Below the pieces are notes generated by a model. The model made no database searches. It was not told the DNA's origin and saw nothing but the letters and a program-made list of their open reading frames with translations. Position numbers and translations under genes: made by a program. A stretch of DNA of 64,000 bases. Source: Nitrospirota bacterium. GTDB lineage: Bacteria; Nitrospirota; Thermodesulfovibrionia; Thermodesulfovibrionales; Magnetobacteriaceae. This document shows positions 1 through 64,000 of this stretch, in pieces. The DNA is taken from assembly GCA_015233045.1 (NCBI GenBank), contig JADFYL010000001.1:1-64000 (forward strand), read 5' to 3'. Positions within the stretch are counted from its first letter, which is position 1; every line of letters starts with the position of its first letter.

Positions 1-532
1 GTTTTTTTGCCTCCATTACGGCGATGTTTTCCCTTCTTGGGTCTATGACAAACAACACGCCGGGGTATTTTTTCATTTCCTTTATGCCGCCGAGATACTT
101 TTGCAGCTTAGTGCGTTCTTTTTCATACGCGAGTACCTCTTTTTTTGTCAGCACATCGTAGATGCCGTCGCTTTTCATGGTCTCTATCTTTTTAAGCTTC
201 TCGATACTCTTTTTGATTGTGAAGAAATTAGTCAGCATACCGCCAAGCCATCTCTGATTGACATAATACGCCCCGGCACGTTCGGCCTCCTCGGCAATGG
301 CGTCCTGGGCCTGCTTTTTCGTGCCGACAAACATTATGGTCTCGCCCGCGGCTGACATATCCCTGACGAAATTATATGCCTCTTCTATGCCCTTTACCGT
401 TTTTTGCAGATCAATAATGTATATCCCGTTTCTCTCGCCGAAGATATACTTTTTCATCTTCGGATTCCACCTCTTTACCTGATGTCCAAAGTGGACACCC
501 GCCTCAAGCAACTCTTTCATTGATACTACCAC
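1..532 (-). CDS. rpsB: 30S ribosomal protein S2, 5' part (gene runs off the window start)
   Basis: Structural protein of the small ribosomal subunit. The minus-strand frame is open to the window edge and contains S2 family signatures: the N-terminal [14 protein letters not shown], then [10 protein letters not shown], a GTKKQAQ motif, [11 protein letters not shown] and [11 protein letters not shown] chose GTG at 532-530 as the start, giving the usual S2 beginning M-V-V-S-M-K-E. It is preceded by AGGAGG with a 10-nt spacer, whereas the internal ATG at 520 would sit 22 nt away. About 177 codons are present, so roughly the last third of the protein lies outside the window. Identity is certain; only the start is a choice. 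Confidence 0.97.
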
Positions 533-749
533 TTTTAAAGTACCTCCTGTTGGTTTTTCCCTCCGCTACAACCCTAGCGCCCCTGTGGCGGACTGTATAC
601 CGCCCGGGGACCTCTGCTAAAGCTGCCGTCTCCGGCTCCATAGCGTGTGTTTTTGTAATGGAAAGTAACATAAATGCTCATTATTTTGCAACACTATTTA
701 TTAACCAAATCACTCGCGGGATTCTAATGGCCGAAAACCATTTGCCTCA
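533..749 (-). promoter_or_regulatory. rpsB upstream region with a small hairpin (possible leader)
   Basis: Gene-free gap before rpsB. On the minus strand a perfect 5-bp hairpin with a 6-nt loop (plus positions 564-579, CGCTA/TAGCG) lies just upstream of the Shine-Dalgarno. A GC-rich segment at about 585-640 could fold with it. S2 mRNAs often carry autoregulatory leaders in other bacteria, so this may be one, but I recognise no specific leader family and no convincing promoter. Confidence 0.3.
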
Positions 750-765
750 CCGCCACTTATGGCGG
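750..765 (-). terminator. hairpin directly after the lipoprotein gene cluster
   Basis: A perfect 6-bp stem with a 4-nt loop (CCGCCA TAAG TGGCGG on the minus strand) starts immediately after the stop codon of the 766-1464 gene. There is no U-run next to it, so it may be an mRNA-end stabiliser or weak terminator rather than a classical intrinsic terminator. Confidence 0.4.
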
Positions 766-1464
766 CTATTCCTTGAATTGGACGAGAATATTTGAAATCT
801 CCGCTACGGCCAACGCCCCAAGCTGCTTAGGAAGCGGTGCCTTCACATCGTAAAATTTTACAGGGAAATTCAACCCGTCAAAGTCAGTAAATGATATAGC
901 CCTTCGCGGCGGCGCGGTACGGCAGTGGTCAAGGTAAAGCAGCGTGACCTCTGTCCTGGGATTGATTACGCGCATCTTTATCGCCATCATGGACTGTCTG
1001 AGTTCTCCACCCATGATTATTTTCTCTATCTCTCCGACAATGATAATATCATACTTTTTGTCTCTGGCATATTTCATCTGCGACTTGAGGTCGTTGAATA
1101 TCTCGTCATTTTTCTCTATTATATGAAACAACTGTTTTTGCAGGAGCAGCTTATGCGTGAGGTCGGTAAGGTACTCGGATACTTCCCGCGCGTCAGCAGA
1201 CGACTTCATAAGAAAGACAGCGGCACGGCTGCCAAAGGGAAACGGGTTTTCAGGGGTGATATAAACCTCGTTAAGACACGGCGGAGCCTCAGACTCAGAC
1301 TTAGTCAGAGTTGAATGCTTAGACGAAAGCACGGTGACCTCAGGCGTCACAGCCACACTACACGCCGTAACGACAAGCGCCACCACCCACGCCGCCGCCA
1401 CACCCGCTATCCGGCGCATAATCCGGCGGCTCGTAATCCGACTTCGTAGCCTGCCCCCTATCAT
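766..1464 (-). CDS. small envelope lipoprotein, last gene of the FlgO-like lipoprotein cluster
   Basis: A 232-aa predicted lipoprotein of unknown function. The arginine-rich N-terminus is followed by a hydrophobic segment and a lipobox V-T-A-C at about residues 32-35. The body has the same overall pattern as the two upstream proteins (a segment reading IIIVGEIEKI, then a line on modified inheritance of strands), suggesting a diverged FlgO-type fold; I cannot prove this by eye. The ATG overlaps the preceding stop as ATGA, so it is translationally coupled to the upstream FlgO-domain gene and is the last of four overlapping envelope genes downstream of the menaquinone genes. Confidence 0.75.
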   Translation of the reverse strand: MIGGRLRSRITSRRIMRRIAGVAAAWVVALVVTACSVAVTPEVTVLSSKHSTLTKSESEAPPCLNEVYITPENPFPFGSRAAVFLMKSSADAREVSEYLTDLTHKLLLQKQLFHIIEKNDEIFNDLKSQMKYARDKKYDIIIVGEIEKIIMGGELRQSMMAIKMRVINPRTEVTLLYLDHCRTAPPRRAISFTDFDGLNFPVKFYDVKAPLPKQLGALAVAEISNILVQFKE

Positions 1465-2165
1465 TTAGTGATTGCCGGCCTTTCCATGACTGTCGTGGGG
1501 TCAGGCATTTGTCCCTGGCCGTTTGCTGGATTATTGTTTTTTAACAATGTCTTAATCTCTTTTGTTTCCACCATGCGCGTACTCCAGGCCGAATACAATG
1601 TGGAGTCCTTCAGGTTTATAATCCTGCCGTTAAATATTACCGATTGTCCGGTAATGGTATATGTCCCCGCAAGGACACTCATAGCGTTTTCCCTCGCTGC
1701 GAGGTCTTTGACGTCCCTGGTCAGGACTAACTCCCCTTTCTTTTTATCAATATCTATGGCATTTCCCATTCTCATCTCTATGACGTTGAAATAGTTCCTC
1801 TGCAGATAGGTCATCAATAGCTCGGAAAAGGCCCTCCCCAAGGGAGAGGTCTGTCTGACGTCGTTCACATCAACGAATGTTGTAACCAATATGGGCGATA
1901 TTTGCGGGGAATAGACGCGCTCGGTATCAATCCTCGCGCCGAATGAAAGGCCGTTTGCCATGTCCCTTGCCGCTCCGTCGAGGTCGTCATATACGTTGTG
2001 CATACCATTGGAATATCCAGGGGTCGGGCCGCTTGGCGGACCTACGGCCACTTTCTCGGCGGCCTTATAGACGGAGCATCCACAGGTGAGCATTAACGTG
2101 AGGGCAATCGCCCACACCGCACATGCCGTTGCCTTAGGAATATCGGTTGTTGTTTTATATTTCAT
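1461..2165 (-). CDS. FlgO-domain lipoprotein
   Basis: A 234-aa predicted envelope lipoprotein with a hydrophobic N-terminal segment ending in L-T-C-G-C. From about residue 70 it carries the FlgO pattern: ILVTTFVDVNDV, a conserved T-S-P-L-G-R-A, then ELLMTYLQR and a VLAGTYT motif followed by a strand-rich part. FlgO proteins in Vibrio are outer-membrane proteins linked to flagellar stability, but no flagellar gene is nearby, so that role should not be transferred. I chose ATG at 2165; a TTG at 2171 overlapping the upstream stop as TTGA is an alternative. Neither has a strong Shine-Dalgarno, which fits translational coupling. Confidence 0.82.
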   Translation of the reverse strand: MKYKTTTDIPKATACAVWAIALTLMLTCGCSVYKAAEKVAVGPPSGPTPGYSNGMHNVYDDLDGAARDMANGLSFGARIDTERVYSPQISPILVTTFVDVNDVRQTSPLGRAFSELLMTYLQRNYFNVIEMRMGNAIDIDKKKGELVLTRDVKDLAARENAMSVLAGTYTITGQSVIFNGRIINLKDSTLYSAWSTRMVETKEIKTLLKNNNPANGQGQMPDPTTVMERPAITK

Positions 2166-2167
2166 TA

Positions 2168-3130
2168 TCAATTTTTCACTGGCACATCAGGTTTCGTTGC
2201 CACCTCCGGCCTTACTGGTTCCTTAGGTTTCACTGGTTCTGTTGGGCTCGTCGGCTCTTTAGGTCTCATTATCACGTCCACTTTCACCTCTGCCTCCGGT
2301 TTTGGCGCGGCCTCCGGTTTCGTTGGCTCCGCGGGACTTGTCGGCACTTTCCGCTTCACCTTCTTTTTTGCCTTGTGTTTGGCCGCACTCGCCTTTTTTA
2401 CCGGCGCGGGTGTGGGTGCGGGGGTGGGCTTAGGTGTGGCAACCACCACGGGTTCATTCTGGCGCAATGGTATTGAAGGCATTGGCTCGTCCTTCAGCTC
2501 ATTTTGTTTACTCAGCAGGTATTTTATCAACTTCGTGCGGGGAATTTTAACCGATGCCACAGAGACGACCTCGGCCTGCTCGGGGCTTATCAGCCTCACG
2601 TTGACAAACACCTCACACGGCTCTACCTGATACGTGCCAGCCACAATAAGCGAGTTGGTATAGTCGAAGTTAAAACTCTTTGGCGTGATGTCTATCTTGT
2701 TGCCCTGTTCAGGTAGGCCGCTCCTGCTTAGGTACAGCTCGCCTACTTTGTTGGACATGACTATTGACTTCATTTCCCTCACATCTGTCACCCTGTAGTC
2801 CTTCATGCGAAGCTGCGACAGTATCTCCTCGGCTATCAGACGCCCAAACATGGATGTCTGGTTGAGATTATTTATGTCAACAAAAGTGGTTACGATTATC
2901 TTATTCTCGAATCTGGGAATATCGCCATTTCTCTCAAGCTGCCCGACGATATATGCCGACTTCAGGTCAATATCGGTCATGTTGTCAGCGGGATTGTCCT
3001 CAGAATGAAACAGGGCGCAGCCCGGCATCGGTTCGACCTTTGGCACGGTGTATCTCTGCTGGCAGGCCATAGTGCAAGCCATGATAATAATGGCCGAAGC
3101 GGCTATGAGATTCGATAATTGTCTTTTCAT
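2168..3130 (-). CDS. FlgO-domain lipoprotein with a Pro/Lys/Ala-rich C-terminal tail
   Basis: A 320-aa protein with a lipoprotein-type N-terminus (I-M-A-C and T-M-A-C are both possible lipoboxes near residues 17-23). A FlgO-type domain spans about residues 55-215: IIVTTFVDINNL, T-S-M-F-G-R-L, VAGTYQVEP. The last roughly 100 residues are low complexity, rich in Pro, Lys, Ala and Glu, with repeated K-P-E and P-T-S-P units. This looks like an extended periplasmic spacer or peptidoglycan-spanning tail (inference). It starts with ATG overlapping the upstream DUF2233 stop (ATGA). The tail is codon-repetitive and its shadow frames look long for that reason. Confidence 0.83.
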   Translation of the reverse strand: MKRQLSNLIAASAIIIMACTMACQQRYTVPKVEPMPGCALFHSEDNPADNMTDIDLKSAYIVGQLERNGDIPRFENKIIVTTFVDINNLNQTSMFGRLIAEEILSQLRMKDYRVTDVREMKSIVMSNKVGELYLSRSGLPEQGNKIDITPKSFNFDYTNSLIVAGTYQVEPCEVFVNVRLISPEQAEVVSVASVKIPRTKLIKYLLSKQNELKDEPMPSIPLRQNEPVVVATPKPTPAPTPAPVKKASAAKHKAKKKVKRKVPTSPAEPTKPEAAPKPEAEVKVDVIMRPKEPTSPTEPVKPKEPVRPEVATKPDVPVKN

Positions 3131-3978
3131 TTATCCAAAGTGTTTGGCAATTGTTTTTTTACAATACCGATTACATTCGGTATCGGCCACGCGGTCTGAA
3201 ACGTGCCGCCCTCGTCATAGTCAGTGCCGTAGCCCCCGATTTTTTCGATCTCCGTGTCCTTTGCCGAGATATAAAGAGAAGCCTGTCGCCCTCCCTCAAG
3301 GTATGCGGCGCTGGCAATGGAAATCGGAAGGGACATTATAATATCAATAAAATCGTGAACTGTGTACGGCGAGCGGGAAAATAACAGGAGCACGTTGCCG
3401 TTTTTGTCCTTGCCAACCGCGGCTATGCTCCATGCCGACTGCTGCTGCGCCCAGACATTCTTGTTTGTGCAGCTTACCATCCTGATATTCTGTATCAGCG
3501 TATTGTATTTCCCCTTGAGCTCTTCGAAGTTTTGACACTCAGAGTCTATTATCTGTGCGTCGGCTACGGTGGAATCAACGGGATTAAACGCGAGGGCCGA
3601 CTTATAGGCTTTGGAGACCTTAGGATTGTTTACGTGGCTGAAATTCTTCATATACCCCACGCTTGTGGAGCTGTCGGCCTGATACATGCCCGCATTTGTG
3701 GCAATCATAAGATTATATTTTTTTGCCCATTCCCTCGCGGTCATCGCCTTGCCGCCAAACTCGGATACTGTGAGGAGTTTAAACGCATAGTACGCAGGGT
3801 TGATTTTTACCACCGTTATCTTTGAATTGCCCATGTCGGATTTTTGAGGGGATTCAAATTCGCGCAAATACAACCCCTCGTCAAGCCTTTTCCAGTTTTC
3901 CGCCGCCGCAACGGCGGCGGTAATCAGCACCGCAAAGGCCATGGTACCCGATAAAGTCCATAAACGTTTTATCTGCAT
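3127..3978 (-). CDS. secreted phosphodiester glycosidase-like protein (DUF2233 / NAGPA family)
   Basis: A 283-aa protein with an N-terminal signal peptide (hydrophobic residues 10-25 ending A-A-A-E). The family pattern is clear: WKRLDEGLYLREF at the mature N-terminus, I-A-T-N-A-G-M-Y for the conserved NAGMF-like site, S-A-W-S-I-A-A-V, L-L-L-F-S-R and the Y-L-E-G-G segment. The human member removes GlcNAc from GlcNAc-1-P-mannose; bacterial members are thought to act on phosphodiester-linked sugars of the envelope, substrate unknown here. Only 16 nt separate it from the upstream flavoprotein gene, and it overlaps the downstream lipoprotein gene, so it is probably co-transcribed with both. Confidence 0.88.
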   Translation of the reverse strand: MQIKRLWTLSGTMAFAVLITAAVAAAENWKRLDEGLYLREFESPQKSDMGNSKITVVKINPAYYAFKLLTVSEFGGKAMTAREWAKKYNLMIATNAGMYQADSSTSVGYMKNFSHVNNPKVSKAYKSALAFNPVDSTVADAQIIDSECQNFEELKGKYNTLIQNIRMVSCTNKNVWAQQQSAWSIAAVGKDKNGNVLLLFSRSPYTVHDFIDIIMSLPISIASAAYLEGGRQASLYISAKDTEIEKIGGYGTDYDEGGTFQTAWPIPNVIGIVKKQLPNTLDK

Positions 3979-3993
3979 ATTATTAAGATTGCT

Positions 3994-4938
3994 TTAGCCC
4001 CAGGCATATTTTCTTTTCTTTCTTTGATTTATATATTTTTCCGCCGACAGCGCCGCAACACAGCCATTGGCCGCCGCAACTACAACCTGCCTGACCTCAG
4101 TGCATGATACATCACCCGCAGCAAACACACCCGCGACATTCGTCTCCATCATCCTGTCTGTCAGCACACACTCCTCGTCGCTTATATCAACCGAAAAGTT
4201 CAGAAAATCCACAATCGGCCTGTTGCCGTGCAGATATACGAACACGCCGTCCATCGGCATAAAGGTTTCGGCCTTCGTGTCGTTGTTGTGCACTATTACA
4301 CTTTCTACGAACTCTTCGCCCCTGATTTCAGTTACCCTGTGATTTATGAGCACACTGATTTTTTTCTCATTCAAAATCGGATGCCCATCAACCCTCAGCC
4401 TGTTGCTCTGGGCTATCAGCGTTACCCTGTCAGTAAATCTCGCCAAGACCTCCGCCTCTTTGGCCGCCTCCTCAGAATCCCCTATAACACATACGTTCTT
4501 ATCCCTGTAAAATGCCGCGTCGCAGATGGCGCAGTAACTTACGCCCTTGCCCAGCAACTCTTTCTCTCCCGCAATTGACGGCTTTCTGCCCATTGAACCT
4601 GTGGCAAGGATTACCGTCTTGCCCAAGTAGTTGCCGTCCATCGTGTAGATTTCCTTTGGCTCGCCCTCAATGTTTACGCCTATGACCTGTGTCTCTATGT
4701 ACTCCGCACCAAACGTAACGGCCTGATTTCTGAATATATCAAGCAGCTCCGCTCCGGTTATTGGCCTTGCGATGCCCGGATAGTTTTCTATTTTATGCGT
4801 GAAGGCAAGCGCCCCCGCCGACTTTGACTTGTCGAGCACTACGGTCATCAGGTTCAACCTTGCCGCATACTGCGCCGCGGCCAGCCCTGCCGGCCCGCCT
4901 CCCACTATCACCACATCGTATATCTTCTGCCCTTTCAT
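3994..4938 (-). CDS. thioredoxin reductase-like FAD disulfide reductase with atypical NADPH domain
   Basis: A 314-aa low-molecular-weight thioredoxin reductase fold. FAD-binding GGGPAGLAAA lies at residues 13-22, redox-active C-A-I-C-D at 136-140 and the second FAD motif F-A-A-G-D-V near the C-terminus. The canonical NADPH site is degenerate: where GGG(D/N)(S/T)A is expected the sequence reads V-I-G-D-S-E-E-A (about 151-158), and the HRRxxxR phosphate clamp is replaced by A-Q-S-N-R-L-R (176-182). This resembles the situation in ferredoxin-dependent (FFTR) and deeply rooted (DTR) enzymes, so the electron donor may not be NADPH. AGAGGT precedes ATG 4938, 25 nt after mqnC. No thioredoxin gene is adjacent. 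Confidence 0.9.
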   Translation of the reverse strand: MKGQKIYDVVIVGGGPAGLAAAQYAARLNLMTVVLDKSKSAGALAFTHKIENYPGIARPITGAELLDIFRNQAVTFGAEYIETQVIGVNIEGEPKEIYTMDGNYLGKTVILATGSMGRKPSIAGEKELLGKGVSYCAICDAAFYRDKNVCVIGDSEEAAKEAEVLARFTDRVTLIAQSNRLRVDGHPILNEKKISVLINHRVTEIRGEEFVESVIVHNNDTKAETFMPMDGVFVYLHGNRPIVDFLNFSVDISDEECVLTDRMMETNVAGVFAAGDVSCTEVRQVVVAAANGCVAALSAEKYINQRKKRKYAWG

Positions 4939-4963
4939 GTCTACCTCTATTAAATTCCCACGC

Positions 4964-6004
4964 TCAGAAATAGTTTAACACGTTATAGTATGTGTCCCTC
5001 TGGGCCGGTCTGAACCCCGATGACTTTATGGCGCTTATTATATCATTTTTCGATACCATAAATGCTACACCCGCCGCTTTTACAACATTTTCTTCTATCA
5101 TCGTGGAGCCGAAGTCATTTGCGCCGAATCTAAGCCCCACCTGCGCCATCTTTATCCCCTGCGTAACCCACGACGCCTGAATGTTTTTGACATTATCCAG
5201 ATAAAGCCGGCAAAGCGCCAGCACGCGCAGGTAATCAGCCGCCGTTGCGTGGGTTATTGTGCTGCCAAGGGTAGAGCCGCCGGGCTGAAACGTCCATGGG
5301 ATAAACGCCGTAAACCCGCCTGTCTCCTCCTGAAGCCGCCATATTGCCTCAAGGTGGGCAACTATATCCTCCGGCGTTTCAACCGTGCCGAACATCATCG
5401 TCGCCGTAGTCCTCATCCCCAGCATATGTGCCTCCCTCATCACCTCAAGCCACGCGGCGGTGTTTATTTTTCGCGGGCTTATGGCGCTTCTGACCCTGTC
5501 TGAGAGTATCTCCGCCCCGCCGCCGGGAATCGAATCCAGCCCCGCGTCTTTTAACACCGCAAGGGTATCTCTTACAGTAAGGTCGGCCTTTTTTGCCATA
5601 TAGGCAATCTCAGGGGGAGAGAACCCGTGGATGTTTATTGTGAACGCCTTTTTTATCTTTCGCAGCATCCCTATGTAATAATTAATGTCGAGGGCAGGGT
5701 GGAGGCCACCTTGCATTAAAATCTGTGTGCCACCAAGGGCGATAGTCTCTCGGATTTTCTCCATCAAGACGCCCTCATCAATAATATATGCCTCCTCATC
5801 GCATTCGTCTTTATAAAAGGCGCAAAAGCTGCACTTATTTACGCAGACGTTTGTGTAGTTGATGTTCCTATCAACAATAAACGTAACAACACCCTCAGAA
5901 TGCAGGGTCTTTCTAATCTCATCGGCCTGCCGCCCAAGCTCAAGCAACGGCGTCTCGGTGAGATGCGTAAGGGCCTGCGGCCGTTTATCAAATAAACCGC
6001 TCAA
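4964..6004 (-). CDS. mqnC: dehypoxanthine futalosine cyclase (radical SAM, menaquinone synthesis)
   Basis: Radical-SAM enzyme of the futalosine menaquinone route; it cyclises dehypoxanthine futalosine to the cyclic product. The cluster motif C-V-N-K-C-S-F-C is at residues 54-61, followed by GGTQILMQGG, PGGGAEIL, TTATMMFG and a C-terminal GANDFGSTM segment, all typical of the CofH/MqnC family. Length (346 aa) is normal. The start is TTG overlapping the mqnE stop as TTGA, so it is coupled to mqnE. With mqnE it forms a pair in a minus-strand operon leading into the thioredoxin-reductase-like gene; mqnA, mqnB and mqnD are not in the window. Confidence 0.95.
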   Translation of the reverse strand: MSGLFDKRPQALTHLTETPLLELGRQADEIRKTLHSEGVVTFIVDRNINYTNVCVNKCSFCAFYKDECDEEAYIIDEGVLMEKIRETIALGGTQILMQGGLHPALDINYYIGMLRKIKKAFTINIHGFSPPEIAYMAKKADLTVRDTLAVLKDAGLDSIPGGGAEILSDRVRSAISPRKINTAAWLEVMREAHMLGMRTTATMMFGTVETPEDIVAHLEAIWRLQEETGGFTAFIPWTFQPGGSTLGSTITHATAADYLRVLALCRLYLDNVKNIQASWVTQGIKMAQVGLRFGANDFGSTMIEENVVKAAGVAFMVSKNDIISAIKSSGFRPAQRDTYYNVLNYF

Positions 6005-7077
6005 GCAGAGACCTCTTCGTATGTGGCGTTACGCTGCACCGGCTCTTTCTGTGCCTTTGTAATCAGATTAATCATCTCACCCGTAGTAAGCATCTCAGAT
6101 GAGGCCGCCCCTGCGCTGTGGGCTATTTTCTCTTCTATCACCGTGCCGTCAATGTCGGTAGCGCCAAAGAAGAGGGCAATCTGGCATATCTTCTCGCCAA
6201 GCATTATCCAGTATGCCTTTATATGGGGGAAGTTATCAAGGACAAGGCGGCTTACCGCTATTGTCTTTAAATCGTCCAGGCCAGATGGATAGCGCGTTAC
6301 CTCTATGGCGGCACCGGGCTGATACGAAAGTGGAATAAAGGCCTGAAACCCCCCTGTGCGTCCCTGAAGCTCACGCAGTGCGAGGAGGTGGTCAACCCTG
6401 TCGCCGTATGTCTCGACATGGCCATAGAGCATTGTGGCGTTTGTCCTGATGCCAAGACTATGGGCGGCCTCGTGGATTTCGAGCCACCTTGAGGCGGGGA
6501 TTTTCTCTGGACACAGTCGCGCGCGAACGTCGGCATTAAATATCTCCGCCCCGCCGCCGGGCAGCATATCAAGCCCTCGTGCCTTTAGCGCGGCAAGTGT
6601 GCCACGCAGTCCAAGTCCGCTTAATTTCGTAAAATGGTCAATTTCGACGGCCGTAAATGCCTTTATCTGAACGCGTGGATATTGTTTCTTTATCTCTGAA
6701 AGCAAATCAAGGTAATAGCTAAACGGCCAGTCAGGGTGAAGGCCGCCGACTATGTGGAGTTCGCTAAAGGGTGAGCTTGTTGCGGCCAGTTTGGCAAGCA
6801 CTTCGCCAATAGTCATCGCATACGCGCCCTCCTGCCCCACTGACCGGCTAAAGGCGCAGAACTTGCACCTGTTGACGCAGAGGTTTGTCGGGTTGATGTG
6901 GTGGTTTCGTGTGTAATAGACCTTTTTACCGTGGAGACGCTCCGCAACAAACGAAGCCGCCCTGCCCACGCCAAACAGGTCGTCAGAGTTAAAAAGTTCC
7001 AGTGCGTCGTCTCTGTCGAGCCGCTTCCCGCTGTAAACCTTATCAAACACACACAAGGGCATACAGTATTCTAACAT
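6001..7077 (-). CDS. mqnE: aminodeoxyfutalosine synthase (radical SAM, menaquinone synthesis)
   Basis: Radical-SAM enzyme that joins SAM-derived adenosine to 3-[(1-carboxyvinyl)oxy]benzoate, giving aminodeoxyfutalosine. The motif C-V-N-R-C-K-F-C is preceded by N-P-T-N-L, then VGGLHPDWP, PGGGAEIF, RTNATMLYGH and the C-terminal GATDIDGTVIEEKI, which separates MqnE from MqnC. I prefer ATG 7077 because the protein then begins close to the family start; a GTG at 7098 is possible. It is the first gene of the minus-strand run that ends in rpsB and diverges from the histidine kinase gene at 7177, sharing an AT-rich intergenic region with it. Confidence 0.95.
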   Translation of the reverse strand: MLEYCMPLCVFDKVYSGKRLDRDDALELFNSDDLFGVGRAASFVAERLHGKKVYYTRNHHINPTNLCVNRCKFCAFSRSVGQEGAYAMTIGEVLAKLAATSSPFSELHIVGGLHPDWPFSYYLDLLSEIKKQYPRVQIKAFTAVEIDHFTKLSGLGLRGTLAALKARGLDMLPGGGAEIFNADVRARLCPEKIPASRWLEIHEAAHSLGIRTNATMLYGHVETYGDRVDHLLALRELQGRTGGFQAFIPLSYQPGAAIEVTRYPSGLDDLKTIAVSRLVLDNFPHIKAYWIMLGEKICQIALFFGATDIDGTVIEEKIAHSAGAASSEMLTTGEMINLITKAQKEPVQRNATYEEVSA

Positions 7078-7110
7078 AATACTGACGAATTCAAACACAG
7101 ATGTATTTTT

Positions 7111-7141
7111 TTGACAATAATGAATTATATTATGATATAAT
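7111..7141 (+). promoter_or_regulatory. sigma70-like promoter for the histidine kinase gene
   Basis: TTGACA at 7111-7116 and TATAAT at 7136-7141, spacing 19 nt (17 nt if GATATA is read as the -10). It lies 35 nt upstream of the kinase start in the AT-rich divergent region shared with mqnE. The spacing is slightly long, so this is a moderate call. Confidence 0.45.
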
Positions 7142-7176
7142 CATATAGTGCTTTCGGGTGAAACCAAAAAAATGAT

Positions 7177-9525
7177 ATGATTGATCGCGATAACTCTAAT
7201 AGGGGGGCAGTAAGTTTTTTAAACACGCCGCGGCTGACTGTCTTTATATCGGTAGCCGCCATAATGTTATCAATCATTACAGCCTTTTGGACAAAAGACA
7301 GGACAATAAAAAGAATCCATAGAGACGCGGTAGAGCGTTTAAATTCATATAATAGTTATTTGATTGACAAGGTGAACAACTATGGCGTCTTCCCTAAATT
7401 ATTATCAGAAAGACCTTACACTAAAGAATACTTGGAACATCCCGTTGACCAAAATGAAATGAACGAATATTTATCGCAATATAATGAATCTATTGAGGCG
7501 TCCGTAACTTATATCATTAATAAGAATGGAGTCGCAATCGCTTCAAGCGACTACAAGAGCGCCACCAGTTTTGTTGGCCAGGATTATGCGTTCAGAGAAT
7601 ATTTTCAAAACGCGATTAAGGGGATTCCCGATGAGGATATAGCTATTGGCACTGTATCAAAAAAGCTTGGTTATTACAGGTCATATCCGATAAGGAATGC
7701 CGTTGAGATAATCGGGGTTGCCGTGATAAAATACGATGTAAACATATTCACGCCTCAGAATACGAATTCCAAAGAGATAGTATTAATTGCAGACGATGAC
7801 GGGGTTATTTTTCATACCAGTGATAAGCGGTATCTCTACCACGCGCTGCACAAGTTACCGGAGGATGTCTTACAAAAGATACGACATGACAAGTCATACG
7901 CGGATGAGCCACTGCTGCCGCTCCCGATTATAAAGGAATCAGAAAAAGGTGGCATGAAATCCGTTACAATCCGCCATTATGACGGCTCCAATCAGGAGCA
8001 AGACACAGAATATTTGATGGTAGGGACACAGAGTAAGGACTCTATTTGGAATGTGCATCTGCTTGTCGGGCTTTCCGATGTTGGAACCGCGGTTAAGAAG
8101 AATGTCATATATGTATTGTTATTGATGTTTGTATGTTATCTGATTGGCATATTTCTGATTCACAGAGATAAATCACGGAAGGATTTACTGGAGAGCTATA
8201 ATGATTTATTAGAACAAATGGCGATTGTGGATAAACATGTAACGGAGCAGGAAATTATAAACTCTGTCCTGATATTATCGTTGTCATCTGATCCGATTGA
8301 GGTACATCTGCAGAGGAAATTAGAAGTAGTTCTGGAGCATCTCTCACAATCTAAAGGGTGTATTTTCCTTTATAACGAGGCGCTTAAAGTCCTTCAGATT
8401 GCGGCGCATCGTGGATTCAGCGACGAGCAGTTGGCAAAGTGCTCAGTAGTTCCCATTGGCCAGTGTCTGTGCGGGTTGGCGGCGTCAACGAAGGAGGTGG
8501 TGTTTTGTTCAGATTGTAACAAGGGCAGCCACACGATTTCCTACGAGGGGATGCCCCCCCACGGACAATACTGCGTGCCTATTGTTTCAACAGACAAGCA
8601 GACTGACCGGATGTTGGGGGTAATCAATGTCTATGTGGGCGCGGGCTATGAACGCAATGGCGATGACGAGTTATTTATAAAAAATATAGCGCATGTTATT
8701 GCGGGCGTTATTTTACGCAAACAAGAACTGCAGCTCATAGAGCTGGACAGAACTGAGAGTCTGACAACGCTGGCTGCGGGCATAGCGCATGAGATAAACA
8801 ACCCGTTATCTTTTATTAAGACATCTGTAAGCTCCTTCCAAAAAAATCTCGCGAAGGTTGAACATTTCATAAGACATACGCTGCTTTCGCAGGAGCCCTT
8901 CCCCGGTGAACAGACAGAATCATCATCACATCAAAAGAACATATTTGACGCGATTTCTATGATGAACAGTAAAATCAACTCGTCAAATAAGGGTATTGAG
9001 AGAATCATGGAAATCGTCAACGGGCTAAGGGTATTTACACGCCTCAACAAGACAGACATAGAGGAATTGGACATAAACAAGTGCATAGACGAGGCGTTGT
9101 CAATGCGAATAAGTAAAGACTCAGGCGTAACAATAGTCAGGGAATACGGGCAACCGCTGCCGTATCTTTGTGAGTCGCGTTCAATGAACCAATGTTTTTA
9201 TCATATAATAGACAACGCGGTTCAGGCGGTTAATGATGTCGGCACGATACGGATAGTTACGGCGATAACGGGTATGGAAGGCGAGCTAATAAAAATCAGG
9301 ATAGAAGACGACGGCGTAGGGATGACTGAGGATGCGGTGAAGCAGGCGTTTGTCCCATTTTTTACGACAAAAGAAGTTGGTTCAGGCAAGGGCCTGGGGC
9401 TGGCCATGGTGGACGGGATAATAAAGCGGCATGGCGGCAAGGTTTCATTAGAAAGTACAGAGGGTAAGGGGACGGCCATAACGATAATCCTGCCGCTTAT
9501 GCAAAATAAAATGTTCTACAATTAA
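7177..9525 (+). CDS. membrane sensor histidine kinase (Cache-like sensor, GAF, HisKA, HATPase)
   Basis: A 782-aa sensor kinase. TM1 (about 20-40) and TM2 (about 310-330) flank a periplasmic DctB-like Cache domain (Y-I-I-N-K-N-G-V-A-I-A-S-S-D, then F-R-E-Y-F). A cytoplasmic GAF domain at about 370-510 carries G-Q-C-L-C-G (Cys 430, 432) and a later H-G-Q-Y-C-V-P-I. The phospho-acceptor motif is A-H-E-I-N-N-P-L with His538; the N box, D-D-G-V-G-M and G-K-G-L-G-L-A-M ATP-binding boxes are intact. No receiver gene is adjacent, so its partner is elsewhere. The same unusual GAF type recurs in the 45195-47489 protein. It could sense organic acids via Cache (inference). Confidence 0.93.
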   Translation: MIDRDNSNRGAVSFLNTPRLTVFISVAAIMLSIITAFWTKDRTIKRIHRDAVERLNSYNSYLIDKVNNYGVFPKLLSERPYTKEYLEHPVDQNEMNEYLSQYNESIEASVTYIINKNGVAIASSDYKSATSFVGQDYAFREYFQNAIKGIPDEDIAIGTVSKKLGYYRSYPIRNAVEIIGVAVIKYDVNIFTPQNTNSKEIVLIADDDGVIFHTSDKRYLYHALHKLPEDVLQKIRHDKSYADEPLLPLPIIKESEKGGMKSVTIRHYDGSNQEQDTEYLMVGTQSKDSIWNVHLLVGLSDVGTAVKKNVIYVLLLMFVCYLIGIFLIHRDKSRKDLLESYNDLLEQMAIVDKHVTEQEIINSVLILSLSSDPIEVHLQRKLEVVLEHLSQSKGCIFLYNEALKVLQIAAHRGFSDEQLAKCSVVPIGQCLCGLAASTKEVVFCSDCNKGSHTISYEGMPPHGQYCVPIVSTDKQTDRMLGVINVYVGAGYERNGDDELFIKNIAHVIAGVILRKQELQLIELDRTESLTTLAAGIAHEINNPLSFIKTSVSSFQKNLAKVEHFIRHTLLSQEPFPGEQTESSSHQKNIFDAISMMNSKINSSNKGIERIMEIVNGLRVFTRLNKTDIEELDINKCIDEALSMRISKDSGVTIVREYGQPLPYLCESRSMNQCFYHIIDNAVQAVNDVGTIRIVTAITGMEGELIKIRIEDDGVGMTEDAVKQAFVPFFTTKEVGSGKGLGLAMVDGIIKRHGGKVSLESTEGKGTAITIILPLMQNKMFYN

Positions 9526-9587
9526 TATCAGGTTGCATACAAACGAGTAACAGGAACATTCCCCGACAAGCTCATGAGGGCGTTAAG

Positions 9588-10862
9588 TCACACAAACCTG
9601 TGCTTTAAATTCATTACGTCCCGATAGAGAACCACCCCAAGTATAATGTCAAGGCCATTGGTAACGGGGATGGCCCTGAAACTGTAGCGCGAAAACATCT
9701 CGGCTGCCTCAATAAGTGTGTTTTCCGGTTTCAGGGCGATGACGTTTGTCGTCATAATGGCCTCAAGTTTATCCTCTATACTTGCCTGTAGCGCCTCTTT
9801 AAGGTCAACCACGCCGAGCAGCGTGTCCTTTTCGTCAACTACGTATATGTACATTATCACGTCCTTGTCTTTGGCAATTTCACGATACTGTAGCAGCAGA
9901 TGGGACACCTGCGTATGCGGGGGGAGTTTTATGAAATGCGACGTTGAGAAATGGACAAGCTCCTCGTCATGTTTATCGAGCAGGAATTGCACCTTTTGGG
10001 CGTTTTCCTTATCAATTAGTTTCATAATCTCGTCCGCCTCCGCCGCTGGCAATATGGCAAGTATATCGGCTGCCTGGGCGGGAGTCATATCATTAATCAA
10101 TTCGGCAGCCCTCTCCTTCCTGATGCAACAGATAAGTTCTCTCTGAACGCGCGGCTCGATTTCCTCCAGCGTATCAGAGGCGTGCTCTGTTTCAAGTTCA
10201 TTGAATATGGCAAGGCGCTGTTCAGAGCTCAACTCCTCAAGGATGTCCGCCAGGTCAACCGGATGAATATCGGTGAGTTTCTCTTTCAGGACATTTAGCT
10301 TGACATTGCCCTTGAATGCGCCTGTATTTTCAGGCAACGGCTGGACGTAAGCCCATGACAGGGTCTCTTTTTTCAGGAAATCTGCCCCGAACAGAAACTT
10401 CACTATGGGTTTGAGGCCAAGTCTTTTTAGTAAGGCGTATCTGCTGAAATCCACGTCCGTAACATACAATACTTTATTACGCAGCTCCAGCTTTATATCA
10501 TAGACCATATCTATTTCATTATCATCCATGTCAAGGACTTTTTTATCAAGAATATGGGTATTGAGGAGCACCCTGCCTTCGGGCGGCTCGCCCTCATATT
10601 GGCTCAGACTTTCAAGTTCAACGGTAATCCTCGCGGCGTTGACCGTCGCTACACGTTCCCACGGTACGAGAAGCGCCTTGCCGCCAAATGGACGATGAAT
10701 GATAAAGTGGGTAACTCTGGGGATTTTCTCTTTCTCCACAATGGCAAGGTCCATCAGTTTCCCGATCTTTTCGTTTCCATTCAATACCTTTGTGCCAATA
10801 AGGTCACTTAAAAAGAACACCTCGGCATCCGTTTCCTTGTCCGTGTCAATTATAGTGTTCAA
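9588..10862 (-). CDS. soluble PRC-barrel / MgtE N-domain / CBS-pair protein (Mg2+ sensor-like)
   Basis: About 424 aa without membrane segments. Order: two PRC-barrel-like units (to about residue 160; VLNGNEKIGKLMDL and VLDMDDNEIDMVYDI), MgtE intracellular N-domain helices (about 215-310; IHPVDLADILEEL, MTPAQAADILAIL) and a CBS pair (about 315-426; VVDEKDTLLGVVDLKEAL and AIPVTNGLDIILGVV). In MgtE channels these domains bind Mg2+ and gate the pore; here the pore domain is absent. It lies 3' of an NRAMP gene and a 58-aa membrane peptide, so it probably regulates that transporter. TTG 10862 has GGAGG 6 nt upstream; a TTG at 10868 is less well placed. Confidence 0.85.
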   Translation of the reverse strand: MNTIIDTDKETDAEVFFLSDLIGTKVLNGNEKIGKLMDLAIVEKEKIPRVTHFIIHRPFGGKALLVPWERVATVNAARITVELESLSQYEGEPPEGRVLLNTHILDKKVLDMDDNEIDMVYDIKLELRNKVLYVTDVDFSRYALLKRLGLKPIVKFLFGADFLKKETLSWAYVQPLPENTGAFKGNVKLNVLKEKLTDIHPVDLADILEELSSEQRLAIFNELETEHASDTLEEIEPRVQRELICCIRKERAAELINDMTPAQAADILAILPAAEADEIMKLIDKENAQKVQFLLDKHDEELVHFSTSHFIKLPPHTQVSHLLLQYREIAKDKDVIMYIYVVDEKDTLLGVVDLKEALQASIEDKLEAIMTTNVIALKPENTLIEAAEMFSRYSFRAIPVTNGLDIILGVVLYRDVMNLKHRFV

Positions 10863-10874
10863 GGCCAACCTCCA

Positions 10875-11051
10875 TTATCTTACCAGTGTAATAAATTTAT
10901 AGCCCAACAATACCACAAGGAAAATCAGATAAAGCCGCAATAGCAGCAGCGAGAACTTTACCCACGGCGACATCTCCACGTTTGGGGTCTTGTATTTCTT
11001 ATTAATCTCGCGAACCTTAGCGTAATTATTTTTGAGAAAACTCCTTATCAT
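10875..11051 (-). CDS. 58-aa single-span membrane protein between NRAMP and MgtE-N genes
   Basis: A short gene with a basic N-terminal half (R-S-F-L-K-N-N-Y-A-K-V-R) and one transmembrane helix at about residues 32-53 (F-S-L-L-L-L-R-L-Y-L-I-F-L-V-V-L-L-G-Y). GAAGGAGG precedes ATG 11051, beginning right after the NRAMP stop. Its TAA overlaps the sequence that forms the Shine-Dalgarno of the MgtE-N/CBS gene, so all three are tightly coupled. No family is recognised. A role as a small subunit or linker of the transporter is inferred only from context. Confidence 0.7.
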   Translation of the reverse strand: MIRSFLKNNYAKVREINKKYKTPNVEMSPWVKFSLLLLRLYLIFLVVLLGYKFITLVR

Positions 11052-11071
11052 AAATGTTCTTGCCTCCTTCG

Positions 11072-12340
11072 CTATTTGAGTATATCAGGAAATAGGGTGC
11101 TTATTCCATAGATGCTTGATATGACGATTATGACCGCCACTATCCCCACAGTGACTATGTTTTGTGTCAAAGAATTTGTATATTCCCCCATGGTCTTTTT
11201 GTTGTTCAACAGGAGAATCAGAAAGACCAGAGCCGCTGGCAGCAAAGTAACCGCGACGACCTGTACAAATAGTGTGATAAGCACAAGCGGCGCTTTTGGA
11301 ATCAGCACTACAACCCCAGCCGAGGCCACGAGTAAGAAGAAGAACGCGTAAAACCATGGGGCCTCTTTTATCTTATAGTTTAGCGAGTGCGCCCAGCCGA
11401 AGACCTCTCCAAATGCCCATGAACTGGCAAGCGAGATGCAAACCGCGCCAAGGAAACCGGCGTCAAACAGGCCAATCGCCATTAAAGCACCGACATGCTT
11501 ATTGGTTCTCATCAGCATAATGGACGCTTGTGCCGCATCGTCAACGGCCACCCCTTTTAGTACCGTGCCGGTGACTATGATGATAAATACGGCCACAACC
11601 CCGGTAAACATCGAACCCATAAATGTGTCAATCTTGCCCCAGGGAATGTCCTTTTCCTTCATGGCCTTGTCAACGACGGCGCTCTGCTGGAAGAAGAGCA
11701 TCCACGGGGCTATCGTAGTGCCGACATTCGCCATAAGGAAAAAGAACAAGTCGTTATTAAAACCTCCCGGAAAGTTGGGAACCAGTCCATTGCTTATTAT
11801 GTCCTTGACAGATGGATTAATCAAAAACGCACATGGGATATAAATCAGATTTAGCCCACAAAAGACGAGGGTTATCTTCTCCCACGTCCAGTAGCTGCCG
11901 CTGAGTACCATGCCCACCATTACAACGCACATCACTATGACCGTTAGATAGGGCGATACGCCGAATATTTTAAGGGCGGATGTCATGCCGATGAACTCCG
12001 TCACCATCGTCATCCAGTTTACAATCAACAAATCCAGCAGCGAAAACCATCCCCAAAAGGCACCAAATCCCTCGAAAATTGCCTCCGCGTGACCCCGCTT
12101 TGTTACCGCGCCCAAACGTACCGTCATTTCCTGCACGTAGTAGCAGACGGGGATGAGTATTACGATAACCCATATAAGATTATAGCCGTACTTCGCCCCC
12201 GTTGCCGCGTACGTAGTAATGCCGCCCGCATCGTTGTCGGCGATCATCACAATAATGCCCGGCCCCGAAATAATGAGAAATAGTTTTATCGCCTTAATAA
12301 TCTTGCGATACTGGTAATACAACTGCGTAAAAATGCTCAT
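11072..12340 (-). CDS. divergent NRAMP-family divalent cation transporter
   Basis: A 422-aa polytopic protein with the NRAMP fold (about 11 hydrophobic spans). The TM1 ion site that normally reads D-P-G-N is D-A-G-G (37-40), and the TM6 site normally M-P-H is A-P-W (211-213). The transition-metal ligand Met and the Asn are therefore both missing while the Asp is kept. Loss of that Met is a feature described for NRAMP-related Mg2+ transporters, so Mg2+ (or another hard cation) is a better guess than Mn2+/Fe2+. The downstream MgtE-type sensor protein supports this. GTGGAGGG precedes ATG 12340. It follows pstB after 67 nt containing its own likely promoter. Confidence 0.9.
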   Translation of the reverse strand: MSIFTQLYYQYRKIIKAIKLFLIISGPGIIVMIADNDAGGITTYAATGAKYGYNLIWVIVILIPVCYYVQEMTVRLGAVTKRGHAEAIFEGFGAFWGWFSLLDLLIVNWMTMVTEFIGMTSALKIFGVSPYLTVIVMCVVMVGMVLSGSYWTWEKITLVFCGLNLIYIPCAFLINPSVKDIISNGLVPNFPGGFNNDLFFFLMANVGTTIAPWMLFFQQSAVVDKAMKEKDIPWGKIDTFMGSMFTGVVAVFIIIVTGTVLKGVAVDDAAQASIMLMRTNKHVGALMAIGLFDAGFLGAVCISLASSWAFGEVFGWAHSLNYKIKEAPWFYAFFFLLVASAGVVVLIPKAPLVLITLFVQVVAVTLLPAALVFLILLLNNKKTMGEYTNSLTQNIVTVGIVAVIIVISSIYGISTLFPDILK

Positions 12341-12357
12341 TATAAGCCCTCCACAGC

Positions 12358-12393
12358 ATATCCGATATAGGACATTATAGTATACCCGATATA
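12358..12393 (-). promoter_or_regulatory. promoter of the NRAMP operon flanked by a 12-bp direct repeat
   Basis: On the plus strand ATATCCGATATA (12358-12369) and ATACCCGATATA (12382-12393) match at 11 of 12 positions with a 24-bp start-to-start distance. A TATAAT on the minus strand (12374-12379) lies between them, 34 nt before the NRAMP start. The placement over the -10 region suggests an operator for a repressor or other regulator of the transporter. No clear -35 is seen. Confidence 0.5.
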
Positions 12394-12407
12394 AAAAATT
12401 ATTCTTA

Positions 12408-13157
12408 TCAGCCGAATCTGCCGGTTATATAATCCTCAGTCAGTTTATTGGAGGGATATGTGAACACCCTTGGGGTTTCGTCAAATTCTATCAGCTCGCC
12501 AAGCATTATAAATCCCGTGTAATCGCTCATCCTTGCCGCCTGCTGCATGTTGTGCGTGACGATTACTATTGTAACGGTATCCTTTAATTCAACCGCAAGC
12601 TCCTCGATTTTAGATGTAGAGATGGGGTCAAGCGCCGATGTAGGCTCATCAAAAAGCAGCACTTCCGGGGCAACCGCGAGGGCGCGGGCTATGACCAGGC
12701 GCTGCTGCTGCCCCCCTGAGAGCGTGTAAGCGCTCTCGTTGATTTTGTGTTTGACCTCGTCCCAAATGGCGGCCTGTTTGAGGGCAAACTCGACATGTCC
12801 GTCAAGTTCGTCGCGTCTTTTTACCCCCCTAAGCCGCAGCCCATAGGCAACGTTTTCGTATATTGACATAGGAAATGGGGTCGGTTTTTGAAACACCATC
12901 CCCACACGGCTGCGCAGCTCAATGATGTCTGTGTGCTCGGCCAAAATATTCATGTCATTAAACATGATCTCCCCTTCGTAGCGGTTACCGGGGTAGAGGT
13001 CGTGCATTCGGTTAAAGCACCTCAGCAGTGTCGTCTTGCCGCAGCCAGACGGCCCTATGAGCGCCGTTACGGCGTGTGCGTGTATAGGAATGCTTATGTT
13101 TTTAAGGGCATGCACTCCGCCCGCATAATAAAAGTTGAGCTGTTTTACCTCATCCAT
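12408..13157 (-). CDS. pstB: phosphate ABC transporter ATP-binding protein
   Basis: ATPase of the PstSCAB phosphate importer, 249 aa. Walker A is G-P-S-G-C-G-K-T-T, the PstB-specific segment F-N-R-M-H-D-L-Y-P is present, Q-loop [10 protein letters not shown], signature L-S-G-G-Q-Q-Q-R and Walker [12 protein letters not shown] are complete. No pstS, pstC or pstA is in the window, so this is an orphan. Its ATG immediately follows the TAG stop of the EAL-CBS-GGDEF gene, placing it in an operon headed by the zinc-ribbon gene, whose promoter has a Pho-box-like repeat array. That makes phosphate control of this operon plausible. Confidence 0.93.
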
Positions 13158-15029
13158 CTATCGCCCATTCTCACTGTTATCACCCACACAATCGTGCCCA
13201 CAGTGCATCCTCTTGTCTCTGACAATTGAAAACCCCTCCTTTGACTTAGCGGCCTTCTTGACGTCCGTTGCTATGGACGCCAGATGCGCGAAGGATTCTA
13301 TTTTATATATCTCAGTACTCACCACACCAATTGACAAGGACAAAAGTTGATATCTCTCCGCCTGTCCTTTTCTGCTTACTGAATCATAATATCCTCTTTC
13401 ATAGTCGTTTTCGCCATGAAATTCCCTGAGCCTTGACTTAAAACTCTCTATCAGCATATTGCAAAGCGTGAGCGACATGTTCGGATGGGCAAGGAGGATA
13501 AAATCGTCCCCGCCGATATGCCCGACGAAGTTAAAATCATGTTGTTGTACCCTCACAATTTCCTCCATTATCTGCCCCAGCGTCCTGATTACCACATCGC
13601 CCTTTTCAAAACCATAGTTGTCGTTGTATGGTTTAAAATTATCAAGGTCTATGTAGCAGACATCGAAGTGTATGTTTTGGGTAAGTCTCTTGTTTATCTC
13701 CTCCGAGATAGATTTGTTGCCGGGCAGCCCCGTAAGCGGGTTGGCGTTTTTAGCAAGAGATATGGATTTCTCAGTAACAGCCGCTAACAGCTCGCTTATA
13801 GTGACAGAACCAAGGTATTTTCCGTTTCTTGTCACAGTAATGTCGTCGTAAAGCAATTCAACCTTCCTCATTCTAACCATCCCGGCAACATCTTCAATCG
13901 AAACGTTTCCCTCTACCGAGAGAAACTGCGTCTCCATCAGGTCATTGACCCTCTTACGGTAGTTTAGGGCACTGCCATAGCCGCACTTGCCAAGCATCTG
14001 ATTCTCTAAAAACCTCTGCCTGTTGATAATCCCGAAAATCCTGTCGTTTTCGACAACAGGCATACATCTAAAGTCACTATTACTTATTAAAGTATTAAAG
14101 GCCTCCATCAAGGTAGTATCTGGAAGGAGGCCGTCTCTCTTGACCGCAATATCGCCTATGAACACATTGTCAGGAAATTTGCTGTAACTATCCAGTTTTT
14201 TCCCCTTCTGGGAGCAAATTTCTACTTTGGCCTGGCTGTTTAGGCCGGGGGCGGGTCTTTGCAGGTAAAACCCCTGCAATAGCTCTATGCCCATGTTCAT
14301 AACATGCTTGAGTTCCTCTTCTTTTTCTATACCTTCGGCAATAACCTTTATGCCAAGCCTGTGGCACACTGTCGTAATGGCGTCAACCAGGTTATGCTTG
14401 ATAAGGGCCTTGTCCACATCGGAGATAAAATGCCTGTCTATTTTTACATAATCTGGTTCGATTATTGACAGCATCTTTAAACCACCATATCCCACCCCAA
14501 AATCATCTATTGCAATCTTATAACCCGTTTCTTTAAACTTATGAACGACCTTATTGAACGCGTCGTAGTTTGCGATAGCGCTTTCTTCGGTTATTTCAAG
14601 GACAATTTTATCTTTTGACAAACCCCATTCCCTTATATAGTGGTCAGTAATCTCACACCATCCGGGGTTATCTGTAATCGTCTCAGGGCAGATGTTTATG
14701 AATAAGTACGAATCGGTCTTGCTGATACCCTCCTGGGATGCCTTTACAAGGGCGTTTTCCTGACACGCCGAATCCAATATAGACAGTGTGTTGGTTACCT
14801 TAGCCTTTTCAAACAACTCGCCTATGTTAAACGGCGACGAAGTCCTTATAAGTCTGGTAAGGGCTTCATATCCATAGGCGCCCCCATCTTTCGACGAATA
14901 GATGGGCTGAAAGTGAATAGTTAAGGCATTAGTGTCTATTAACCGGTATATATGTTCTCTTGTTTCACCTAAGTCGTAATCCTTTGGTTTTTTAGCCAAG
15001 ACATCATCCAATGTCCATTTTGTTTTCAT
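13158..15029 (-). CDS. EAL - CBS pair - GGDEF bifunctional c-di-GMP protein
   Basis: A 623-aa cytoplasmic protein with no membrane segment. The EAL domain (about 40-290) keeps G-Y-E-A-L-T-R, N-I-C-P-E, E-I-T-E-E, D-D-F-G-V-G-Y, K-I-D-R, A-E-G-I-E and Q-G-F-Y-L-Q-R-P, so phosphodiesterase activity is expected. A central pair of CBS motifs (about 305-440) precedes a GGDEF domain whose active loop reads G-G-D-D-F, a conservative variant that may or may not be active. ATG 15029 has GGAGG at 7 nt. The same domain order is known in other bacteria. Position between a zinc-ribbon protein and pstB suggests a link between c-di-GMP and phosphate status (inference). Confidence 0.92.
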   Translation of the reverse strand: MKTKWTLDDVLAKKPKDYDLGETREHIYRLIDTNALTIHFQPIYSSKDGGAYGYEALTRLIRTSSPFNIGELFEKAKVTNTLSILDSACQENALVKASQEGISKTDSYLFINICPETITDNPGWCEITDHYIREWGLSKDKIVLEITEESAIANYDAFNKVVHKFKETGYKIAIDDFGVGYGGLKMLSIIEPDYVKIDRHFISDVDKALIKHNLVDAITTVCHRLGIKVIAEGIEKEEELKHVMNMGIELLQGFYLQRPAPGLNSQAKVEICSQKGKKLDSYSKFPDNVFIGDIAVKRDGLLPDTTLMEAFNTLISNSDFRCMPVVENDRIFGIINRQRFLENQMLGKCGYGSALNYRKRVNDLMETQFLSVEGNVSIEDVAGMVRMRKVELLYDDITVTRNGKYLGSVTISELLAAVTEKSISLAKNANPLTGLPGNKSISEEINKRLTQNIHFDVCYIDLDNFKPYNDNYGFEKGDVVIRTLGQIMEEIVRVQQHDFNFVGHIGGDDFILLAHPNMSLTLCNMLIESFKSRLREFHGENDYERGYYDSVSRKGQAERYQLLSLSIGVVSTEIYKIESFAHLASIATDVKKAAKSKEGFSIVRDKRMHCGHDCVGDNSENGR

Positions 15030-15042
15030 ACATGTGCCTCCT

Positions 15043-15231
15043 TCAGTATGCTCCTTGTTCCATGCAAACCATGACAGGGGCTTTGCCTGTCCGTTTCCTT
15101 CCCTCTTCAGCAAAATACCAGACTATGGGGAAAAAGTACCTGACTTCACACTTTGTACATGAATACAGATTACCCGCGAAGTACTCACCTTTAAGTTCAA
15201 GCTGGGAATTACAATCGTCACAATATCTCAT
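15043..15231 (-). CDS. 62-aa zinc-ribbon protein
   Basis: A small protein with two knuckles, C-D-D-C near the N-terminus and C-T-K-C at about residues 25-28, spaced as in a zinc ribbon, then an aromatic stretch and a basic C-terminus. Real gene rather than a chance frame: AGGAGG sits 5 nt before ATG 15231, and its TGA overlaps the Shine-Dalgarno of the EAL-CBS-GGDEF gene, giving translational coupling. No family name can be assigned. It is the first gene of the operon controlled by the repeat array at 15271-15339. Confidence 0.8.
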   Translation of the reverse strand: MRYCDDCNSQLELKGEYFAGNLYSCTKCEVRYFFPIVWYFAEEGRKRTGKAPVMVCMEQGAY

Positions 15232-15270
15232 CGTTTCCTCCTATGGTCAGGATATGCCGTTGTATGTTGT

Positions 15271-15339
15271 ATATTAAACGATGGGCTGTTACAAGAATAT
15301 TAAGGAATTATTAAGAATAGATTATATTTGTGTGAAATC
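15271..15339 (-). promoter_or_regulatory. promoter with five 8-bp half-sites at exact 11-bp phasing (Pho-box-like)
   Basis: Plus-strand half-sites start at 15288 (GTTACAAG), 15299 (ATTAAGGA), 15310 (ATTAAGAA), 15321 (ATTATATT) and 15332 (GTGAAATC), every step 11 bp. On the minus strand, after an 11-nt gap, comes a -10 TAATAT (15271-15276) and then the zinc-ribbon gene 40 nt further. Direct 8-bp repeats with 3-bp spacing match the layout of PhoB-family boxes, notably cyanobacterial ones. The downstream operon contains pstB. A matching array lies at 21941-22019. Confidence 0.65.
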
Positions 15340-15346
15340 TTGCAAG

Positions 15347-15452
15347 GGAGTACAGAAGCTGCCAACGGGGGGATAATCTCTCGTCTTGGCGATAAACAAA
15401 ACATTGTCAAAATTACGGGTGAGGGGGGTTACCCCCCTCGTCTTTAATCCTT
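15347..15452 (+). repeat. two-hairpin intergenic repeat, copy 1
   Basis: Shares a left block (GGAGTACAGAAGCTGCCAAC), a middle block (AAACAAAACATTG) and a right hairpin GAGGGGGG-TTA-CCCCCCTC (15421-15439) followed by a T-rich stretch with copies at 22701-22790 and 38772-38880. This copy sits beyond the 3' end of the TerC gene and could terminate that operon, although the T-run faces the plus strand. Confidence 0.6.
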
Positions 15453-15508
15453 TAGCAGCCTGTATATCAGTGACCAGTAGAAATAGCCTCTTATGTCCAC
15501 TCCGTGCC

Positions 15509-16198
15509 TTATATGGCGCTTTTTGATAAAGTATACAGCTTTCTCTTCCTCATCAAAATTCCGGCGGTTACAACACCCGCAGCATATAGTATCTCAACAA
15601 AGTTTGTTACGCGCGCGTCCAGATGGAAGACACTTGCTATAAAAGGGTCAGTCATTGCCAGTTCGGCACCTATTCTGCCAAGCACCGCGGCAGATATATA
15701 GATTATAAAAGGGTATTTATCCAGCAGGGCGGCGAGGACATTGCTGGCAAGAAATACAATTGGGATGCTTATGGCAAGTCCGGTAATCAGAAGAGAAAGA
15801 TTCCCTTTTGACACCGCGGCAACCCCCATCACGTTGTCGAAGGACATGGTTAAATTCGCAATAACTATTATCTTAATAGCATGTAAAATGTTGGTGGACT
15901 GATCCCCTTCCACATCCGCGGCGCTTATCTCTACGCAGCGCTTAAGCGCTATCATGGTAATTATCACCCCGCCGATAAATCTGACATATTTTAATTGCAG
16001 CAACTCCGAGACGTAAAAAATCAATACAATATTTATGGCAAACGAACACGCCGCCCCTATAACCAAACCCTTTTTTCTGCTTGTCTTAGGCAGGGATTTG
16101 ACCGCCATCGCAAGCACGACCGCGTTGTCACTCGATAGGGCGAGATTGACAAGGATTACGTTTAAAAAATCATAAAAAAGGCTTATATCCATTGTCAT
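15509..16198 (-). CDS. TerC-family (YjbE-type) integral membrane metal transporter
   Basis: A 229-aa protein with about seven hydrophobic spans and the two inverted TerC signatures N-L-A-L-S-S-D-N-A (18-26) and N-L-T-M-S-F-D-N-V (about 113-121), whose acidic residues bind metal. TerC proteins export Mn2+ in several bacteria or load metal to exported proteins; the substrate here is unknown. The ATG overlaps the stop of the MetK-like gene (ATGA), making it the last gene of a six-gene operon with a P-type ATPase and HMA2/DUF5132 proteins, which supports a metal-export role. Confidence 0.9.
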   Translation of the reverse strand: MTMDISLFYDFLNVILVNLALSSDNAVVLAMAVKSLPKTSRKKGLVIGAACSFAINIVLIFYVSELLQLKYVRFIGGVIITMIALKRCVEISAADVEGDQSTNILHAIKIIVIANLTMSFDNVMGVAAVSKGNLSLLITGLAISIPIVFLASNVLAALLDKYPFIIYISAAVLGRIGAELAMTDPFIASVFHLDARVTNFVEILYAAGVVTAGILMRKRKLYTLSKSAI

Positions 16199-17400
16199 CG
16201 CCCGCTGAGAGACAAGATTTTATCGCGCATGTCCGTAACTTCCCACGGGAGTTCCATGTCTGTCCTGCCAAAGTGCCCATAGACAGCAAGTTTCTGATAA
16301 AATATCCCCCCATTTGCCTTGTTAGGAAGGTATCTTAGGTTGAATTTCTTTAAGATTGCAGGCAGTCTGAAGTCGAATAACTGCTCTATTATATCCTCAA
16401 TCTCCTGGTCTTTTATCTTGCCCGTCCCGTATGTGTCTACCTGAATGCTTACAGGCCTGGCAAGTCCAATGGAATAACTCACCTGAACCTCACACTCATG
16501 GGCCAGCCCGGCCGCTACCACGTTTTTTGCCGCATATCTGGCCATGTATGCCCCTACTCTGTCAATTCTAAGCGGTCCTTTGCCGCTTAGGGCGGCGTCC
16601 GAGTTTCTCGCATACCCGCCATATGTATCCATAGCCTTCTTTCTGCCGGTAAGGCCGGAGTGTGACGATGGGCCGCCCGTTACAAACGCACCGTCAGGGT
16701 TTATAAAGATACGCGTCTTATCATCCAGCCCTATATTCTCATCGGCAAACGCGGCATCTATTACACGCGCTCTGACGTCGTCTCTTAGCTTCTCTATCGC
16801 TGGCACATCGGCTGACTCCTGACACGCCTGCACAATTATGCTGTGTATCCTGTAGGGAAGGCGATTTTTATACTCCACACCCACCTGCACCTTACCATCG
16901 GGGGCAAGATATGGCAACTCATTATCAAGGTGTGCCCTGTCAAGCCTTATCGCGATTTTATGGGCCAGCCATATGGACAGCGGTATGAAGGCGGGCGTCT
17001 GATTACACGCAAAGCCGAAGATGGTAGCGTTGTTTTTCACCACTATTTCGTCCATTTCGCTGTCTGACATCTGATGTTCGTTATATATGCCATATTTATC
17101 CGGCTTAAGTTCCTTGAGGCTTGTAATTATGCTGCATGTCTTGTCGTTAAATGCCTGTTTGGTATAACCAATCCGGCGTATTACCTTCCTTGCAATGTTG
17201 GCAAAATCCATGACAGCCTTAGACTCGAACATAGACGCTATAAACACTATTGATGTTGACACAGCACACTCGGCGATGATTCTCGTATTGGGGTCCTGAA
17301 GCAGGGCATGGTCAACGATAGCGTCGCTGATCTGGTCGCATAACTTATCCGGATGTCCTGCCGTTACAGACTCCGATGAGAGCATGAAGTCATTATTCAT
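16195..17400 (-). CDS. S-adenosylmethionine synthetase homologue with altered catalytic residues
   Basis: A 401-aa full-length MetK-family protein. G-H-P-D-K-L-C-D-Q-I-S-D at the N-terminus, F-I-N-P-D-G-A-F, G-L-T-G-R-K, D-T-Y-G-G and A-A-K-N-V-V-A-A-G-L-A are clear. However, the A-G-D-Q-G loop is K-N-N-A (Asp118 of E. coli MetK aligns with Asn), the G-G-P-x-x-D Asp238 is His (GGPSSH), and H-G-G-G-A-F-S-G-K-D is N-S-D-A-A-L-S-G-K-G. Lys165, Lys245 and Asp271 equivalents remain. It may be inactive, altered in specificity, or a divergent true enzyme. It overlaps the P-type ATPase stop and the TerC start by 4 bp each, an unusual operon for metK. Confidence 0.85.
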   Translation of the reverse strand: MNNDFMLSSESVTAGHPDKLCDQISDAIVDHALLQDPNTRIIAECAVSTSIVFIASMFESKAVMDFANIARKVIRRIGYTKQAFNDKTCSIITSLKELKPDKYGIYNEHQMSDSEMDEIVVKNNATIFGFACNQTPAFIPLSIWLAHKIAIRLDRAHLDNELPYLAPDGKVQVGVEYKNRLPYRIHSIIVQACQESADVPAIEKLRDDVRARVIDAAFADENIGLDDKTRIFINPDGAFVTGGPSSHSGLTGRKKAMDTYGGYARNSDAALSGKGPLRIDRVGAYMARYAAKNVVAAGLAHECEVQVSYSIGLARPVSIQVDTYGTGKIKDQEIEDIIEQLFDFRLPAILKKFNLRYLPNKANGGIFYQKLAVYGHFGRTDMELPWEVTDMRDKILSLSGR

Positions 17401-20400
17401 AGAGTGTTCACCTCCGCAGGCATTGTTTTTGCCGATTTTTTCGTTGCCTCGTTTATCAACAGGGGAATGACAGACGCCGAACCGGCCACCAGCGCGTCCA
17501 CCAGATTCATTGGCGATATCTTTAACAGATTCCTCAACCCCGGCACTGTCATCGCAAGCAATTGTAACAAGAACGACCCTCCAAGTGCAATGTTCATATA
17601 TTTATTGGGTGGGAGCGTCTCTTTATCGAATATGCTATGTTTGTCTGTGCGGCAGCTTATGGCGTGCAGGAGCTGAGAAGTCGAGAGGCTCAAAAATGCC
17701 ATATTGCCCGCTCGCGGCGAAACGCCGTATCTGGAGATGCCATAGGCGTATGCCCCAAGCGAGGCGGCGCTCATCGTAAGCGACTCGAATGCTATGCGCT
17801 TGAAATCCTTCGCTTCAATTATATTTTCGTCGGGGCTTCTGGGGGGCTGGCTCATTATGTCCGGCTCTGGTTGCTCTAATGAAAGGGCGATGCCGGGAAA
17901 TATATCAGAGATAAGATTTATCCATAAGAGCTGAATGGCGCTTATCGGATGCCCAAACCCAGCGGCGATGGATGCAAACATGACCATTATCTCACTCATA
18001 TTCGTGGAGAGAAGATAGTGGACAGATTTTCTGATATTACTGTAAATCGCCCGCCCGTGGCTGACAGCGATTATCATCGTTTCAAGATTATCGTCTTCCA
18101 GTATAACATCGGCTATTTCACGCGATACGTCAGTACCTGTGCGCCCCATAGCGATGCCAATGTTGGCGGCCTTAAGGGCAGGCCCGTCGTTTATCCCATC
18201 TCCGGTCATAGCCGTAACTTTGCCCGCCCTCTGTAAGGCACGCACTATCTGAAGTTTTTGGGCCGGGCTTACGCGGGCAAAGACGTTTACATTTTCACAT
18301 AACGCGGTCAATACTTGGGGGCTTAGTTCATTTAAACTGGTCGAATCCAGTATCTCAATCTGGCCGTCATTACCAAGGTCTAACTCCTTCCCTATGGAGT
18401 AGGCAGTCGGCACCTGGTCGCCCGTGATCATTATTGTATCTATACCGGCTGTGTGAAATGCCTTAATCAATGCCTTTGCCTCAGACTTTACCGGGTCTGC
18501 CATGCCGACAAGCCCAAGCCATGTCAGCCCTGAGGATAGTTCCGCCGTGCCATCCTCATCAATGAATTTATACGCCACACCCAGTACCCTCAGTGACTTA
18601 CCTGCTAATTGCTCATTTTCGTTTTGAATCTGATCCCTTTCGCCGTTTACAAACTCATATTCAATACCGTCTTTCAGGTAGAATTTGCATAAATCCAAGA
18701 CCTCCGCAGGGGAGCCTTTCAGGGCTGCAAGCTTCCTTCCCGCGGCGTCTCCAAACACCCCGTCTCCACTAAACCTGTGTACCGTAATCATGTAGTTGCT
18801 GCCCTCTGAACGGTGTTTTATATCTATCAGGGGAAAACTCCTTCTCATCCGCAGGACATCCACCCCCGCGCCGATGGCAATATGAACAAGGGCGTTTTCT
18901 GTTGATGAGCCGTCAAGGACGTAGCCGGAGTCTCCTTTACTTATCAATGTCTCGCTGCACAGCGTTACCACATGGATTAGTCGCTCAAGTTCAGGGGACA
19001 GCGTGGTCAGCGTCTCTCCCTCTTCCGTAGATAAGCGTCCTGATAATATATTTATTTTCTGCGCCGTTGTTACAACGCACACAGCCGTCATCCGGTTTAA
19101 TGTCAGCGTTCCGGTCTTGTCAAGGCAAATCGTCTGCACAGAGCCGAGGGCTTCTACGGCGTCAAGGCGGCGAATCAGGACATTGTGCTGTTTCATCTTG
19201 TTTATACCGAGCGCCAGCACAGTAGTGGCCATCGCGGGCAGCCCTTCCGGTATTGCGGCAACCGCCAGAGATATAGAGGACTGTACCATCTCCAAAAGTC
19301 CAAACCCGCGCAACAACCCCGTGACAAACACGAGGCCGCACACACCGGCACATATAAGCACAAGCTTATCGCCGATACGTTCTAATTGAATCTCCATAGG
19401 GGTATCTGGCGCAACGGCATCGCCAACCAGTGTTTGTATCTGTCCCATTTCCGTATATCCGCCTGTTGCCGTTACTACGGCCAGCGCCTGTCCGCCGGTT
19501 ACCAGTGTGCCCATGTATATCATATTAATCCTGTCAGCCAGAGGAATGTCCTCGTCTTCAAGGTGCCTTTCGGTCTTCACAACCGGCATACTCTCACCCG
19601 TGAGGGCTGATTCGTCCACGCTTAACATATGCGATTCAATAACCCTTGCGTCGGCGGGGATATAAGTGCCCGGCTTTAGAATGAGTACATCTCCCGGCAC
19701 TACCTCTTCGACGCTTATCTCTATCACCTTCCCGTCTCTTAGGACAAACGTATATGGCCGTACAAGCCTTTTAAGGGAATTAATGGTCTTTTCAGTTTGG
19801 CTCTCCGTCACGAAGCCTATTATGGCGTTAATCAACACCACACTCAATATTACGATGCCATCGGCAATCCCCCCCGTAGCAGCCGAAAGCACAGCCGCCC
19901 CCCCTAACAGCAACACGGGAAACGATGTGAACTGTCCGAAAAACATGCCCCATTTAGAGCGCGCAGCCGATTCGGGCAGTATATTTTTTCCATACGTATG
20001 TAACAATTCTGACGCGAACTCAGCGCTTAATCCCTTTGCCGGTGACGTGCTAAAAAAGGCAATAACCTCATCCTTTTTCATATTCTGCCACTGAATGGCC
20101 TCCTGTTTCGCGCTCAGTGAGTTGTCTTTCGCCTTTTTTTTGATTTCTATTGTCTTTGACGGTGGTGGTGGTTTGACTGGACTTGTCAGCGTTGTCTTAC
20201 GTTTAAAAAGGTCTCTTACCGTATCTCTGACGCTAAATGGCCTTAAATAATGCCCTTGGGCGCCTGGGGGTTGTTTATAATCACCGACGATGGTTTCCAG
20301 ATAAGAGGAAATCATTGCCGGACTATTACCGTCGTTATAGCTGACCAAAACGGTTGACGTAAGGGTGTTTATGGCTACACTGGCAATGCCGGTTTCTCTG

Positions 20401-20555
20401 GTAAGATGTGTGAAGATATGTTCTTTCAGAGAATCACAGCGGTACAGGCTGGGTACTTTATACCGCGCCCTGCCCTTTACTCTAACATGCACGGGAACTA
20501 TTGACTGGTAATTTAGACCGGCCAGCTCGCGATCGTCCAGCGTTACCGTATTCAA
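17397..20555 (-). CDS. P-type cation-transporting ATPase with N-terminal HMA2-like domain
   Basis: A 1052-aa P2-type pump. An HMA2-like domain (about 15-90; H-V-R-V-K-G-R-A-R-Y-K) and a Pro/Lys linker precede the cation ATPase N-domain. Then come T-G-E-S (actuator), I-P-E-G-L-P-A in M4, phosphorylation site D-K-T-G-T-L-T, M-T-G-D-G-I-N-D-G-P-A-L and N-L-I-S-D-I-F-P-G in M6. M4 resembles Ca2+/Mn2+-type pumps, not the CPC of copper or zinc pumps. TTG 20555 is preceded by GAGGAG at 5 nt. It lies between a paired HMA2 protein and the MetK-like gene, so it is the core of the predicted metal-efflux operon; the ion cannot be stated. Confidence 0.93.
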   Translation of the reverse strand: MNTVTLDDRELAGLNYQSIVPVHVRVKGRARYKVPSLYRCDSLKEHIFTHLTRETGIASVAINTLTSTVLVSYNDGNSPAMISSYLETIVGDYKQPPGAQGHYLRPFSVRDTVRDLFKRKTTLTSPVKPPPPSKTIEIKKKAKDNSLSAKQEAIQWQNMKKDEVIAFFSTSPAKGLSAEFASELLHTYGKNILPESAARSKWGMFFGQFTSFPVLLLGGAAVLSAATGGIADGIVILSVVLINAIIGFVTESQTEKTINSLKRLVRPYTFVLRDGKVIEISVEEVVPGDVLILKPGTYIPADARVIESHMLSVDESALTGESMPVVKTERHLEDEDIPLADRINMIYMGTLVTGGQALAVVTATGGYTEMGQIQTLVGDAVAPDTPMEIQLERIGDKLVLICAGVCGLVFVTGLLRGFGLLEMVQSSISLAVAAIPEGLPAMATTVLALGINKMKQHNVLIRRLDAVEALGSVQTICLDKTGTLTLNRMTAVCVVTTAQKINILSGRLSTEEGETLTTLSPELERLIHVVTLCSETLISKGDSGYVLDGSSTENALVHIAIGAGVDVLRMRRSFPLIDIKHRSEGSNYMITVHRFSGDGVFGDAAGRKLAALKGSPAEVLDLCKFYLKDGIEYEFVNGERDQIQNENEQLAGKSLRVLGVAYKFIDEDGTAELSSGLTWLGLVGMADPVKSEAKALIKAFHTAGIDTIMITGDQVPTAYSIGKELDLGNDGQIEILDSTSLNELSPQVLTALCENVNVFARVSPAQKLQIVRALQRAGKVTAMTGDGINDGPALKAANIGIAMGRTGTDVSREIADVILEDDNLETMIIAVSHGRAIYSNIRKSVHYLLSTNMSEIMVMFASIAAGFGHPISAIQLLWINLISDIFPGIALSLEQPEPDIMSQPPRSPDENIIEAKDFKRIAFESLTMSAASLGAYAYGISRYGVSPRAGNMAFLSLSTSQLLHAISCRTDKHSIFDKETLPPNKYMNIALGGSFLLQLLAMTVPGLRNLLKISPMNLVDALVAGSASVIPLLINEATKKSAKTMPAEVNTL

Positions 20556-20612
20556 CTCATCTCCTCAGCAATCACATAACAACAGCTATAATACAATCAA
20601 TTGCCCACATAC

Positions 20613-20656
20613 TAATAAGTATATATATGGTTTATATTCCATATATATACTTATTA
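20613..20656. repeat. 18-bp perfect inverted repeat inside the metal operon
   Basis: Arms 20613-20630 and 20639-20656 are perfectly complementary around an 8-nt loop. They are almost pure A/T apart from one G and the GG/CC at the loop end. It lies between the HMA2 gene (ends 20708) and the ATPase start (20555). It could be an mRNA hairpin that sets relative expression or an operator; no U-run follows on the minus strand, so a terminator is unlikely. Confidence 0.75.
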
Positions 20657-20707
20657 ACAGCACCGCCACCATATTAGGGATAGAACCCACCACGCCACGC
20701 GTGTAAA

Positions 20708-21175
20708 TTATTTTGTCAGATATTTGGTAAACATCCCGTGGGCGTACCAGAAGGCGGTGTACCACGGCGGCACTACGAAATTCCCACGGCTGAGCTGATA
20801 CAATCCAAAACCCACCAGTGTTAGAAAGGAAATCCTGGGCAGGTCAAGGCCACCACCCGTAGCGGTTACAGCGCCTTTGTTGACGGTCTTGAAGACCTCG
20901 GCTATTTTGGTTGAAACATTCTCGGAATTCTTTGTGGGCGCGGCTATTTTTACAAGCCCCTGTTCGGCGGCATATGTTAAAATCTCTTCATTACTTGTAT
21001 TATGTAAGATCAGAACGCTTGCGGTAATAGGATTTACCTCTACGGTGCTTATCTTAGGATTGTCGGCAAGTGTTTTTTTCAGTTCCGCAAAGTACTCCGC
21101 GTCGCCTTTGGCTTCTAATATCTTTATCCTTAATCTGCCCTGAGTCTGATGACTAACGATACCTTCACCAATCAT
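20708..21175 (-). CDS. HMA2-domain membrane-associated protein
   Basis: A 155-aa protein with an N-terminal HMA2-like ferredoxin fold (about 1-80): the H-Q-T-Q-G-R-L-R-I-K strand, V-E-V-N-P-I-T-A-S-V-L-I-L strand and no CxxC, as is typical of this branch. After a linker, the C-terminal part (about 110-135) holds a hydrophobic segment with W-Y-T-A-F-W-Y-A. ATG 21175 follows the DUF5132 stop by 3 nt. It pairs with a second HMA2 protein upstream and an HMA2-like domain at the N-terminus of the ATPase, so all three may interact. Confidence 0.82.
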   Translation of the reverse strand: MIGEGIVSHQTQGRLRIKILEAKGDAEYFAELKKTLADNPKISTVEVNPITASVLILHNTSNEEILTYAAEQGLVKIAAPTKNSENVSTKIAEVFKTVNKGAVTATGGGLDLPRISFLTLVGFGLYQLSRGNFVVPPWYTAFWYAHGMFTKYLTK

Positions 21176-21178
21176 CTG

Positions 21179-21430
21179 TTAACCCACCTTATCCACAACA
21201 GTGGCTTCAACCAACTCCGCCTTAGCCTCAACCACGAGGTCCTCGACTACTTCGCCGATTTCGGCGGCCAGCTCTATCCCTCTTCCATAGGCGATTATTC
21301 CGCCCTTTATAGCCGCCTTCGTCAATGGCTTTACGACAGAGGCAAGGATTGGTATTATCACGGGCGACAGCACAGCCGCCCCTATCCCTATTGCCAGACC
21401 GGACAACACATTTCCTTTAAACAGGTCCAT
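21179..21430 (-). CDS. DUF5132-type small membrane protein (PacL-like candidate)
   Basis: An 83-aa protein: a glycine-rich hydrophobic helix (about 8-35; V-L-S-G-L-A-I-G-I-G-A-A-V-L-S-P), an amphipathic segment, and a Glu/Ala/Val-rich C-terminal helix (E-I-G-E-V-V-E-D-L-V-V-E-A-K-A-E-L-V-E-A). One membrane helix followed by a Glu/Ala-rich helix next to a P-type ATPase resembles mycobacterial PacL proteins, which form membrane platforms with zinc-efflux ATPases. That analogy is my inference. GGAGG lies 6 nt before ATG 21430. Confidence 0.82.
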   Translation of the reverse strand: MDLFKGNVLSGLAIGIGAAVLSPVIIPILASVVKPLTKAAIKGGIIAYGRGIELAAEIGEVVEDLVVEAKAELVEATVVDKVG

Positions 21431-21527
21431 CTACCACCTCCATACATGTATTTTTACACAAGACACACGTATATTATCGCCCGTATATTTATATTTGCAA
21501 TATTGCACTAATTTTAACTATCAATTA

Positions 21528-21899
21528 CTACACAAGAACCGAGAGAAAAGACAGGGCCGAATCCCCTAAGGCCATATCCATAGCGCTGCCGAACAGGACT
21601 TTACTGACAAAACCGCCGGCTTTTGAAAAGGCGTTGTGCAGATACTCGTCATTGGATATTGTTTTCGACAAATCAATACCGCCTTTGTTCTCAAGCATAT
21701 CCATTATCATCTCGGCATCAATTAGTTCTGGACAGTAGTTGATTGCAAGGCTGCCCGTCAGAGGATTTGACTTTATTGATTTTACGCCGTCAAAGCCTTG
21801 AAACAGATTTACAACCAAATCCCTTTTCCCACTGTTCCCCTTTAAAACAGGAGACTTAATGCGCAATCTGCCGGGTACGCTGTGGAGATATACTGCCAT
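21528..21899 (-). CDS. HMA2-domain protein, first gene of the metal operon
   Basis: A 123-aa protein starting with the HMA2 strand Y-L-H-S-V-P-G-R-L-R-I-K; V-K-S-I-K-S-N-P-L-T-G-S-L-A-I-N-Y follows, then a hydrophobic C-terminal segment (about 85-123). I placed the start at ATG 21899 because AGGAGG lies 8 nt upstream and the protein then begins at the domain; an upstream ATG at 21935 would add 12 residues without a Shine-Dalgarno. Its promoter region carries the phased repeat array. Confidence 0.83.
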   Translation of the reverse strand: MAVYLHSVPGRLRIKSPVLKGNSGKRDLVVNLFQGFDGVKSIKSNPLTGSLAINYCPELIDAEMIMDMLENKGGIDLSKTISNDEYLHNAFSKAGGFVSKVLFGSAMDMALGDSALSFLSVLV

Positions 21900-21940
21900 C
21901 CGGTTGCCCTCCTCTGTAGTTTTATCCATTACCATGTTTT

Positions 21941-22019
21941 ATGATAACTTACTCTGTATTACAACATTATTAAGGATTCGTTAAGTATTGTTACAAGTTG
22001 ATTACATTTATGTTAAATC
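21941..22019 (-). promoter_or_regulatory. promoter with six 8-bp half-sites at about 11-bp phasing, matching 15271-15339
   Basis: Plus-strand half-sites start at 21958 (ATTACAAC), 21969 (ATTAAGGA), 21980 (GTTAAGTA), 21990 (GTTACAAG), 22001 (ATTACATT) and 22012 (GTTAAATC); steps are 11, 11, 10, 11 and 11. The minus-strand -10 TATCAT (21941-21946) is again 11 nt from the array. The outer 20 nt (22000-22019) match 17 of 20 positions of 15320-15339. It drives the HMA2/DUF5132/ATPase operon. Confidence 0.65.
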
Positions 22020-22075
22020 TCTTGGGGGGGTATTCCCCGCCGCTTACGGTGTAACTGATGACTCCTTATAACGGA

Positions 22076-22103
22076 GTGGGATATTTCTATTTTGGCTTGA
22101 CAC
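22076..22103 (+). repeat. 28-bp intergenic motif, copy 1 (IS-end-like)
   Basis: Matches 20 of 28 positions with 26556-26583; the core is GGA(T/C)ATTTCTA(T/C)TTTG then TGACA. Such sequences remind me of terminal repeats of IS21-type elements, but no transposase is present. It is embedded in the gene-free stretch 22020-22224 before a receiver gene. Confidence 0.35.
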
Positions 22104-22224
22104 GACAATTCGGGGCGTTGACTTAAACAGCCGCCGTTGTGTAGGATAGGGCAGGTGTGGAGATAGCGCGGCCTATAGGTGTGTTTGCCATGCGCGTGTC
22201 ATGGTGGCGAAGGAGGTCTGTCAG

Positions 22225-22665
22225 GTGGCGGAACAGCTAAACGCGAGCGTGTTGATAGTAGATGACGAGGAACAGTTTCTTGAAATGCTCTCAAAGAGGC
22301 TTCAGGCCAGGGGGCTGCGAATAGATAGTACGACCCAAGGCGTGGACGCCCTGAAAAAGATCAGCGAAAAGGACTTCGACGCCATAGTGCTCGACTTGAC
22401 GATGCCGGGCATGGACGGCATCGAGGTGCTTCATAGGATAAAGCAGGAAAATCCCGACCTTCAGGTGATTATCCTTACAGGGCACGCAACACTGGAAAAG
22501 GGTGTGGAGGCCATGAAGGAAGGTGCGGTGGATTTTATGGAAAAACCCGTGGATATGAACGTCCTTCTCGAAAAAATAGGTGGCGCGAAACACAAAAAAG
22601 CGGTAATCGTAGATGAAAATCTCAAAAAGAAGATACAAGGCATAATAGAGACGCGGGGCTGGTAA
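22225..22665 (+). CDS. single-domain response regulator
   Basis: A 146-aa CheY-like receiver. I-V-D-D-E-E (acidic pocket), V-L-D-L-T-M-P-G-M-D-G (phospho-Asp), I-L-T-G-H and M-E-K-P are complete; the roughly 25-residue C-terminal tail is basic and helical with no DNA-binding domain. I placed the start at GTG 22225, which has AAGGAGGT 7 nt upstream; an ATG at 22201 would add eight residues with no Shine-Dalgarno. No cognate kinase gene is adjacent. Output must be through protein partners. Confidence 0.9.
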   Translation: MAEQLNASVLIVDDEEQFLEMLSKRLQARGLRIDSTTQGVDALKKISEKDFDAIVLDLTMPGMDGIEVLHRIKQENPDLQVIILTGHATLEKGVEAMKEGAVDFMEKPVDMNVLLEKIGGAKHKKAVIVDENLKKKIQGIIETRGW

Positions 22666-22700
22666 CTGGTAGTTGCCACACTGTGTCATAATATCAGTTA

Positions 22701-22790
22701 GCCGGAGTTCTGGAAGCCGCCAACGAGCGGCGGCTGGAATTCAAAGGATAAAACGGTGGTGAGATTTACGAGGGGGGTAACCCCAATAGG
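22701..22790 (+). repeat. two-hairpin intergenic repeat, copy 2
   Basis: GCCGGAGTTCTGGAAGCCGC with a GCCGC/GCGGC hairpin, then AAAAC and GAGGGGGGTAACCCC. It aligns block by block with 38772-38880. It lies 36 nt after the receiver gene stop. The right hairpin is shorter here (5 bp of G/C). Confidence 0.55.
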
Positions 22791-22921
22791 GTAATAGAGG
22801 TTTACCACAAGGTTAGTAGTCTGTTCGCTGGAATGACAGACAAGGGAATCCGGTCTTTTAGGACGAAACTCGGCGGGGCGTGTGTGTTCATTTTGCAAAT
22901 GGATACAAATGGCTCAAATGA

Positions 22922-22951
22922 TTTACTATTTGCTGGCCACTGTTATATACT
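22922..22951 (+). promoter_or_regulatory. possible smc promoter
   Basis: TTTACT (22922-22927) and TATACT (22946-22951) with 18-nt spacing, about 60 nt before the smc start. Both hexamers are imperfect. The preceding 22791-22920 holds nothing I recognise except a fragment GGAATGACAGACAAGGGAAT that looks like half of a REP palindrome. Confidence 0.35.
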
Positions 22952-23012
22952 GGACTGTCTCTTCCGGCCCGTCTTATCGTTATGCGGCTCAACCGGCGGA
23001 GCGTATTGAATC

Positions 23013-26000
23013 GTGAGAATAGTCAAATTAGAAATCAACGGCTTTAAGTCTTTCGCCGACAAGACGGTATTTTCGATGCATCCCGGAACTACGTGCATTG
23101 TCGGACCAAACGGCTGCGGCAAGAGCAATGTCGTAGACGCCTTCAGGTGGGTGCTGGGTGAGCAGAGCGCCAAGACCCTTCGCGGTGAAAAGATGGAGGA
23201 GATTATATTTAACGGCACCGCTGAGGTAAAGGCAAAGGGCATGGCGGAGGCAACGCTGTCCTTTTCCGATTCGGCGGACGGTAACGGCAGCTCCGGCACA
23301 GGCAATATTGTTGAGGTAACGAGGAGGCTTTATCGCTCAGGGGAGAGTGAGTATTATATTAACAAGACACGCTGCCGCCTGAAGGACGTAAGGGAGATTT
23401 TTCTTGACACAGGGCTTGAGGTCAGGAGCTATTCCATCTTAGAGCAGGGCAGAATCAGCGAAATCCTGAACACAAAACCTATGGAGAGGCGTTTTCTGAT
23501 AGAGGAAGTTGCCGGCGTCATGAAGTACAAGGTGAGAAAATCTGAGGCGCTTGCCAAAATTGAACGCTCAAAGGCCAATCTTGACAGGATAAACGATATT
23601 GTCAGCGAGGTGAAGCGCTCCATCTCCTCACTTGACAGACAGGTAAAAAAGGCCGAGAAGTTTAAGGCGCTCACTACCGAGCTCAGTCTCATAGAGCTGT
23701 CAATCGCAAAACGGGACTACGCCTTGCTCATGGACACATATACACAGCTTACCTCTGAAATCGACACGCTCACCGGTGAACTTCAGGAAACCGGCGCGGG
23801 GATTTCTGAAAAAGAGGCGGCGCGCGAGGCCACTGGCAGGGTCATTGAAGAGAAACAAAAGGCCCTTGACGCACTAAGCGACTCTCAAAGGGGCCTGGAC
23901 AGGGATTTATCAATGCTGGAGAAAGACATGGCCGTAAAACGCTCCGCCATTGACAATATCACTGGCCACACTGAGAGACTGAATGCCCAGATAAGCGGCC
24001 ATAGTGCCGAAAAAGACGAGGCATTGGCCAGGGTTGCGGAGCTGTCCCAGGCCGATACCGATTTAGGAGTCAGTTGCAACACCCTTGAAAAGGCAATTGA
24101 GGCCGACAAGAACAAACTCGTCCAGACAGAGGAATCCCTTGATGGTGTGGAGGAAGAACTCAGGGAGAAAAACCGTGTCTTGTTTAAAATCTCAGACGAG
24201 ATAAGTACAATCCGAAACGCGGCGTCAAGCCTTCAGTCAGGGATAGGTTCACTAAGGCAAAAAAAGGACTCCGCGTCATCGTTTTTTAAACACGCGGCTA
24301 CCGAACATGAAACTCACGAAAGCGAAATCAAAAAATCAGAGCGTACTATCCTCCAAAGACAGGAGGCCGTTGACTCAAACAAGAAAAAGAAAGATGTCCT
24401 CACAAGCGAATCGGAGCTTCTGCAGAAAGAGCTTGACTCTACGCGCGCCGACATAGCCTCCATGAGGGAGTCACTTGCCGCCGACACATCGAGGCTTAGA
24501 TCGCTTGAGGAGATAACGGCAAGCGATTTAAACGTAAAGGAATTCTCTCAAAACATCGAAATCATCGCACTACTGTCAAACATAATAGAAGTCCCCCGTA
24601 AGTACGAAATGGCCGTGGAGGCCGCCCTTGGAGGAAAGATAAAGGGCTTTATTGTCCGGGATTTCGAGGCGTTGAACAGCGGCGTAAGGTTCTTAAAAGA
24701 ACGCGCCTCAGAGCGCACCTCACTTGTGGTAAACTCACAGGGCGAGGGCTACGCGATAAGTGGGCAAGTCGGCGACGGAGTCAACGCCTTTGATGTGGTT
24801 AAGACACCACCCGAATACGCGCAGATGATGAGGGCAATTTTAGGGAATTATTTAATTGTCAGCGACATACCAAACGCCCTTCTACAGTTATCAAAGGGCA
24901 GCCGGTGCCACTTCGCCACGTTAGACGGCGACATCATTGAGCCATCCGGCGTCGTTACCACGGGCAAGAGTGGGACTATATTAAGACACCTGCGCAATAT
25001 CAGAGAACTTAAGGACAAGACCGCTGTGGATACCGGATCGCTGACAGCCTTGCAAGAGCGCCTCAGAGCCTCACTTGCGCGTCAAGACGCACTAAAAAAA
25101 GACCAGCAAACCATTGACAACATCCTCTCCGCCATGGACAAGGAACTCTCCATATTAAGAGTCAATCTGAAAAAACACATCGAAGACAAAGATCACCTCA
25201 CTCAAAAGTTGCACTACATGAAAGTTGAATCCGAGCAGATAGACAAGGAAATCAATGTCCTGAACAATAAACTGAAAGAACGAACAGAGGAAGAAAAGCT
25301 CGCACATGGCCGCAAGGATGAGATAAACGCCTATATAGAAGAGCTGAGGGATACAGTTACCGACAAAAAAGTTCACCTTGAGACCCTTCGCACCTCCTTT
25401 ACCGAGAAAAAGTCTTCTATAACCGGCATGAGAGAAAGGCTCAGGGCAGTACGTGCCGAAAAGGACTCACACGTAAAGAAGATAGATACCCTGCAGCGAA
25501 GAGTATCCGATGCCCATAATGAGATAGGCGGCCTCACCGTGAAACAGGAAGCCCTTATCATCGAAATCCAAACAGAAGAGAAAAAACTCGCACTGCTCAC
25601 AGAAAAAGCAGCCACCCTAAAGGCCATGATTTCAGAGCAAAAGACAAACATCGAAAGCGACATAAGGACATCGCACGACCTTGAAGCGGCCCTTAGCGCT
25701 ATGCGCCATAAATATGAACAGACGCGGCAGCATGTGACCGGGCTGGAGCTTCGCCTGACTGAGTCCCGCATGAGAATAGAAAACATAAAGGCCCTTATAG
25801 CGACAAACTATGGCAAGGACATAGACGACCTGCAGGCCCCGCCTCTTTCGGATGGACAGGAGGAAAAAACGGTCGTACTCAGGCGCAAAATCTCAGAAAT
25901 AGGCCCGGTAAACCTGGCAAGTATTGAGGAGTATGAAGAGCTAACCACACGTTACGATTTCCTGCTTGCGCAGCAAAAAGACCTGTTAACCTCAATAGCG

Positions 26001-26522
26001 GAACTTGACGAGGCCATCTCTAAGATAAACTCAACGACGCGGCAAAAACTAACCGATGGTTTTAACATGTTGAATTTAAAATTTGACGAGACATTCAAGA
26101 AGTTTTTTGGTGGCGGCAGGGCGGAGCTTATATTAACCGAAACCACAAACATACTGGAGTGCGGCATAGACATAGTGGTTCAGCCGCCGCAAAAGAAACT
26201 TCAAAACATAAACCTGCTCTCAGGCGGCGAGAAGACCCTCTCGGCAATATCGCTGGTCTTTGCGGGCTTTTTGATAAAACCAACCCCTATGTGTATCCTT
26301 GACGAGGCGGACGCCGCCCTTGACGACTCCAACACCGTGCGGTTTGCCTCGATGTTGAAAGACCTTGCTGGCAGGACCCAATTCATAGTCATTACCCACA
26401 ACCGCGTGACGATGGAAGCGGCGGACTACATCTACGGCATCACAAACGAAGTCCCCGGCGTATCAAAAGTCATATCCATGGAGCTGACCTCAGAGGACGT
26501 TTCCAACCACAATAGCCTTTAG
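23013..26522 (+). CDS. smc: chromosome segregation ATPase SMC
   Basis: A 1169-aa structural-maintenance-of-chromosomes protein that forms a ring-like dimer with ScpA/ScpB and organises the origin region. The N-terminal head has G-P-N-G-C-G-K-S-N (Walker A, about 32-40); long coiled coils run from about 170-500 and 680-1020. The hinge (about 510-660) has the conserved glycine pattern, for example V-G-D-G-V-N-A-F; the C-terminal head has L-S-G-G-E-K-T-L-S-A signature and I-L-D-E-A-D-A-A-L-D Walker B. GTG start with only weak GGCGGAG upstream. Length and architecture are typical. scpA and scpB are not adjacent. Confidence 0.96.
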   Translation: MRIVKLEINGFKSFADKTVFSMHPGTTCIVGPNGCGKSNVVDAFRWVLGEQSAKTLRGEKMEEIIFNGTAEVKAKGMAEATLSFSDSADGNGSSGTGNIVEVTRRLYRSGESEYYINKTRCRLKDVREIFLDTGLEVRSYSILEQGRISEILNTKPMERRFLIEEVAGVMKYKVRKSEALAKIERSKANLDRINDIVSEVKRSISSLDRQVKKAEKFKALTTELSLIELSIAKRDYALLMDTYTQLTSEIDTLTGELQETGAGISEKEAAREATGRVIEEKQKALDALSDSQRGLDRDLSMLEKDMAVKRSAIDNITGHTERLNAQISGHSAEKDEALARVAELSQADTDLGVSCNTLEKAIEADKNKLVQTEESLDGVEEELREKNRVLFKISDEISTIRNAASSLQSGIGSLRQKKDSASSFFKHAATEHETHESEIKKSERTILQRQEAVDSNKKKKDVLTSESELLQKELDSTRADIASMRESLAADTSRLRSLEEITASDLNVKEFSQNIEIIALLSNIIEVPRKYEMAVEAALGGKIKGFIVRDFEALNSGVRFLKERASERTSLVVNSQGEGYAISGQVGDGVNAFDVVKTPPEYAQMMRAILGNYLIVSDIPNALLQLSKGSRCHFATLDGDIIEPSGVVTTGKSGTILRHLRNIRELKDKTAVDTGSLTALQERLRASLARQDALKKDQQTIDNILSAMDKELSILRVNLKKHIEDKDHLTQKLHYMKVESEQIDKEINVLNNKLKERTEEEKLAHGRKDEINAYIEELRDTVTDKKVHLETLRTSFTEKKSSITGMRERLRAVRAEKDSHVKKIDTLQRRVSDAHNEIGGLTVKQEALIIEIQTEEKKLALLTEKAATLKAMISEQKTNIESDIRTSHDLEAALSAMRHKYEQTRQHVTGLELRLTESRMRIENIKALIATNYGKDIDDLQAPPLSDGQEEKTVVLRRKISEIGPVNLASIEEYEELTTRYDFLLAQQKDLLTSIAELDEAISKINSTTRQKLTDGFNMLNLKFDETFKKFFGGGRAELILTETTNILECGIDIVVQPPQKKLQNINLLSGGEKTLSAISLVFAGFLIKPTPMCILDEADAALDDSNTVRFASMLKDLAGRTQFIVITHNRVTMEAADYIYGITNEVPGVSKVISMELTSEDVSNHNSL

Positions 26523-26555
26523 GTAGGGGATACCCGTCCGGTTATTATTAACTGA

Positions 26556-26583
26556 ATAGGACATTTCTACTTTGCTGTGACAT
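26556..26583 (+). repeat. 28-bp intergenic motif, copy 2 (IS-end-like)
   Basis: Second copy of the 22076-22103 motif, 34 nt after smc. The rest of the 219-nt gap 26523-26741 is AT-rich and shows nothing else I can name. Confidence 0.35.
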
Positions 26584-26741
26584 ACCAAAGTAAAAATTTG
26601 TTATTTAAAGCCGAATTATTTTACAATAGCGTCGGGTTTATGGTATCTGTCTGTATGAACTTATAGTGAGGACAAAATCATCGTGGCGGATAGGTTTGAC
26701 GAGAGCGGCCCACTGAGGCCTCAACGGGGAGTGGCAAGCAC

Positions 26742-28520
26742 ATGAAAAACACAAGAGATGTCGAATCGGGCAGGCTGCTTACCTTTCTCACCCCATCGTC
26801 AATAGCCGGACCATCAAGGTACTTGCGTCTGAAGGTAACGATTGTCATCCTTCTTGTGACTATTTCCATTGTGTTTCTTTTGATCGTGTTTTTCGTGAGC
26901 CATTTTTGGCTTCAGAGATTCTTAAACGAAGAGACACAGAATCAGACACGATGGCAAATGGAAACCACAAAGAACTCGATTGAGTTTTTTATCAATCTGA
27001 AGATATCCGCACTGCGTTTTCTTGCCTCAGGGTACCAATTCGAGCAACTCTTGGACCAAAAGGTGCTTTATTATCTGTTCAGTGATTTCAAAAAAGACTT
27101 CGGCGACGCCGTTGATTTGGGGGTCATAGACTCCATGGGCATAATGCGCTCATACGCCGGCCCGTATAATCTAAAGGACAAGAACTATTCAGACCAGGAC
27201 TGGTTCAAACAGGTAGAGGTGCAGGACGTATGTGTAAGTGAGGTGTTCATGGGATACAGGGGAACTCCGCATTTCGCTGTTGCCGTAAAGACTACCATTC
27301 CAGAGACCAACGGGTTTTGGATACTACGCGCCACCGTAGAAATCAAAACCCTCCAGTGGTTAATCTCCACCATCAATCTCAAGGTCAACGACGACGCCTT
27401 CATTGTCACACCCAAAGGCGTTTTGCAGACACCTTCAAGGTTTCATGGTGATGTCCTGAAAATCTCTGATATAAAAATGCCATACCTTCAGCATGGCATT
27501 AATGTCTCTGAACAGGAATTGCCTAACGGTACGCCGTTCATCTATGCCTACACTTACATAAAGGACTCACCGTGGATACTGGCCGCTATCATACGGTCAA
27601 AGGCGGAGACATCCGCCGCTAAATCTTTTCTCAATCAACTGATTACGATATTTATTGTAAGCATCCTGGTTATTATCGTAATAACCCTTAAAATGGCGCA
27701 TTCTATGGTAAACTGGATAAAGGAGGCCGACGATAAAAGACAGGAGGCCCTGTCCGAGATAGAGCACTCCGGAAAGCTGGCCTCCATAGGGCGCCTTGCC
27801 GCCGGAGTTGCCCATGAGATAAACAATCCACTATCAATAATCGGGCAGCGCGCCGGTCTGATAAAAGATATCTTAGAGATGTCAGAAGAGGGTAAATCCC
27901 ATGATTTTGCCGCCATGATGGACGATATGAAAACCAGGGAAAAGTTCATCAGCCTGACAAACGGGATAGTTGACGCGGTAAATCGCTGCCGCACTATAAC
28001 ACACAGGCTGCTGGGATTTGCCCGTCGTATGGATGCGACTTATGAACTGATAGACCTTAATGAGACCATATTAGAGGTGCTTAGTTTTCTGGATAAAGAA
28101 ATCCTCTTCAGAGATATTAAATTGGTGCGCAATCTTGCCCCTGACCTGCCTCAGATAAAGACAGATAAGGGCCAGGTTCAGCAGGTTTTCTTAAATATAA
28201 TAAACAACGCTGTTGATGCCGTGGCAAGAGAGGGGGTCATAGAGCTGTCCTCGGAGCAAAAAGACGCCCAGACTGTCGCCGTCTATATCAGCGACAACGG
28301 CAAAGGCATTCCAAAGGCCCACATAAAACATATATTTGAACCCTTTTACACTACAAAAGAAAAGGACAAGGGCACGGGACTTGGCCTTTTCATATCATAC
28401 GGGATTATTAAAAAACTAGGCGGCAGCATTCGCGTCAACAGCGAAACAGAAAAAGGGACGACTTTTATAATAGAACTGCCTTTACATTTCAATGAGGAGG
28501 GAAGCAGTGCCCCCGCCTAA
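26742..28520 (+). CDS. membrane sensor histidine kinase with dCache sensor
   Basis: A 592-aa sensor kinase. TM1 at about 30-55 and TM2 at about 292-315 enclose a periplasmic Cache domain with Y-S-D-Q-D-W-F-K-Q, typical of double-Cache small-molecule sensors. The cytoplasmic part goes straight into a HisKA domain with G-V-A-H-E-I-N-N-P-L-S-I and an HATPase with N-I-I-N-N-A-V-D-A, D-N-G-K-G-I and G-T-G-L-G-L-F. It overlaps the receiver gene that follows by 14 nt, so the two are a cognate pair. The start is ATG with a weak GGGGAG upstream. Confidence 0.93.
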   Translation: MKNTRDVESGRLLTFLTPSSIAGPSRYLRLKVTIVILLVTISIVFLLIVFFVSHFWLQRFLNEETQNQTRWQMETTKNSIEFFINLKISALRFLASGYQFEQLLDQKVLYYLFSDFKKDFGDAVDLGVIDSMGIMRSYAGPYNLKDKNYSDQDWFKQVEVQDVCVSEVFMGYRGTPHFAVAVKTTIPETNGFWILRATVEIKTLQWLISTINLKVNDDAFIVTPKGVLQTPSRFHGDVLKISDIKMPYLQHGINVSEQELPNGTPFIYAYTYIKDSPWILAAIIRSKAETSAAKSFLNQLITIFIVSILVIIVITLKMAHSMVNWIKEADDKRQEALSEIEHSGKLASIGRLAAGVAHEINNPLSIIGQRAGLIKDILEMSEEGKSHDFAAMMDDMKTREKFISLTNGIVDAVNRCRTITHRLLGFARRMDATYELIDLNETILEVLSFLDKEILFRDIKLVRNLAPDLPQIKTDKGQVQQVFLNIINNAVDAVAREGVIELSSEQKDAQTVAVYISDNGKGIPKAHIKHIFEPFYTTKEKDKGTGLGLFISYGIIKKLGGSIRVNSETEKGTTFIIELPLHFNEEGSSAPA

Positions 28521-28878
28521 GCTGCTCATAATTGACGACGAAGAGGACTATGCCTCGGCGCTTACCGAGCGCCTCAATCTGCGCAATTTCGAGGCAGCGG
28601 CGGTGTATGAGGCGAAAGACGCGCTGGCGGCGGTAGAGATTAATCACCCGGACGTTATCCTCCTTGACCTCTGTATGCCGGGCATGGAGGCCAAGGGCAT
28701 GATAAAGGCCATAAAGACAATCGCCCCCCAAGTTGAAATTATCATAGTCTCAGGCCATGCCCTTCCCACCGCGGAGATAAAACAAACCGCCTTTGATTAC
28801 ATAGTTAAGCCCATTGAGATAAAGGAATTAATCGAGAAAATCAACATGGCCATTTTAAAAAAACAAGGAGCACTATGA
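28507..28878 (+). CDS. single-domain response regulator
   Basis: A 123-aa CheY-like receiver: I-I-D-D-E-E-D-Y, phospho-Asp in L-L-D-L-C-M-P-G, V-S-G-H and conserved Lys in V-K-P-I. GTG 28507 has GGAGG 6 nt upstream, inside the kinase gene. ATG 28492 would add five residues. The unusual M-E-A-K-G-M replaces the M-D-G turn. Translationally coupled on both sides: its end overlaps the start of the kinase-like gene by 4 nt. Confidence 0.9.
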   Translation: MPPPKLLIIDDEEDYASALTERLNLRNFEAAAVYEAKDALAAVEINHPDVILLDLCMPGMEAKGMIKAIKTIAPQVEIIIVSGHALPTAEIKQTAFDYIVKPIEIKELIEKINMAILKKQGAL

Positions 28879-29504
28879 TGTTCTGGGAAACAGGTATTCA
28901 ACGGCATCTGGCGTTTATAGGCAAGGTAATCTCCCTCTATACCCATGAACAGAAAAACCACCTCGCAATCATCAACGAATCAGCCGGCCTTCTCGGTGAT
29001 ATGCTCGAATTCTCCGAAGAGATAAAAGAGTTGCCACAGGCCAGGCAGTTGCTGGATATAATAAAGTCCATTGACGCGCAGATAAAAAGATCCTCTGAGA
29101 TGGCAAAATATCTGAACGCCTTTGGCCACAGGATGGACAGCCCAATTGCATCGTTTAATGTCAACGACTGTGTCCATGAGGTTCTCGTATTGTTAAACAG
29201 GCTCATAGCCCAAAAGCGGATAACGCTCAAGACCGATTACGCCGCCGGGCTGCCGCAAATAACCAGCAATCCATCAAGGCTGCAACTGCTTGTCTTTATG
29301 GCCCTGGCAACTGTGACGCGGGAAAATACATATATTCTTGTTAAGACATTTAATGCGAATGATTCGACGATAATCAGAATCACCACAGAAGGGTTAGACG
29401 CCCCTATTGACTTCACGGAACAGTCGGACTATTTCAAGCCGGCACGAGCAGTGACGATAAACGGCAGCGAGATAGATATTATAATTAACGACGAAGGGGG
29501 GTAA
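28875..29504 (+). CDS. histidine kinase-like dimerisation protein without ATP-binding motifs
   Basis: A 209-aa protein. The N-terminal two-helix region resembles a HisKA/DHp domain: T-H-E-Q-K-N-H-L-A-I-I-N-E around residues 23-35 gives a candidate phospho-His. The C-terminal half resembles a collapsed HATPase domain (V-N-D-C-V-H-E-V-L, T-S-N-P-S-R-L-Q-L-L-V) but lacks the N box Asn, D-x-G-x-G and G-x-G motifs. It may be a phosphotransfer or anti-kinase protein in the trio with the upstream kinase and receiver, like Spo0B-type proteins (inference). Overlaps the receiver gene by 4 nt. Confidence 0.75.
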   Translation: MMFWETGIQRHLAFIGKVISLYTHEQKNHLAIINESAGLLGDMLEFSEEIKELPQARQLLDIIKSIDAQIKRSSEMAKYLNAFGHRMDSPIASFNVNDCVHEVLVLLNRLIAQKRITLKTDYAAGLPQITSNPSRLQLLVFMALATVTRENTYILVKTFNANDSTIIRITTEGLDAPIDFTEQSDYFKPARAVTINGSEIDIIINDEGG

Positions 29505-29639
29505 CCCTGTAGTGTTGGACATGAAGGTGAAACTCCGTGTAACGGCGGGACATATCCTAAATCCCTTGATACATTGCCAAGTCCCACAGCAAGATTCAGT
29601 ATCCCAGGTTTGTTCTTAACAACTTTTTCCGTATAAAAC

Positions 29640-30785
29640 TCATCGCGGCAGGGTTATCTTTCCCAGTACAACCTCGCGCGCGGCACCGGTTGCGGATGGT
29701 AAATTGCCCGGCATACACCTCAACGTCCTCATCCCCAGAATAGCAAAGCAGACCGCCTCTCTTGCCTCCGCCTCAATTCCATATTCGCCGATATTCCTTA
29801 ATTCAATGCCCCGCAGTAATTCACGCAGGAGACCCATCAGAAACAGATTTTTTGAGCCTCCACCTGCCGCTATGAGCTCGTCCGGCTTGTACGGGGCTAT
29901 TGATTTAAATACTGTTCTGGCAGTCAGATGCGCCAGCGTTGATAGTACGTCCTCCGGCGGCAGGGAACTCCATCGCGCTACTATATCCTCGGCCATGCGT
30001 GTGCCGAAGAGTTCGCGGCCCGTGGATTTTGGCGGACGCCTTTTGTAGTATGGATGGCCTAGCAGCTCAGTGAGCAGGGTTTCGTTTAGTCGTCCTTTTT
30101 TTGCCATAGAGCCGTTTTTGTCGAATGTCCGTTTTCCATTTGAGAATATCCTTACGGCCTCGTCCATCAGGGCATTGCCAGGGCCTGTGTCAAAGGCCAC
30201 GGTGTCTTCTGGCCTTTCCCCAATTATCGTTACGTTTGCGATGCCTCCGATGTTCAGCACTGCGCGCGTACTTCCCGATTTCTTAAATAACAGGTAATCG
30301 GCAAGGGGCACAAGCGGTGCCCCCTCCCCACCCGCGGCCATGTCCTTTGTCCTGAACCCTGAGACGGTAACTATTCCCGTGCGCTCCGCTATTACGGCCG
30401 ACTCCCCTATCTGAAGCGTAGAGCCGCCGCCCTTTCCATTTGGCGGGATGTGGCAGATGGTCTGGCCGTGTGACGCGATGCAGTCTACGTCTTTGGGGTC
30501 AACCCCAGCGAGCGCCATTATCTTAAGGGCTGCCTTTGAAAATACCTCGCCAAGCGTAAAATTCAACCTGCATATGTGTTGGGTATCCCCTGTGAAGGCC
30601 TGCCTGACCGCGTCTCTTAATTTCTTATCGTACGGCACGTGTAAGTGTCTTATTACCCTGACTTTGATGTGGCTGTTGTCTGTATCTTTAATCTCCACCA
30701 ATGCCGCGTCAACGCCGTCATGCGATGTGCCGGACATGAGGCCAACAATCAGAAAGGCGTCTTTTTCTGAGAACCGGCTCAACAC
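29640..30785 (-). CDS. anmK: anhydro-N-acetylmuramic acid kinase
   Basis: Phosphorylates and opens 1,6-anhydroMurNAc to MurNAc-6-P in peptidoglycan recycling. 381 aa with L-M-S-G-T-S-H-D-G-V-D-A at the N-terminus, S-H-G-Q-T-I-C-H, G-G-I-A-N-V-T, D-T-G-P-G-N-A-L-M-D and A-A-G-G-G-S-K-N. Overlaps the end of murQ by 7 nt, so anmK follows murQ in a two-gene operon whose enzymes act in sequence. The 29505-29639 gap before it holds only an AGGGGGGTAACCC palindrome fragment at its left edge. Confidence 0.96.
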   Translation of the reverse strand: MLSRFSEKDAFLIVGLMSGTSHDGVDAALVEIKDTDNSHIKVRVIRHLHVPYDKKLRDAVRQAFTGDTQHICRLNFTLGEVFSKAALKIMALAGVDPKDVDCIASHGQTICHIPPNGKGGGSTLQIGESAVIAERTGIVTVSGFRTKDMAAGGEGAPLVPLADYLLFKKSGSTRAVLNIGGIANVTIIGERPEDTVAFDTGPGNALMDEAVRIFSNGKRTFDKNGSMAKKGRLNETLLTELLGHPYYKRRPPKSTGRELFGTRMAEDIVARWSSLPPEDVLSTLAHLTARTVFKSIAPYKPDELIAAGGGSKNLFLMGLLRELLRGIELRNIGEYGIEAEAREAVCFAILGMRTLRCMPGNLPSATGAAREVVLGKITLPR

Positions 30786-31645
30786 CGGAGTGCCTCTCTG
30801 AGTGAGCCGCCGGATTTGTCTAATAACCCGACGGCCTCGGTGAAGTCTACGCCCTTTTCGTGCATGACGATGGCCGTTTTGGCATTCCCCCGCGCCCTCT
30901 GAAACAACTCAGCGGCGGGTTGCGCCTCCAGACCGGTAAGCTCACAGATTATGCGCATGGCACGCTTCTTTAGCTTCGTGTTAGAGGGGATTACGTCAAC
31001 CATATAACCCTTATAAACACGCCCAAGGCGAATCATGGTTATGGTGGAAATCATATTAAGAACCATCTTTGTGGCCGTCCCAGCCTTTAGTCGTGTCGAG
31101 CCGGCCACGATTTCCGGGCCGACAGCAATTGATATAATACCGTCAAGGAAACCGTATGTGTTGTCGCCGCAGGTCAAAAGCCAGCAGCGAGCCCCGCGTC
31201 TTTTGGATTCCCTCAGGGCGGATAAGACAAAGGGCGCGCCCCCACTTACCGTTATCCCTATGACCATATCATCGGCGGTAATCCCTTTGGCGGCACGCAC
31301 ACCCGCGGAGTCGTCGTCCTCAGCCCCCTCCACACTTTTGGTAAGGGCGCGCGGGCCTCCGGCAATTATACCGCGAATAACATGAGGCGATGTGCTAAAC
31401 GTAGGCGGCATCTCAGAGGCGTCAAGCACACCAAGCCGCCCACTTGTGCCGGCACCTACATAAACAACTGAACCGCCCGCTTGTATCGCATTAACGGCGT
31501 CCTCTACGGCGAGGCATATGGCCTTTTTTGCCTTCTTTAGCGCCCTGGCGATTTTGGCGTCCTCATCGTTCATAAGCATGAATATCTCCGCCGTTGACAT
31601 GGCGTCTATGTCGGCAGAGCCGGGGTGTAGCTCCTCTGTTGTCAT
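30779..31645 (-). CDS. murQ: N-acetylmuramic acid 6-phosphate etherase
   Basis: Cleaves the lactyl ether of MurNAc-6-P to GlcNAc-6-P. 288 aa with the SIS-fold sugar-isomerase pattern: V-Y-V-G-A-G-T-S-G-R-L-G-V-L-D-A, E-M-P-P-T-F, I-A-G-G-P-R-A, E-D-D and S-T-R-L-K-A-G-T-A-T-K-M-V-L-N. The N-terminus T-E-E-L-H-P-G-S-A-D-I-D-A-M-S fits the family start. Divergent from mltA with only about 40 nt between the two starts, so both promoters must be compact or overlapping. Confidence 0.96.
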   Translation of the reverse strand: MTTEELHPGSADIDAMSTAEIFMLMNDEDAKIARALKKAKKAICLAVEDAVNAIQAGGSVVYVGAGTSGRLGVLDASEMPPTFSTSPHVIRGIIAGGPRALTKSVEGAEDDDSAGVRAAKGITADDMVIGITVSGGAPFVLSALRESKRRGARCWLLTCGDNTYGFLDGIISIAVGPEIVAGSTRLKAGTATKMVLNMISTITMIRLGRVYKGYMVDVIPSNTKLKKRAMRIICELTGLEAQPAAELFQRARGNAKTAIVMHEKGVDFTEAVGLLDKSGGSLREALRC

Positions 31646-31686
31646 GGCATTATTCTAACATTTTTGTTACAATATATTTCGTGGCT

Positions 31687-32835
31687 ATGGTGAGGATTTT
31701 ATTAAGATATGCCGTGTTGCTGGCGGTTGTCCTGTTTGTTGTCGGCTGTACGGGGTCTGCGATTAAACCCGCGCCAGTATCACAGTCTATGTTTAAGCTT
31801 GCCGCAGGGCAGTATCCAGAGTTCGGCGATGACACCTCAGTTGAATCATTAAAAGACGCAATAAAACGAAACCTCAAATATTTAGACGCGCTAAAGGCCG
31901 ATTACGTCTTCAGGTACGGTGATGATTCCTATACGGCGCGAGAGATACGGGATTCCCTTGTATATTTTATGTCAGTCCTCGACGCCTCCAGAGGCGATAG
32001 CCATATGCTTAATAAAACTATACGGGAAGAGTTCACGATATATGAGGCGGCAGGTTCGGACGGCCTTGGCAAGGTATACTATACGGGATACTACGTGCCA
32101 GTACTCTATGGAAGCAGGACGAAGGGTGGACGCTATATCTATCCCCTATACGCTCTGCCAAAGGACTTGGTAAAGACGGACGGCGGCAGGGTTGTCCCCT
32201 ACTACACGCACGAGGAAATCTATAGGGGGGCGCTTGCTGGCAGGGGGCTTGAGTTATTATGGGTGGATAACCGCGTGGATTTATTTTTTTTGCAGGTGCA
32301 GGGTTCAGGAACGATAAGGTTTGAAGACGGAGGAGAGATAAACGTAACCTACGCGGGGTCAAACGGCCGCCCGTACCGCCCGGCTGGAAAGATACTCGTT
32401 GATGAGAATAAGATTCCGCTTCCTCAGATGTCGCTGGTGGCCATAAAAAAGTACCTCGCCGAACACCCTGAGGATGTTGACAGGGTGTTGTTTTCAAATC
32501 CCAGCTATGTGTTTTTTCGTGAATCGAAGGAATCAGCGATAGGTTCAACAGGGGTGCCGCTTGTTGATGGGCGTGCGATTGCCACAGACAAGAAGATATT
32601 CCCACAGGGGGCGCTGGTATATGTCTCCACGAAAAAGAGCGAATTCAGAGATGACGAAAGCGTAACCGGTCAAAGTCCGTTGACACGTTTCGCGCTCAAT
32701 CAGGACACGGGAGGGGCGATAATAGGCCCTGGCCGGGCAGATTTTTTCTGGGGCAGGGGCAGAACCGCCGAACTTCAGGCCGGTTATATGAAATACAACG
32801 GAACACTGTATTTCATTGTGAAAAAGAGGAAATAA
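31687..32835 (+). CDS. mltA: membrane-bound lytic murein transglycosylase A
   Basis: Outer-membrane lipoprotein that cuts glycan strands to 1,6-anhydromuropeptides, feeding AnmK and MurQ. 382 aa from ATG 31687 (GTG at 31681 also possible). Lipobox V-V-G-C at about 17-20; MltA core G-K-V-Y-Y-T-G-Y-Y-V-P, L-F-F-L-Q-V-Q-G-S-G and the 3D-domain catalytic D-T-G-G-A-I-I-G-P-G-R-A-D-F-F-W-G. A -10-like TACAAT at 31668-31673 sits so close to the start that the mRNA may be leaderless. Divergent from murQ-anmK: the substrate-producing and recycling enzymes share one intergenic region. Confidence 0.95.
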   Translation: MVRILLRYAVLLAVVLFVVGCTGSAIKPAPVSQSMFKLAAGQYPEFGDDTSVESLKDAIKRNLKYLDALKADYVFRYGDDSYTAREIRDSLVYFMSVLDASRGDSHMLNKTIREEFTIYEAAGSDGLGKVYYTGYYVPVLYGSRTKGGRYIYPLYALPKDLVKTDGGRVVPYYTHEEIYRGALAGRGLELLWVDNRVDLFFLQVQGSGTIRFEDGGEINVTYAGSNGRPYRPAGKILVDENKIPLPQMSLVAIKKYLAEHPEDVDRVLFSNPSYVFFRESKESAIGSTGVPLVDGRAIATDKKIFPQGALVYVSTKKSEFRDDESVTGQSPLTRFALNQDTGGAIIGPGRADFFWGRGRTAELQAGYMKYNGTLYFIVKKRK

Positions 32836-32952
32836 CCAAATATCCTACCATTATAAAAACGCCTCATTTGCCCGCAACGTGGTAAAAGGTTTATGTCAAG
32901 GTGATGATGGCACTTGTAACAACCCACCCTGATAGGTTATTATCTACACACT

Positions 32953-33999
32953 ATGTTACACGAAAGATTCCCGAACCTTACAACGACCGGCATTGGAAGT
33001 CTCCCCCACGAGGACGCAGGGGAGGCGTGCAGGGCAATCGTTGAGAACTTTGACATACCGTTTTGGCCTCAACTGCCTCGAAGGTCATTCACTGAATCCA
33101 TGATCTTGCAATACTCTGAGGGTATGCCTTTTATAAAAAAAGATGAATCACGAGAGCGCGTATGGATAGAAAGAGAAGAGGACGACGCGCCTCTGAGGCA
33201 ATTCTACGAATCATACGCGGTTCAAATGCCCGTCTCGGCCATATCGCCGTCCTATGCCGCGGGGTTTTATGAGATGTGCCGGCAATTGCAACAAACGCCG
33301 CCCCTGCAATCAGGCAATAAATTACCATTTATAAAAGGCCACATAACCGGCCCCTTGACCTTTACGCTTGGACTAAAAGACCGTGACGGCAGAGACATTT
33401 ATTACGACGAAGAACTCAGGGAACTTGCCCTCATGCTGTTAATCTCAAAGGCCGCGTGGCAGGTGGAAAAACTTAAGGAGCTGGCCTCAACCGTAGTGAT
33501 CTTTATTGACGAGCCAGTGCTTTCCTCTGTTGGCTCAAGTACATATTTAGGGGTTTCAGAGTCCGAAATCAAGCGGCTGCTAAAGGCGGTCATTGACGGA
33601 GTGAAACAGACCGGCGCTGTGACTGGCCTGCACTGTTGCGGCAACTGTGACTGGCCGATGGTTTTTGGTGTCAGGCCGGACATCGTGAACTTCGACGCGT
33701 ACGGGTATTTTGACACCATAGAAATATACCGTGAGTCGATGGCAGACTATGTGTCAACCGGAGGCATGATGGCCTGGGGGATAATTCCTACGACAGACGC
33801 TATTAGAACTGAGGACGCCCAAGGGATAAAGAGAAAATTCATGGAGCGTTACGAGAGGCTTCAAAAGTATAACAACTTTCTTGTCTCTAACCTTATACTT
33901 ACCCCTTCCTGTGGCACGGGTTCATTAAGCACGGTGGAGTCAGAGAAGGTATTTTCCCTCCTGCGGGGCCTGAAGGATTACCTTATGGTAACGCTTTGA
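32953..33999 (+). CDS. core-type MetE-like methionine synthase / methyltransferase (UROD-MetE superfamily)
   Basis: A 348-aa single-barrel protein equal to the C-terminal catalytic half of MetE. The N-terminal T-T-G-I-G-S-L-P-H, zinc site H-C-C-G-N-C-D-W at about 225-232, F-I-D-E-P-V-L-S and the C-terminal L-T-P-S-C-G-T-G-S are visible. Core-MetE enzymes lacking the N-terminal barrel have been shown to use methylcobalamin rather than methyl-THF, so cobalamin-dependent methionine formation is likely (family knowledge). It is the first gene of a run with tmk-holB-ricT-metG. The gap 32836-32952 holds no clear element. Confidence 0.85.
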   Translation: MLHERFPNLTTTGIGSLPHEDAGEACRAIVENFDIPFWPQLPRRSFTESMILQYSEGMPFIKKDESRERVWIEREEDDAPLRQFYESYAVQMPVSAISPSYAAGFYEMCRQLQQTPPLQSGNKLPFIKGHITGPLTFTLGLKDRDGRDIYYDEELRELALMLLISKAAWQVEKLKELASTVVIFIDEPVLSSVGSSTYLGVSESEIKRLLKAVIDGVKQTGAVTGLHCCGNCDWPMVFGVRPDIVNFDAYGYFDTIEIYRESMADYVSTGGMMAWGIIPTTDAIRTEDAQGIKRKFMERYERLQKYNNFLVSNLILTPSCGTGSLSTVESEKVFSLLRGLKDYLMVTL

Positions 34000-34024
34000 T
34001 GCATCACTTGAGGAGGAACCCGCG

Positions 34025-34642
34025 ATATTTATATCTATTGAAGGCATAGAGGGGGCGGGCAAGACTACACAGGTTTGCATGGTGTCAGAGCGATTGCGCG
34101 CGGGGGGCTTTGAGGTGGTTGCCACATTTGAGCCGGGCGGGACTGAAATAGGAAAGAGGATAAGGGAAATCTTACTTGACAAGAGTTTTGAGCAGATGTC
34201 ACCGTTGGCGGAACTCCTGCTATATAACGCGGCAAGGGCGCAGCATTTGGCTGAGGTGATTTCTAAGGCGCTGGACAGGCACGCCGTTGTTATCACAGAC
34301 AGGTTTACGGATTCAACCCTGGCCTACCAGAGCTACGGCAGGGGGCTGGATGAGCGGCTCATCATGGACATTGACAAGATAGCAACGGGGGGACTTCGCC
34401 CTGATATGACCGTCTTACTTGACCTGCCGCCAAGTATCGGCCTCGGAAGAAATAAAGATGCAAACAAAACAGACAGGTTTGAGATTGAGCCGTTGGCTTT
34501 TCACGAAAAGGTTCGCGCCGGGTTTCTTGAATTAGCGAATAGTGATCCCGCTCGTTTTAAAGTCATCAATGCCGCGGCAGACACTGCCGTTGTCACCAAA
34601 GAGATAGTTGCGGCAATAGAGGAAAGACTGCGATGTCATTAG
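34025..34642 (+). CDS. tmk: thymidylate kinase, apparent AUA start codon
   Basis: Phosphorylates dTMP to dTDP. F-I-S-I-E-G-I-E-G-A-G-K-T-T-Q (Walker A) begins directly at residue 2 if the start is ATA 34025; then E-P-G-G-T-E-I-G, D-R-F-T-D-S-T-L-A-Y-Q and a lid segment. GAGGAGG (34010-34016) is 8 nt upstream of the ATA. The frame is closed by TAA at 33989-33991 and holds no ATG, GTG or TTG before the Walker A. The first ATG (34079) would delete the P-loop. So either AUA initiates or a single-base sequence error hides ATG. 205 aa, normal length. Overlaps holB by 10 nt. Confidence 0.93.
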   Translation: MFISIEGIEGAGKTTQVCMVSERLRAGGFEVVATFEPGGTEIGKRIREILLDKSFEQMSPLAELLLYNAARAQHLAEVISKALDRHAVVITDRFTDSTLAYQSYGRGLDERLIMDIDKIATGGLRPDMTVLLDLPPSIGLGRNKDANKTDRFEIEPLAFHEKVRAGFLELANSDPARFKVINAAADTAVVTKEIVAAIEERLRCH

Positions 34643-35739
34643 ACAAGCTGCCATTACATGGCCATCCATTAAACGGATTGATGGGACAGCCGAGGGCGAT
34701 TCGAATACTTGGCGGTATGTTGAGAACCGGCAGGATAGTACCAGCTTATTTATTTGCCGGTGCGCCCGGCACAGGAAAGAAAACGGCCGCCTTTTCCTTT
34801 ATAAAGGCAATGAACTGTGAAGACGGCGGTGCTGTAAGGGAAGGGAATTTTTGCGGCAGATGCCGCTCGTGTAAAAATACGGACTTGCTTGTGCATCCTG
34901 ACCTGAAGGTAATGGCCCCTGAGGACACCGTTAAAAAGACCGGCAAGGCCGACAATACCGAGCAACCCAAGGAGGCCAGCAGGGTTATACAAATAGATCA
35001 GATCAGGGAGGCCGTTGATTTTTTGTCAACCAGCGCAATGGAGTGGAAGGGAAAGGCCGTCATAATTAAAGACGCGCACGCGATGAATGTTTACGCTGGA
35101 AATGCCTTTCTTAAGACGCTTGAAGAGCCTCCCGCGGGAAGCATAATCGTGCTGATTACCAACAAGGAGGATGCCGTATTGGACACTATACGCTCAAGGT
35201 GCGTTAAAATACCGTTTGTGCCGCTTTCTTTTGAGGTATTACGCGCGATAGCGGACACTAAGGGTGTCGCACCGACAGACGAACAGCTCGGCCTGTCAAA
35301 CGGGAGCGCCAGTGCTATGTTAAACGACACCCTGATAAGCGGGCGCAACAGGGCGCTGCTGATGTTCACAGAAATGGTCAACGGAAATAAGACACACCAA
35401 TGGAAGGACAGACAAGAGATGGCCCTCTGGTTTGAGGCCGCGATGTCATTTCTCCGGGATATGGCAGTGCTGAAATTGGGACAAGACGGCACAGCCATGG
35501 TGAACATGGACAAGGGGGCGGAGTTTGCCAACCTGTGCAAGGCCGTGGATATAGAAGTGATAGTGGATTGTTATGAAACCTTCTTTAGCCTGAGCAGGTA
35601 TTTTGCGGTGAATATTAACAAGGGTATTGTGTTTAACTATACAGCCTTAAAACTGAGAGACGTTTTTGGACGGGTTACACCCTCGCAGAGGGGTCGCAGC
35701 AGCGCGTCTCAGGGTGCGTTTAGAGAAGGGGTTTATTGA
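34633..35739 (+). CDS. holB: DNA polymerase III delta' subunit
   Basis: Clamp-loader subunit, 368 aa. P-loop variant G-A-P-G-T-G-K-K-T-A, zinc-module cysteines C-G-R-C-R-S-C near 75-81, V-I-I-K-D-A-H-A-M (Walker B-like) and L-K-T-L-E-E-P-P with the sensor S-R-C. An insertion rich in Lys, Thr and Glu (about 100-120) follows the zinc module. The order tmk-holB-ricT-metG is conserved widely in bacteria and supports the call. Confidence 0.94.
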   Translation: MSLDKLPLHGHPLNGLMGQPRAIRILGGMLRTGRIVPAYLFAGAPGTGKKTAAFSFIKAMNCEDGGAVREGNFCGRCRSCKNTDLLVHPDLKVMAPEDTVKKTGKADNTEQPKEASRVIQIDQIREAVDFLSTSAMEWKGKAVIIKDAHAMNVYAGNAFLKTLEEPPAGSIIVLITNKEDAVLDTIRSRCVKIPFVPLSFEVLRAIADTKGVAPTDEQLGLSNGSASAMLNDTLISGRNRALLMFTEMVNGNKTHQWKDRQEMALWFEAAMSFLRDMAVLKLGQDGTAMVNMDKGAEFANLCKAVDIEVIVDCYETFFSLSRYFAVNINKGIVFNYTALKLRDVFGRVTPSQRGRSSASQGAFREGVY

Positions 35740-36767
35740 ATATGCCTACAGTTGTCGGGATCAGATTTAAGAAATGTGGTAAGATTTACGATTTCGAGGT
35801 GGACGGGTTGACAGTAAAGGTTGGAGATTTCGTCGTAGTGGAATCAAGTTTTGGCCTAACCATAGGAAACGTAGTTGTAGGTGAAAAAACCATAGAAGTC
35901 GCCGATAAGGAACTCAAGAAGGTCATTCGCAGCGTTACCGAAGAGGACATCAACGCAAAGGAAGGCAACGACTTGCTGGAACAACAGACAAGGGAGTACT
36001 GCCTTGAGAGGATTGCCGCGCGTGTACTTCCAATGAAGCTGGTGCATACTGAGGTAACCCTTGACAGGCGGCGCATAGTGTTTTACTTTACGGCTGATGG
36101 CAGGATAGACTTCAGAGAGCTTGTGAAAGACCTGGCCTCAAGGTTCAAGACACGAATAGAGATGCGCCAGATAGGCGTAAGGGATGAGACAAAGTTCATA
36201 GGGGGAATAGGTATATGCGGCAGGGAGGTATGCTGCCGGACATTTCTGTCAAATTTTGCACCGATTTCTATAAGAATGGCAAAGAAACAGGACCTTGCCT
36301 TAAATCCTGGCAAGTTATCAGGGCTTTGCGGCAGGCTGATGTGCTGCCTGGGCTTTGAGGTAGAGGATTTCAGGGCAGAGGACGCCATAGTGATTAAGGA
36401 AGACGTAGCTATAGATGAACTAATCGGGGAAGAGAAATGCGGGTTCTGTATTAACGTTGACGGTGCGGCGGTGGTGCCGCAATCCAACGGCAATGAGGTG
36501 TCAGAATCTATCCCGGATAGCCCCGCGGCAGCACCGAAAAATCGTGACCGCAGGAAAAAGCAGTTTATCAAGCGACACTCCACCGCCACTGCGGCAAAAG
36601 AGGTATCTGAGACAAAGGCTGGAGGCAGTGCGGACACCACCCCGCAAGAACCAGTAAAACAGGAAACCCCCACAGACGCACCAAAGGACACACAAGGGGA
36701 GACAAAGTCCGGAGAGAAGAAAAATAAATGGAGATACAGAAAGTTTAAGGCCAAAAAGAAGCCGTAA
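35736..36767 (+). CDS. ricT: PSP1-domain protein (RicT/YaaT family)
   Basis: A 343-aa protein with a PSP1 domain to about residue 225; the cysteine-rich parts G-I-G-I-C-G-R-E-V-C-C and S-G-L-C-G-R-L-M-C-C-L are the ones that bind an Fe-S cluster in the B. subtilis RicAFT complex, which acts on RNase Y. A Lys/Pro/Thr-rich disordered tail of about 100 residues ends in K-F-K-A-K-K-K-P and may bind RNA. TTG at 35736 overlaps the holB stop as TTGA; ATG at 35742 is equally possible. ricA and ricF are not in the window. Confidence 0.92.
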   Translation: MNMPTVVGIRFKKCGKIYDFEVDGLTVKVGDFVVVESSFGLTIGNVVVGEKTIEVADKELKKVIRSVTEEDINAKEGNDLLEQQTREYCLERIAARVLPMKLVHTEVTLDRRRIVFYFTADGRIDFRELVKDLASRFKTRIEMRQIGVRDETKFIGGIGICGREVCCRTFLSNFAPISIRMAKKQDLALNPGKLSGLCGRLMCCLGFEVEDFRAEDAIVIKEDVAIDELIGEEKCGFCINVDGAAVVPQSNGNEVSESIPDSPAAAPKNRDRRKKQFIKRHSTATAAKEVSETKAGGSADTTPQEPVKQETPTDAPKDTQGETKSGEKKNKWRYRKFKAKKKP

Positions 36768-36790
36768 CAACACGGAGGTCATACGTTATC

Positions 36791-38764
36791 ATGGAAGGAA
36801 AGCTTGTAGTGGAAGAAAAGTCTGTGGAAGAGAAGTCTATTGTGGAAGGAGAATCTGAGGAAGGAAAATCTTTTTATGTAACAACTCCTATATATTATGT
36901 AAACGATGTCCCGCATATAGGACACGCCTATACGACGGTTGCGGCGGATATATTGGCAAGATTCAATAGATTGATAGGCCGCAGCGTATTTTTCCTTACA
37001 GGCACTGACGAACACGGCCAGAAGGTACTTAAAGCTGCACAAACCGCGGGATTAACCCCCTCTGCGCATACAGACAAGCTTTGCGAGAATTTCAAAAAAC
37101 TCTGGACAAGGCTTGACATTACAAATGACGCCTTCATAAGAACAACCCATCCTGACCACATTTCGACAGTCCAGGATTTCCTTCTTCAGCTCTTCAACAA
37201 GGGAGAGATTGTAAAGCGCCGCTATGAGGGTTGGTACTGTACGCATGATGAGCGGTTCTGGACAGATAAAGACATAAAGGACGGCATCTGCCCCGACTGT
37301 GGCAGGGCGGTTGAGAAGATAGAAGAGGAGAATTATTTTTTTCTTATGTCGAAGTACCACGACAGGCTCGTGACGCACATAAAGGACAATCCCGGCTATA
37401 TAATGCCCGAATCAAGGAGAAACGAAGTCCTTGGATTCCTAAGGTCAAACGCCCTCGGAGATTTATGCATATCGAGACCAGCCCAGCGGCTCTCATGGGG
37501 TGTGCCTATGCCGTTTGACAATAACTATGTGACTTACGTATGGTTTGACGCCCTGATAAACTATTACTCTGCGACGCGCTATTTAAGCGGCAATAAGAAG
37601 GATTTCTGGCCAGCCACCGTTCATATAGTAGGAAAGGATATCCTAACAACCCACGCGGTGTTTTGGAGCGCTATGTTGATGGCTTTGGATATACCCCTGC
37701 CTAAGCGCCTGTTCGCCCATGGGTGGTGGACTATGAAGGGGCAAAAGATGTCGAAATCTCTTGGCAACGCGGTTGACCCGTTCAAAATAATAGAAAAGTA
37801 CGGGGCGGACGCGCTGAGGTATTTCCTGTTTCGCGAGGTAACGTTTGGCCTTGACGGGGATTTCTCAGAGGAGGCGCTTGTGGGGAGAATCAATACCGAC
37901 CTTGCCAACGACCTTGGGAATCTGGTCAGCAGGTCTTTTGCCATGCTGAATAAGTTTTTTCAGGGCAAGATACCAACTCCCGATGGAGAAGAGATCGAAC
38001 TAAAAACCCTCGCTGAGGGTATTTTATTGAACATAGTCGGCCATCTTGATGACCTTGCCTTTCATAGGGCGATAGATGATATATGGACGCTTGTAACATA
38101 TTTAAATAAATACATTGATACAAACAAACCCTGGGTACTTGCCAAATCCAGCGAAACAGAGGGCAGGCTGCGCACGGTTATATATTCACTAATGGAGGGC
38201 CTCAGATTTGTGAGCCTGTATCTCTATCCATTTATGCCGAAATCAATGGCGATGCTCTACAACCATTTAACGAATGGGGACGCCTCAATAGTAACCCTTC
38301 CCGAAGTAAGTCAATGGGGCCTGATTGAAAAAGATATGCAAACGCAGGAGATGGAGCAAATGTTTCCAAGGATTGAAACAGATGCCAAGCCGCCTAAAGC
38401 CCCTCAAGCCGCAATGCCCCCTCCGAAGGAGGAGGGCGTCATAAACATCATAGACATTGCTGACTTCGCGAAGGTAAGGCTCAAGACCGCGAAGGTAATT
38501 GCCGCAGAGGCCGTGAAGGGCTCAAGCAAACTCATTAGATTAACCGTTGACTCTGGTGAGGAGCGCCAGGTGGTGGCGGGCATAGGAAAGCACTACACGG
38601 CGCAGGAGCTGATAGGCAAGACAGTGGTTATAGTGGCAAACCTCAAGCCAGCGAAGCTCATGGGGGTTGAATCACAGGGGATGGTGCTGGCCGCCTCTGA
38701 CGCCGAAGGGCTGACGCTGATAACGGTAGATAGGGAAATCCCCCCTGGTGCGCTGGTAAAATAA
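36791..38764 (+). CDS. metG: methionyl-tRNA synthetase with C-terminal tRNA-binding domain
   Basis: A 657-aa class I synthetase. After an unusual roughly 27-residue acidic N-terminal extension built of V-E-E-K-S-like repeats, the catalytic core begins F-Y-V-T-T-P-I-Y-Y-V-N-D with P-H-I-G-H; C-P-D-C in the insert, K-M-S-K-S in the catalytic loop, then an anticodon-binding helical domain. A C-terminal EMAPII/Arc1p-like OB domain (about 550-657) starts D-F-A-K-V-R-L-K-T-A. CGGAGG lies 12 nt before ATG 36791. Last gene of the tmk-holB-ricT-metG run. Confidence 0.96.
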   Translation: MEGKLVVEEKSVEEKSIVEGESEEGKSFYVTTPIYYVNDVPHIGHAYTTVAADILARFNRLIGRSVFFLTGTDEHGQKVLKAAQTAGLTPSAHTDKLCENFKKLWTRLDITNDAFIRTTHPDHISTVQDFLLQLFNKGEIVKRRYEGWYCTHDERFWTDKDIKDGICPDCGRAVEKIEEENYFFLMSKYHDRLVTHIKDNPGYIMPESRRNEVLGFLRSNALGDLCISRPAQRLSWGVPMPFDNNYVTYVWFDALINYYSATRYLSGNKKDFWPATVHIVGKDILTTHAVFWSAMLMALDIPLPKRLFAHGWWTMKGQKMSKSLGNAVDPFKIIEKYGADALRYFLFREVTFGLDGDFSEEALVGRINTDLANDLGNLVSRSFAMLNKFFQGKIPTPDGEEIELKTLAEGILLNIVGHLDDLAFHRAIDDIWTLVTYLNKYIDTNKPWVLAKSSETEGRLRTVIYSLMEGLRFVSLYLYPFMPKSMAMLYNHLTNGDASIVTLPEVSQWGLIEKDMQTQEMEQMFPRIETDAKPPKAPQAAMPPPKEEGVINIIDIADFAKVRLKTAKVIAAEAVKGSSKLIRLTVDSGEERQVVAGIGKHYTAQELIGKTVVIVANLKPAKLMGVESQGMVLAASDAEGLTLITVDREIPPGALVK

Positions 38765-38771
38765 AAAGAAC

Positions 38772-38880
38772 CGCCGGAGCACTGAGGCCGCCAACAGGCG
38801 GCAGCCCAAACGAGATAGACAAAACATTGGCAAAACTACGGGGTGAAGGGGGGGTTACCCCCCCCTTCGTCGTTAATCTG
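38772..38880 (+). repeat. two-hairpin intergenic repeat, copy 3
   Basis: The best preserved copy: CGCCGGAGCACTGAGGCCGC, a GCCGCC/GGCGGC hairpin, the middle AAAACATTGGCAAAACTACG block and the long G/C hairpin at 38845-38868. It begins 7 nt after the metG stop and lies between convergent metG and gspG. Confidence 0.65.
38845..38868. terminator. bidirectional terminator hairpin between metG and gspG
   Basis: GAAGGGGGGG paired with CCCCCCCTTC around a 4-nt loop (TTAC), followed on the plus side by T-rich sequence with TTAATC repeats up to about 38910. The convergent genes on both sides make it a likely terminator. Confidence 0.65.
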
Positions 38881-38916
38881 TTAATCTTTTAATCCTTTAA
38901 TCTGTTAAAATCCTTC

Positions 38917-39348
38917 TCATTCCCAGCTTTTGATGTCTTTATTCTCGCCTTCGCCGCCTTCCGCGCCGTCTGCTCCGAATGAGTAGAGGTCGTAGTCGCC
39001 GTGGTTACCGGGAAAGACGTAGTGATATGGGCGTTTCCATGGGTCAGACGGTACACTTTTCTTTAGATAAGGGCCATCCCAGCCGTCAGCGCCAGGGTTT
39101 TTCTGAAGAGCGTCGAGACCTTCCTCCGTTGAGGGGAATCTTCCCGTATCTATCTTGAACTGCTCAAGTGCCTGGCCGAGAAGCTCTATCTGTGCCCTGG
39201 CGGCGGATTGTTTACTTTTTCCAACCTTATTAAACATGCGCGGGGCGACCAGTGCTGCCAGAAGCCCCAATATCAGCATAACTACCAGAAGCTCAATCAG
39301 CGTGAAGCCCCGTTTATCTTTCAGCACTAGCATAGCTCTCAAATCCAA
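38917..39348 (-). CDS. gspG: type II secretion major pseudopilin
   Basis: A 143-aa pseudopilin. Prepilin-peptidase site K-R-G then F-T-L-I-E-L-L-V-V-M, a Glu at +5, one N-terminal membrane helix, and the GspG C-terminal pattern G-R-F-P-S-T-E-E-G-L, D-P-W-K-R-P-Y-H-Y and Y-D-L-Y-S-F-G-A-D-G-x-x-G-G-E-G with calcium-binding residues. TTG 39348 has AGGAGG at 7 nt; ATG 39333 is the alternative. No other gsp genes are nearby, so it is an orphan here. Confidence 0.93.
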   Translation of the reverse strand: MDLRAMLVLKDKRGFTLIELLVVMLILGLLAALVAPRMFNKVGKSKQSAARAQIELLGQALEQFKIDTGRFPSTEEGLDALQKNPGADGWDGPYLKKSVPSDPWKRPYHYVFPGNHGDYDLYSFGADGAEGGEGENKDIKSWE

Positions 39349-39442
39349 ACCCTGTCCTCCTCTGTAATTATGGTAGCAAAAAACTATTGGAAAAATAAAG
39401 GGCTTCCCTTAGCTTTCATTGCTGACAGATAAGGCTTATTAG

Positions 39443-40159
39443 CTATTTCCCACCGGGAAGCAGGGCGTTTCTCATCGCGTGGAGGTACCACTTCAGGTAC
39501 TTGGGTGACCACTTTATTATTTTAAACCGCGATTCACCTTTCTCTCTGTCGTGCCAGATGGTTGGCACTTCGGCTATGCGGAATCCGGCAATGTGTGCCT
39601 TCACTACAAGCTCAAGTCCGATTTCAAAACCGCCGTCGCTCTCAATCTCAAACGTTTCAATGACCTTTCTTCTGTATAATTTATAGCTGTTTGTCGAGTC
39701 GTGAGTGGGAAGTCCGGCGATAACCTTTAAAGACAATCCCGCTGCCCTTGATAAATTTTTCTTTATTAACGGGCCGCCCACCTGCCCCCCGCCCTTTACG
39801 TACCTTGAGCCGCACACTATGTCACAGCCCTCTTCTATCAAACGATACATCTTGTCAACATCGGCATAATCGTCTGACATGTCTGCCATCGTAACGAGCA
39901 GACAGTCTCCGTCGGCGGTCTTTATGCCAGTTTTTATAGCGCTTGCCACACCTCTATCTGGATTCTTTATAAAGGTTACCGGATGCCCTTGTTCAATAAA
40001 CGGCCTTGCCGCTGGCAGAGTGTCGTCTTCGTCGAAATCATAAACAAGATATATTCTGTGTGGGGTGGAGACCTTCTCATGTATCGCGGCCAGCACCGTG
40101 GCGATGTTCTTCCCTTCATTATAAACGGGAATGATTATAGCGAGGGGCAATTCGCTCAC
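39443..40159 (-). CDS. family 2 glycosyltransferase (dolichyl-phosphate mannose synthase-like)
   Basis: A 238-aa soluble GT-A enzyme: I-I-I-P-V-Y-N-E-G-K-N-I, the D-F-D-E-D-D segment, M-A-D-M-S-D-D in the metal-site position, G-S-R-Y-V-K-G-G and a C-terminal W-H-D-R-E-K-G-E-S-R-F. It probably transfers a sugar to a polyprenyl phosphate or another lipid acceptor. GTG start overlaps the end region of the epimerase gene; it is the last of the heptose-kinase / epimerase / glycosyltransferase run. Confidence 0.9.
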   Translation of the reverse strand: MSELPLAIIIPVYNEGKNIATVLAAIHEKVSTPHRIYLVYDFDEDDTLPAARPFIEQGHPVTFIKNPDRGVASAIKTGIKTADGDCLLVTMADMSDDYADVDKMYRLIEEGCDIVCGSRYVKGGGQVGGPLIKKNLSRAAGLSLKVIAGLPTHDSTNSYKLYRRKVIETFEIESDGGFEIGLELVVKAHIAGFRIAEVPTIWHDREKGESRFKIIKWSPKYLKWYLHAMRNALLPGGK

Positions 40160-40163
40160 TTGC

Positions 40164-41183
40164 CTATATGCCGCCTATTTCTATTTGTGCCTTAATCCAC
40201 GGGATAACCTCGTCGAGGGCGGCCTCAAGCGAGGTCCCGGCCTCAAACCCAAGGACTCTTTTAGCCTTTTCCACGTTGGGAACCCTTTTTTGCACATCGT
40301 ATTTAAACGGGTCATCACATGTGTATCTAAATGGTTTATCTGTGTTAATTTTATTCCAGATCAACTCCGCCAGTTCAAGGACTGTTGTTGAGCGATTAGT
40401 TGAGATATTAAAATCCTCGCCCACTGCCTTCTGGCTCTCTATGCACAGGCGGATACCGCGCACAAGGTCACCGGCATAGGTGTAGTGGCGCAACTGGTTT
40501 CCCTTTCCGAGTATGTGAAGAGGGTCCTGCCCCTTGAGTACTTTCTGAACGAGGTCAGGGACGACGTGGCTCATGGCAAGGCTGACGTTTCCGGAGAGGA
40601 TTTCCTTCTCCACCTTGGCGCGTTTCTCTCCTATGCCCACCGCGTTAAATGGCCTTATTATTGTATATGGGAGTTTGTACTGCTCATAGGCGCCCTTTGC
40701 GAAGTACTCACAGGCCAGCTTTTGAAAGCCGTATGTGGACAATGGTGGTGGGCAGTTCATCTGTTCCCCTTCAGGGGTTGGATAGTTGGTAGTGCTCTCA
40801 AACACCATTGAGGAGGATATGACGTTTATCTTCTTTAGTTTCCTGTTTTGAAACGCCCAGATAGCGGCGTCGAATGCCGCGGCGGTGATTCTTTCGTTTT
40901 CGGCTATTAAATCATACGCCAGCTCGTGAAACAACGAAATACCACCTATGATTGCCGCAATGGCCACAATTTGATCGCAGTCCGAAAGCAGCTCTTTGAG
41001 CAGTTCAACATTCTTTGCGTCACCCTCGACAAAGCGGAACCCTGCGTGGGAATCGTAAGATTTTTCTACCTTGCCGTATTTTGAGAAGTTGTCTATCCCG
41101 ATGACTTCATGGCCGTGTTCTAAAAGCTCGTCCACGAGGTAACCGCCCACAAACCCGGCCGAGCCGGTTACAAGAATCTTCAT
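40164..41183 (-). CDS. NAD-dependent sugar epimerase/dehydratase
   Basis: A 339-aa extended short-chain dehydrogenase. T-G-S-A-G-F-V-G-G-Y (NAD motif, 7-16), I-D-N-F acid at the end of strand 2, V-I-S-S-S catalytic Ser and Y-G-F-Q-K (Y-x3-K), then R-P-F-N-A-V-G. It acts on a nucleotide sugar; exact substrate unclear. It starts 10 nt after the heptose-kinase gene and is followed by the glycosyltransferase, so the three make a surface-sugar module. Confidence 0.92.
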   Translation of the reverse strand: MKILVTGSAGFVGGYLVDELLEHGHEVIGIDNFSKYGKVEKSYDSHAGFRFVEGDAKNVELLKELLSDCDQIVAIAAIIGGISLFHELAYDLIAENERITAAAFDAAIWAFQNRKLKKINVISSSMVFESTTNYPTPEGEQMNCPPPLSTYGFQKLACEYFAKGAYEQYKLPYTIIRPFNAVGIGEKRAKVEKEILSGNVSLAMSHVVPDLVQKVLKGQDPLHILGKGNQLRHYTYAGDLVRGIRLCIESQKAVGEDFNISTNRSTTVLELAELIWNKINTDKPFRYTCDDPFKYDVQKRVPNVEKAKRVLGFEAGTSLEAALDEVIPWIKAQIEIGGI

Positions 41184-41192
41184 ATTGTCTCC

Positions 41193-42182
41193 TTAATATG
41201 TTGTCAAATCGCCATGCGCGGCGTTGAGTGCATTTTTAATTTGGTTGATGGTCGCGGCTGCTGTACCGACCTCTCCGACTACGATGCCCGCGGCTAAATT
41301 AGAGATTACGGCAGCTTCATACATGGACGCCCCTGAGATATGAGCCAGAGTAAACATCGCTATTACCGTATCTCCGGCTCCAGTAACGTCAAAGACCTCT
41401 TTGGCGGCCGTTGCGATGTGATGTATTTCATTGCCATAGAACAGGCTCATCCCCTCATCCCCGCGTGTTATTAAGACTGCCCCGCATTTAAGGTCTTTGA
41501 GGAGTTTAATACCTGCCTTTTCAAGGGACTGCGTGTCTCGGATTGATATGCCGGAGCCTTCTGCCGCCTCTTTTTTATTTGGAGTTATCAATGAGACCCC
41601 TTTATAGTAATGAAAATGCCCTACCTTGGGGTCAACCGCCGCGAAGAGGCCACCTGTGGCCTTCGCCTGTTCCATCAGGAATTTAATAAGCTGGGGCGTT
41701 ATGACACCTTTTTTATAGTCAGACACTATGATGCCGTCGAATTTATCTATATTTGAGGCGATATAGCCGGTAACGCTTCTGAGGGTTTTTGCCCCAATCG
41801 GCCCTCGGTGTTCCTTGTCAAAGCGCACTATCTGCTGGTTATTTGCGATCACACGAGTCTTAATGGTAGTTGGGCGGCTGTCATGGAATACGCCTGAGAT
41901 GTCAATATTTTTTTCTTTTAAGAGCGAGCACATAATACCGGCCTTGTGTCCAGTGCCGATTATGCCGCAGAGGCAGACACGACCACCCAGTGAGGCGATG
42001 TTATTGGCGACATTTCCCGCCCCGCCGGGCAGATAAGTCTCATCAATTACATCAACTACCGGCACAGGGGCCTCAGGGGAAATCCTTTCGGCTTTACCCC
42101 ATACGAAGTGGTCTAAAATAATATCGCCGATAACAAGGATACGCTTGTCGGCGAAATTATCAAGTATTTTATTATAATCCAT
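41193..42182 (-). CDS. rfaE: D-glycero-beta-D-manno-heptose-7-phosphate kinase
   Basis: PfkB-family kinase of ADP-heptose synthesis for LPS. I-L-V-I-G-D-I-I-L-D-H-F-V-W-G, R-I-S-P-E-A-P-V-P-V, L-P-G-G-A-G-N-V-A-N-N, D-P-K-V-G, and the catalytic D-V-T-G-A-G-D-T-V are all present. The adenylyltransferase half of fused HldE is absent, so this is an RfaE1/HldA type. I chose ATG 42182 because the protein then begins M-D-Y-N-K-I-L; upstream ATG 42203 or GTG 42221 in frame are possible, with no clear Shine-Dalgarno for any. Confidence 0.93.
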   Translation of the reverse strand: MDYNKILDNFADKRILVIGDIILDHFVWGKAERISPEAPVPVVDVIDETYLPGGAGNVANNIASLGGRVCLCGIIGTGHKAGIMCSLLKEKNIDISGVFHDSRPTTIKTRVIANNQQIVRFDKEHRGPIGAKTLRSVTGYIASNIDKFDGIIVSDYKKGVITPQLIKFLMEQAKATGGLFAAVDPKVGHFHYYKGVSLITPNKKEAAEGSGISIRDTQSLEKAGIKLLKDLKCGAVLITRGDEGMSLFYGNEIHHIATAAKEVFDVTGAGDTVIAMFTLAHISGASMYEAAVISNLAAGIVVGEVGTAAATINQIKNALNAAHGDLTTY

Positions 42183-42347
42183 CAGCTTACCGGAGCACGT
42201 CATTCTATGGAAAAGTAACACTACACGGTTTTTAATGTCAAGAGGGAGTCTCCGTAAAGAAAGAAAAATATCGGGTGGATATGATATAATACCGCGAGAA
42301 GGGGATAACGCTGACAGTGAGATTTAATAAAAAAGGAGACCACGATT

Positions 42348-43229
42348 ATGAGTTTTAAAGAAGCCGTTGAATCCGGTAAGTTTGTCGTTACGGCCGAGGT
42401 CGGACCCCCAAAGGGCACCGATATAGCAACGATGATACACGATATGCACATACTTAAAGGCAAGATAGACGCGGTAAATATTACGGACAACCAGTCCGCC
42501 GTGATGAGGATATGTTCGCTTGCCGTATGTAAAATAGCAATGGAACAGGGGCTTGAGCCCATTCTTCAGATGACATGCCGCGACAGAAACCGTATAGCCC
42601 TGCAGTCAGACCTGCTTGGAGCGTCGGTGCTTGGCATTCACAATGTCCTCTGTATGACCGGCGACCATGTTACGGCGGGCGACCAGAAGGGCGCGAAGTC
42701 CGTCTATGACATTGAGTCTGTCCAGCTCCTTCAGCTTGTTGAGTCTATGAACAAGGGCAAGGACATGTCTGGAAACGAAATGAAGGGGGCGACGAGTTTT
42801 TTCCAGGGCGCGGTGGTTACGCCGGAGTCAAACCCTCTTGAGCCGCAGCTCATGAAATTCGAAAAGAAGGTCAGAGCGGGCGCGAATTTCTTCCAGACGC
42901 AGGCCATCTACGACATTGAGAAGTTTAAGAGTTTTATGGCCTTTGCCAGGGAGAAAAACGCCCGTGTCATGGCCGGACTGGTTGTGTTAAAAAGTGTCGG
43001 CATGGCAAATTTTTTAAATAACAACGTACCCGGCATAAAGGTCCCGGCGGAGTTGATAGCCGAGCTAAAGGCGGCGGGCAAAGAGAAGGCTCTCGACACG
43101 GGGATGAGCATCACGGCGAGGCATATTAAGCAGCTCAAGGAAGAGAAAATCTGTGACGGCGTGCATATAATGGCCATCGGCATGGAGGACAAAGTCCCTG
43201 AGATTCTTCAAAGGGCGGGGCTATTATAA
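42348..43229 (+). CDS. metF: methylenetetrahydrofolate reductase
   Basis: A 293-aa TIM-barrel flavoenzyme reducing 5,10-methylene-THF. V-T-A-E-V-G-P-P-K-G near the N-terminus, M-T-C-R-D-R-N-R, L-C-M-T-G-D-H and F-F-Q-T-Q-A-I-Y-D fit the MetF family, closest in style to the short enzymes found in Wood-Ljungdahl-type organisms. AAGGAG lies 9 nt before the ATG. It heads an operon with panB and thyX. In the 42222-42347 gap TATGATATAAT (about 42279-42289) is a likely -10 region. Confidence 0.93.
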   Translation: MSFKEAVESGKFVVTAEVGPPKGTDIATMIHDMHILKGKIDAVNITDNQSAVMRICSLAVCKIAMEQGLEPILQMTCRDRNRIALQSDLLGASVLGIHNVLCMTGDHVTAGDQKGAKSVYDIESVQLLQLVESMNKGKDMSGNEMKGATSFFQGAVVTPESNPLEPQLMKFEKKVRAGANFFQTQAIYDIEKFKSFMAFAREKNARVMAGLVVLKSVGMANFLNNNVPGIKVPAELIAELKAAGKEKALDTGMSITARHIKQLKEEKICDGVHIMAIGMEDKVPEILQRAGLL

Positions 43230-43234
43230 GAAAA

Positions 43235-44035
43235 ATGCCAAGGGCGACGATACAGCATTTCAGGGATAAAAAACAAAAGGGGCAGAGGCTCACGCTGGTG
43301 ACGGCCTATGACTATACGTTTGGGCGCATAGTGGATGAGGTCGGCTTTGACGGCGTGTTAGTTGGAGATTCCCTTGCTATGGTAGTGCAGGGGCTTGACA
43401 ACACGCTGCCTGTGACGATGGATGAGATGCTCTATCATACGAGGCTTGTGTCGCGAGCGGTTGAGAAGTCTATGGTAATAGGGGATATGCCCTTTATGTC
43501 GTATCAGGTTTCGGTTGAGGAAGCGGTTAGAAACGCGGCCAGATTTATAAAGGAATCCGGTGCCCAGGCGATTAAAATAGAAGGCGGCAGTGAAATCGTG
43601 GCGCAGGTCAGGGCGATAGTGCGAGCCGAGATACCCGTGATGGCGCACATAGGGCTTACCCCGCAGGCTATATATAGGATGGGCGGCTACAAGGTGCAGG
43701 GTAAGACTGAGGAGGCCGGCAGGATTTTAATAGATGACGCCAAAAGACTTGAGGACGCGGGGGCGTTCAGCATAGTCCTTGAGGCGATGCCCAGCGCATT
43801 GGCTAGTCAGATAACCAGCTCCCTATCCATTGCCACAATCGGCATAGGGGCCGGCGCTGGCTGCGATGGACAAATCCTCGTGCTTCATGACGTGCTGGGG
43901 CTTTTCGAGCGGTTTGTACCAAAATTCGTAAAGCGATACGCCAATTTAAAAGGCGAGACTCTCAACGCCCTGAAACAGTATAAAGAGGAAGTAGAACAAG
44001 GGATTTTCCCTTCTACCAAAGAGAGTTTTAGTTAG
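43235..44035 (+). CDS. panB: 3-methyl-2-oxobutanoate hydroxymethyltransferase (ketopantoate synthesis)
   Basis: Uses 5,10-methylene-THF to make ketopantoate for pantothenate and CoA. 266 aa; M-V-T/L-V-T-A-Y-D-Y-T, L-V-G-D-S-L-A-M-V, G-D-M-P-F-M-S-Y, K-I-E-G-G and H-I-G-L-T-P-Q are visible; the last gives the usual family signature, and I-G-I-G-A-G-A-G-C-D-G-Q-I-L-V close the active site. Only 5 nt after metF and 10 nt before thyX. Confidence 0.96.
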   Translation: MPRATIQHFRDKKQKGQRLTLVTAYDYTFGRIVDEVGFDGVLVGDSLAMVVQGLDNTLPVTMDEMLYHTRLVSRAVEKSMVIGDMPFMSYQVSVEEAVRNAARFIKESGAQAIKIEGGSEIVAQVRAIVRAEIPVMAHIGLTPQAIYRMGGYKVQGKTEEAGRILIDDAKRLEDAGAFSIVLEAMPSALASQITSSLSIATIGIGAGAGCDGQILVLHDVLGLFERFVPKFVKRYANLKGETLNALKQYKEEVEQGIFPSTKESFS

Positions 44036-44045
44036 GAATGACGCT

Positions 44046-44789
44046 ATGGGTGAGACAAAACTAAAGGTAATGCTTTTAAGACACACCCCTGAGCCTGAGG
44101 AGTTAGTGGCAATGGCCGCCAAGCTCTGCTACAGCCCTTCAGACATAACAGGGTTAAAGAAAAAGATAACAAAAAATGACCAGCGTGGTTTTATACAAAA
44201 ACTAATGGATATGGGACACCTTAGCCCGATAGAACATTCCTCGTTTACATTTGCCATTGAGGGCATATCGCGGGCGTGTTCACACCAGTTAGTGCGCCAC
44301 AGGCTGGCCTCCTATAGCCAGCAATCCCAGCGATATGTCTCTATGAAGACGGGAGAAGACGACTCATTAGACTATATAGTGCCGCCATCTATCGGCTCCG
44401 ACAAGACCCTAAAAAAGATATTTGATGACTTTATGAAAGAGGCGCAGTCAACCTATGCACAAATATCAAAAAGACTAAACGAACTCGGCTACGAAGGTGA
44501 AGCTGGCAATCAGGACGCGCGGTTTGTGCTTCCAAACGCCTGTGAGACCAAGATAATCGTAACCATGAATGCCCGCGAACTGCTGCACTTTTTCAGGCAG
44601 CGCTGCTGCAATAGGGCACAGTGGGAAATCCACGCCGTGGCAGACGAGATGCTCCGGCTCGTGCAGATGGTATCTCCGACGATTTTCTCAATGGCCGGCC
44701 CTGACTGCGTAAGCGGCAACTGTGCCGAGGGTGTGATGACCTGCGGCAAGATAACAGACGTTCGCAGCAAGTACAGGATATCACAGTAA
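44046..44789 (+). CDS. thyX: FAD-dependent thymidylate synthase
   Basis: Makes dTMP from dUMP with methylene-THF and FAD. 247 aa with the ThyX motif R-H-R-L-A-S-Y-S-Q-Q-S-Q-R (RHRxxSxxxxSQR), E-H-S-S-F-T-F and a C-terminal N-A-R-E-L-L-H-F-F-R-Q-R. It has a Cys-containing tail (C-V-S-G-N-C then M-T-C-G) seen in part of the family. Product feeds Tmk, encoded 10 kb upstream. thyA is not in the window. Confidence 0.95.
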   Translation: MGETKLKVMLLRHTPEPEELVAMAAKLCYSPSDITGLKKKITKNDQRGFIQKLMDMGHLSPIEHSSFTFAIEGISRACSHQLVRHRLASYSQQSQRYVSMKTGEDDSLDYIVPPSIGSDKTLKKIFDDFMKEAQSTYAQISKRLNELGYEGEAGNQDARFVLPNACETKIIVTMNARELLHFFRQRCCNRAQWEIHAVADEMLRLVQMVSPTIFSMAGPDCVSGNCAEGVMTCGKITDVRSKYRISQ

Positions 44790-44799
44790 AATGCAATAA

Positions 44800-45065
44800 A
44801 TACTCATAGCCCGGCTGATGATAATATCTCAGAAATTGCGCCATGTCTTCCTTCTCACCTCTGGAGTATATAGCTAAAAGGTAAATGTTCGTTTCTTGTA
44901 CTAAATATATTACCCTAAGACCTCCAAGTTCACCAATGTTTGCGCTTTTAATGGCAAATCTATGAATTTTAGGGATTGGTTCGCCATAAACTTTGCGAAG
45001 ATAGACTTCACGACCCTGGCAAGCTTGCCGTCTCTATCGAAAGTATTTAAAGCTGTTAGTTGCAT
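44800..45065 (-). pseudogene. frameshifted RelE-like toxin remnant
   Basis: On the minus strand one frame starts M-Q-L-T-A-L-N-T-F-D-R-D-G-K-L at 45065. A second frame carries Y-L-R-K-V-Y-G-E-P-I-P-K-I-H-R and then G-E-L-G-G-L-R-V-I-Y and I-Y-L-L-A-I-Y-S-R-G-E-K-E-D, the pattern of RelE/HigB-family toxins. The frames do not join, and the second runs on into thyX antisense without its own stop. No antitoxin gene is seen. A decayed toxin is the best reading; end points are approximate. The stretch to 45194 holds nothing else. Confidence 0.4.
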
Positions 45066-45194
45066 GTCCTATCGTGCTCTTCCTATTCTACCTCAGCCTC
45101 GCCGCCCACCTGCGCCTCATAATAGTGTAAAACATATGGAAGTAAGCATGTCAAGTGTCTATTTTTACAGGCGTTCCCCAAAAAAACTAAGGAA

Positions 45195-47489
45195 CTATTT
45201 AAATACGGGGTTGTCTCTTTCAGAGCTCAGGTCGCCGGAGTAATACTCAAATCTGTTCTTACCAAGTTCTTTTGCCCTATACATTGCCATATCGGCCCTT
45301 TTAATGAGGACATCGGTAATATTGTCAATCTCATAATCAAAATCTCTGAATGGATATAACTCTATGCCAATACTGGCGCCGATACGGCACTCATACCCAT
45401 TCACTATAAAGGGTTTATTTAGTGATACAATAATCTTGTCCGCAATTGCTCCGGCATCATCCTTTCCATTTACTTTGGTAAGAATAATAATAAACTCATC
45501 TCCTCCGACGCGGGAAACTGTGTCTGATTTCCTGACATTACTTAATAACCTTGTTGAAACTTCCCTAAGCAGGATATCTCCGGTTTCATGTCCATAAGTA
45601 TCATTAACCGCCTTAAATTTATCTAAATCAATAAATAACAACGCCAGCATATTGCCTTCCCGCGTGGAAAATTCAATTGCGATGTTTAATCTATCCAAAA
45701 GTAATATCCGGTTTGGCAAAGCCGTAACCACATCATAGTGCGCGAGCTGCTGGAGCTGTTTTTCATAGAATTTTCTCTGAGATATGTTTCTAAGCACGTA
45801 AACACATTGTACTATGTTTCCTGCCTCATCTTTTATTGGCGACGCAGAGCAAGAGACATAGACTTCCTTTCCAGCCTCATCGTAATGCAGGTGCTCACTC
45901 ATCGCGTACTCACCAGTTCGTAACATAGTCATAACAGGACACGAGTATTCCTGCTGATTACAAGGCTCAGATACTTTATGGGTAACTTCATAACAATGTC
46001 TGCCTATTACATCAGTCCCGGTTAGCTTATACTCCCTCATGAAGTTGTTATTGGTGCTGATGATTGTGAAATCATTGACGTCTATCACCGTGAGGGAGTC
46101 GTTTATGCTGTTAAGGACGGTTTGCGTAAATTTATTTATTCGCTTAATAGAATCCTCACCTTTTCCATGTTCAATTATGGTCGCAATCGAGTTAGTTATA
46201 GATACAAAAGAACCCTCTTCCAACTTATTTCTTTCATGATTATGCCTGACGTACAGGCATAATACGCCTAATATATTGCTGCCTGATTTTATGGGTATGC
46301 AGTAGTGTCCATGTTCGTGCATTCCTTCAAAGCTGACAGAATGTAAGTCGTCAAGTTTATTAGAAAATACTGTTTTACCTGTGCTGGCGGCTATCCCGCA
46401 AAGGCATTGCCCATATTGCAATCTCGCACATGACGTTAATAAATGTTCAGGCAGGTTTCTTTGAGCAACCATCTGTAACTCCTCAGCTCCATCTACTTTC
46501 AGATGGATACATCCCTTTTGTTCAATGCTTATGCCAGGGATAGAGACGATTATATCCATAATTCTCTGCAATTTATTCTGAAGAGGAACCTGCTCCAGGG
46601 ATATTTCAAGGACGCTTTTTATTGTCTCCTGTAATACATCTCTGCGTTTCAACTCATAAACGGTTTCTTCAAATTGCGCCCCTAATGCCAACTGAGCCTG
46701 CACAAGGCCTTCATTTTCTCTGAGTTCCTCTAACAATATATCCACATATTTAATAATCCCCGTCTTGTTTTGATTCCTTCGCAGTCCATATTCGTCACGC
46801 AGGTTGCCCTGCGAGATATTCTCTAATATCTCTATTATATCCCCTGGTTCGGCCCCTAATTGATTAACAAGCGAACGTATCGCCTTTACCGCAATTAAAA
46901 AGCTGACAATAACTGACAGCACACACGCGGATATAACAATAACCATGAACATATGATATTCGTTATTTGAATGAGCCTCGCCTTCTCGCATCATATTTGT
47001 CTGATGGTCGGTAAGATTATCAATTGACTGCAAGAATACTGCGGAATGTTTCAATTGTTTATCAAACAACGATATCCTTGATTCCTCTGAATTAACCAGC
47101 AAAACAGCACGGCTTTGTTCTCGTACAAATGACAAATAATCACCTTGTATATCTTGTATTGTCTTCAGAAGTATTTTGCCTTTACCACTTCTCACCAAGT
47201 GTTCAAGTTTGCCCATATTTTCTGTTATAGTCAGTTTGTATTTATCAATATTGTCCGCCTCTTCGGTACGGTTATCATTGACCAGAAGTAATTTATATAT
47301 TGACACATCAATGCCTTTAACGGCATACATTACGTTATCTAAGTATATAGTTTTGAGGTATCTGGAGCTGACAATATCATGAATCAGATCACGGAACGAC
47401 TGCAATATAAAGACACTAGTAACACTGCCGATGATTAACAGCACCACTATAACAGCATGACTATATGCAAATTTCGTTTGTACCTTCAT
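45195..47489 (-). CDS. membrane diguanylate cyclase: 4-helix sensor, HAMP-like, GAF, PAS, GGDEF
   Basis: A 764-aa protein. TM1 (about 12-33) and TM2 (about 180-202) flank a helical periplasmic 4HB-type sensor. A HAMP-like linker follows, then a GAF domain (about 290-420) with G-Q-C-L-C-G-I-A-A-S-T and H-G-H-Y-C-I-P-I as in the 7177-9525 kinase. A Cys-bearing PAS (about 435-560) has H-C-Y-E-V-T-H and C-P; the C-terminal GGDEF has R-V-G-G-D-E-F and is expected to be active. An upstream I-site RxxD is not obvious. It may convert redox or metal signals into c-di-GMP (inference). Confidence 0.93.
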   Translation of the reverse strand: MKVQTKFAYSHAVIVVLLIIGSVTSVFILQSFRDLIHDIVSSRYLKTIYLDNVMYAVKGIDVSIYKLLLVNDNRTEEADNIDKYKLTITENMGKLEHLVRSGKGKILLKTIQDIQGDYLSFVREQSRAVLLVNSEESRISLFDKQLKHSAVFLQSIDNLTDHQTNMMREGEAHSNNEYHMFMVIVISACVLSVIVSFLIAVKAIRSLVNQLGAEPGDIIEILENISQGNLRDEYGLRRNQNKTGIIKYVDILLEELRENEGLVQAQLALGAQFEETVYELKRRDVLQETIKSVLEISLEQVPLQNKLQRIMDIIVSIPGISIEQKGCIHLKVDGAEELQMVAQRNLPEHLLTSCARLQYGQCLCGIAASTGKTVFSNKLDDLHSVSFEGMHEHGHYCIPIKSGSNILGVLCLYVRHNHERNKLEEGSFVSITNSIATIIEHGKGEDSIKRINKFTQTVLNSINDSLTVIDVNDFTIISTNNNFMREYKLTGTDVIGRHCYEVTHKVSEPCNQQEYSCPVMTMLRTGEYAMSEHLHYDEAGKEVYVSCSASPIKDEAGNIVQCVYVLRNISQRKFYEKQLQQLAHYDVVTALPNRILLLDRLNIAIEFSTREGNMLALLFIDLDKFKAVNDTYGHETGDILLREVSTRLLSNVRKSDTVSRVGGDEFIIILTKVNGKDDAGAIADKIIVSLNKPFIVNGYECRIGASIGIELYPFRDFDYEIDNITDVLIKRADMAMYRAKELGKNRFEYYSGDLSSERDNPVFK

Positions 47490-47552
47490 AGTACCAGCCC
47501 AATAAACGACTATGCCATTATACCATACCCCACGTTGATATCAAAAATATTA

Positions 47553-47834
47553 TTATTTCACACCAGACACGACATCCTTCAGCCCCTTGCCCGCCCTAAA
47601 CTTCGGTACTCTGGCAGCAGGGAGTAGCGTGGCCTCTCCTGTTTTAGGATTTCTACCTGTCTGTTCCTTCCTTTCAGACACAACGAAGGCGCCAAACCCC
47701 ACGACAATAACGCGCTCTCCCATCTCAAGAGCCTTAGATATTGCGTCAAATGTGTCGCTGATAACCTTTGCGACCTCTGTTTTCGACACTTTTGACTCTG
47801 CCGCCACCATATCTATTAGTTCAGCCTCAGTCGT
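47553..47834 (-). CDS. HU-family DNA-binding protein, apparent ACG start codon
   Basis: Nucleoid protein of about 93 aa. Body: S-K-T-E-V-A-K-V-I-S-D-T-F-D-A-I, G-F-G-A-F, R-x-G-R-N-P-K-T-G and V-P-K-F-R-A-G-K. The first ATG (47810) would cut off the conserved start helix, but the frame continues upstream as T-E-A-E-L-I-D-M-V-A-A and reaches ACG at 47834, exactly where HU proteins have Met. GGGGGTG lies right before it with a 6-nt gap from the G run, matching the anti-Shine-Dalgarno well. So ACG may initiate, or ATG was misread. No ATG, GTG or TTG is available upstream in frame. Confidence 0.9.
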   Translation of the reverse strand, partial: TTEAELIDMVAAESKVSKTEVAKVISDTFDAISKALEMGERVIVVGFGAFVVSERKEQTGRNPKTGEATLLPAARVPKFRAGKGLKDVVSGVK

Positions 47835-47878
47835 AGAACACCCCCAATATGAATCACAAGTATATATAAAACGTCGTA

Positions 47879-47908
47879 ATTGTGCTGGCTTTCGGCAATA
47901 CGTGTCAA
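47879..47908 (-). promoter_or_regulatory. probable HU promoter
   Basis: Minus-strand TTGACA (plus 47903-47908) and CACAAT (plus 47879-47884) with an 18-nt spacer, 45 nt before the proposed ACG start. The -35 is perfect, the -10 poor. Confidence 0.4.
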
Positions 47909-47934
47909 TAAGTGTATAAAATAAACATGCGGGA

Positions 47935-48478
47935 TGTGCCTGTCTTTAGGGCGGGGTAACCGCATTAGAGAAATTAGTCGGAAAATATCTATACTTTTAG
48001 CTCCGATCAATGGTTTCATGGATTCCAACTTTCCAGACTGTGTCATAATGGGGCAGCATAGGGATTTCATTGCATATTTTAAGATAGGGAGCCTGCCGCC
48101 GGTCTGTGGGCAATTGAGGAGTAATAAAGATTATGATAGAAATATATAATTTATAAAGTATTGTATTAATAAACATTGATACTAAAAGCATGAAGGTGGT
48201 AGGCATCAGTTAAATTTATTTCCAGCGGCAATATAAGATCATATAAGTGCAGAAGATCCAGTACGAGTCTATGACGAGTTTATAGAAATGTTAAATATGA
48301 GGGAATTAGGGATATAGAAGATAAGGTAGGCAATCCGCAATATGCCAGAAAATGATGCCGGATTATAAGTCGTATGGTTGGGGTCTGTGGGTCTGTTAAC
48401 TAAACTGTGTCAGGCCCGATTTTGTTTATAAAAAACTGTTCTATTGATTCCATGTTCTCCCCTCTAAATTATTTTTTA
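47935..48478. other. 540-bp AT-rich stretch without a convincing gene
   Basis: No frame here has coding character, Shine-Dalgarno sequences or family motifs. GTCTGTTAACTAAACTGTGT (about 48393-48412) looks like an insertion-sequence end, and TGTGTCATAAT recurs at about 48044 and 22683. It is probably a decayed mobile region downstream of the kinase cluster. Confidence 0.4.
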
Positions 48479-48878
48479 TTATGTGCCCGTACCACCTGTC
48501 TTCACTCCCATACAAAACATAATACCTTCAATCAACGCGTCGTTTTCTATGGGCTTTATTATGTTTCTGCAAACTTTGTCACTTGTGTGAAGTTCATCGT
48601 CATATGCGGTGGTTATTATAATTGGCTGGGCTCCATCTATTTTCAGTATCTCCTCTATCATTGCCATACCGTTCATAGCGGGCATTTGAATGTCGGTTAT
48701 CACTAAATCTATATCTTCTTTGTTTGAGATATAGACATCTAAGCCTTCCTTACCATATAACCGCTTCATAGACTTGGGCTACCCTTCTTCTTAGAAAGCG
48801 GGCAATCAGTGTTCTTATATACTCATCATCTTCTACATAAAGTACTGTTACTGTTTTCAATACGGATTCGTCCATCAT
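48479..48878 (-). pseudogene. single-domain response regulator split by a one-base frameshift
   Basis: Receiver domain in two frames. Frame 1 from ATG 48878 (overlapping the kinase stop as ATGA) reads V-L-Y-V-E-D-D-E-Y-I-R-T-L-I and runs to V-Y-E-A-V before a stop at 48750. Frame 2 continues Y-G-K-E-G-L-D-V-Y, then phospho-Asp L-V-I-T-D-I-Q-M-P and the Lys in I-I-K-P to 48479. Dropping one A within 48756-48761 restores a normal 133-aa protein. Either a recent mutation or a base-calling error; the rest is well preserved, which favours recent or artefactual. Confidence 0.8.
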
Positions 48879-51121
48879 ATTTCTATCCTCAGTTCGCACC
48901 ATCCATCAATATTTCGTACCGATATAGTGCCGTTCATGTTTTTTTCGATTATTACCTTTGCCATATATAACCCCATTCCAGTTCCTCTTGACTTGTCTTT
49001 AGTGGTAAAATATGGATCAAACACCTTATCAATTATATCATCGGGAATTCCTCCACCGTTGTCCGTAATAGTTATAATTTTCCTGCCTGTGGTGTCGTCC
49101 TTGTATAATCTTATCTTTATTGTACCATGGGTGACTTTTTTCTGTTCAAATTTGTCCTTAACATTGGTTAAAATATTTAAAATTATCTGGGCAAACTCAT
49201 TAGGGAACCCTTGTATTGTCAAACTCTCATCTAACTCTTTATCTATGACAATATCCTTCTCTTTAACATACCCTGAGATAAGGGTATTGGCCTTATTTAT
49301 CTCGTCTGATATATTAAATTCCCTTTGTTCTTTACCTGTTATATAAAATTTTTTAAAATTATTTATGGTGTCCGATAACATCTTCAGCTCAGATAGGGCA
49401 AGTCCTATATTTTTATTCAGATATGCCTCATCTAATTCACCATGCAGATATGCATCCTTTATGTCCTGAACTGAAAGTGCAACACCACAGAGTGGCTGCC
49501 TCCAATGGTGAGCTATATTTACAAGTAGCTCACCCATAGATACATGGCGGGCCTGCTCGAACATGAGCCTATCTTTTATTTGATTTTTGGCAACCTCTTG
49601 CTCTACTCTCCCCTGTAAGGTCTCGTTCATCATCCGAATTTCTTCTTCCATACGTTTACGCTCCGTTATGTCTCTTATGAAAGCAAATATTACGTTATCG
49701 CTTTTAATAAAATTAACGCTTATCTCGACATCGATAAAACTGCCATTCTTACATCTATGTTTAGACTCAAATCTATTTCCGCCTGTCCCAATTATTTTCC
49801 TTATGCGTTTTTGTACTACCTCTGGTGGTTCTAACGTTTCAATATCACTTATTCCCATCCGTAGCAACTCCTCTTCTGTATATCCTATCATATTACAGTA
49901 TGCCATATTTGTTTGCAGTATCATTCTTTCTGTGTCCACTATCAGAAACCCATCTATAGAGGTAGATAGAATTGTTTTATTTTGCTTCTCTAAGTGTATA
50001 TGTTCCTGAACCTCTTCTGCCAGCCTGGTTTTTGAGTCTAATAGACTTCTTGTCATTTCATCAAAAGTTGATGATAAAAAAAATATTTCGTCCTTTGAAG
50101 TAATAGCTGGCATTTGATAAACATCGCCATTTCTTATTCTTCTTGCGACACTTGTCAGTCTGATAATTGGAGAGGTAATCGAACGGGAGATAAACTGCGA
50201 GACTACTATTACAAATATCATTACAATAAGAGTAAGCATTATATAAAGTTTGCGCAGGTAAAGAAGTGGAGCAAATGCCTCATCTTTGTCTATCTTTAAG
50301 ACCATACCCCAGTCTAATTCCTTGATATACCGAGTTGTAGCGATAACATGTTTTCCCCTGTAATCTAATGAATCGTAAAATGTATGCTCTTTTTTTAGTA
50401 ATGCCTGTGTCATAACAATTTCCGTGTCCTTCGAAGGGATTCTCTTTCTGAGTGCTGCCTCCAGGTCAAACCTCAGTGGCGTAATAAAAAGCCCGTCGCC
50501 GTTTTTATCCCTTCTTGCAATCGTGGTTTCACCGGTTTTCCCTAATCCATCATAGTTCGCAGTTATACTATGAAGCGCCGTAGTTGTGATTTCTAAAACC
50601 AAAACGCCTATCTGCCTCCCTTCATGCAATAAGGGACACGAAAGGTATCGCACTACCTCATTATTGATCAGGGAGAAAACATCCAATGAGTAGCCAGTCC
50701 TTCCCTTGGTAAAGTAGTCTTCTCCGGACATGTCTTTGCCGTCTAAAGAGGTATTTGTGGAAGCAACTACCTTTCCGTCCATATCTAATATGAAAATGTC
50801 TCTTATATTTTTTACGGCTTCCTTTGCATTTGATAAAACTACGAGAACTACATTCTGTTGAGATTTTTCTCCTGTCTTCATATAACGTTCCAGTGCAACG
50901 CGCATCGGAGGTCTGCTTGTTATCAGGTCCAGTATTGATTTTTTCAAAGAAATATCATTCTCAATCCTGTCTTTCTGTACGTTGGCAACAGATTCCAATT
51001 CCTTATAAACATAATACGTAATCGCCGCTTTTGCAATATGGTATGTCGCTATGCTGATAACGCAAACCGGCAATACAGCTACCAGCACCATTACAATGGC
51101 AGCTTTCTTAGATATCTTCAC
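48875..51121 (-). CDS. membrane sensor histidine kinase: dCache, HAMP, PAS, HWRQPL-type kinase
   Basis: A 748-aa protein. TM1 (about 8-30), double-Cache periplasmic domain (D-I-F-I-L-D-M-D-G-K-V-V-A-S-T; G-E-D-Y-F), TM2 (about 288-310), a HAMP with S-R-S-I-T-S-P-I, then a PAS (S-I-D-G-F-L-I-V-D) with an R-D-I-T-E-R-K-R PAC end. A coiled coil leads to A-H-H-W-R-Q-P-L, the phospho-His box of the HWRQPL class, and to G-G-G-I-P-D and G-T-G-M-G-L-Y-M ATP-binding motifs. GTG start inside the end of the upstream kinase gene (14-nt overlap). Followed directly by the frameshifted receiver. Confidence 0.93.
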   Translation of the reverse strand: MKISKKAAIVMVLVAVLPVCVISIATYHIAKAAITYYVYKELESVANVQKDRIENDISLKKSILDLITSRPPMRVALERYMKTGEKSQQNVVLVVLSNAKEAVKNIRDIFILDMDGKVVASTNTSLDGKDMSGEDYFTKGRTGYSLDVFSLINNEVVRYLSCPLLHEGRQIGVLVLEITTTALHSITANYDGLGKTGETTIARRDKNGDGLFITPLRFDLEAALRKRIPSKDTEIVMTQALLKKEHTFYDSLDYRGKHVIATTRYIKELDWGMVLKIDKDEAFAPLLYLRKLYIMLTLIVMIFVIVVSQFISRSITSPIIRLTSVARRIRNGDVYQMPAITSKDEIFFLSSTFDEMTRSLLDSKTRLAEEVQEHIHLEKQNKTILSTSIDGFLIVDTERMILQTNMAYCNMIGYTEEELLRMGISDIETLEPPEVVQKRIRKIIGTGGNRFESKHRCKNGSFIDVEISVNFIKSDNVIFAFIRDITERKRMEEEIRMMNETLQGRVEQEVAKNQIKDRLMFEQARHVSMGELLVNIAHHWRQPLCGVALSVQDIKDAYLHGELDEAYLNKNIGLALSELKMLSDTINNFKKFYITGKEQREFNISDEINKANTLISGYVKEKDIVIDKELDESLTIQGFPNEFAQIILNILTNVKDKFEQKKVTHGTIKIRLYKDDTTGRKIITITDNGGGIPDDIIDKVFDPYFTTKDKSRGTGMGLYMAKVIIEKNMNGTISVRNIDGWCELRIEI

Positions 51122-54100
51122 CTATCGCCCCCTGATACTGTAGTCTTATCATAAACTCCGCTCCTTCATCCACATTTCTAACCGTCAAAGTACCCCCCAT
51201 ATTCGTCTCTACTATGATTTTTGACATGTAAAGTCCAATCCCCGTACCTCCCGCCTTTTCCTTAGTCGTAAAGTAGGGTTCAAAGATTTTATCTATTATG
51301 TGTTCAGGAATGCCACCTCCGTTGTCTCTTATTGAAACGATAATATTATCATCGGATTTAGAGACAATTATCTTGATACATCCAACGATACCTTGCTTTT
51401 CTTTTCCTCTTCGGTTCAATACCGCATCTCTTGCGTTATTTAATAAATTAAGTATCACTTGTTTTAACTCATTTGGATAACCCATTGAGATTAGAGCCGA
51501 CTCTTCGCCTAATGTTTCTATATCTATTTCTATGTTATTTTTCTTATATAAGCCGCCAAACATATATAACATATCATCAATAATATCTTTCACATTAAAA
51601 AGGGTCTTCTCTTTGGATGGTAACAGAAATTTCGCAAAATCATTAATCGTTCTTATCATGAAACTGATTCGTTCCTTTGATATCTGGATAATATCATCAA
51701 TATATTTTTTATCAAGCTCTCCATATTCATACGCATCCTTAATATCAAATATACTAGCTGATAAGGCGTTTAAGGGCTGCCTCCACTGATGGGCTATCAT
51801 TCCTATCATCTCACCCATAGCCGCCATCTTTGATTGTTGAATCAACAGTTGCTCCTTTTGATTTCTGATATTTATCTCATCGTAAACCATCCTTTCTAAC
51901 TCCCTGGTCAGAGATTCAAGTTGTGTTGTTTTTCTATTCAGGTCTTCTTCTATGCGCTTTCTTTCAGTGATATCAGTGGCTATGCCGCATACGGCATATA
52001 TTTGCCCTTTTATGTCAACCAATGGAAACTTTATGGATATATAAGTGTGTATGCCATCTTCATGCGGAACAATCTCTTCAAAGTTTAAAGCCGTATTCTT
52101 TTTCATCACTTCAATGTCATTTGCCCTGAAACTATCAGCCGCATCCTTTGGAAAGATATCGTAGTCAGTTTTACCAATGATGGCTTCTTTGGTTATATGA
52201 AAAAGCACCTCATAGTGGCTATTTATAAGCATATATCGGCCTTGTGTATCTTTAAGAAAAATAACCGCGGTTGTGCTGTTTATTATTGACTGGAGTTGTC
52301 TGCGTACCTCTTCCAGTTTTATCTCTATCCTTTTTCGCTCGGTTACGTTTCTGAATATACCCATAATATATTGTTTCCCATTGATGACTATTCCCTGAGC
52401 CGTAATTTCAACCGGAACTTCTACATTTTCTGAATGTAAGATTGTAAGCTCTATGGGATGCGTATCTATCCCCTGTCTTGTGAGTTCCACATATTCTTCA
52501 AACATATGTATTGAAAAATCCTCTTTTATCAGATTATGCAGATTTAACTGATGAGTACCCACAAGTTCATCGCAGGGTCTCATAAACAGAACGGATGCCT
52601 TATGATTGGCGTTAACTATAAAACCTGTATCCATGTCCGCTATAAGTATTGCATCAGGTGCGCTTTCAAATAGATTTCTGAATCTTTCTTCGCTTTCCTT
52701 GAGGGATTTGCTGGTTTTTCTCAATTCCTCTGACCTCTCCTCAACAAGCTGAGACACCCTTTCATTCCTGCCTGCCAATACAAACAAAAAAGAATTCAAT
52801 AGTCCTATAAACAACATACTCCCCGCTAATAGCGCCCACGCCTGAAATGACCTAACCCTCTCAATATATTTCATTGTTGGAGAAAATAGAATGTTCCATG
52901 CCCTGCCGGGCAGCATTAGCTCACTTCTCTTGTAAATACCTGTGTCATTTCCAGAGCCGGTGCCTAAAGCAGACGTTTTATATGAGTAAAAAGGAGTTTT
53001 AGTAGCATCATTATCATATATTTTAAATTCTATATCATCAATCCTAAGATTTCTTAACGACCATTCCACTAAATCCGAAACACGAAAGACGCCGAGGACA
53101 AAGCCTTTAAGGTTTCTCTGTCTTTCAACTACAGTATCATTCGGTAAACCTGCCATGTACACTGGAGCAAAAATCAGAAAACCTGGCTGCCCCTGTTTTT
53201 CCTGGACAAGCGCTATAGGAGCCGTAGTCACCGCCTGTGCTATATCTCTTGCCTTTACTAACGATTCATATCTTGTGGGATCAGAGGCAATATTGAAACC
53301 GAGGGCCATCTCATTTCCCTCATAGGGTTCTATGAAGTAAACAGGAAAATACTCCTCTCTATTCTGTGACCTTATCCGCTTGCCGTTAGAGTCCTTATCC
53401 ATAATCTGAAACCCTGAAAATCCGTCTTGACGTGCCAAGCTTTCATATTTTATCCTGTCATTATCGGGTACGCGAGGTATCCACTCCAAAGCCTGAATAC
53501 CCTCATGTTTCCCTATAAGACCTGTTATAAAATTATGAAAATCATTTCTGCCAATATGTTTAACCGTGGCAAACAGATGCTCTATTGCCTTTAATGTATC
53601 GCGGTAAACATCGAAGTTCCTTTGAATTGAACTCAATATTATGTTTGATTTATCTTCAAAATCTTGTCTTATATGTTTATCTTCTTGGTGTTTTACATAT
53701 ATGAAAAGCAATACTACCAAAATAAATGTTATTGCCACAGGCAGAGCAACCGTTGTTTTTTTCTTCCTCCACACATTTTGTGGTTCACCTTTAAATATCA
53801 AAATGATTGGTGTTACAATCATCCCCCCTATGCTATCTCCTACCCACCAGTTCCACCATGTAAATGGGAAGTTAGGGACTGAAATTAAGCCAAGCAGCAG
53901 CATGGATGATGGTCCTATAAGTGAGTTTACCATGCAGCTTATAGGGCCGATTATAAGGAAGAATTTTATGACATCTTTTTCGTTAGCTAAGGAGTTAGGA
54001 TATCCAATGTATCGTTTGACTAAATACGCCCCCGCAAACGCCTGTACAGATGCGCCAAGCCCAATGACGGCAGGCAGCGTAACCGAACCTAAAATTGCAT

Positions 54101-54326
54101 CCATGCTAAAAGACGTTAAGACATTGGTCATAAACGAACCCAGCCAAACCCCCGGTAGCACCCTGTATCCATATACCAGGACAGCCGCCAGCGCAATCCC
54201 TGAAGGAAGCCACACTATCGTTGCATAGCCCGGTGGGATTGCCAAGTTTAACCCAAGCCTCCCTGTTACAAAATAGACAATTGCAACAAGAATTATTCTG
54301 TTTAAATAAAATGTCTTAGATTTCAT
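51108..54326 (-). CDS. sensor histidine kinase: MASE1, CHASE, two PAS, HQWRQPL-type kinase
   Basis: A 1072-aa protein. An N-terminal MASE1 membrane domain of about eight spans (to about 210; I-V-W-L-P-S-G-I-A-L-A), a CHASE extracytoplasmic domain (about 240-470; A-L-E-W-I-P-R-V, A-P-V-Y), another TM, two PAS domains ending in T-E-R-K-R-I, a coiled coil, and A-H-Q-W-R-Q-P-L-N-A-L-S as phospho-His box with D-N-G-G-G-I-P-E and G-T-G-I-G-L-Y-M-S. The C-terminal kinase part is clearly paralogous to the 54802-57153 kinase (E-Y-G-E-L-x-K-x-Y-I-D). It shares the cluster's two receivers. Confidence 0.93.
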   Translation of the reverse strand: MKSKTFYLNRIILVAIVYFVTGRLGLNLAIPPGYATIVWLPSGIALAAVLVYGYRVLPGVWLGSFMTNVLTSFSMDAILGSVTLPAVIGLGASVQAFAGAYLVKRYIGYPNSLANEKDVIKFFLIIGPISCMVNSLIGPSSMLLLGLISVPNFPFTWWNWWVGDSIGGMIVTPIILIFKGEPQNVWRKKKTTVALPVAITFILVVLLFIYVKHQEDKHIRQDFEDKSNIILSSIQRNFDVYRDTLKAIEHLFATVKHIGRNDFHNFITGLIGKHEGIQALEWIPRVPDNDRIKYESLARQDGFSGFQIMDKDSNGKRIRSQNREEYFPVYFIEPYEGNEMALGFNIASDPTRYESLVKARDIAQAVTTAPIALVQEKQGQPGFLIFAPVYMAGLPNDTVVERQRNLKGFVLGVFRVSDLVEWSLRNLRIDDIEFKIYDNDATKTPFYSYKTSALGTGSGNDTGIYKRSELMLPGRAWNILFSPTMKYIERVRSFQAWALLAGSMLFIGLLNSFLFVLAGRNERVSQLVEERSEELRKTSKSLKESEERFRNLFESAPDAILIADMDTGFIVNANHKASVLFMRPCDELVGTHQLNLHNLIKEDFSIHMFEEYVELTRQGIDTHPIELTILHSENVEVPVEITAQGIVINGKQYIMGIFRNVTERKRIEIKLEEVRRQLQSIINSTTAVIFLKDTQGRYMLINSHYEVLFHITKEAIIGKTDYDIFPKDAADSFRANDIEVMKKNTALNFEEIVPHEDGIHTYISIKFPLVDIKGQIYAVCGIATDITERKRIEEDLNRKTTQLESLTRELERMVYDEINIRNQKEQLLIQQSKMAAMGEMIGMIAHQWRQPLNALSASIFDIKDAYEYGELDKKYIDDIIQISKERISFMIRTINDFAKFLLPSKEKTLFNVKDIIDDMLYMFGGLYKKNNIEIDIETLGEESALISMGYPNELKQVILNLLNNARDAVLNRRGKEKQGIVGCIKIIVSKSDDNIIVSIRDNGGGIPEHIIDKIFEPYFTTKEKAGGTGIGLYMSKIIVETNMGGTLTVRNVDEGAEFMIRLQYQGAIGEDI

Positions 54327-54363
54327 TTCATTTACCTGTTTGTAGATATTTACTATTAAGTGC

Positions 54364-54798
54364 TTATATTAAACTATGGTTATCTATCTGGCCATTATCT
54401 ATTAAATTAACAGATAAGTTGTAGAGGAACTCCAAAAACTCTTCATCATTAAGTGGTTTTACGAAGTATCCATGTATTGAGTATTCTTTTGCCTGTGACA
54501 TATAAGTACTTTCATCATGGGCGGTAACTACTACTATAGGGATATTCCTGTCTGTTTCCCTTATCTTTTTGATCATTTCAAGTCCATTGTGTCTTGGCAT
54601 CAGGATATCGGTTAACACTATGTTGGGACTATATTTGTTATATAGAGACAGCCCCTCTTCACCATCAATTGCCGTATAAACCTCTTTAAATCTCCGCTTT
54701 AGTGATCTTATAGACGCGTCTCTGACCATTGATTCATCTTCCACATACAACATCGTCACGCATTGCTTTATTATTGCAATATATTCTTTTTTATCCAT
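54364..54798 (-). CDS. single-domain response regulator
   Basis: A 144-aa receiver: M-L-Y-V-E-D-E-S, phospho-Asp L-T-D-I-L-M-P-R-H-N-G, V-T-A-H and F-V-K-P. No output domain. It starts 3 nt after the PAS-kinase stop and precedes the MASE1 kinase by 37 nt, so it probably serves both. The M-L-Y-V-E-D form matches the frameshifted receiver at the other end of the cluster, suggesting they are paralogues. Confidence 0.92.
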   Translation of the reverse strand: MDKKEYIAIIKQCVTMLYVEDESMVRDASIRSLKRRFKEVYTAIDGEEGLSLYNKYSPNIVLTDILMPRHNGLEMIKKIRETDRNIPIVVVTAHDESTYMSQAKEYSIHGYFVKPLNDEEFLEFLYNLSVNLIDNGQIDNHSLI

Positions 54799-54801
54799 TA
54801 G

Positions 54802-57153
54802 TCACATTGCATCCTTCATTGTTATTTTAAATTCCGCCCCGCCTTCGATATTCCTGACTGTAAGCCTGCCATCCATGTTGGTCTCTATAATTGCCTTAGA
54901 CATATACAGACCTACCCCCGTGCCGATATCTGACGGCTTGGTTGTAAAATACTGTTCAAACACCCTGTCTATTATAGATTCCGGTATGCCGCCACCGTTA
55001 TCGCTTATTGTTATATCAATGAATTGATATTCTTTTTTCACGTCTATTTTAATACTACCTTTTAAACATACCTCATGGTCATTAGCTCGTCTCATGACAA
55101 TGGCGTCTTTGGAGTTGTTTATGAGGTTGAGTATCACCTGTTTAAACTCGTTCGGGTGCCCCAAGCAGTTTAGATCATCGTTATTATTGTAAAAAATCTC
55201 CATCTTAATACTGGATTTCTCAAAAATATCCGTAAACATTGAAAGTATGTCCTTGAGAGATGTTACAACATTAAACACTGTTTTTTCTTTACTTGGCCTA
55301 AAGAAATTCCTGAAGTCGTCTATTGTCTTTGCCATAAAACTGACCTGCTCGTTTGATATCTCTACCATGTTATCTATATATTCTTTATTAAGCTCTCCAT
55401 ATTCATATGCGTCTTTGATGTCCTGTATATTTAAAGATATAGCGTTTAATGGTTGCCTCCATTGATGGGCTATCGAGCCTATCATCTCACCCATTGACGC
55501 CATCTTTGACTGTTGGATTAACATCTGCTCCTGTTGCCGCCTTTTCTGGGTTTCTTCTACTACTATCCTTTCAAGGTTGATGTTTAAATTTTTCAGTTCC
55601 TCTTCAATTTCTTTACGTTCGGTGATATCGGTTGCTATCTGCAAATGTACAACTCTCTCATCAACCCATTCTATGGCTCTGTTTTGCATATAATACCATC
55701 TTTTGTTTATTGTGTTTTGAAATTCCCATGTATATACTCCTGCCGTGGTACCTCGTTCATCAATAAGCTTACTGTTTATACAAAAACTGCATGGGGAAGA
55801 TTGTCCTGATTGGAGTGTTTTATAGCAAATGCTTCCTTCGAGATCATTGTTGTTCAGGACTTCCTTCAAATAACGGTTTGCAAATATTATTTCATACGTC
55901 TGCATATCGGCTACATAGACGATTGCCTCCATGTTTTCAAGTATTTTCAATAATCTGTTATGGGATTGTTCTAATCGTATGTCCAGTGTTTTCTTGTCTG
56001 TTATATCTCGTGCAGTTTCAATACAGGCGACTACATTCCCACCTGCATCTCTTATTGGCGACGCTGTATTTTCAAAATATATTATCGTATCGTCCTTTAT
56101 TTCAACTCTTCTTGTGGATTTATGTACGCAGCCGTCTGTAAATGACTGTAAGACCGGACATCCATCGCAAATTTCATCTTTATTTTCATATACATGATAA
56201 CAATACTCTCCGGTATGCTCGCCAAAATAATCTTTAAGTGTCTGATTTTGATATATTATTTTAAATTCTCTATCCTGAATAGTTACTCCATCGGCTATCG
56301 CGGAAAGTATTGCCTTTGTCTTTTCATTCTCTTCCCTGACTTGGATATCCCTCTCTTTGATATCATTCATGTCCCTTGCTATATGAATTGAACCTATTAA
56401 TTTTCCATTTGGATTACATAAGGGAGAGGTAGATACTAAAATGTGTCCACCCATATTTTTTTCATACACTTCAACCTTATGTTCCATTCCATCTTCGAGC
56501 AGCTTGTTATGTGGGCAGCCATCCAAAGGAACATCTGCTTTATGAACAAGGTTGTAACATGTCTTTCCCACGGCGTCTTCAGGTTTGATCCCTAATACTT
56601 TAGCCATTGGTTCGTTCATTTTCAGTATCTTATGATCATCATCTAATAACATAATCAAATCAGGAATGGCGTTAAATGTATCTTCCCAGTTCCGCTCCGC
56701 TCTTAGGAGTAATGATTCTCTTTCTTTTCTTATCGTTATTTCATTTTCAAGTTCTTTCAACATCGTAATATTTATTCTTTCGGTATCTTTTAACGCAGAG
56801 ATATCCTCCATAACCATTATCACTCCATCAATTATGGCGTTATTATAAATAGGTGAAACAGATACGCTTACGTCCATAATCAACCCATCGCGTGTTTGCA
56901 GTTTATTTTCATGCCGCAGAATAGGCTTCCCATCGGAAATAACTTTTTTAGCAGGACAGGCTTGTTTACAAAAACAATTATTTCCAAATATTTCATAACA
57001 CCTCTTCCCCCTTATGTGGTCCAACGCACAGCCTGTAACTTTTTCTGCCGATGGATTTAGATATACTATGTTTATATCAGCATCCAGTACATATACCTGT
57101 TCAGCCATATTTCTTACAATAGTTTCATATATAGAATGGTTTAATTTACCCAT
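54802..57153 (-). CDS. soluble histidine kinase with four Cys-containing PAS domains
   Basis: A 783-aa kinase with no membrane segment. Each of its four PAS domains carries a C-Y motif followed by a Cys pair: R-C-Y-E-I-F with C-F-C and A-C-P; T-C-Y-N-L-V with G-C-P; Y-C-Y-H-V-Y with C-D-G-C-P; I-C-Y-K-T-L with C-S-F-C. They then lead to A-H-Q-W-R-Q-P-L-N-A-I-S and G-T-G-V-G-L-Y-M-S. The cysteines suggest redox, Fe-S or metal sensing (inference). ATG 57153 has GGGGAGG at 9 nt; an upstream TTG at 57174 has none. Confidence 0.93.
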   Translation of the reverse strand: MGKLNHSIYETIVRNMAEQVYVLDADINIVYLNPSAEKVTGCALDHIRGKRCYEIFGNNCFCKQACPAKKVISDGKPILRHENKLQTRDGLIMDVSVSVSPIYNNAIIDGVIMVMEDISALKDTERINITMLKELENEITIRKERESLLLRAERNWEDTFNAIPDLIMLLDDDHKILKMNEPMAKVLGIKPEDAVGKTCYNLVHKADVPLDGCPHNKLLEDGMEHKVEVYEKNMGGHILVSTSPLCNPNGKLIGSIHIARDMNDIKERDIQVREENEKTKAILSAIADGVTIQDREFKIIYQNQTLKDYFGEHTGEYCYHVYENKDEICDGCPVLQSFTDGCVHKSTRRVEIKDDTIIYFENTASPIRDAGGNVVACIETARDITDKKTLDIRLEQSHNRLLKILENMEAIVYVADMQTYEIIFANRYLKEVLNNNDLEGSICYKTLQSGQSSPCSFCINSKLIDERGTTAGVYTWEFQNTINKRWYYMQNRAIEWVDERVVHLQIATDITERKEIEEELKNLNINLERIVVEETQKRRQQEQMLIQQSKMASMGEMIGSIAHQWRQPLNAISLNIQDIKDAYEYGELNKEYIDNMVEISNEQVSFMAKTIDDFRNFFRPSKEKTVFNVVTSLKDILSMFTDIFEKSSIKMEIFYNNNDDLNCLGHPNEFKQVILNLINNSKDAIVMRRANDHEVCLKGSIKIDVKKEYQFIDITISDNGGGIPESIIDRVFEQYFTTKPSDIGTGVGLYMSKAIIETNMDGRLTVRNIEGGAEFKITMKDAM

Positions 57154-57251
57154 GCTGACAATCCTCCCCAGCAAAAAGAGTTAGGTAAAAAAGTTGATAC
57201 GAGGATTGGAATAAGAGAGGCAAGAGCCACGCCATAAACTCTATATTTCAT
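57141..57251 (-). CDS. possible 36-aa hydrophobic leader peptide upstream of the PAS kinase
   Basis: A short minus-strand frame, M-K-Y-R-V-Y-G-V-A-L-A-S-L-I-P-I-L-V-S-T-F-L-P, resembling a signal peptide or single span, with GCGAGG 9 nt upstream. It overlaps the kinase start in another frame. It could be a leader peptide, a relic of a membrane sensor or chance. The surrounding gap 57252-57555 has a G/C hairpin (GGCGG/CCGCC near 57492-57516) beyond the secreted-protein gene and otherwise nothing I recognise. Confidence 0.2.
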   Translation of the reverse strand: MKYRVYGVALASLIPILVSTFLPNSFCWGGLSAWVN

Positions 57252-57555
57252 AAATATAAACCTCGCTGCCGCAAATTGCTGGCAAGTAGCCTTTTCCTTA
57301 TCTCTACAATGACCTATCAAGGGACGTGCCACAGCGCCCAGAACCAAACTCAAGCTGGCCCCCGAGTGCTGTTGCATAATTATAACATATAAAATGGTAC
57401 TGTGAAAATATCAACATCAATCCATAATCTATAATAACCATTAGGAATACGCAACGCCTTTCGGCTATTGAACTATGAAGCAGGAGAACTCCGCGGCGGT
57501 AGCACAATATCGCCGCCAAAGTCCCCGCTCACATAGAGGGCCGAAGCCTGTCTCG

Positions 57556-58011
57556 TTACCTGTTCAACCCCTGAGCCACCTCCGGCTGTTTCATATCGTT
57601 GGGGCGGCAGGCAAAATATTTTCTGTCGGGTGTATATGCACAGGTTGCTGTCACCGCACCGCCAGGTGTGTTCATATTACAGGCAGTGCCATCAGATTTC
57701 CCCGTACAGGCATCAATGGCAGCCTGTGGCGGGACGCGACTCGCTGAGCTTGCGTTGTGGCCAGCGTTCGGCATCTGATTAGGCCTCGCAGCTAAGCCCT
57801 TGGGGGTTTCCACGCACGTGGCGGCAACCGTGCCATCAGGCGTTGTGTGCTGTACCGCCGCCCCGGCAGTCTTGCCCTTGCAATCCGCATAGGCCTGCGG
57901 CGGCGGCTCATGTTTGCCCAAAGTCGCCTGTTGATTTTGCTGTGGCTCTGCCATCGCCGCATACGTCCACAAACTTAATACCACCGTAAGTGCCATCACT
58001 GTTTTGTTCAT
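57556..58011 (-). CDS. secreted Cys-containing protein with an internal tandem duplication
   Basis: A 151-aa protein: signal peptide (about 1-21, ending A-A-M-A), then two copies of a roughly 48-residue unit. Each unit has P-P-x-Q-A, a C-x-G-K, G-x-A, T-P-x-G-x-V-x-A-T-C and a final R-P-N-x-M. The second copy has four Cys, the first only two. Similar small secreted repeats occur in many environmental bacteria, function unknown. AAGGAG lies 8 nt before ATG 58011. Its promoter has a TATAAT and a repeat array with about 10-bp spacing. Confidence 0.82.
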   Translation of the reverse strand: MNKTVMALTVVLSLWTYAAMAEPQQNQQATLGKHEPPPQAYADCKGKTAGAAVQHTTPDGTVAATCVETPKGLAARPNQMPNAGHNASSASRVPPQAAIDACTGKSDGTACNMNTPGGAVTATCAYTPDRKYFACRPNDMKQPEVAQGLNR

Positions 58012-58065
58012 TGCCGTTTCTCCTTTTTCAAGTTTGATTGCGGCATATTGCCGCTGTTCCGGTTA

Positions 58066-58147
58066 ATTATAGTATAAACAGATAATTCGTAAAGAGGGGT
58101 TAAGATTGCGGCAGTTCTGGTAAAGTATTGTAAAGTTTCGTTAATGG
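58066..58147 (-). promoter_or_regulatory. promoter with direct-repeat array (about 10-bp phasing)
   Basis: Plus-strand GTAAAGAG (58089), GTTAAGAT (58099), GTAAAGTA (58120), GTAAAGTT (58130) and GTTAATGG (58140): on the sense strand a run of CTTTAC/CTTAAC half-sites, steps 10, 21, 10 and 10. A minus-strand TATAAT lies at 58066-58071, 55 nt before the secreted-protein start. It resembles the arrays at 15271 and 21941 but the phasing differs by one base. Confidence 0.45.
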
Positions 58148-58190
58148 GGGGACACATCAGAATTCCATATTCAGATGGACGATGACCTTG

Positions 58191-58313
58191 TTAGGGAGGT
58201 ATCGCCCCACCCACCAGTTGGGCAATTCTACCGAAATCAGGCTCTGCCATCCCCAGGGCAAACGCACTATGATAGATTTGCTCCCACATCGCCTCGTCTT
58301 GCCATTGCCTCAC
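58191..58313 (-). CDS. possible 40-aa protein coupled to the acyltransferase gene
   Basis: GTG 58313 overlaps the acyltransferase stop as GTGA. The frame reads M-R-Q-W-Q-D-E-A-M-W-E-Q-I-Y-H-S-A-F-A-L-G-M-A-E-P-D-F-G-R-I and ends P-P. Composition looks protein-like, but there are no homologues I know and another minus-strand frame through the same DNA is also open. Could be real by coupling or chance. Confidence 0.3.
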   Translation of the reverse strand: MRQWQDEAMWEQIYHSAFALGMAEPDFGRIAQLVGGAIPP

Positions 58314-59308
58314 CGTACAAAAAAGGGATGGTCGTCCCATTCTGATTTTACTTTCATATCGAACTGAAAGAATGCAAAGTGCTCAGGGTATTTTTCTACA
58401 TAGGCGGTCAGCACGGCAAGGTATTTCATCATCAGCCCCTCCGGCGTATCGCCCTCAGACACCTCTATGGGTGGTTCTATGATGACTCTGGCGGCACCGC
58501 GTGAGTTGGAGCGCTCCGAATCAATTAAAAACACGGGTATAAGCGGGACGCCTTCCTTTAGGGCGATTTTGTACGGTACAAGGTTGAAGTTGGCCACACG
58601 GCCAAGAAACGGCGCGGTATGCCATTTTCTGCCCCCTCTGCCCGTTGGCGGATATAAGACTATTTCGTTTCTGCAGAGCGTAGTTAGTATATCTCTGATT
58701 GCCATATTTCTGAGGCCGAAGTTGTCAAATGTTTCGGCGCCGGCGTTAATGAATCGAACTGGCATGGCGCCCTCTACGGCGTCGTATCTGGCCTTATTGG
58801 CAAGCATTGTAAGGCCAGCCCGCGCAACCCTCGGGGACTCCGCCTGTATCGCAAGCTGATTGACCCTGTATCCCCTGTGTCCGAGGGCCGGCATTGCCAT
58901 CATATACGGGCCGAAGTGGGGATTTAATAATATTGCCCCACGGCCAATCGCTAAGACACTGTCCAGGAGCGAAAGGCCCTCAGCCGGGATATACTCATCA
59001 ATGGTCTTGTCGTTCATCCTTCTAAGGTAGCACTGCTTTATCCACGCATTCAACTGGTTTTGAAACGATTCCAGTATAAGTTGCCCCGTGTCCCTGTCCT
59101 TAATCAGGGACGAGAGCCTGAGTTCCTCTAACATGAGTTGCCTTCTGTTGCCCGCAATGGCCATTTGAACGCGTGCCATAGCCGCCGTCATCACATTTAT
59201 CGCCCGTGGGGGCAACAGGGAAAACCCCACGCGCAAATACCGCCAGTATAGCCATTTCAGAAACGCCCCGATTTGAAGGTTCATAAGGGGAGGTTTAACT
59301 TTGCCCAT
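58310..59308 (-). CDS. LpxL/HtrB-like lipid acyltransferase
   Basis: About 332 aa, with an N-terminal hydrophobic anchor (W-L-Y-W-R-Y-L-R-V) and the acyltransferase core: N-P-H-F-G-P-Y for the H-x4-D/E site (here with P-Y in place of N-W-E), Y-P-P-T-G-R-G-G-R-K and G-V-P-L-I-P-V-F-L. It probably adds an acyl chain to a glycolipid such as lipid A or a polysaccharide anchor. Catalytic acid placement is not obvious, so activity is less sure. The start is uncertain: ATG 59308, inside the end of the O-antigen-ligase-like gene, is my choice; 59284 and 59314 are alternatives. Confidence 0.8.
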   Translation of the reverse strand: MGKVKPPLMNLQIGAFLKWLYWRYLRVGFSLLPPRAINVMTAAMARVQMAIAGNRRQLMLEELRLSSLIKDRDTGQLILESFQNQLNAWIKQCYLRRMNDKTIDEYIPAEGLSLLDSVLAIGRGAILLNPHFGPYMMAMPALGHRGYRVNQLAIQAESPRVARAGLTMLANKARYDAVEGAMPVRFINAGAETFDNFGLRNMAIRDILTTLCRNEIVLYPPTGRGGRKWHTAPFLGRVANFNLVPYKIALKEGVPLIPVFLIDSERSNSRGAARVIIEPPIEVSEGDTPEGLMMKYLAVLTAYVEKYPEHFAFFQFDMKVKSEWDDHPFFVR

Positions 59309-60821
59309 CAACATCCCGCATAAGCCCATTAACGCCTGCGCGGCGTTGCTGTTTATATATCCGCAGGACAACCAGATAAAATCCTAACAAAAACCACACA
59401 AAGCGCGCCGTATGTGAAGTCAAATCAAATTGAATCAGCCCATTCACCGCAAACACGGCTACCACTATGACGTTCAGGGCAAACATCAGATTTGCCATAT
59501 AACTGCTGTCAAACTCCTTCCATGTCTGATGGAAAGTTCGTGCAAAAAAATTGATAAAAAAGGCCAGCGCTAAAATGCCAAAGACGCCCATCTCGAAAAA
59601 GAACGAAAATATCAGGCTGTGTACCTCGGAAATCGTCTCCGGTACGACATAGACAAATCCCCCCACACCGATGCCGGTTATAAACGTATAGGGATTTTGT
59701 ACCATGTATCGCAGTCCGGTCTTCCACATAGTCATTCTTGAGCCGATGCCGGTTACGCCCTCATTTTTGGACGACAACTCCTCTGTGTTTGACTTCAGGG
59801 TGGTGCTGGTTGTAAACATCGTGTGTCCCTTGTAGCCAAAACCAATTATAAGCCTGTCAATAAAGCCGGGCGTGGCCGTAACTATAATAACCAGATACAC
59901 AAGCAGCGTAATCGCCGTATATTTGACGAATCTCTCTTTATATATGGGATGAAATTTAAAAAACATGACAATGGCCGCCCCAAGCGCCACAAACGCCCCC
60001 CTTACGGCCATCATCACAATGGCAAGTGAGCCAACGGCGGCAACAAGCCCGTAAAGAGTTTTCAAACGACGGTCTTTGGTAAGTAGCAGCAGAGTTAAGG
60101 AGATAATTATCATCTCCATCTCCAGGGGTGTAGAGGGGGCCCCGATAGTCAGACCAGTTGGTCTGTTCATTATCTGTCTTAATCCATACACTGAGAGCAT
60201 TGTATGGGGCGCGATTAAAAAATCATAAAAGGACATGTACCATTTCGATACAAACACTGCCAGACTGCATATGACGCCCGACACCAAGAGCGTTACAATA
60301 AACTTATGCAGCATTTCTCTGGAAGTAACGATTCCAGTTACGAGATAATATATCAGCGCCCCGAAGAGCATTTGAAGGTAAAACAGAGAACCCTCCTCCA
60401 GAGAAGGCGTCCATAGCAGGGATATTCCATTATACGCGAGTATTGCCAGCACAACGATGTCAACCGGCGTGGGCTGCCTTTTCAGGCCCTTGTCAATGGC
60501 CTTCTTATACAACCACGCCCCAAAGGTTATCACCATAAACAAGATACAAATGGGAAATATGGCGGCGTCCCCCGTTTCGGCGACAAAATATTCAATACAG
60601 GTAAACTCAATGTAAAACGTGAACACCGTCAGCAAAAGCCCAAACTCATAACCGGCAAAGAAAACGGCGGCAAGTAAGGCAAGGGCAACGGCCATGGCAA
60701 GCCAGACCGGATTTATTATGTAAGCCACGGAGGCCAAAACGCAGCACGCGCAAAGAACGACAAGCGTCGGCACATGGCGAAACGTCAGCGGTGTGTCAGA
60801 TTTTGAAGCCAGAGCGCTCAT
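59295..60821 (-). CDS. O-antigen ligase / polymerase-like membrane protein
   Basis: A 508-aa polytopic protein with about 12 hydrophobic spans and a large periplasmic loop (about 335-395) before G-I-G-V-G-G-F-V and H-S-L-I-F-S-F-F-F-E-M-G, the Wzy_C-type region of ligases and polymerases. It polymerises or transfers polysaccharide on the periplasmic face. ATG overlaps the glycosidase stop by 4 nt; the acyltransferase follows, so the three form an envelope-polysaccharide operon. Confidence 0.88.
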   Translation of the reverse strand: MSALASKSDTPLTFRHVPTLVVLCACCVLASVAYIINPVWLAMAVALALLAAVFFAGYEFGLLLTVFTFYIEFTCIEYFVAETGDAAIFPICILFMVITFGAWLYKKAIDKGLKRQPTPVDIVVLAILAYNGISLLWTPSLEEGSLFYLQMLFGALIYYLVTGIVTSREMLHKFIVTLLVSGVICSLAVFVSKWYMSFYDFLIAPHTMLSVYGLRQIMNRPTGLTIGAPSTPLEMEMIIISLTLLLLTKDRRLKTLYGLVAAVGSLAIVMMAVRGAFVALGAAIVMFFKFHPIYKERFVKYTAITLLVYLVIIVTATPGFIDRLIIGFGYKGHTMFTTSTTLKSNTEELSSKNEGVTGIGSRMTMWKTGLRYMVQNPYTFITGIGVGGFVYVVPETISEVHSLIFSFFFEMGVFGILALAFFINFFARTFHQTWKEFDSSYMANLMFALNVIVVAVFAVNGLIQFDLTSHTARFVWFLLGFYLVVLRIYKQQRRAGVNGLMRDVDGQS

Positions 60822-62911
60822 CGCGTGTCTTGCCGGCCATCTGGCGTCTGCCAGATGACATAGAGGGTTTGGCCGTTTTTCCCTTGAAGTTTATATCCTT
60901 CGATACCATTTTTGAGCGCTAATGGGGTAATCGCCGGGGCGTCCAAACATGTAAACTTCTCTGCCAGCATCATGTATGTGTAGTATGAGAGTTTCTTAAA
61001 GGACGCCCCGCCGTTTTTCGGATTATTGATAAATCCGGTATAATCGAAGTAGCTGAAGTCTCCGGCGAACTTGCTATGGTCATATATATTTGTCCAGATT
61101 ACCTTTTTCACGCCTGCCGAAAGGGCGGTGGCGTATCTGATGATGACATCAGCGGCTTGCCTTCGCTCGGAGAAGGCGGTTTCGTAGGGATTATGAGAAC
61201 CGCTTGGTAAGCTCGTCTCACCTATCCATATGGGTACGTCCCCGTAGCCGTAGGCCTTGAGCAGTTTTGCGGAGCCGTCGAATTCTTTCTTTAGTTTTTC
61301 GAACTCCGTGTCTGTTCCCTTATAGACGTTTAATGTGCCAAAGGGGTGCCACATGTCAAATATGTCAAACGCCCTTGTCACATTCATAGAGGCCAGATTG
61401 TCGAGCACCTCTTTGTAGTATGGCCGCTCGGGGTTTACGTACCCGGCCGTGATAATCTTACAATCAGGGCAGGTGGCCTTAATCGTCTTATACGTGGTAA
61501 AAAGTGCAAGGGCGTAGTCCCTGGGGTCAAACTTATAGTCGGCCTCCGTCTCGACGAAGAAGTATCTTACCTTTGGGAGTTTGTTCAGCGCGGCCCTGAG
61601 GAAATCGGAGTAGTCTTTTACGTCTTTCTCAGTAAATGTAAGTCTGCCGAGGCCGCCTGACTGTGGATTGGGGGCTGTTGAGACGCCTGGGTGGATAGTG
61701 GTGATGACAGTAAACCCCTTTGAGGCGGCATCGCCATAGAGGGCGCTCAATTGCCCAAGATAAGCGCCACCTGATGAGAAGTCCTTGCCGCCGAACTTAT
61801 AGACCATGTAGTTCAGGCCGGTTGCGCCCAGGAATCTTATCCACTTAAGGCCAAGTCGTTGGGCGTATCTGCCGACGTATTTCTCTGAATTTCTGTCTGA
61901 CAGGACTTCTATCTCCGGCGAGATGAGGACAAATGGCGATTCGTTTGGGTTGGGTACACAGCGCGCGTCTGATTCTGGTTCGACGTAAATGGGGGCGTCT
62001 GTTAATTCAACCATAACCGAACCGTTTTTTGCGTCGGCTATGTAGGTTTTAAATGCTGAGGCGTAATCTGTCACAAGGCGGCCACTTTGGGCAGAGGGGA
62101 TGCCATCGGTTATTTTTACCTTGTCTATACCCGTACCTACTGAGAGCGCGACGGTCTTATTCGCGGGTGCGTGCTTCGCAGTCGCGGGTTTGGCGCCGCG
62201 TTGCAGCCTTTCAAAATCCGCAAAGACACGGTCAACAATTTTGGCCGCCTTCGTTGGGTCTTCGTTGATGTATGCCCTTATGAGGGTGGAGGTCTCGGCG
62301 GGGAAGATTCTTTGGGCGTCAGGGTTGGTTGCCTTTAGCTCGGCGGCCCACCTCATAAGTACAGAGGCGCGGAGCTGCACATTTTGTTCATTGGTAGGCG
62401 CGGCCTTCACTTCACTGCGAACCGCGCTGATAGTCTGCGAGTCAAACTGTGGGGACGCCGGTTGCGTGGCAGGAGGGACGGGCGGTTGATATGCCGGTTG
62501 CGTGGCGGCATTGGAAGGGGGAGAAAACGGCTTGTCCTGCGTCGGCTCCCCTGTCGGGGCGGTTAATTCGACCTTGCCAAATGTTTGCTCAAGTGCCGCA
62601 TAGGCCTTGTCTATCATCTTAAATGCCTGAGGGGGATTTGCCCTTGCGGTGTCGTCTATTTTCATAGCCTGTTCTTTGGTGACAGCCTTGCTTACGTCTA
62701 TGCCTTTTTCAAACAGGAGCCGCTGCCACTGGAAAAAAATGACCAGCCTCTCGTCTAAATTAGAGGCATTTGTGGCGGTGGTTTTCACGTCAGCCCTGAC
62801 TTTTTTGACGGCCATGACGAGGTCTTCCACGGCATAGGCGGAATTAAAAAATATAAATATTGAGATAAATGCTGATAATACCAGACACAGTAACGGTTTC
62901 ACCCCCCGCAT
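60818..62911 (-). CDS. periplasmic GH-A-type glycosidase-like protein with Ala/Pro linker
   Basis: A 697-aa protein. Signal peptide at 1-27 (ends S-A-Y-A), helical N-terminal repeats with an Ala/Pro/Gln-rich linker (about 115-155), a second helical unit and a (beta/alpha)8 barrel (about 330-650). F-F-V-E-T-E-A-D-Y and W-I-G-E-T-S-L-P give candidate acid/base and nucleophile Glu, as in GH39/PslG-like enzymes of exopolysaccharide clusters. Substrate unknown; it probably trims the polymer made by the neighbouring ligase-like protein. GAGG lies 5 nt before ATG. Confidence 0.85.
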   Translation of the reverse strand: MRGVKPLLCLVLSAFISIFIFFNSAYAVEDLVMAVKKVRADVKTTATNASNLDERLVIFFQWQRLLFEKGIDVSKAVTKEQAMKIDDTARANPPQAFKMIDKAYAALEQTFGKVELTAPTGEPTQDKPFSPPSNAATQPAYQPPVPPATQPASPQFDSQTISAVRSEVKAAPTNEQNVQLRASVLMRWAAELKATNPDAQRIFPAETSTLIRAYINEDPTKAAKIVDRVFADFERLQRGAKPATAKHAPANKTVALSVGTGIDKVKITDGIPSAQSGRLVTDYASAFKTYIADAKNGSVMVELTDAPIYVEPESDARCVPNPNESPFVLISPEIEVLSDRNSEKYVGRYAQRLGLKWIRFLGATGLNYMVYKFGGKDFSSGGAYLGQLSALYGDAASKGFTVITTIHPGVSTAPNPQSGGLGRLTFTEKDVKDYSDFLRAALNKLPKVRYFFVETEADYKFDPRDYALALFTTYKTIKATCPDCKIITAGYVNPERPYYKEVLDNLASMNVTRAFDIFDMWHPFGTLNVYKGTDTEFEKLKKEFDGSAKLLKAYGYGDVPIWIGETSLPSGSHNPYETAFSERRQAADVIIRYATALSAGVKKVIWTNIYDHSKFAGDFSYFDYTGFINNPKNGGASFKKLSYYTYMMLAEKFTCLDAPAITPLALKNGIEGYKLQGKNGQTLYVIWQTPDGRQDTR

Positions 62912-63035
62912 TTTAACCTCATAACGATACTACACCTGGTTGAATTCATTTACCTGATTATACAAAAAATCGTAGCCGGATGTCTATTTCGGCCAGGCCA
63001 AACGCATTAGAAAATTGCAATAGTATTTTCCTCTC

Positions 63036-63066
63036 ATGGATTCCTGCTTTCACCGGAATAACAGAC
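63036..63066 (+). repeat. REP-type palindromic repeat fragment
   Basis: ATGGATTCCTGCTTTCACCG followed by GAATAACAGAC is the typical bacterial REP palindrome form (complement of GTC-ATTCC-GxGAAAGC-GGAATCCAT). It is imperfect. It sits at the left side of a truncated frame. The 62912-63035 stretch shows nothing else. Confidence 0.55.
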
Positions 63067-63069
63067 AAA

Positions 63070-63231
63070 GAAAAGAACAGTCTGGAAATCATTACAGAAG
63101 ACGAAATCAGGGGGAATCTGTTAGAATTGCTAACAAACATGAAGCTGCGAAAGGAGATGTCCGCACTTGGGCGAAGGCTTGTTGACGGGTTTGGGCGCGA
63201 CAGGGTAATATGGAGGCAACATGATATCTGA
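63070..63231 (+). pseudogene. C-terminal remnant of a sugar-transferase/PseG-like gene
   Basis: The frame reads I-T-E-D-E-I-R-G-N-L-L-E-L-L, then M-S-A-L-G-R-R-L-V-D-G-F-G-R-D-R-V and stops at 63231, overlapping the next gene by 11 nt. The M-S..G-R-x-L-V-D-G-x-G ending is typical of PseG/SpsG-type glycosyltransferases. The upstream part is missing and joined to REP sequence, so the gene is broken. Family assignment from this tail alone is tentative. Confidence 0.4.
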
Positions 63232-64000
63232 TTTGAAGGGCGTACGCTGCGTTGTAACCGGAGGGGCCGGGGTAATCGGCAAGGAACTCCTTGATATTCT
63301 GCGGCAGGCACAGGGGATTGTCCTGTCAATAGATAAAAACCCGCTGCCTGAAGATTTTAATACCGCTGGCATAACCCATATAGTAAAAGACCTCTCTAAG
63401 GATGCCTTAAACGAGATATACGACTTTGGTCCTGAGATTGTCTTTCACCTTGCCGCGGCCTTTGAGCGCTCAAAGGAATCGCCTGACTTCTGGGGCGTCA
63501 ACTGGAAAGACAATATGTTTCTTAGTCACGGGATTGCCGATGCGGCGCACCGTGTTGATACCCTTCGTGTGTTTGTCTTCGCCTCGTCGTATCTCATATA
63601 TTCCCCTCTTCTTTATATGTCGAAATCCTTACGCCATGACCCTGTTTACCTGCGGGAAGACGCCCCGGTAAACCCGCGAAACATCACCGGAGCCGCAAAA
63701 TATTACACTGAGAAGGAGCTTGATTTCATTAAGGAATACCTAAGGCCGGAGCTAAGAATCGTCTCGGCAAGAATATACCGCGTCTATGGCAGAGGCTCAA
63801 AAGACGTTATATCAAGATGGGTAAGGTCTGCCCTGAACAACGAGCCGCTTGACGTCTATAACAAGGACAACTGCTTTGACTATATCTATGCCGGGGATGT
63901 GGCCGAGGGGCTTTATAGACTTGCGATAACAGAGGCGGCGGCAGGCGTCATAAACCTTGGCTCCGGCAAAAGCTATGGAGTCGGGGATGTCATAGACACG
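63221..64000 (+). CDS. NAD-dependent sugar epimerase/dehydratase, 5' part
   Basis: Extended short-chain dehydrogenase truncated by the window end after 260 codons. T-G-G-A-G-V-I-G-K-E (NAD site), H-L-A-A-A-F-E-R, F-A-S-S-Y catalytic Ser, Y-Y-T-E-K (Y-x3-K) and R-V-Y-G-R-G are visible. GGAGG lies 4 nt before ATG 63221. It overlaps the gene remnant before it and opens a plus-strand sugar gene run that continues beyond the window. Confidence 0.92.
   Translation, partial: MISDLKGVRCVVTGGAGVIGKELLDILRQAQGIVLSIDKNPLPEDFNTAGITHIVKDLSKDALNEIYDFGPEIVFHLAAAFERSKESPDFWGVNWKDNMFLSHGIADAAHRVDTLRVFVFASSYLIYSPLLYMSKSLRHDPVYLREDAPVNPRNITGAAKYYTEKELDFIKEYLRPELRIVSARIYRVYGRGSKDVISRWVRSALNNEPLDVYNKDNCFDYIYAGDVAEGLYRLAITEAAAGVINLGSGKSYGVGDVIDT

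Follow-up and report, generated by a model that had tools for sequence, protein, structure and literature searches.

A predicted Pho-box cluster ahead of a metal-pump and second-MetK operon in Nitrospirota

Control of gene expression by PhoB through tandem direct repeats has been described in several bacterial lineages. In a structural model of Escherichia coli PhoB, the protein binds tandem half-sites and contacts the sigma and alpha subunits of RNA polymerase (PMC3348028). Synechocystis PhoB binds a triple repeat with a TTAA core, and its regulon reaches iron-related genes (PMC11126600), while the portions of the Desulfovibrio vulgaris report drawn on here place both pstS-C-A and HD/EAL c-di-GMP genes under PhoB (PMC3333781). 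Data on Bacteroides fragilis phoB include a putative calcium-transporting ATPase that shifts only ~2-fold, and we found nothing specific to a PhoB-controlled calcium ATPase/metK operon, and no published description of a Pho-box element in the present lineage, in the literature searched. Here, we examine a 64,000-nt stretch of a Nitrospirota genome (contig JADFYL010000001.1, hereafter the window) which contains two phased repeat arrays, each located ahead of an operon with metal-transport genes. We propose, with a probability of roughly 90%, that the array preceding the metal operon (array 2) is a Pho-box cluster forming a PhoB-driven promoter, with PhoB binding predicted and the operon induced together with Pho genes when phosphate is scarce. 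This reading draws on the array itself, its match to the arrays of classic Pho genes, the promoter geometry, conservation, and the presence in sister genomes of a cognate PhoB and a PhoR/PnpS-like kinase.

Architecture and statistical support of the two arrays

Array 2 (21957..22017, minus strand) comprises six 7-nt half-sites, in order TTTAACA, TGTAATC, TGTAACA, CTTAACG, CTTAATA, and TGTAATA, starting at positions 22017, 22006, 21995, 21985, 21974, and 21963. A -10-like hexamer, TATCAT (21941..21946, minus strand), lies 17 nt from the start of the last half-site, with a gap of 11 nt between the last TGTAAT and the hexamer (array to -10, minus strand 22017-21941: TTTAACATAAATGTAATCAACTTGTAACAATACTTAACGAATCCTTAATAATGTTGTAATACAGAGTAAGTTATCAT). 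A previous sequence-only reading of this DNA, which named no strand, had reported six half-sites with steps of 11, 11, 10, 11, and 11 and an 11-nt distance to a TATCAT -10; both hold on the minus strand, with the hexamer at 21946-21941. The 17/20 identity it had noted between the outer block (22000-22019) and positions 15320-15339 was likewise recovered exactly, the runner-up 20-mer within the window reaching 15/20. The second of these blocks overlaps array 1 (15287..15337, minus strand), made of five half-sites at 11-bp steps (starts at 15337, 15326, 15315, 15304, and 15293) and kept in sister genomes. G-run/C-run inverted repeats, GGGGGGTTACCCCCC and GGGGGGTATTCCCC (window 15423-15438 and 22025-22038), are found on the upstream side near both arrays.

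To score these arrays, we used a half-site matrix trained solely on two other arrays of the same genome, those ahead of pstS (contig C112) and olsF (contig C142). Both had been picked up with a search motif modeled on the window array, so that the loci are independent and the motif discovery is not; their location before pstS and olsF was no part of their selection. Array 2 is not a chance occurrence, because this matrix gives it 42.2 bits (rank 1) compared to 17.8 bits for the best non-array chain in the window, with array 1 at 35.3 bits (rank 2). The maximum across 30 Markov-shuffled windows was 19.3 bits, and none of 20,000 first-order shuffles of array 2 itself reached 42.2 bits (maximum 31.7). 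These scores bear on the possibility that the repeats are merely curved A/T-rich upstream DNA, helix-phased by chance and recognized by no specific regulator. The half-sites are indeed A/T-rich and phased at ~11 bp, but shuffled sequences fall short of the array score, conservation extends to the letters and not only the phasing (all of 31 half-sites have T at position 3 and A at position 5), and the element occurs only with a coherent set of genes; we regard this explanation as extremely improbable.

Genome-wide, a loose motif (three TTAAY, up to three mismatches) showed no overall enrichment, with 493 matches vs. 506 for the control, and this search was informative at low mismatch only. A stricter pattern including the -10 was therefore adopted. 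Across nine genomes of the family, two half-sites followed by a -10 yielded 33 matches, compared to 3 for the reversed control. The genes behind most of these 33 matches form a coherent Pho regulon, phoB included, and a few matches (e.g., L094, L098, and L116) resemble chance.

Genes behind the element and the candidate regulator

The element is also found at other loci of this genome. On C112 it lies ahead of pstS-pstC-pstA-phoU, a pst operon without pstB, and on C142 ahead of a gene whose product resembles the ornithine-lipid synthase OlsF (401 bits vs. an equivalog cut-off of 620). On C34, it leads a GH1 glycosidase gene and a PHP/GT21 operon. In Desulfovibrio alaskensis, the lipids of phosphate starvation include ornithine lipids and glycolipids (PMC5193443). 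A weaker array (27 bits) lies ahead of an ammonium transporter gene (L034, 621-664, plus strand), a possible link between phosphate and nitrogen.

All genes of the operon behind array 1 are on the minus strand. These encode an EAL-CBS-GGDEF protein (13158..15113), PstB (12408..13157; TIGR00972, 374.6 bits, above cut-off), an NRAMP-family transporter (11072..12340; PF01566), and an MgtE_N-CBS-PRC protein that lacks the membrane domain of MgtE (9588..10868). This pstB is the sole copy found in the assembly, and the split of pstB from the pst operon is also seen in two sister genomes (G005 and G006). The displaced gene, outside the pstSCA-phoU operon and behind the EAL-CBS-GGDEF gene, was observed in the window and at L032, L137, and L138, and in G005 the EAL-pstB cluster adjoins the pst operon in convergent orientation. 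The MgtE_N-CBS-PRC gene adjoins the NRAMP gene in G005 too, and its product may serve an NRAMP-type Mg2+/Mn2+ transporter as a gating subunit. Several Pho arrays, among them array 1 and those ahead of phoB in G006 and G008, are followed first by a small cysteine-rich ORF (~50-130 aa, with CxxC motifs); such ORFs lie at window 15046-15231 (minus strand), L031 (near 5830-5680, minus strand), L124 (2379-2780, minus strand), and L119. Within the genus, the copy in the window shows 58-75% conservation, and a domain-family search gave no match above cut-off. In the array-1 region of G006 and G004, arrays occur on both strands (L137, 2341-2440; L139, 8474-8574), which suggests divergent Pho promoters.

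Searches of the assembly, which is 73.6% complete, recovered neither phoB nor phoR, and its three OmpR-type regulators include none of PhoB type. As PhoB candidates these were rejected: they have different recognition helices, one adjoins KdpD and is KdpE-like, and the others look CpxR-like and metal-type. A PhoB-like regulator is present in four genomes of the same genus (G003-G006) and in three further family members (G008, G011, and G014), scoring 265-279 bits on TIGR02154, below the cut-off of 296.2. Its recognition helix, EPRTVDVHIRRLR, matches that of E. coli PhoB, EDRTVDVHIRRLR, and is thus of PhoB type. Over the whole protein, the PhoB model is the best match by a narrow margin over YycF/WalR (267.7 vs. 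266.5). A histidine kinase gene follows phoB in G003-G006 and G011, and the kinase scored, from G005, is nearest to PnpS/PhoR. Finally, phoB is itself preceded by an array in G003, G004, G005, G006, G008, and G014, those of G008 and G014 being weak beyond the two proximal half-sites.

Two other regulators could in principle read these repeats. The WalR/VicR box of Firmicutes, TGTWAH-N5-TGTWAH, is an 11-bp direct repeat with the same period and similar letters (PMC9210968), and, among solved structures, those of VicR/WalR come closest to the sister regulator's DNA-binding domain, so that WalR/VicR-type sites under cell-envelope control deserve consideration. However, the WalR/VicR regulon is one of cell-wall genes, whereas the arrays lead pst, phoU, phoB, olsF-like, and GT21 genes but no gene for a cell-wall hydrolase; the penultimate half-sites, CTTAAT, do not fit TGTWAH, and the nearest relatives of the sister kinase, PnpS/PhoR, argue against WalR. 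We thus consider WalR/VicR-type control very unlikely. Alternatively, a metal-responsive regulator sensing Ca2+, Mn2+, or Mg2+ could control both operons via the arrays, as metal-transport genes are present in both and, of the three OmpR-type regulators that the assembly encodes, one adjoins metal-efflux-type genes. This is even harder to sustain, since the same element precedes pstS-phoU, phoB, and the olsF-like gene, and the three OmpR-type regulators carry different recognition helices.

On the basis of these comparisons, we predict with high confidence that the regulator of both window operons is PhoB of the PhoR-PhoB phosphate system, binding at the arrays being part of the prediction. 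For this organism, we infer the presence of phoB, binding by PhoB, activation rather than repression, and phosphate as the signal. That a single regulator governs both operons had already been proposed in the sequence-only reading, and the occurrence of the same element at pst, phoU, and olsF-like genes, together with the conservation of both arrays in sister species, supports it. The accompanying division into a phosphate/c-di-GMP operon and a metal-transport operon stood only in part: PstB, EAL, and metal-transport genes are present, but there is no clean split, the array-1 operon mixing PstB with NRAMP and MgtE_N-type genes and the metal operon adding a second MetK and TerC.

Composition and conservation of the metal operon

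Downstream of the array 2 promoter, the operon runs in the order HMA_2-DUF5132-HMA_2-P2A ATPase-MetK2-TerC, all on the minus strand. The first gene encodes an HMA_2 domain protein (21528..21899), for which the most likely start is 21899, preceded by GAGGAGGG, rather than an upstream ATG at 21935. It is followed by genes for a small DUF5132 protein (21179..21430; PF17195, 40.3 bits vs. a cut-off of 25), another HMA_2 protein (20708..21175; PF19991), and a P2A-type cation ATPase with an N-terminal HMA_2 domain (17397..20555; PF00690/PF00122/PF00689). The best PDB matches of this ATPase are calcium-transporting ATPases, and its sequence most resembles calcium pumps of bacteria and the human Ca2+-ATPase type 2C member 1. 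Its scores remain below the equivalog cut-offs for PMR1 (594.5 vs. 798.3 bits) and SERCA (516.2 vs. 703.4 bits), and its TIGR01522 score is lower than the equivalog cut-off of that model. By domain set and closest similarity, the protein thus classifies as a calcium-type P2A ATPase, its ion being predicted.

The next gene encodes a second, divergent paralogue of S-adenosylmethionine synthetase, MetK (16195..17400; TIGR01034, 370 bits, above cut-off); in complete sister genomes, another MetK (~592 bits) is encoded elsewhere. Adjacency of ATPase and MetK genes recurs in G008, G009, G011, L047, and L050. The operon ends with a TerC family (YjbE-type) membrane protein (15509..16198; PF03741 and TIGR03717), and the last three genes overlap at their ends by 4 bp. 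TerC proteins of Bacillus metalate exported manganese enzymes (PMC10550928). What the module does is less certain: it could re-balance Ca2+/Mn2+ when phosphate, ATP, and polyphosphate fall, or supply metal to exported phosphatases.

Conservation in related genomes had been named in the sequence-only reading as one point on which shared control depended, and in sister species each of the two arrays was again found ahead of the orthologous operon. For array 2, an array is kept ahead of the HMA_2-DUF5132-HMA_2-P2A ATPase-MetK2 operon in 5/5 congeners with intact upstream DNA; in each of these, none of 300 shuffled upstream segments reached the observed score. Candidatus Magnetominusculus xianensis HCH-1 (L043), strain LBB02 (L044), and two Nitrospirae MAGs (L041 and L042) have the array at the same place, with the same first gene downstream and a conserved -10 (TATCAT or TATTAT in sister species). 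Steps are 11 bp throughout in HCH-1, and in L041 exactly 22 bp, i.e., two half-sites, have been lost with the phase unchanged. Outside the genus, G008 carries one array before DUF5132-HMA_2-ATPase-MetK and another before a separate HMA_2 gene, L047 has arrays, and those of G010 and L050 are weaker (P <= 0.003). No array was found before the ATPase operon in G009 or G011, nor in the more distant L048, L052, L053, and L054. A candidate cyanobacterial parallel (L051) was rejected, as the array there directly precedes a different gene and L053 and L054 are without one. Array control of the metal module is thus, as judged from predicted sites, old in the lineage and not universal, because arrays occur in congeners and some other genera and are absent from G009, G011, L048, and L052-L054.

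Taken together, the location of the array before a Ca/Mn-type ATPase and a second MetK suggests that in this lineage, some members of which are magnetotactic, phosphate limitation is tied to the handling of metals. Such joint control is suggested because a PhoB-type array precedes phosphate-uptake genes and also, conserved across species, the metal-pump operon. A bolder proposal, which we advance tentatively and at somewhat less than even odds, is that phosphate starvation directly controls a dedicated metal/SAM module in Magnetominusculus-family Nitrospirota, so that the Pho response would take in Ca2+/Mn2+ export as well as the supply of SAM. If true, the module would, e.g., metalate exported phosphatases or offset the loss of phosphate-bound cations. 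While the Pho-box element itself appears to be of a standard, known kind, the metal-pump/second-MetK cargo appears new, and the conserved coupling of this operon to the Pho regulon is the part of real interest. An unexplained repeat thereby becomes a named regulatory element, and uncultured Nitrospirota gain a testable Pho regulon, proposed to comprise pst, phoB, the olsF-like gene, GT21 glycolipid-type genes, the EAL c-di-GMP gene, and the metal-pump operon.

Proposed mechanism and comparison with described Pho boxes

Under the proposed PhoB control, PhoR would phosphorylate PhoB when phosphate is scarce, and phosphorylated PhoB dimers would align on one face of the DNA over the six direct-repeat half-sites, the single 10-bp step leaving all sites roughly on that face. 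PhoB would then recruit RNA polymerase to a promoter with a -10 but no good -35, the proximal sites taking the place of the -35, and the additional upstream half-sites may confer higher sensitivity or strength. Transcription from this promoter would cover HMA_2-DUF5132-HMA_2-P2A ATPase-MetK2-TerC, co-induced with pst, phoB, the olsF-like gene, the PHP-GT21 operon, and the EAL-pstB-NRAMP operon. Activation under phosphate limitation would be the expected output, because, by analogy with E. coli PhoB, the proximal sites stand in for the -35.

Compared to described Pho boxes, the arrays share their geometry with the E. coli phoA box, in which direct repeats also recur every 11 bp (7-bp repeat and 4-bp spacer, as given in the cited portion of PMC3333781), and the -10 follows the start of the last half-site at a distance of 16 nt in the phoA sequence of MG1655 and of 16-17 nt here. 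They differ in half-site letters, TNTAAY here and TGTCAT in E. coli, with A replacing C at position 4 (TGTAATA vs. TGTCATA), and in half-site number, four to six per array compared to two in E. coli phoA. The pho box of Synechocystis (PhoB/SphR) similarly consists of tandem direct repeats with a conserved TTAA core (PMC11126600), the type to which the half-site letters of the present arrays belong, but has three repeats and belongs to a different lineage with different target genes. In D. vulgaris, the PhoB (DVU1083) box combines a 6-bp repeat with a 4-bp spacer and has the consensus (c/t)GT(n)AC, unlike the letters found here, and the targets given in the cited portion of that report name no metal-pump operon (PMC3333781). 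Nevertheless, PhoB control extending beyond phosphate uptake has precedent in both of these systems, through the c-di-GMP genes of D. vulgaris and the iron-related genes of Synechocystis.
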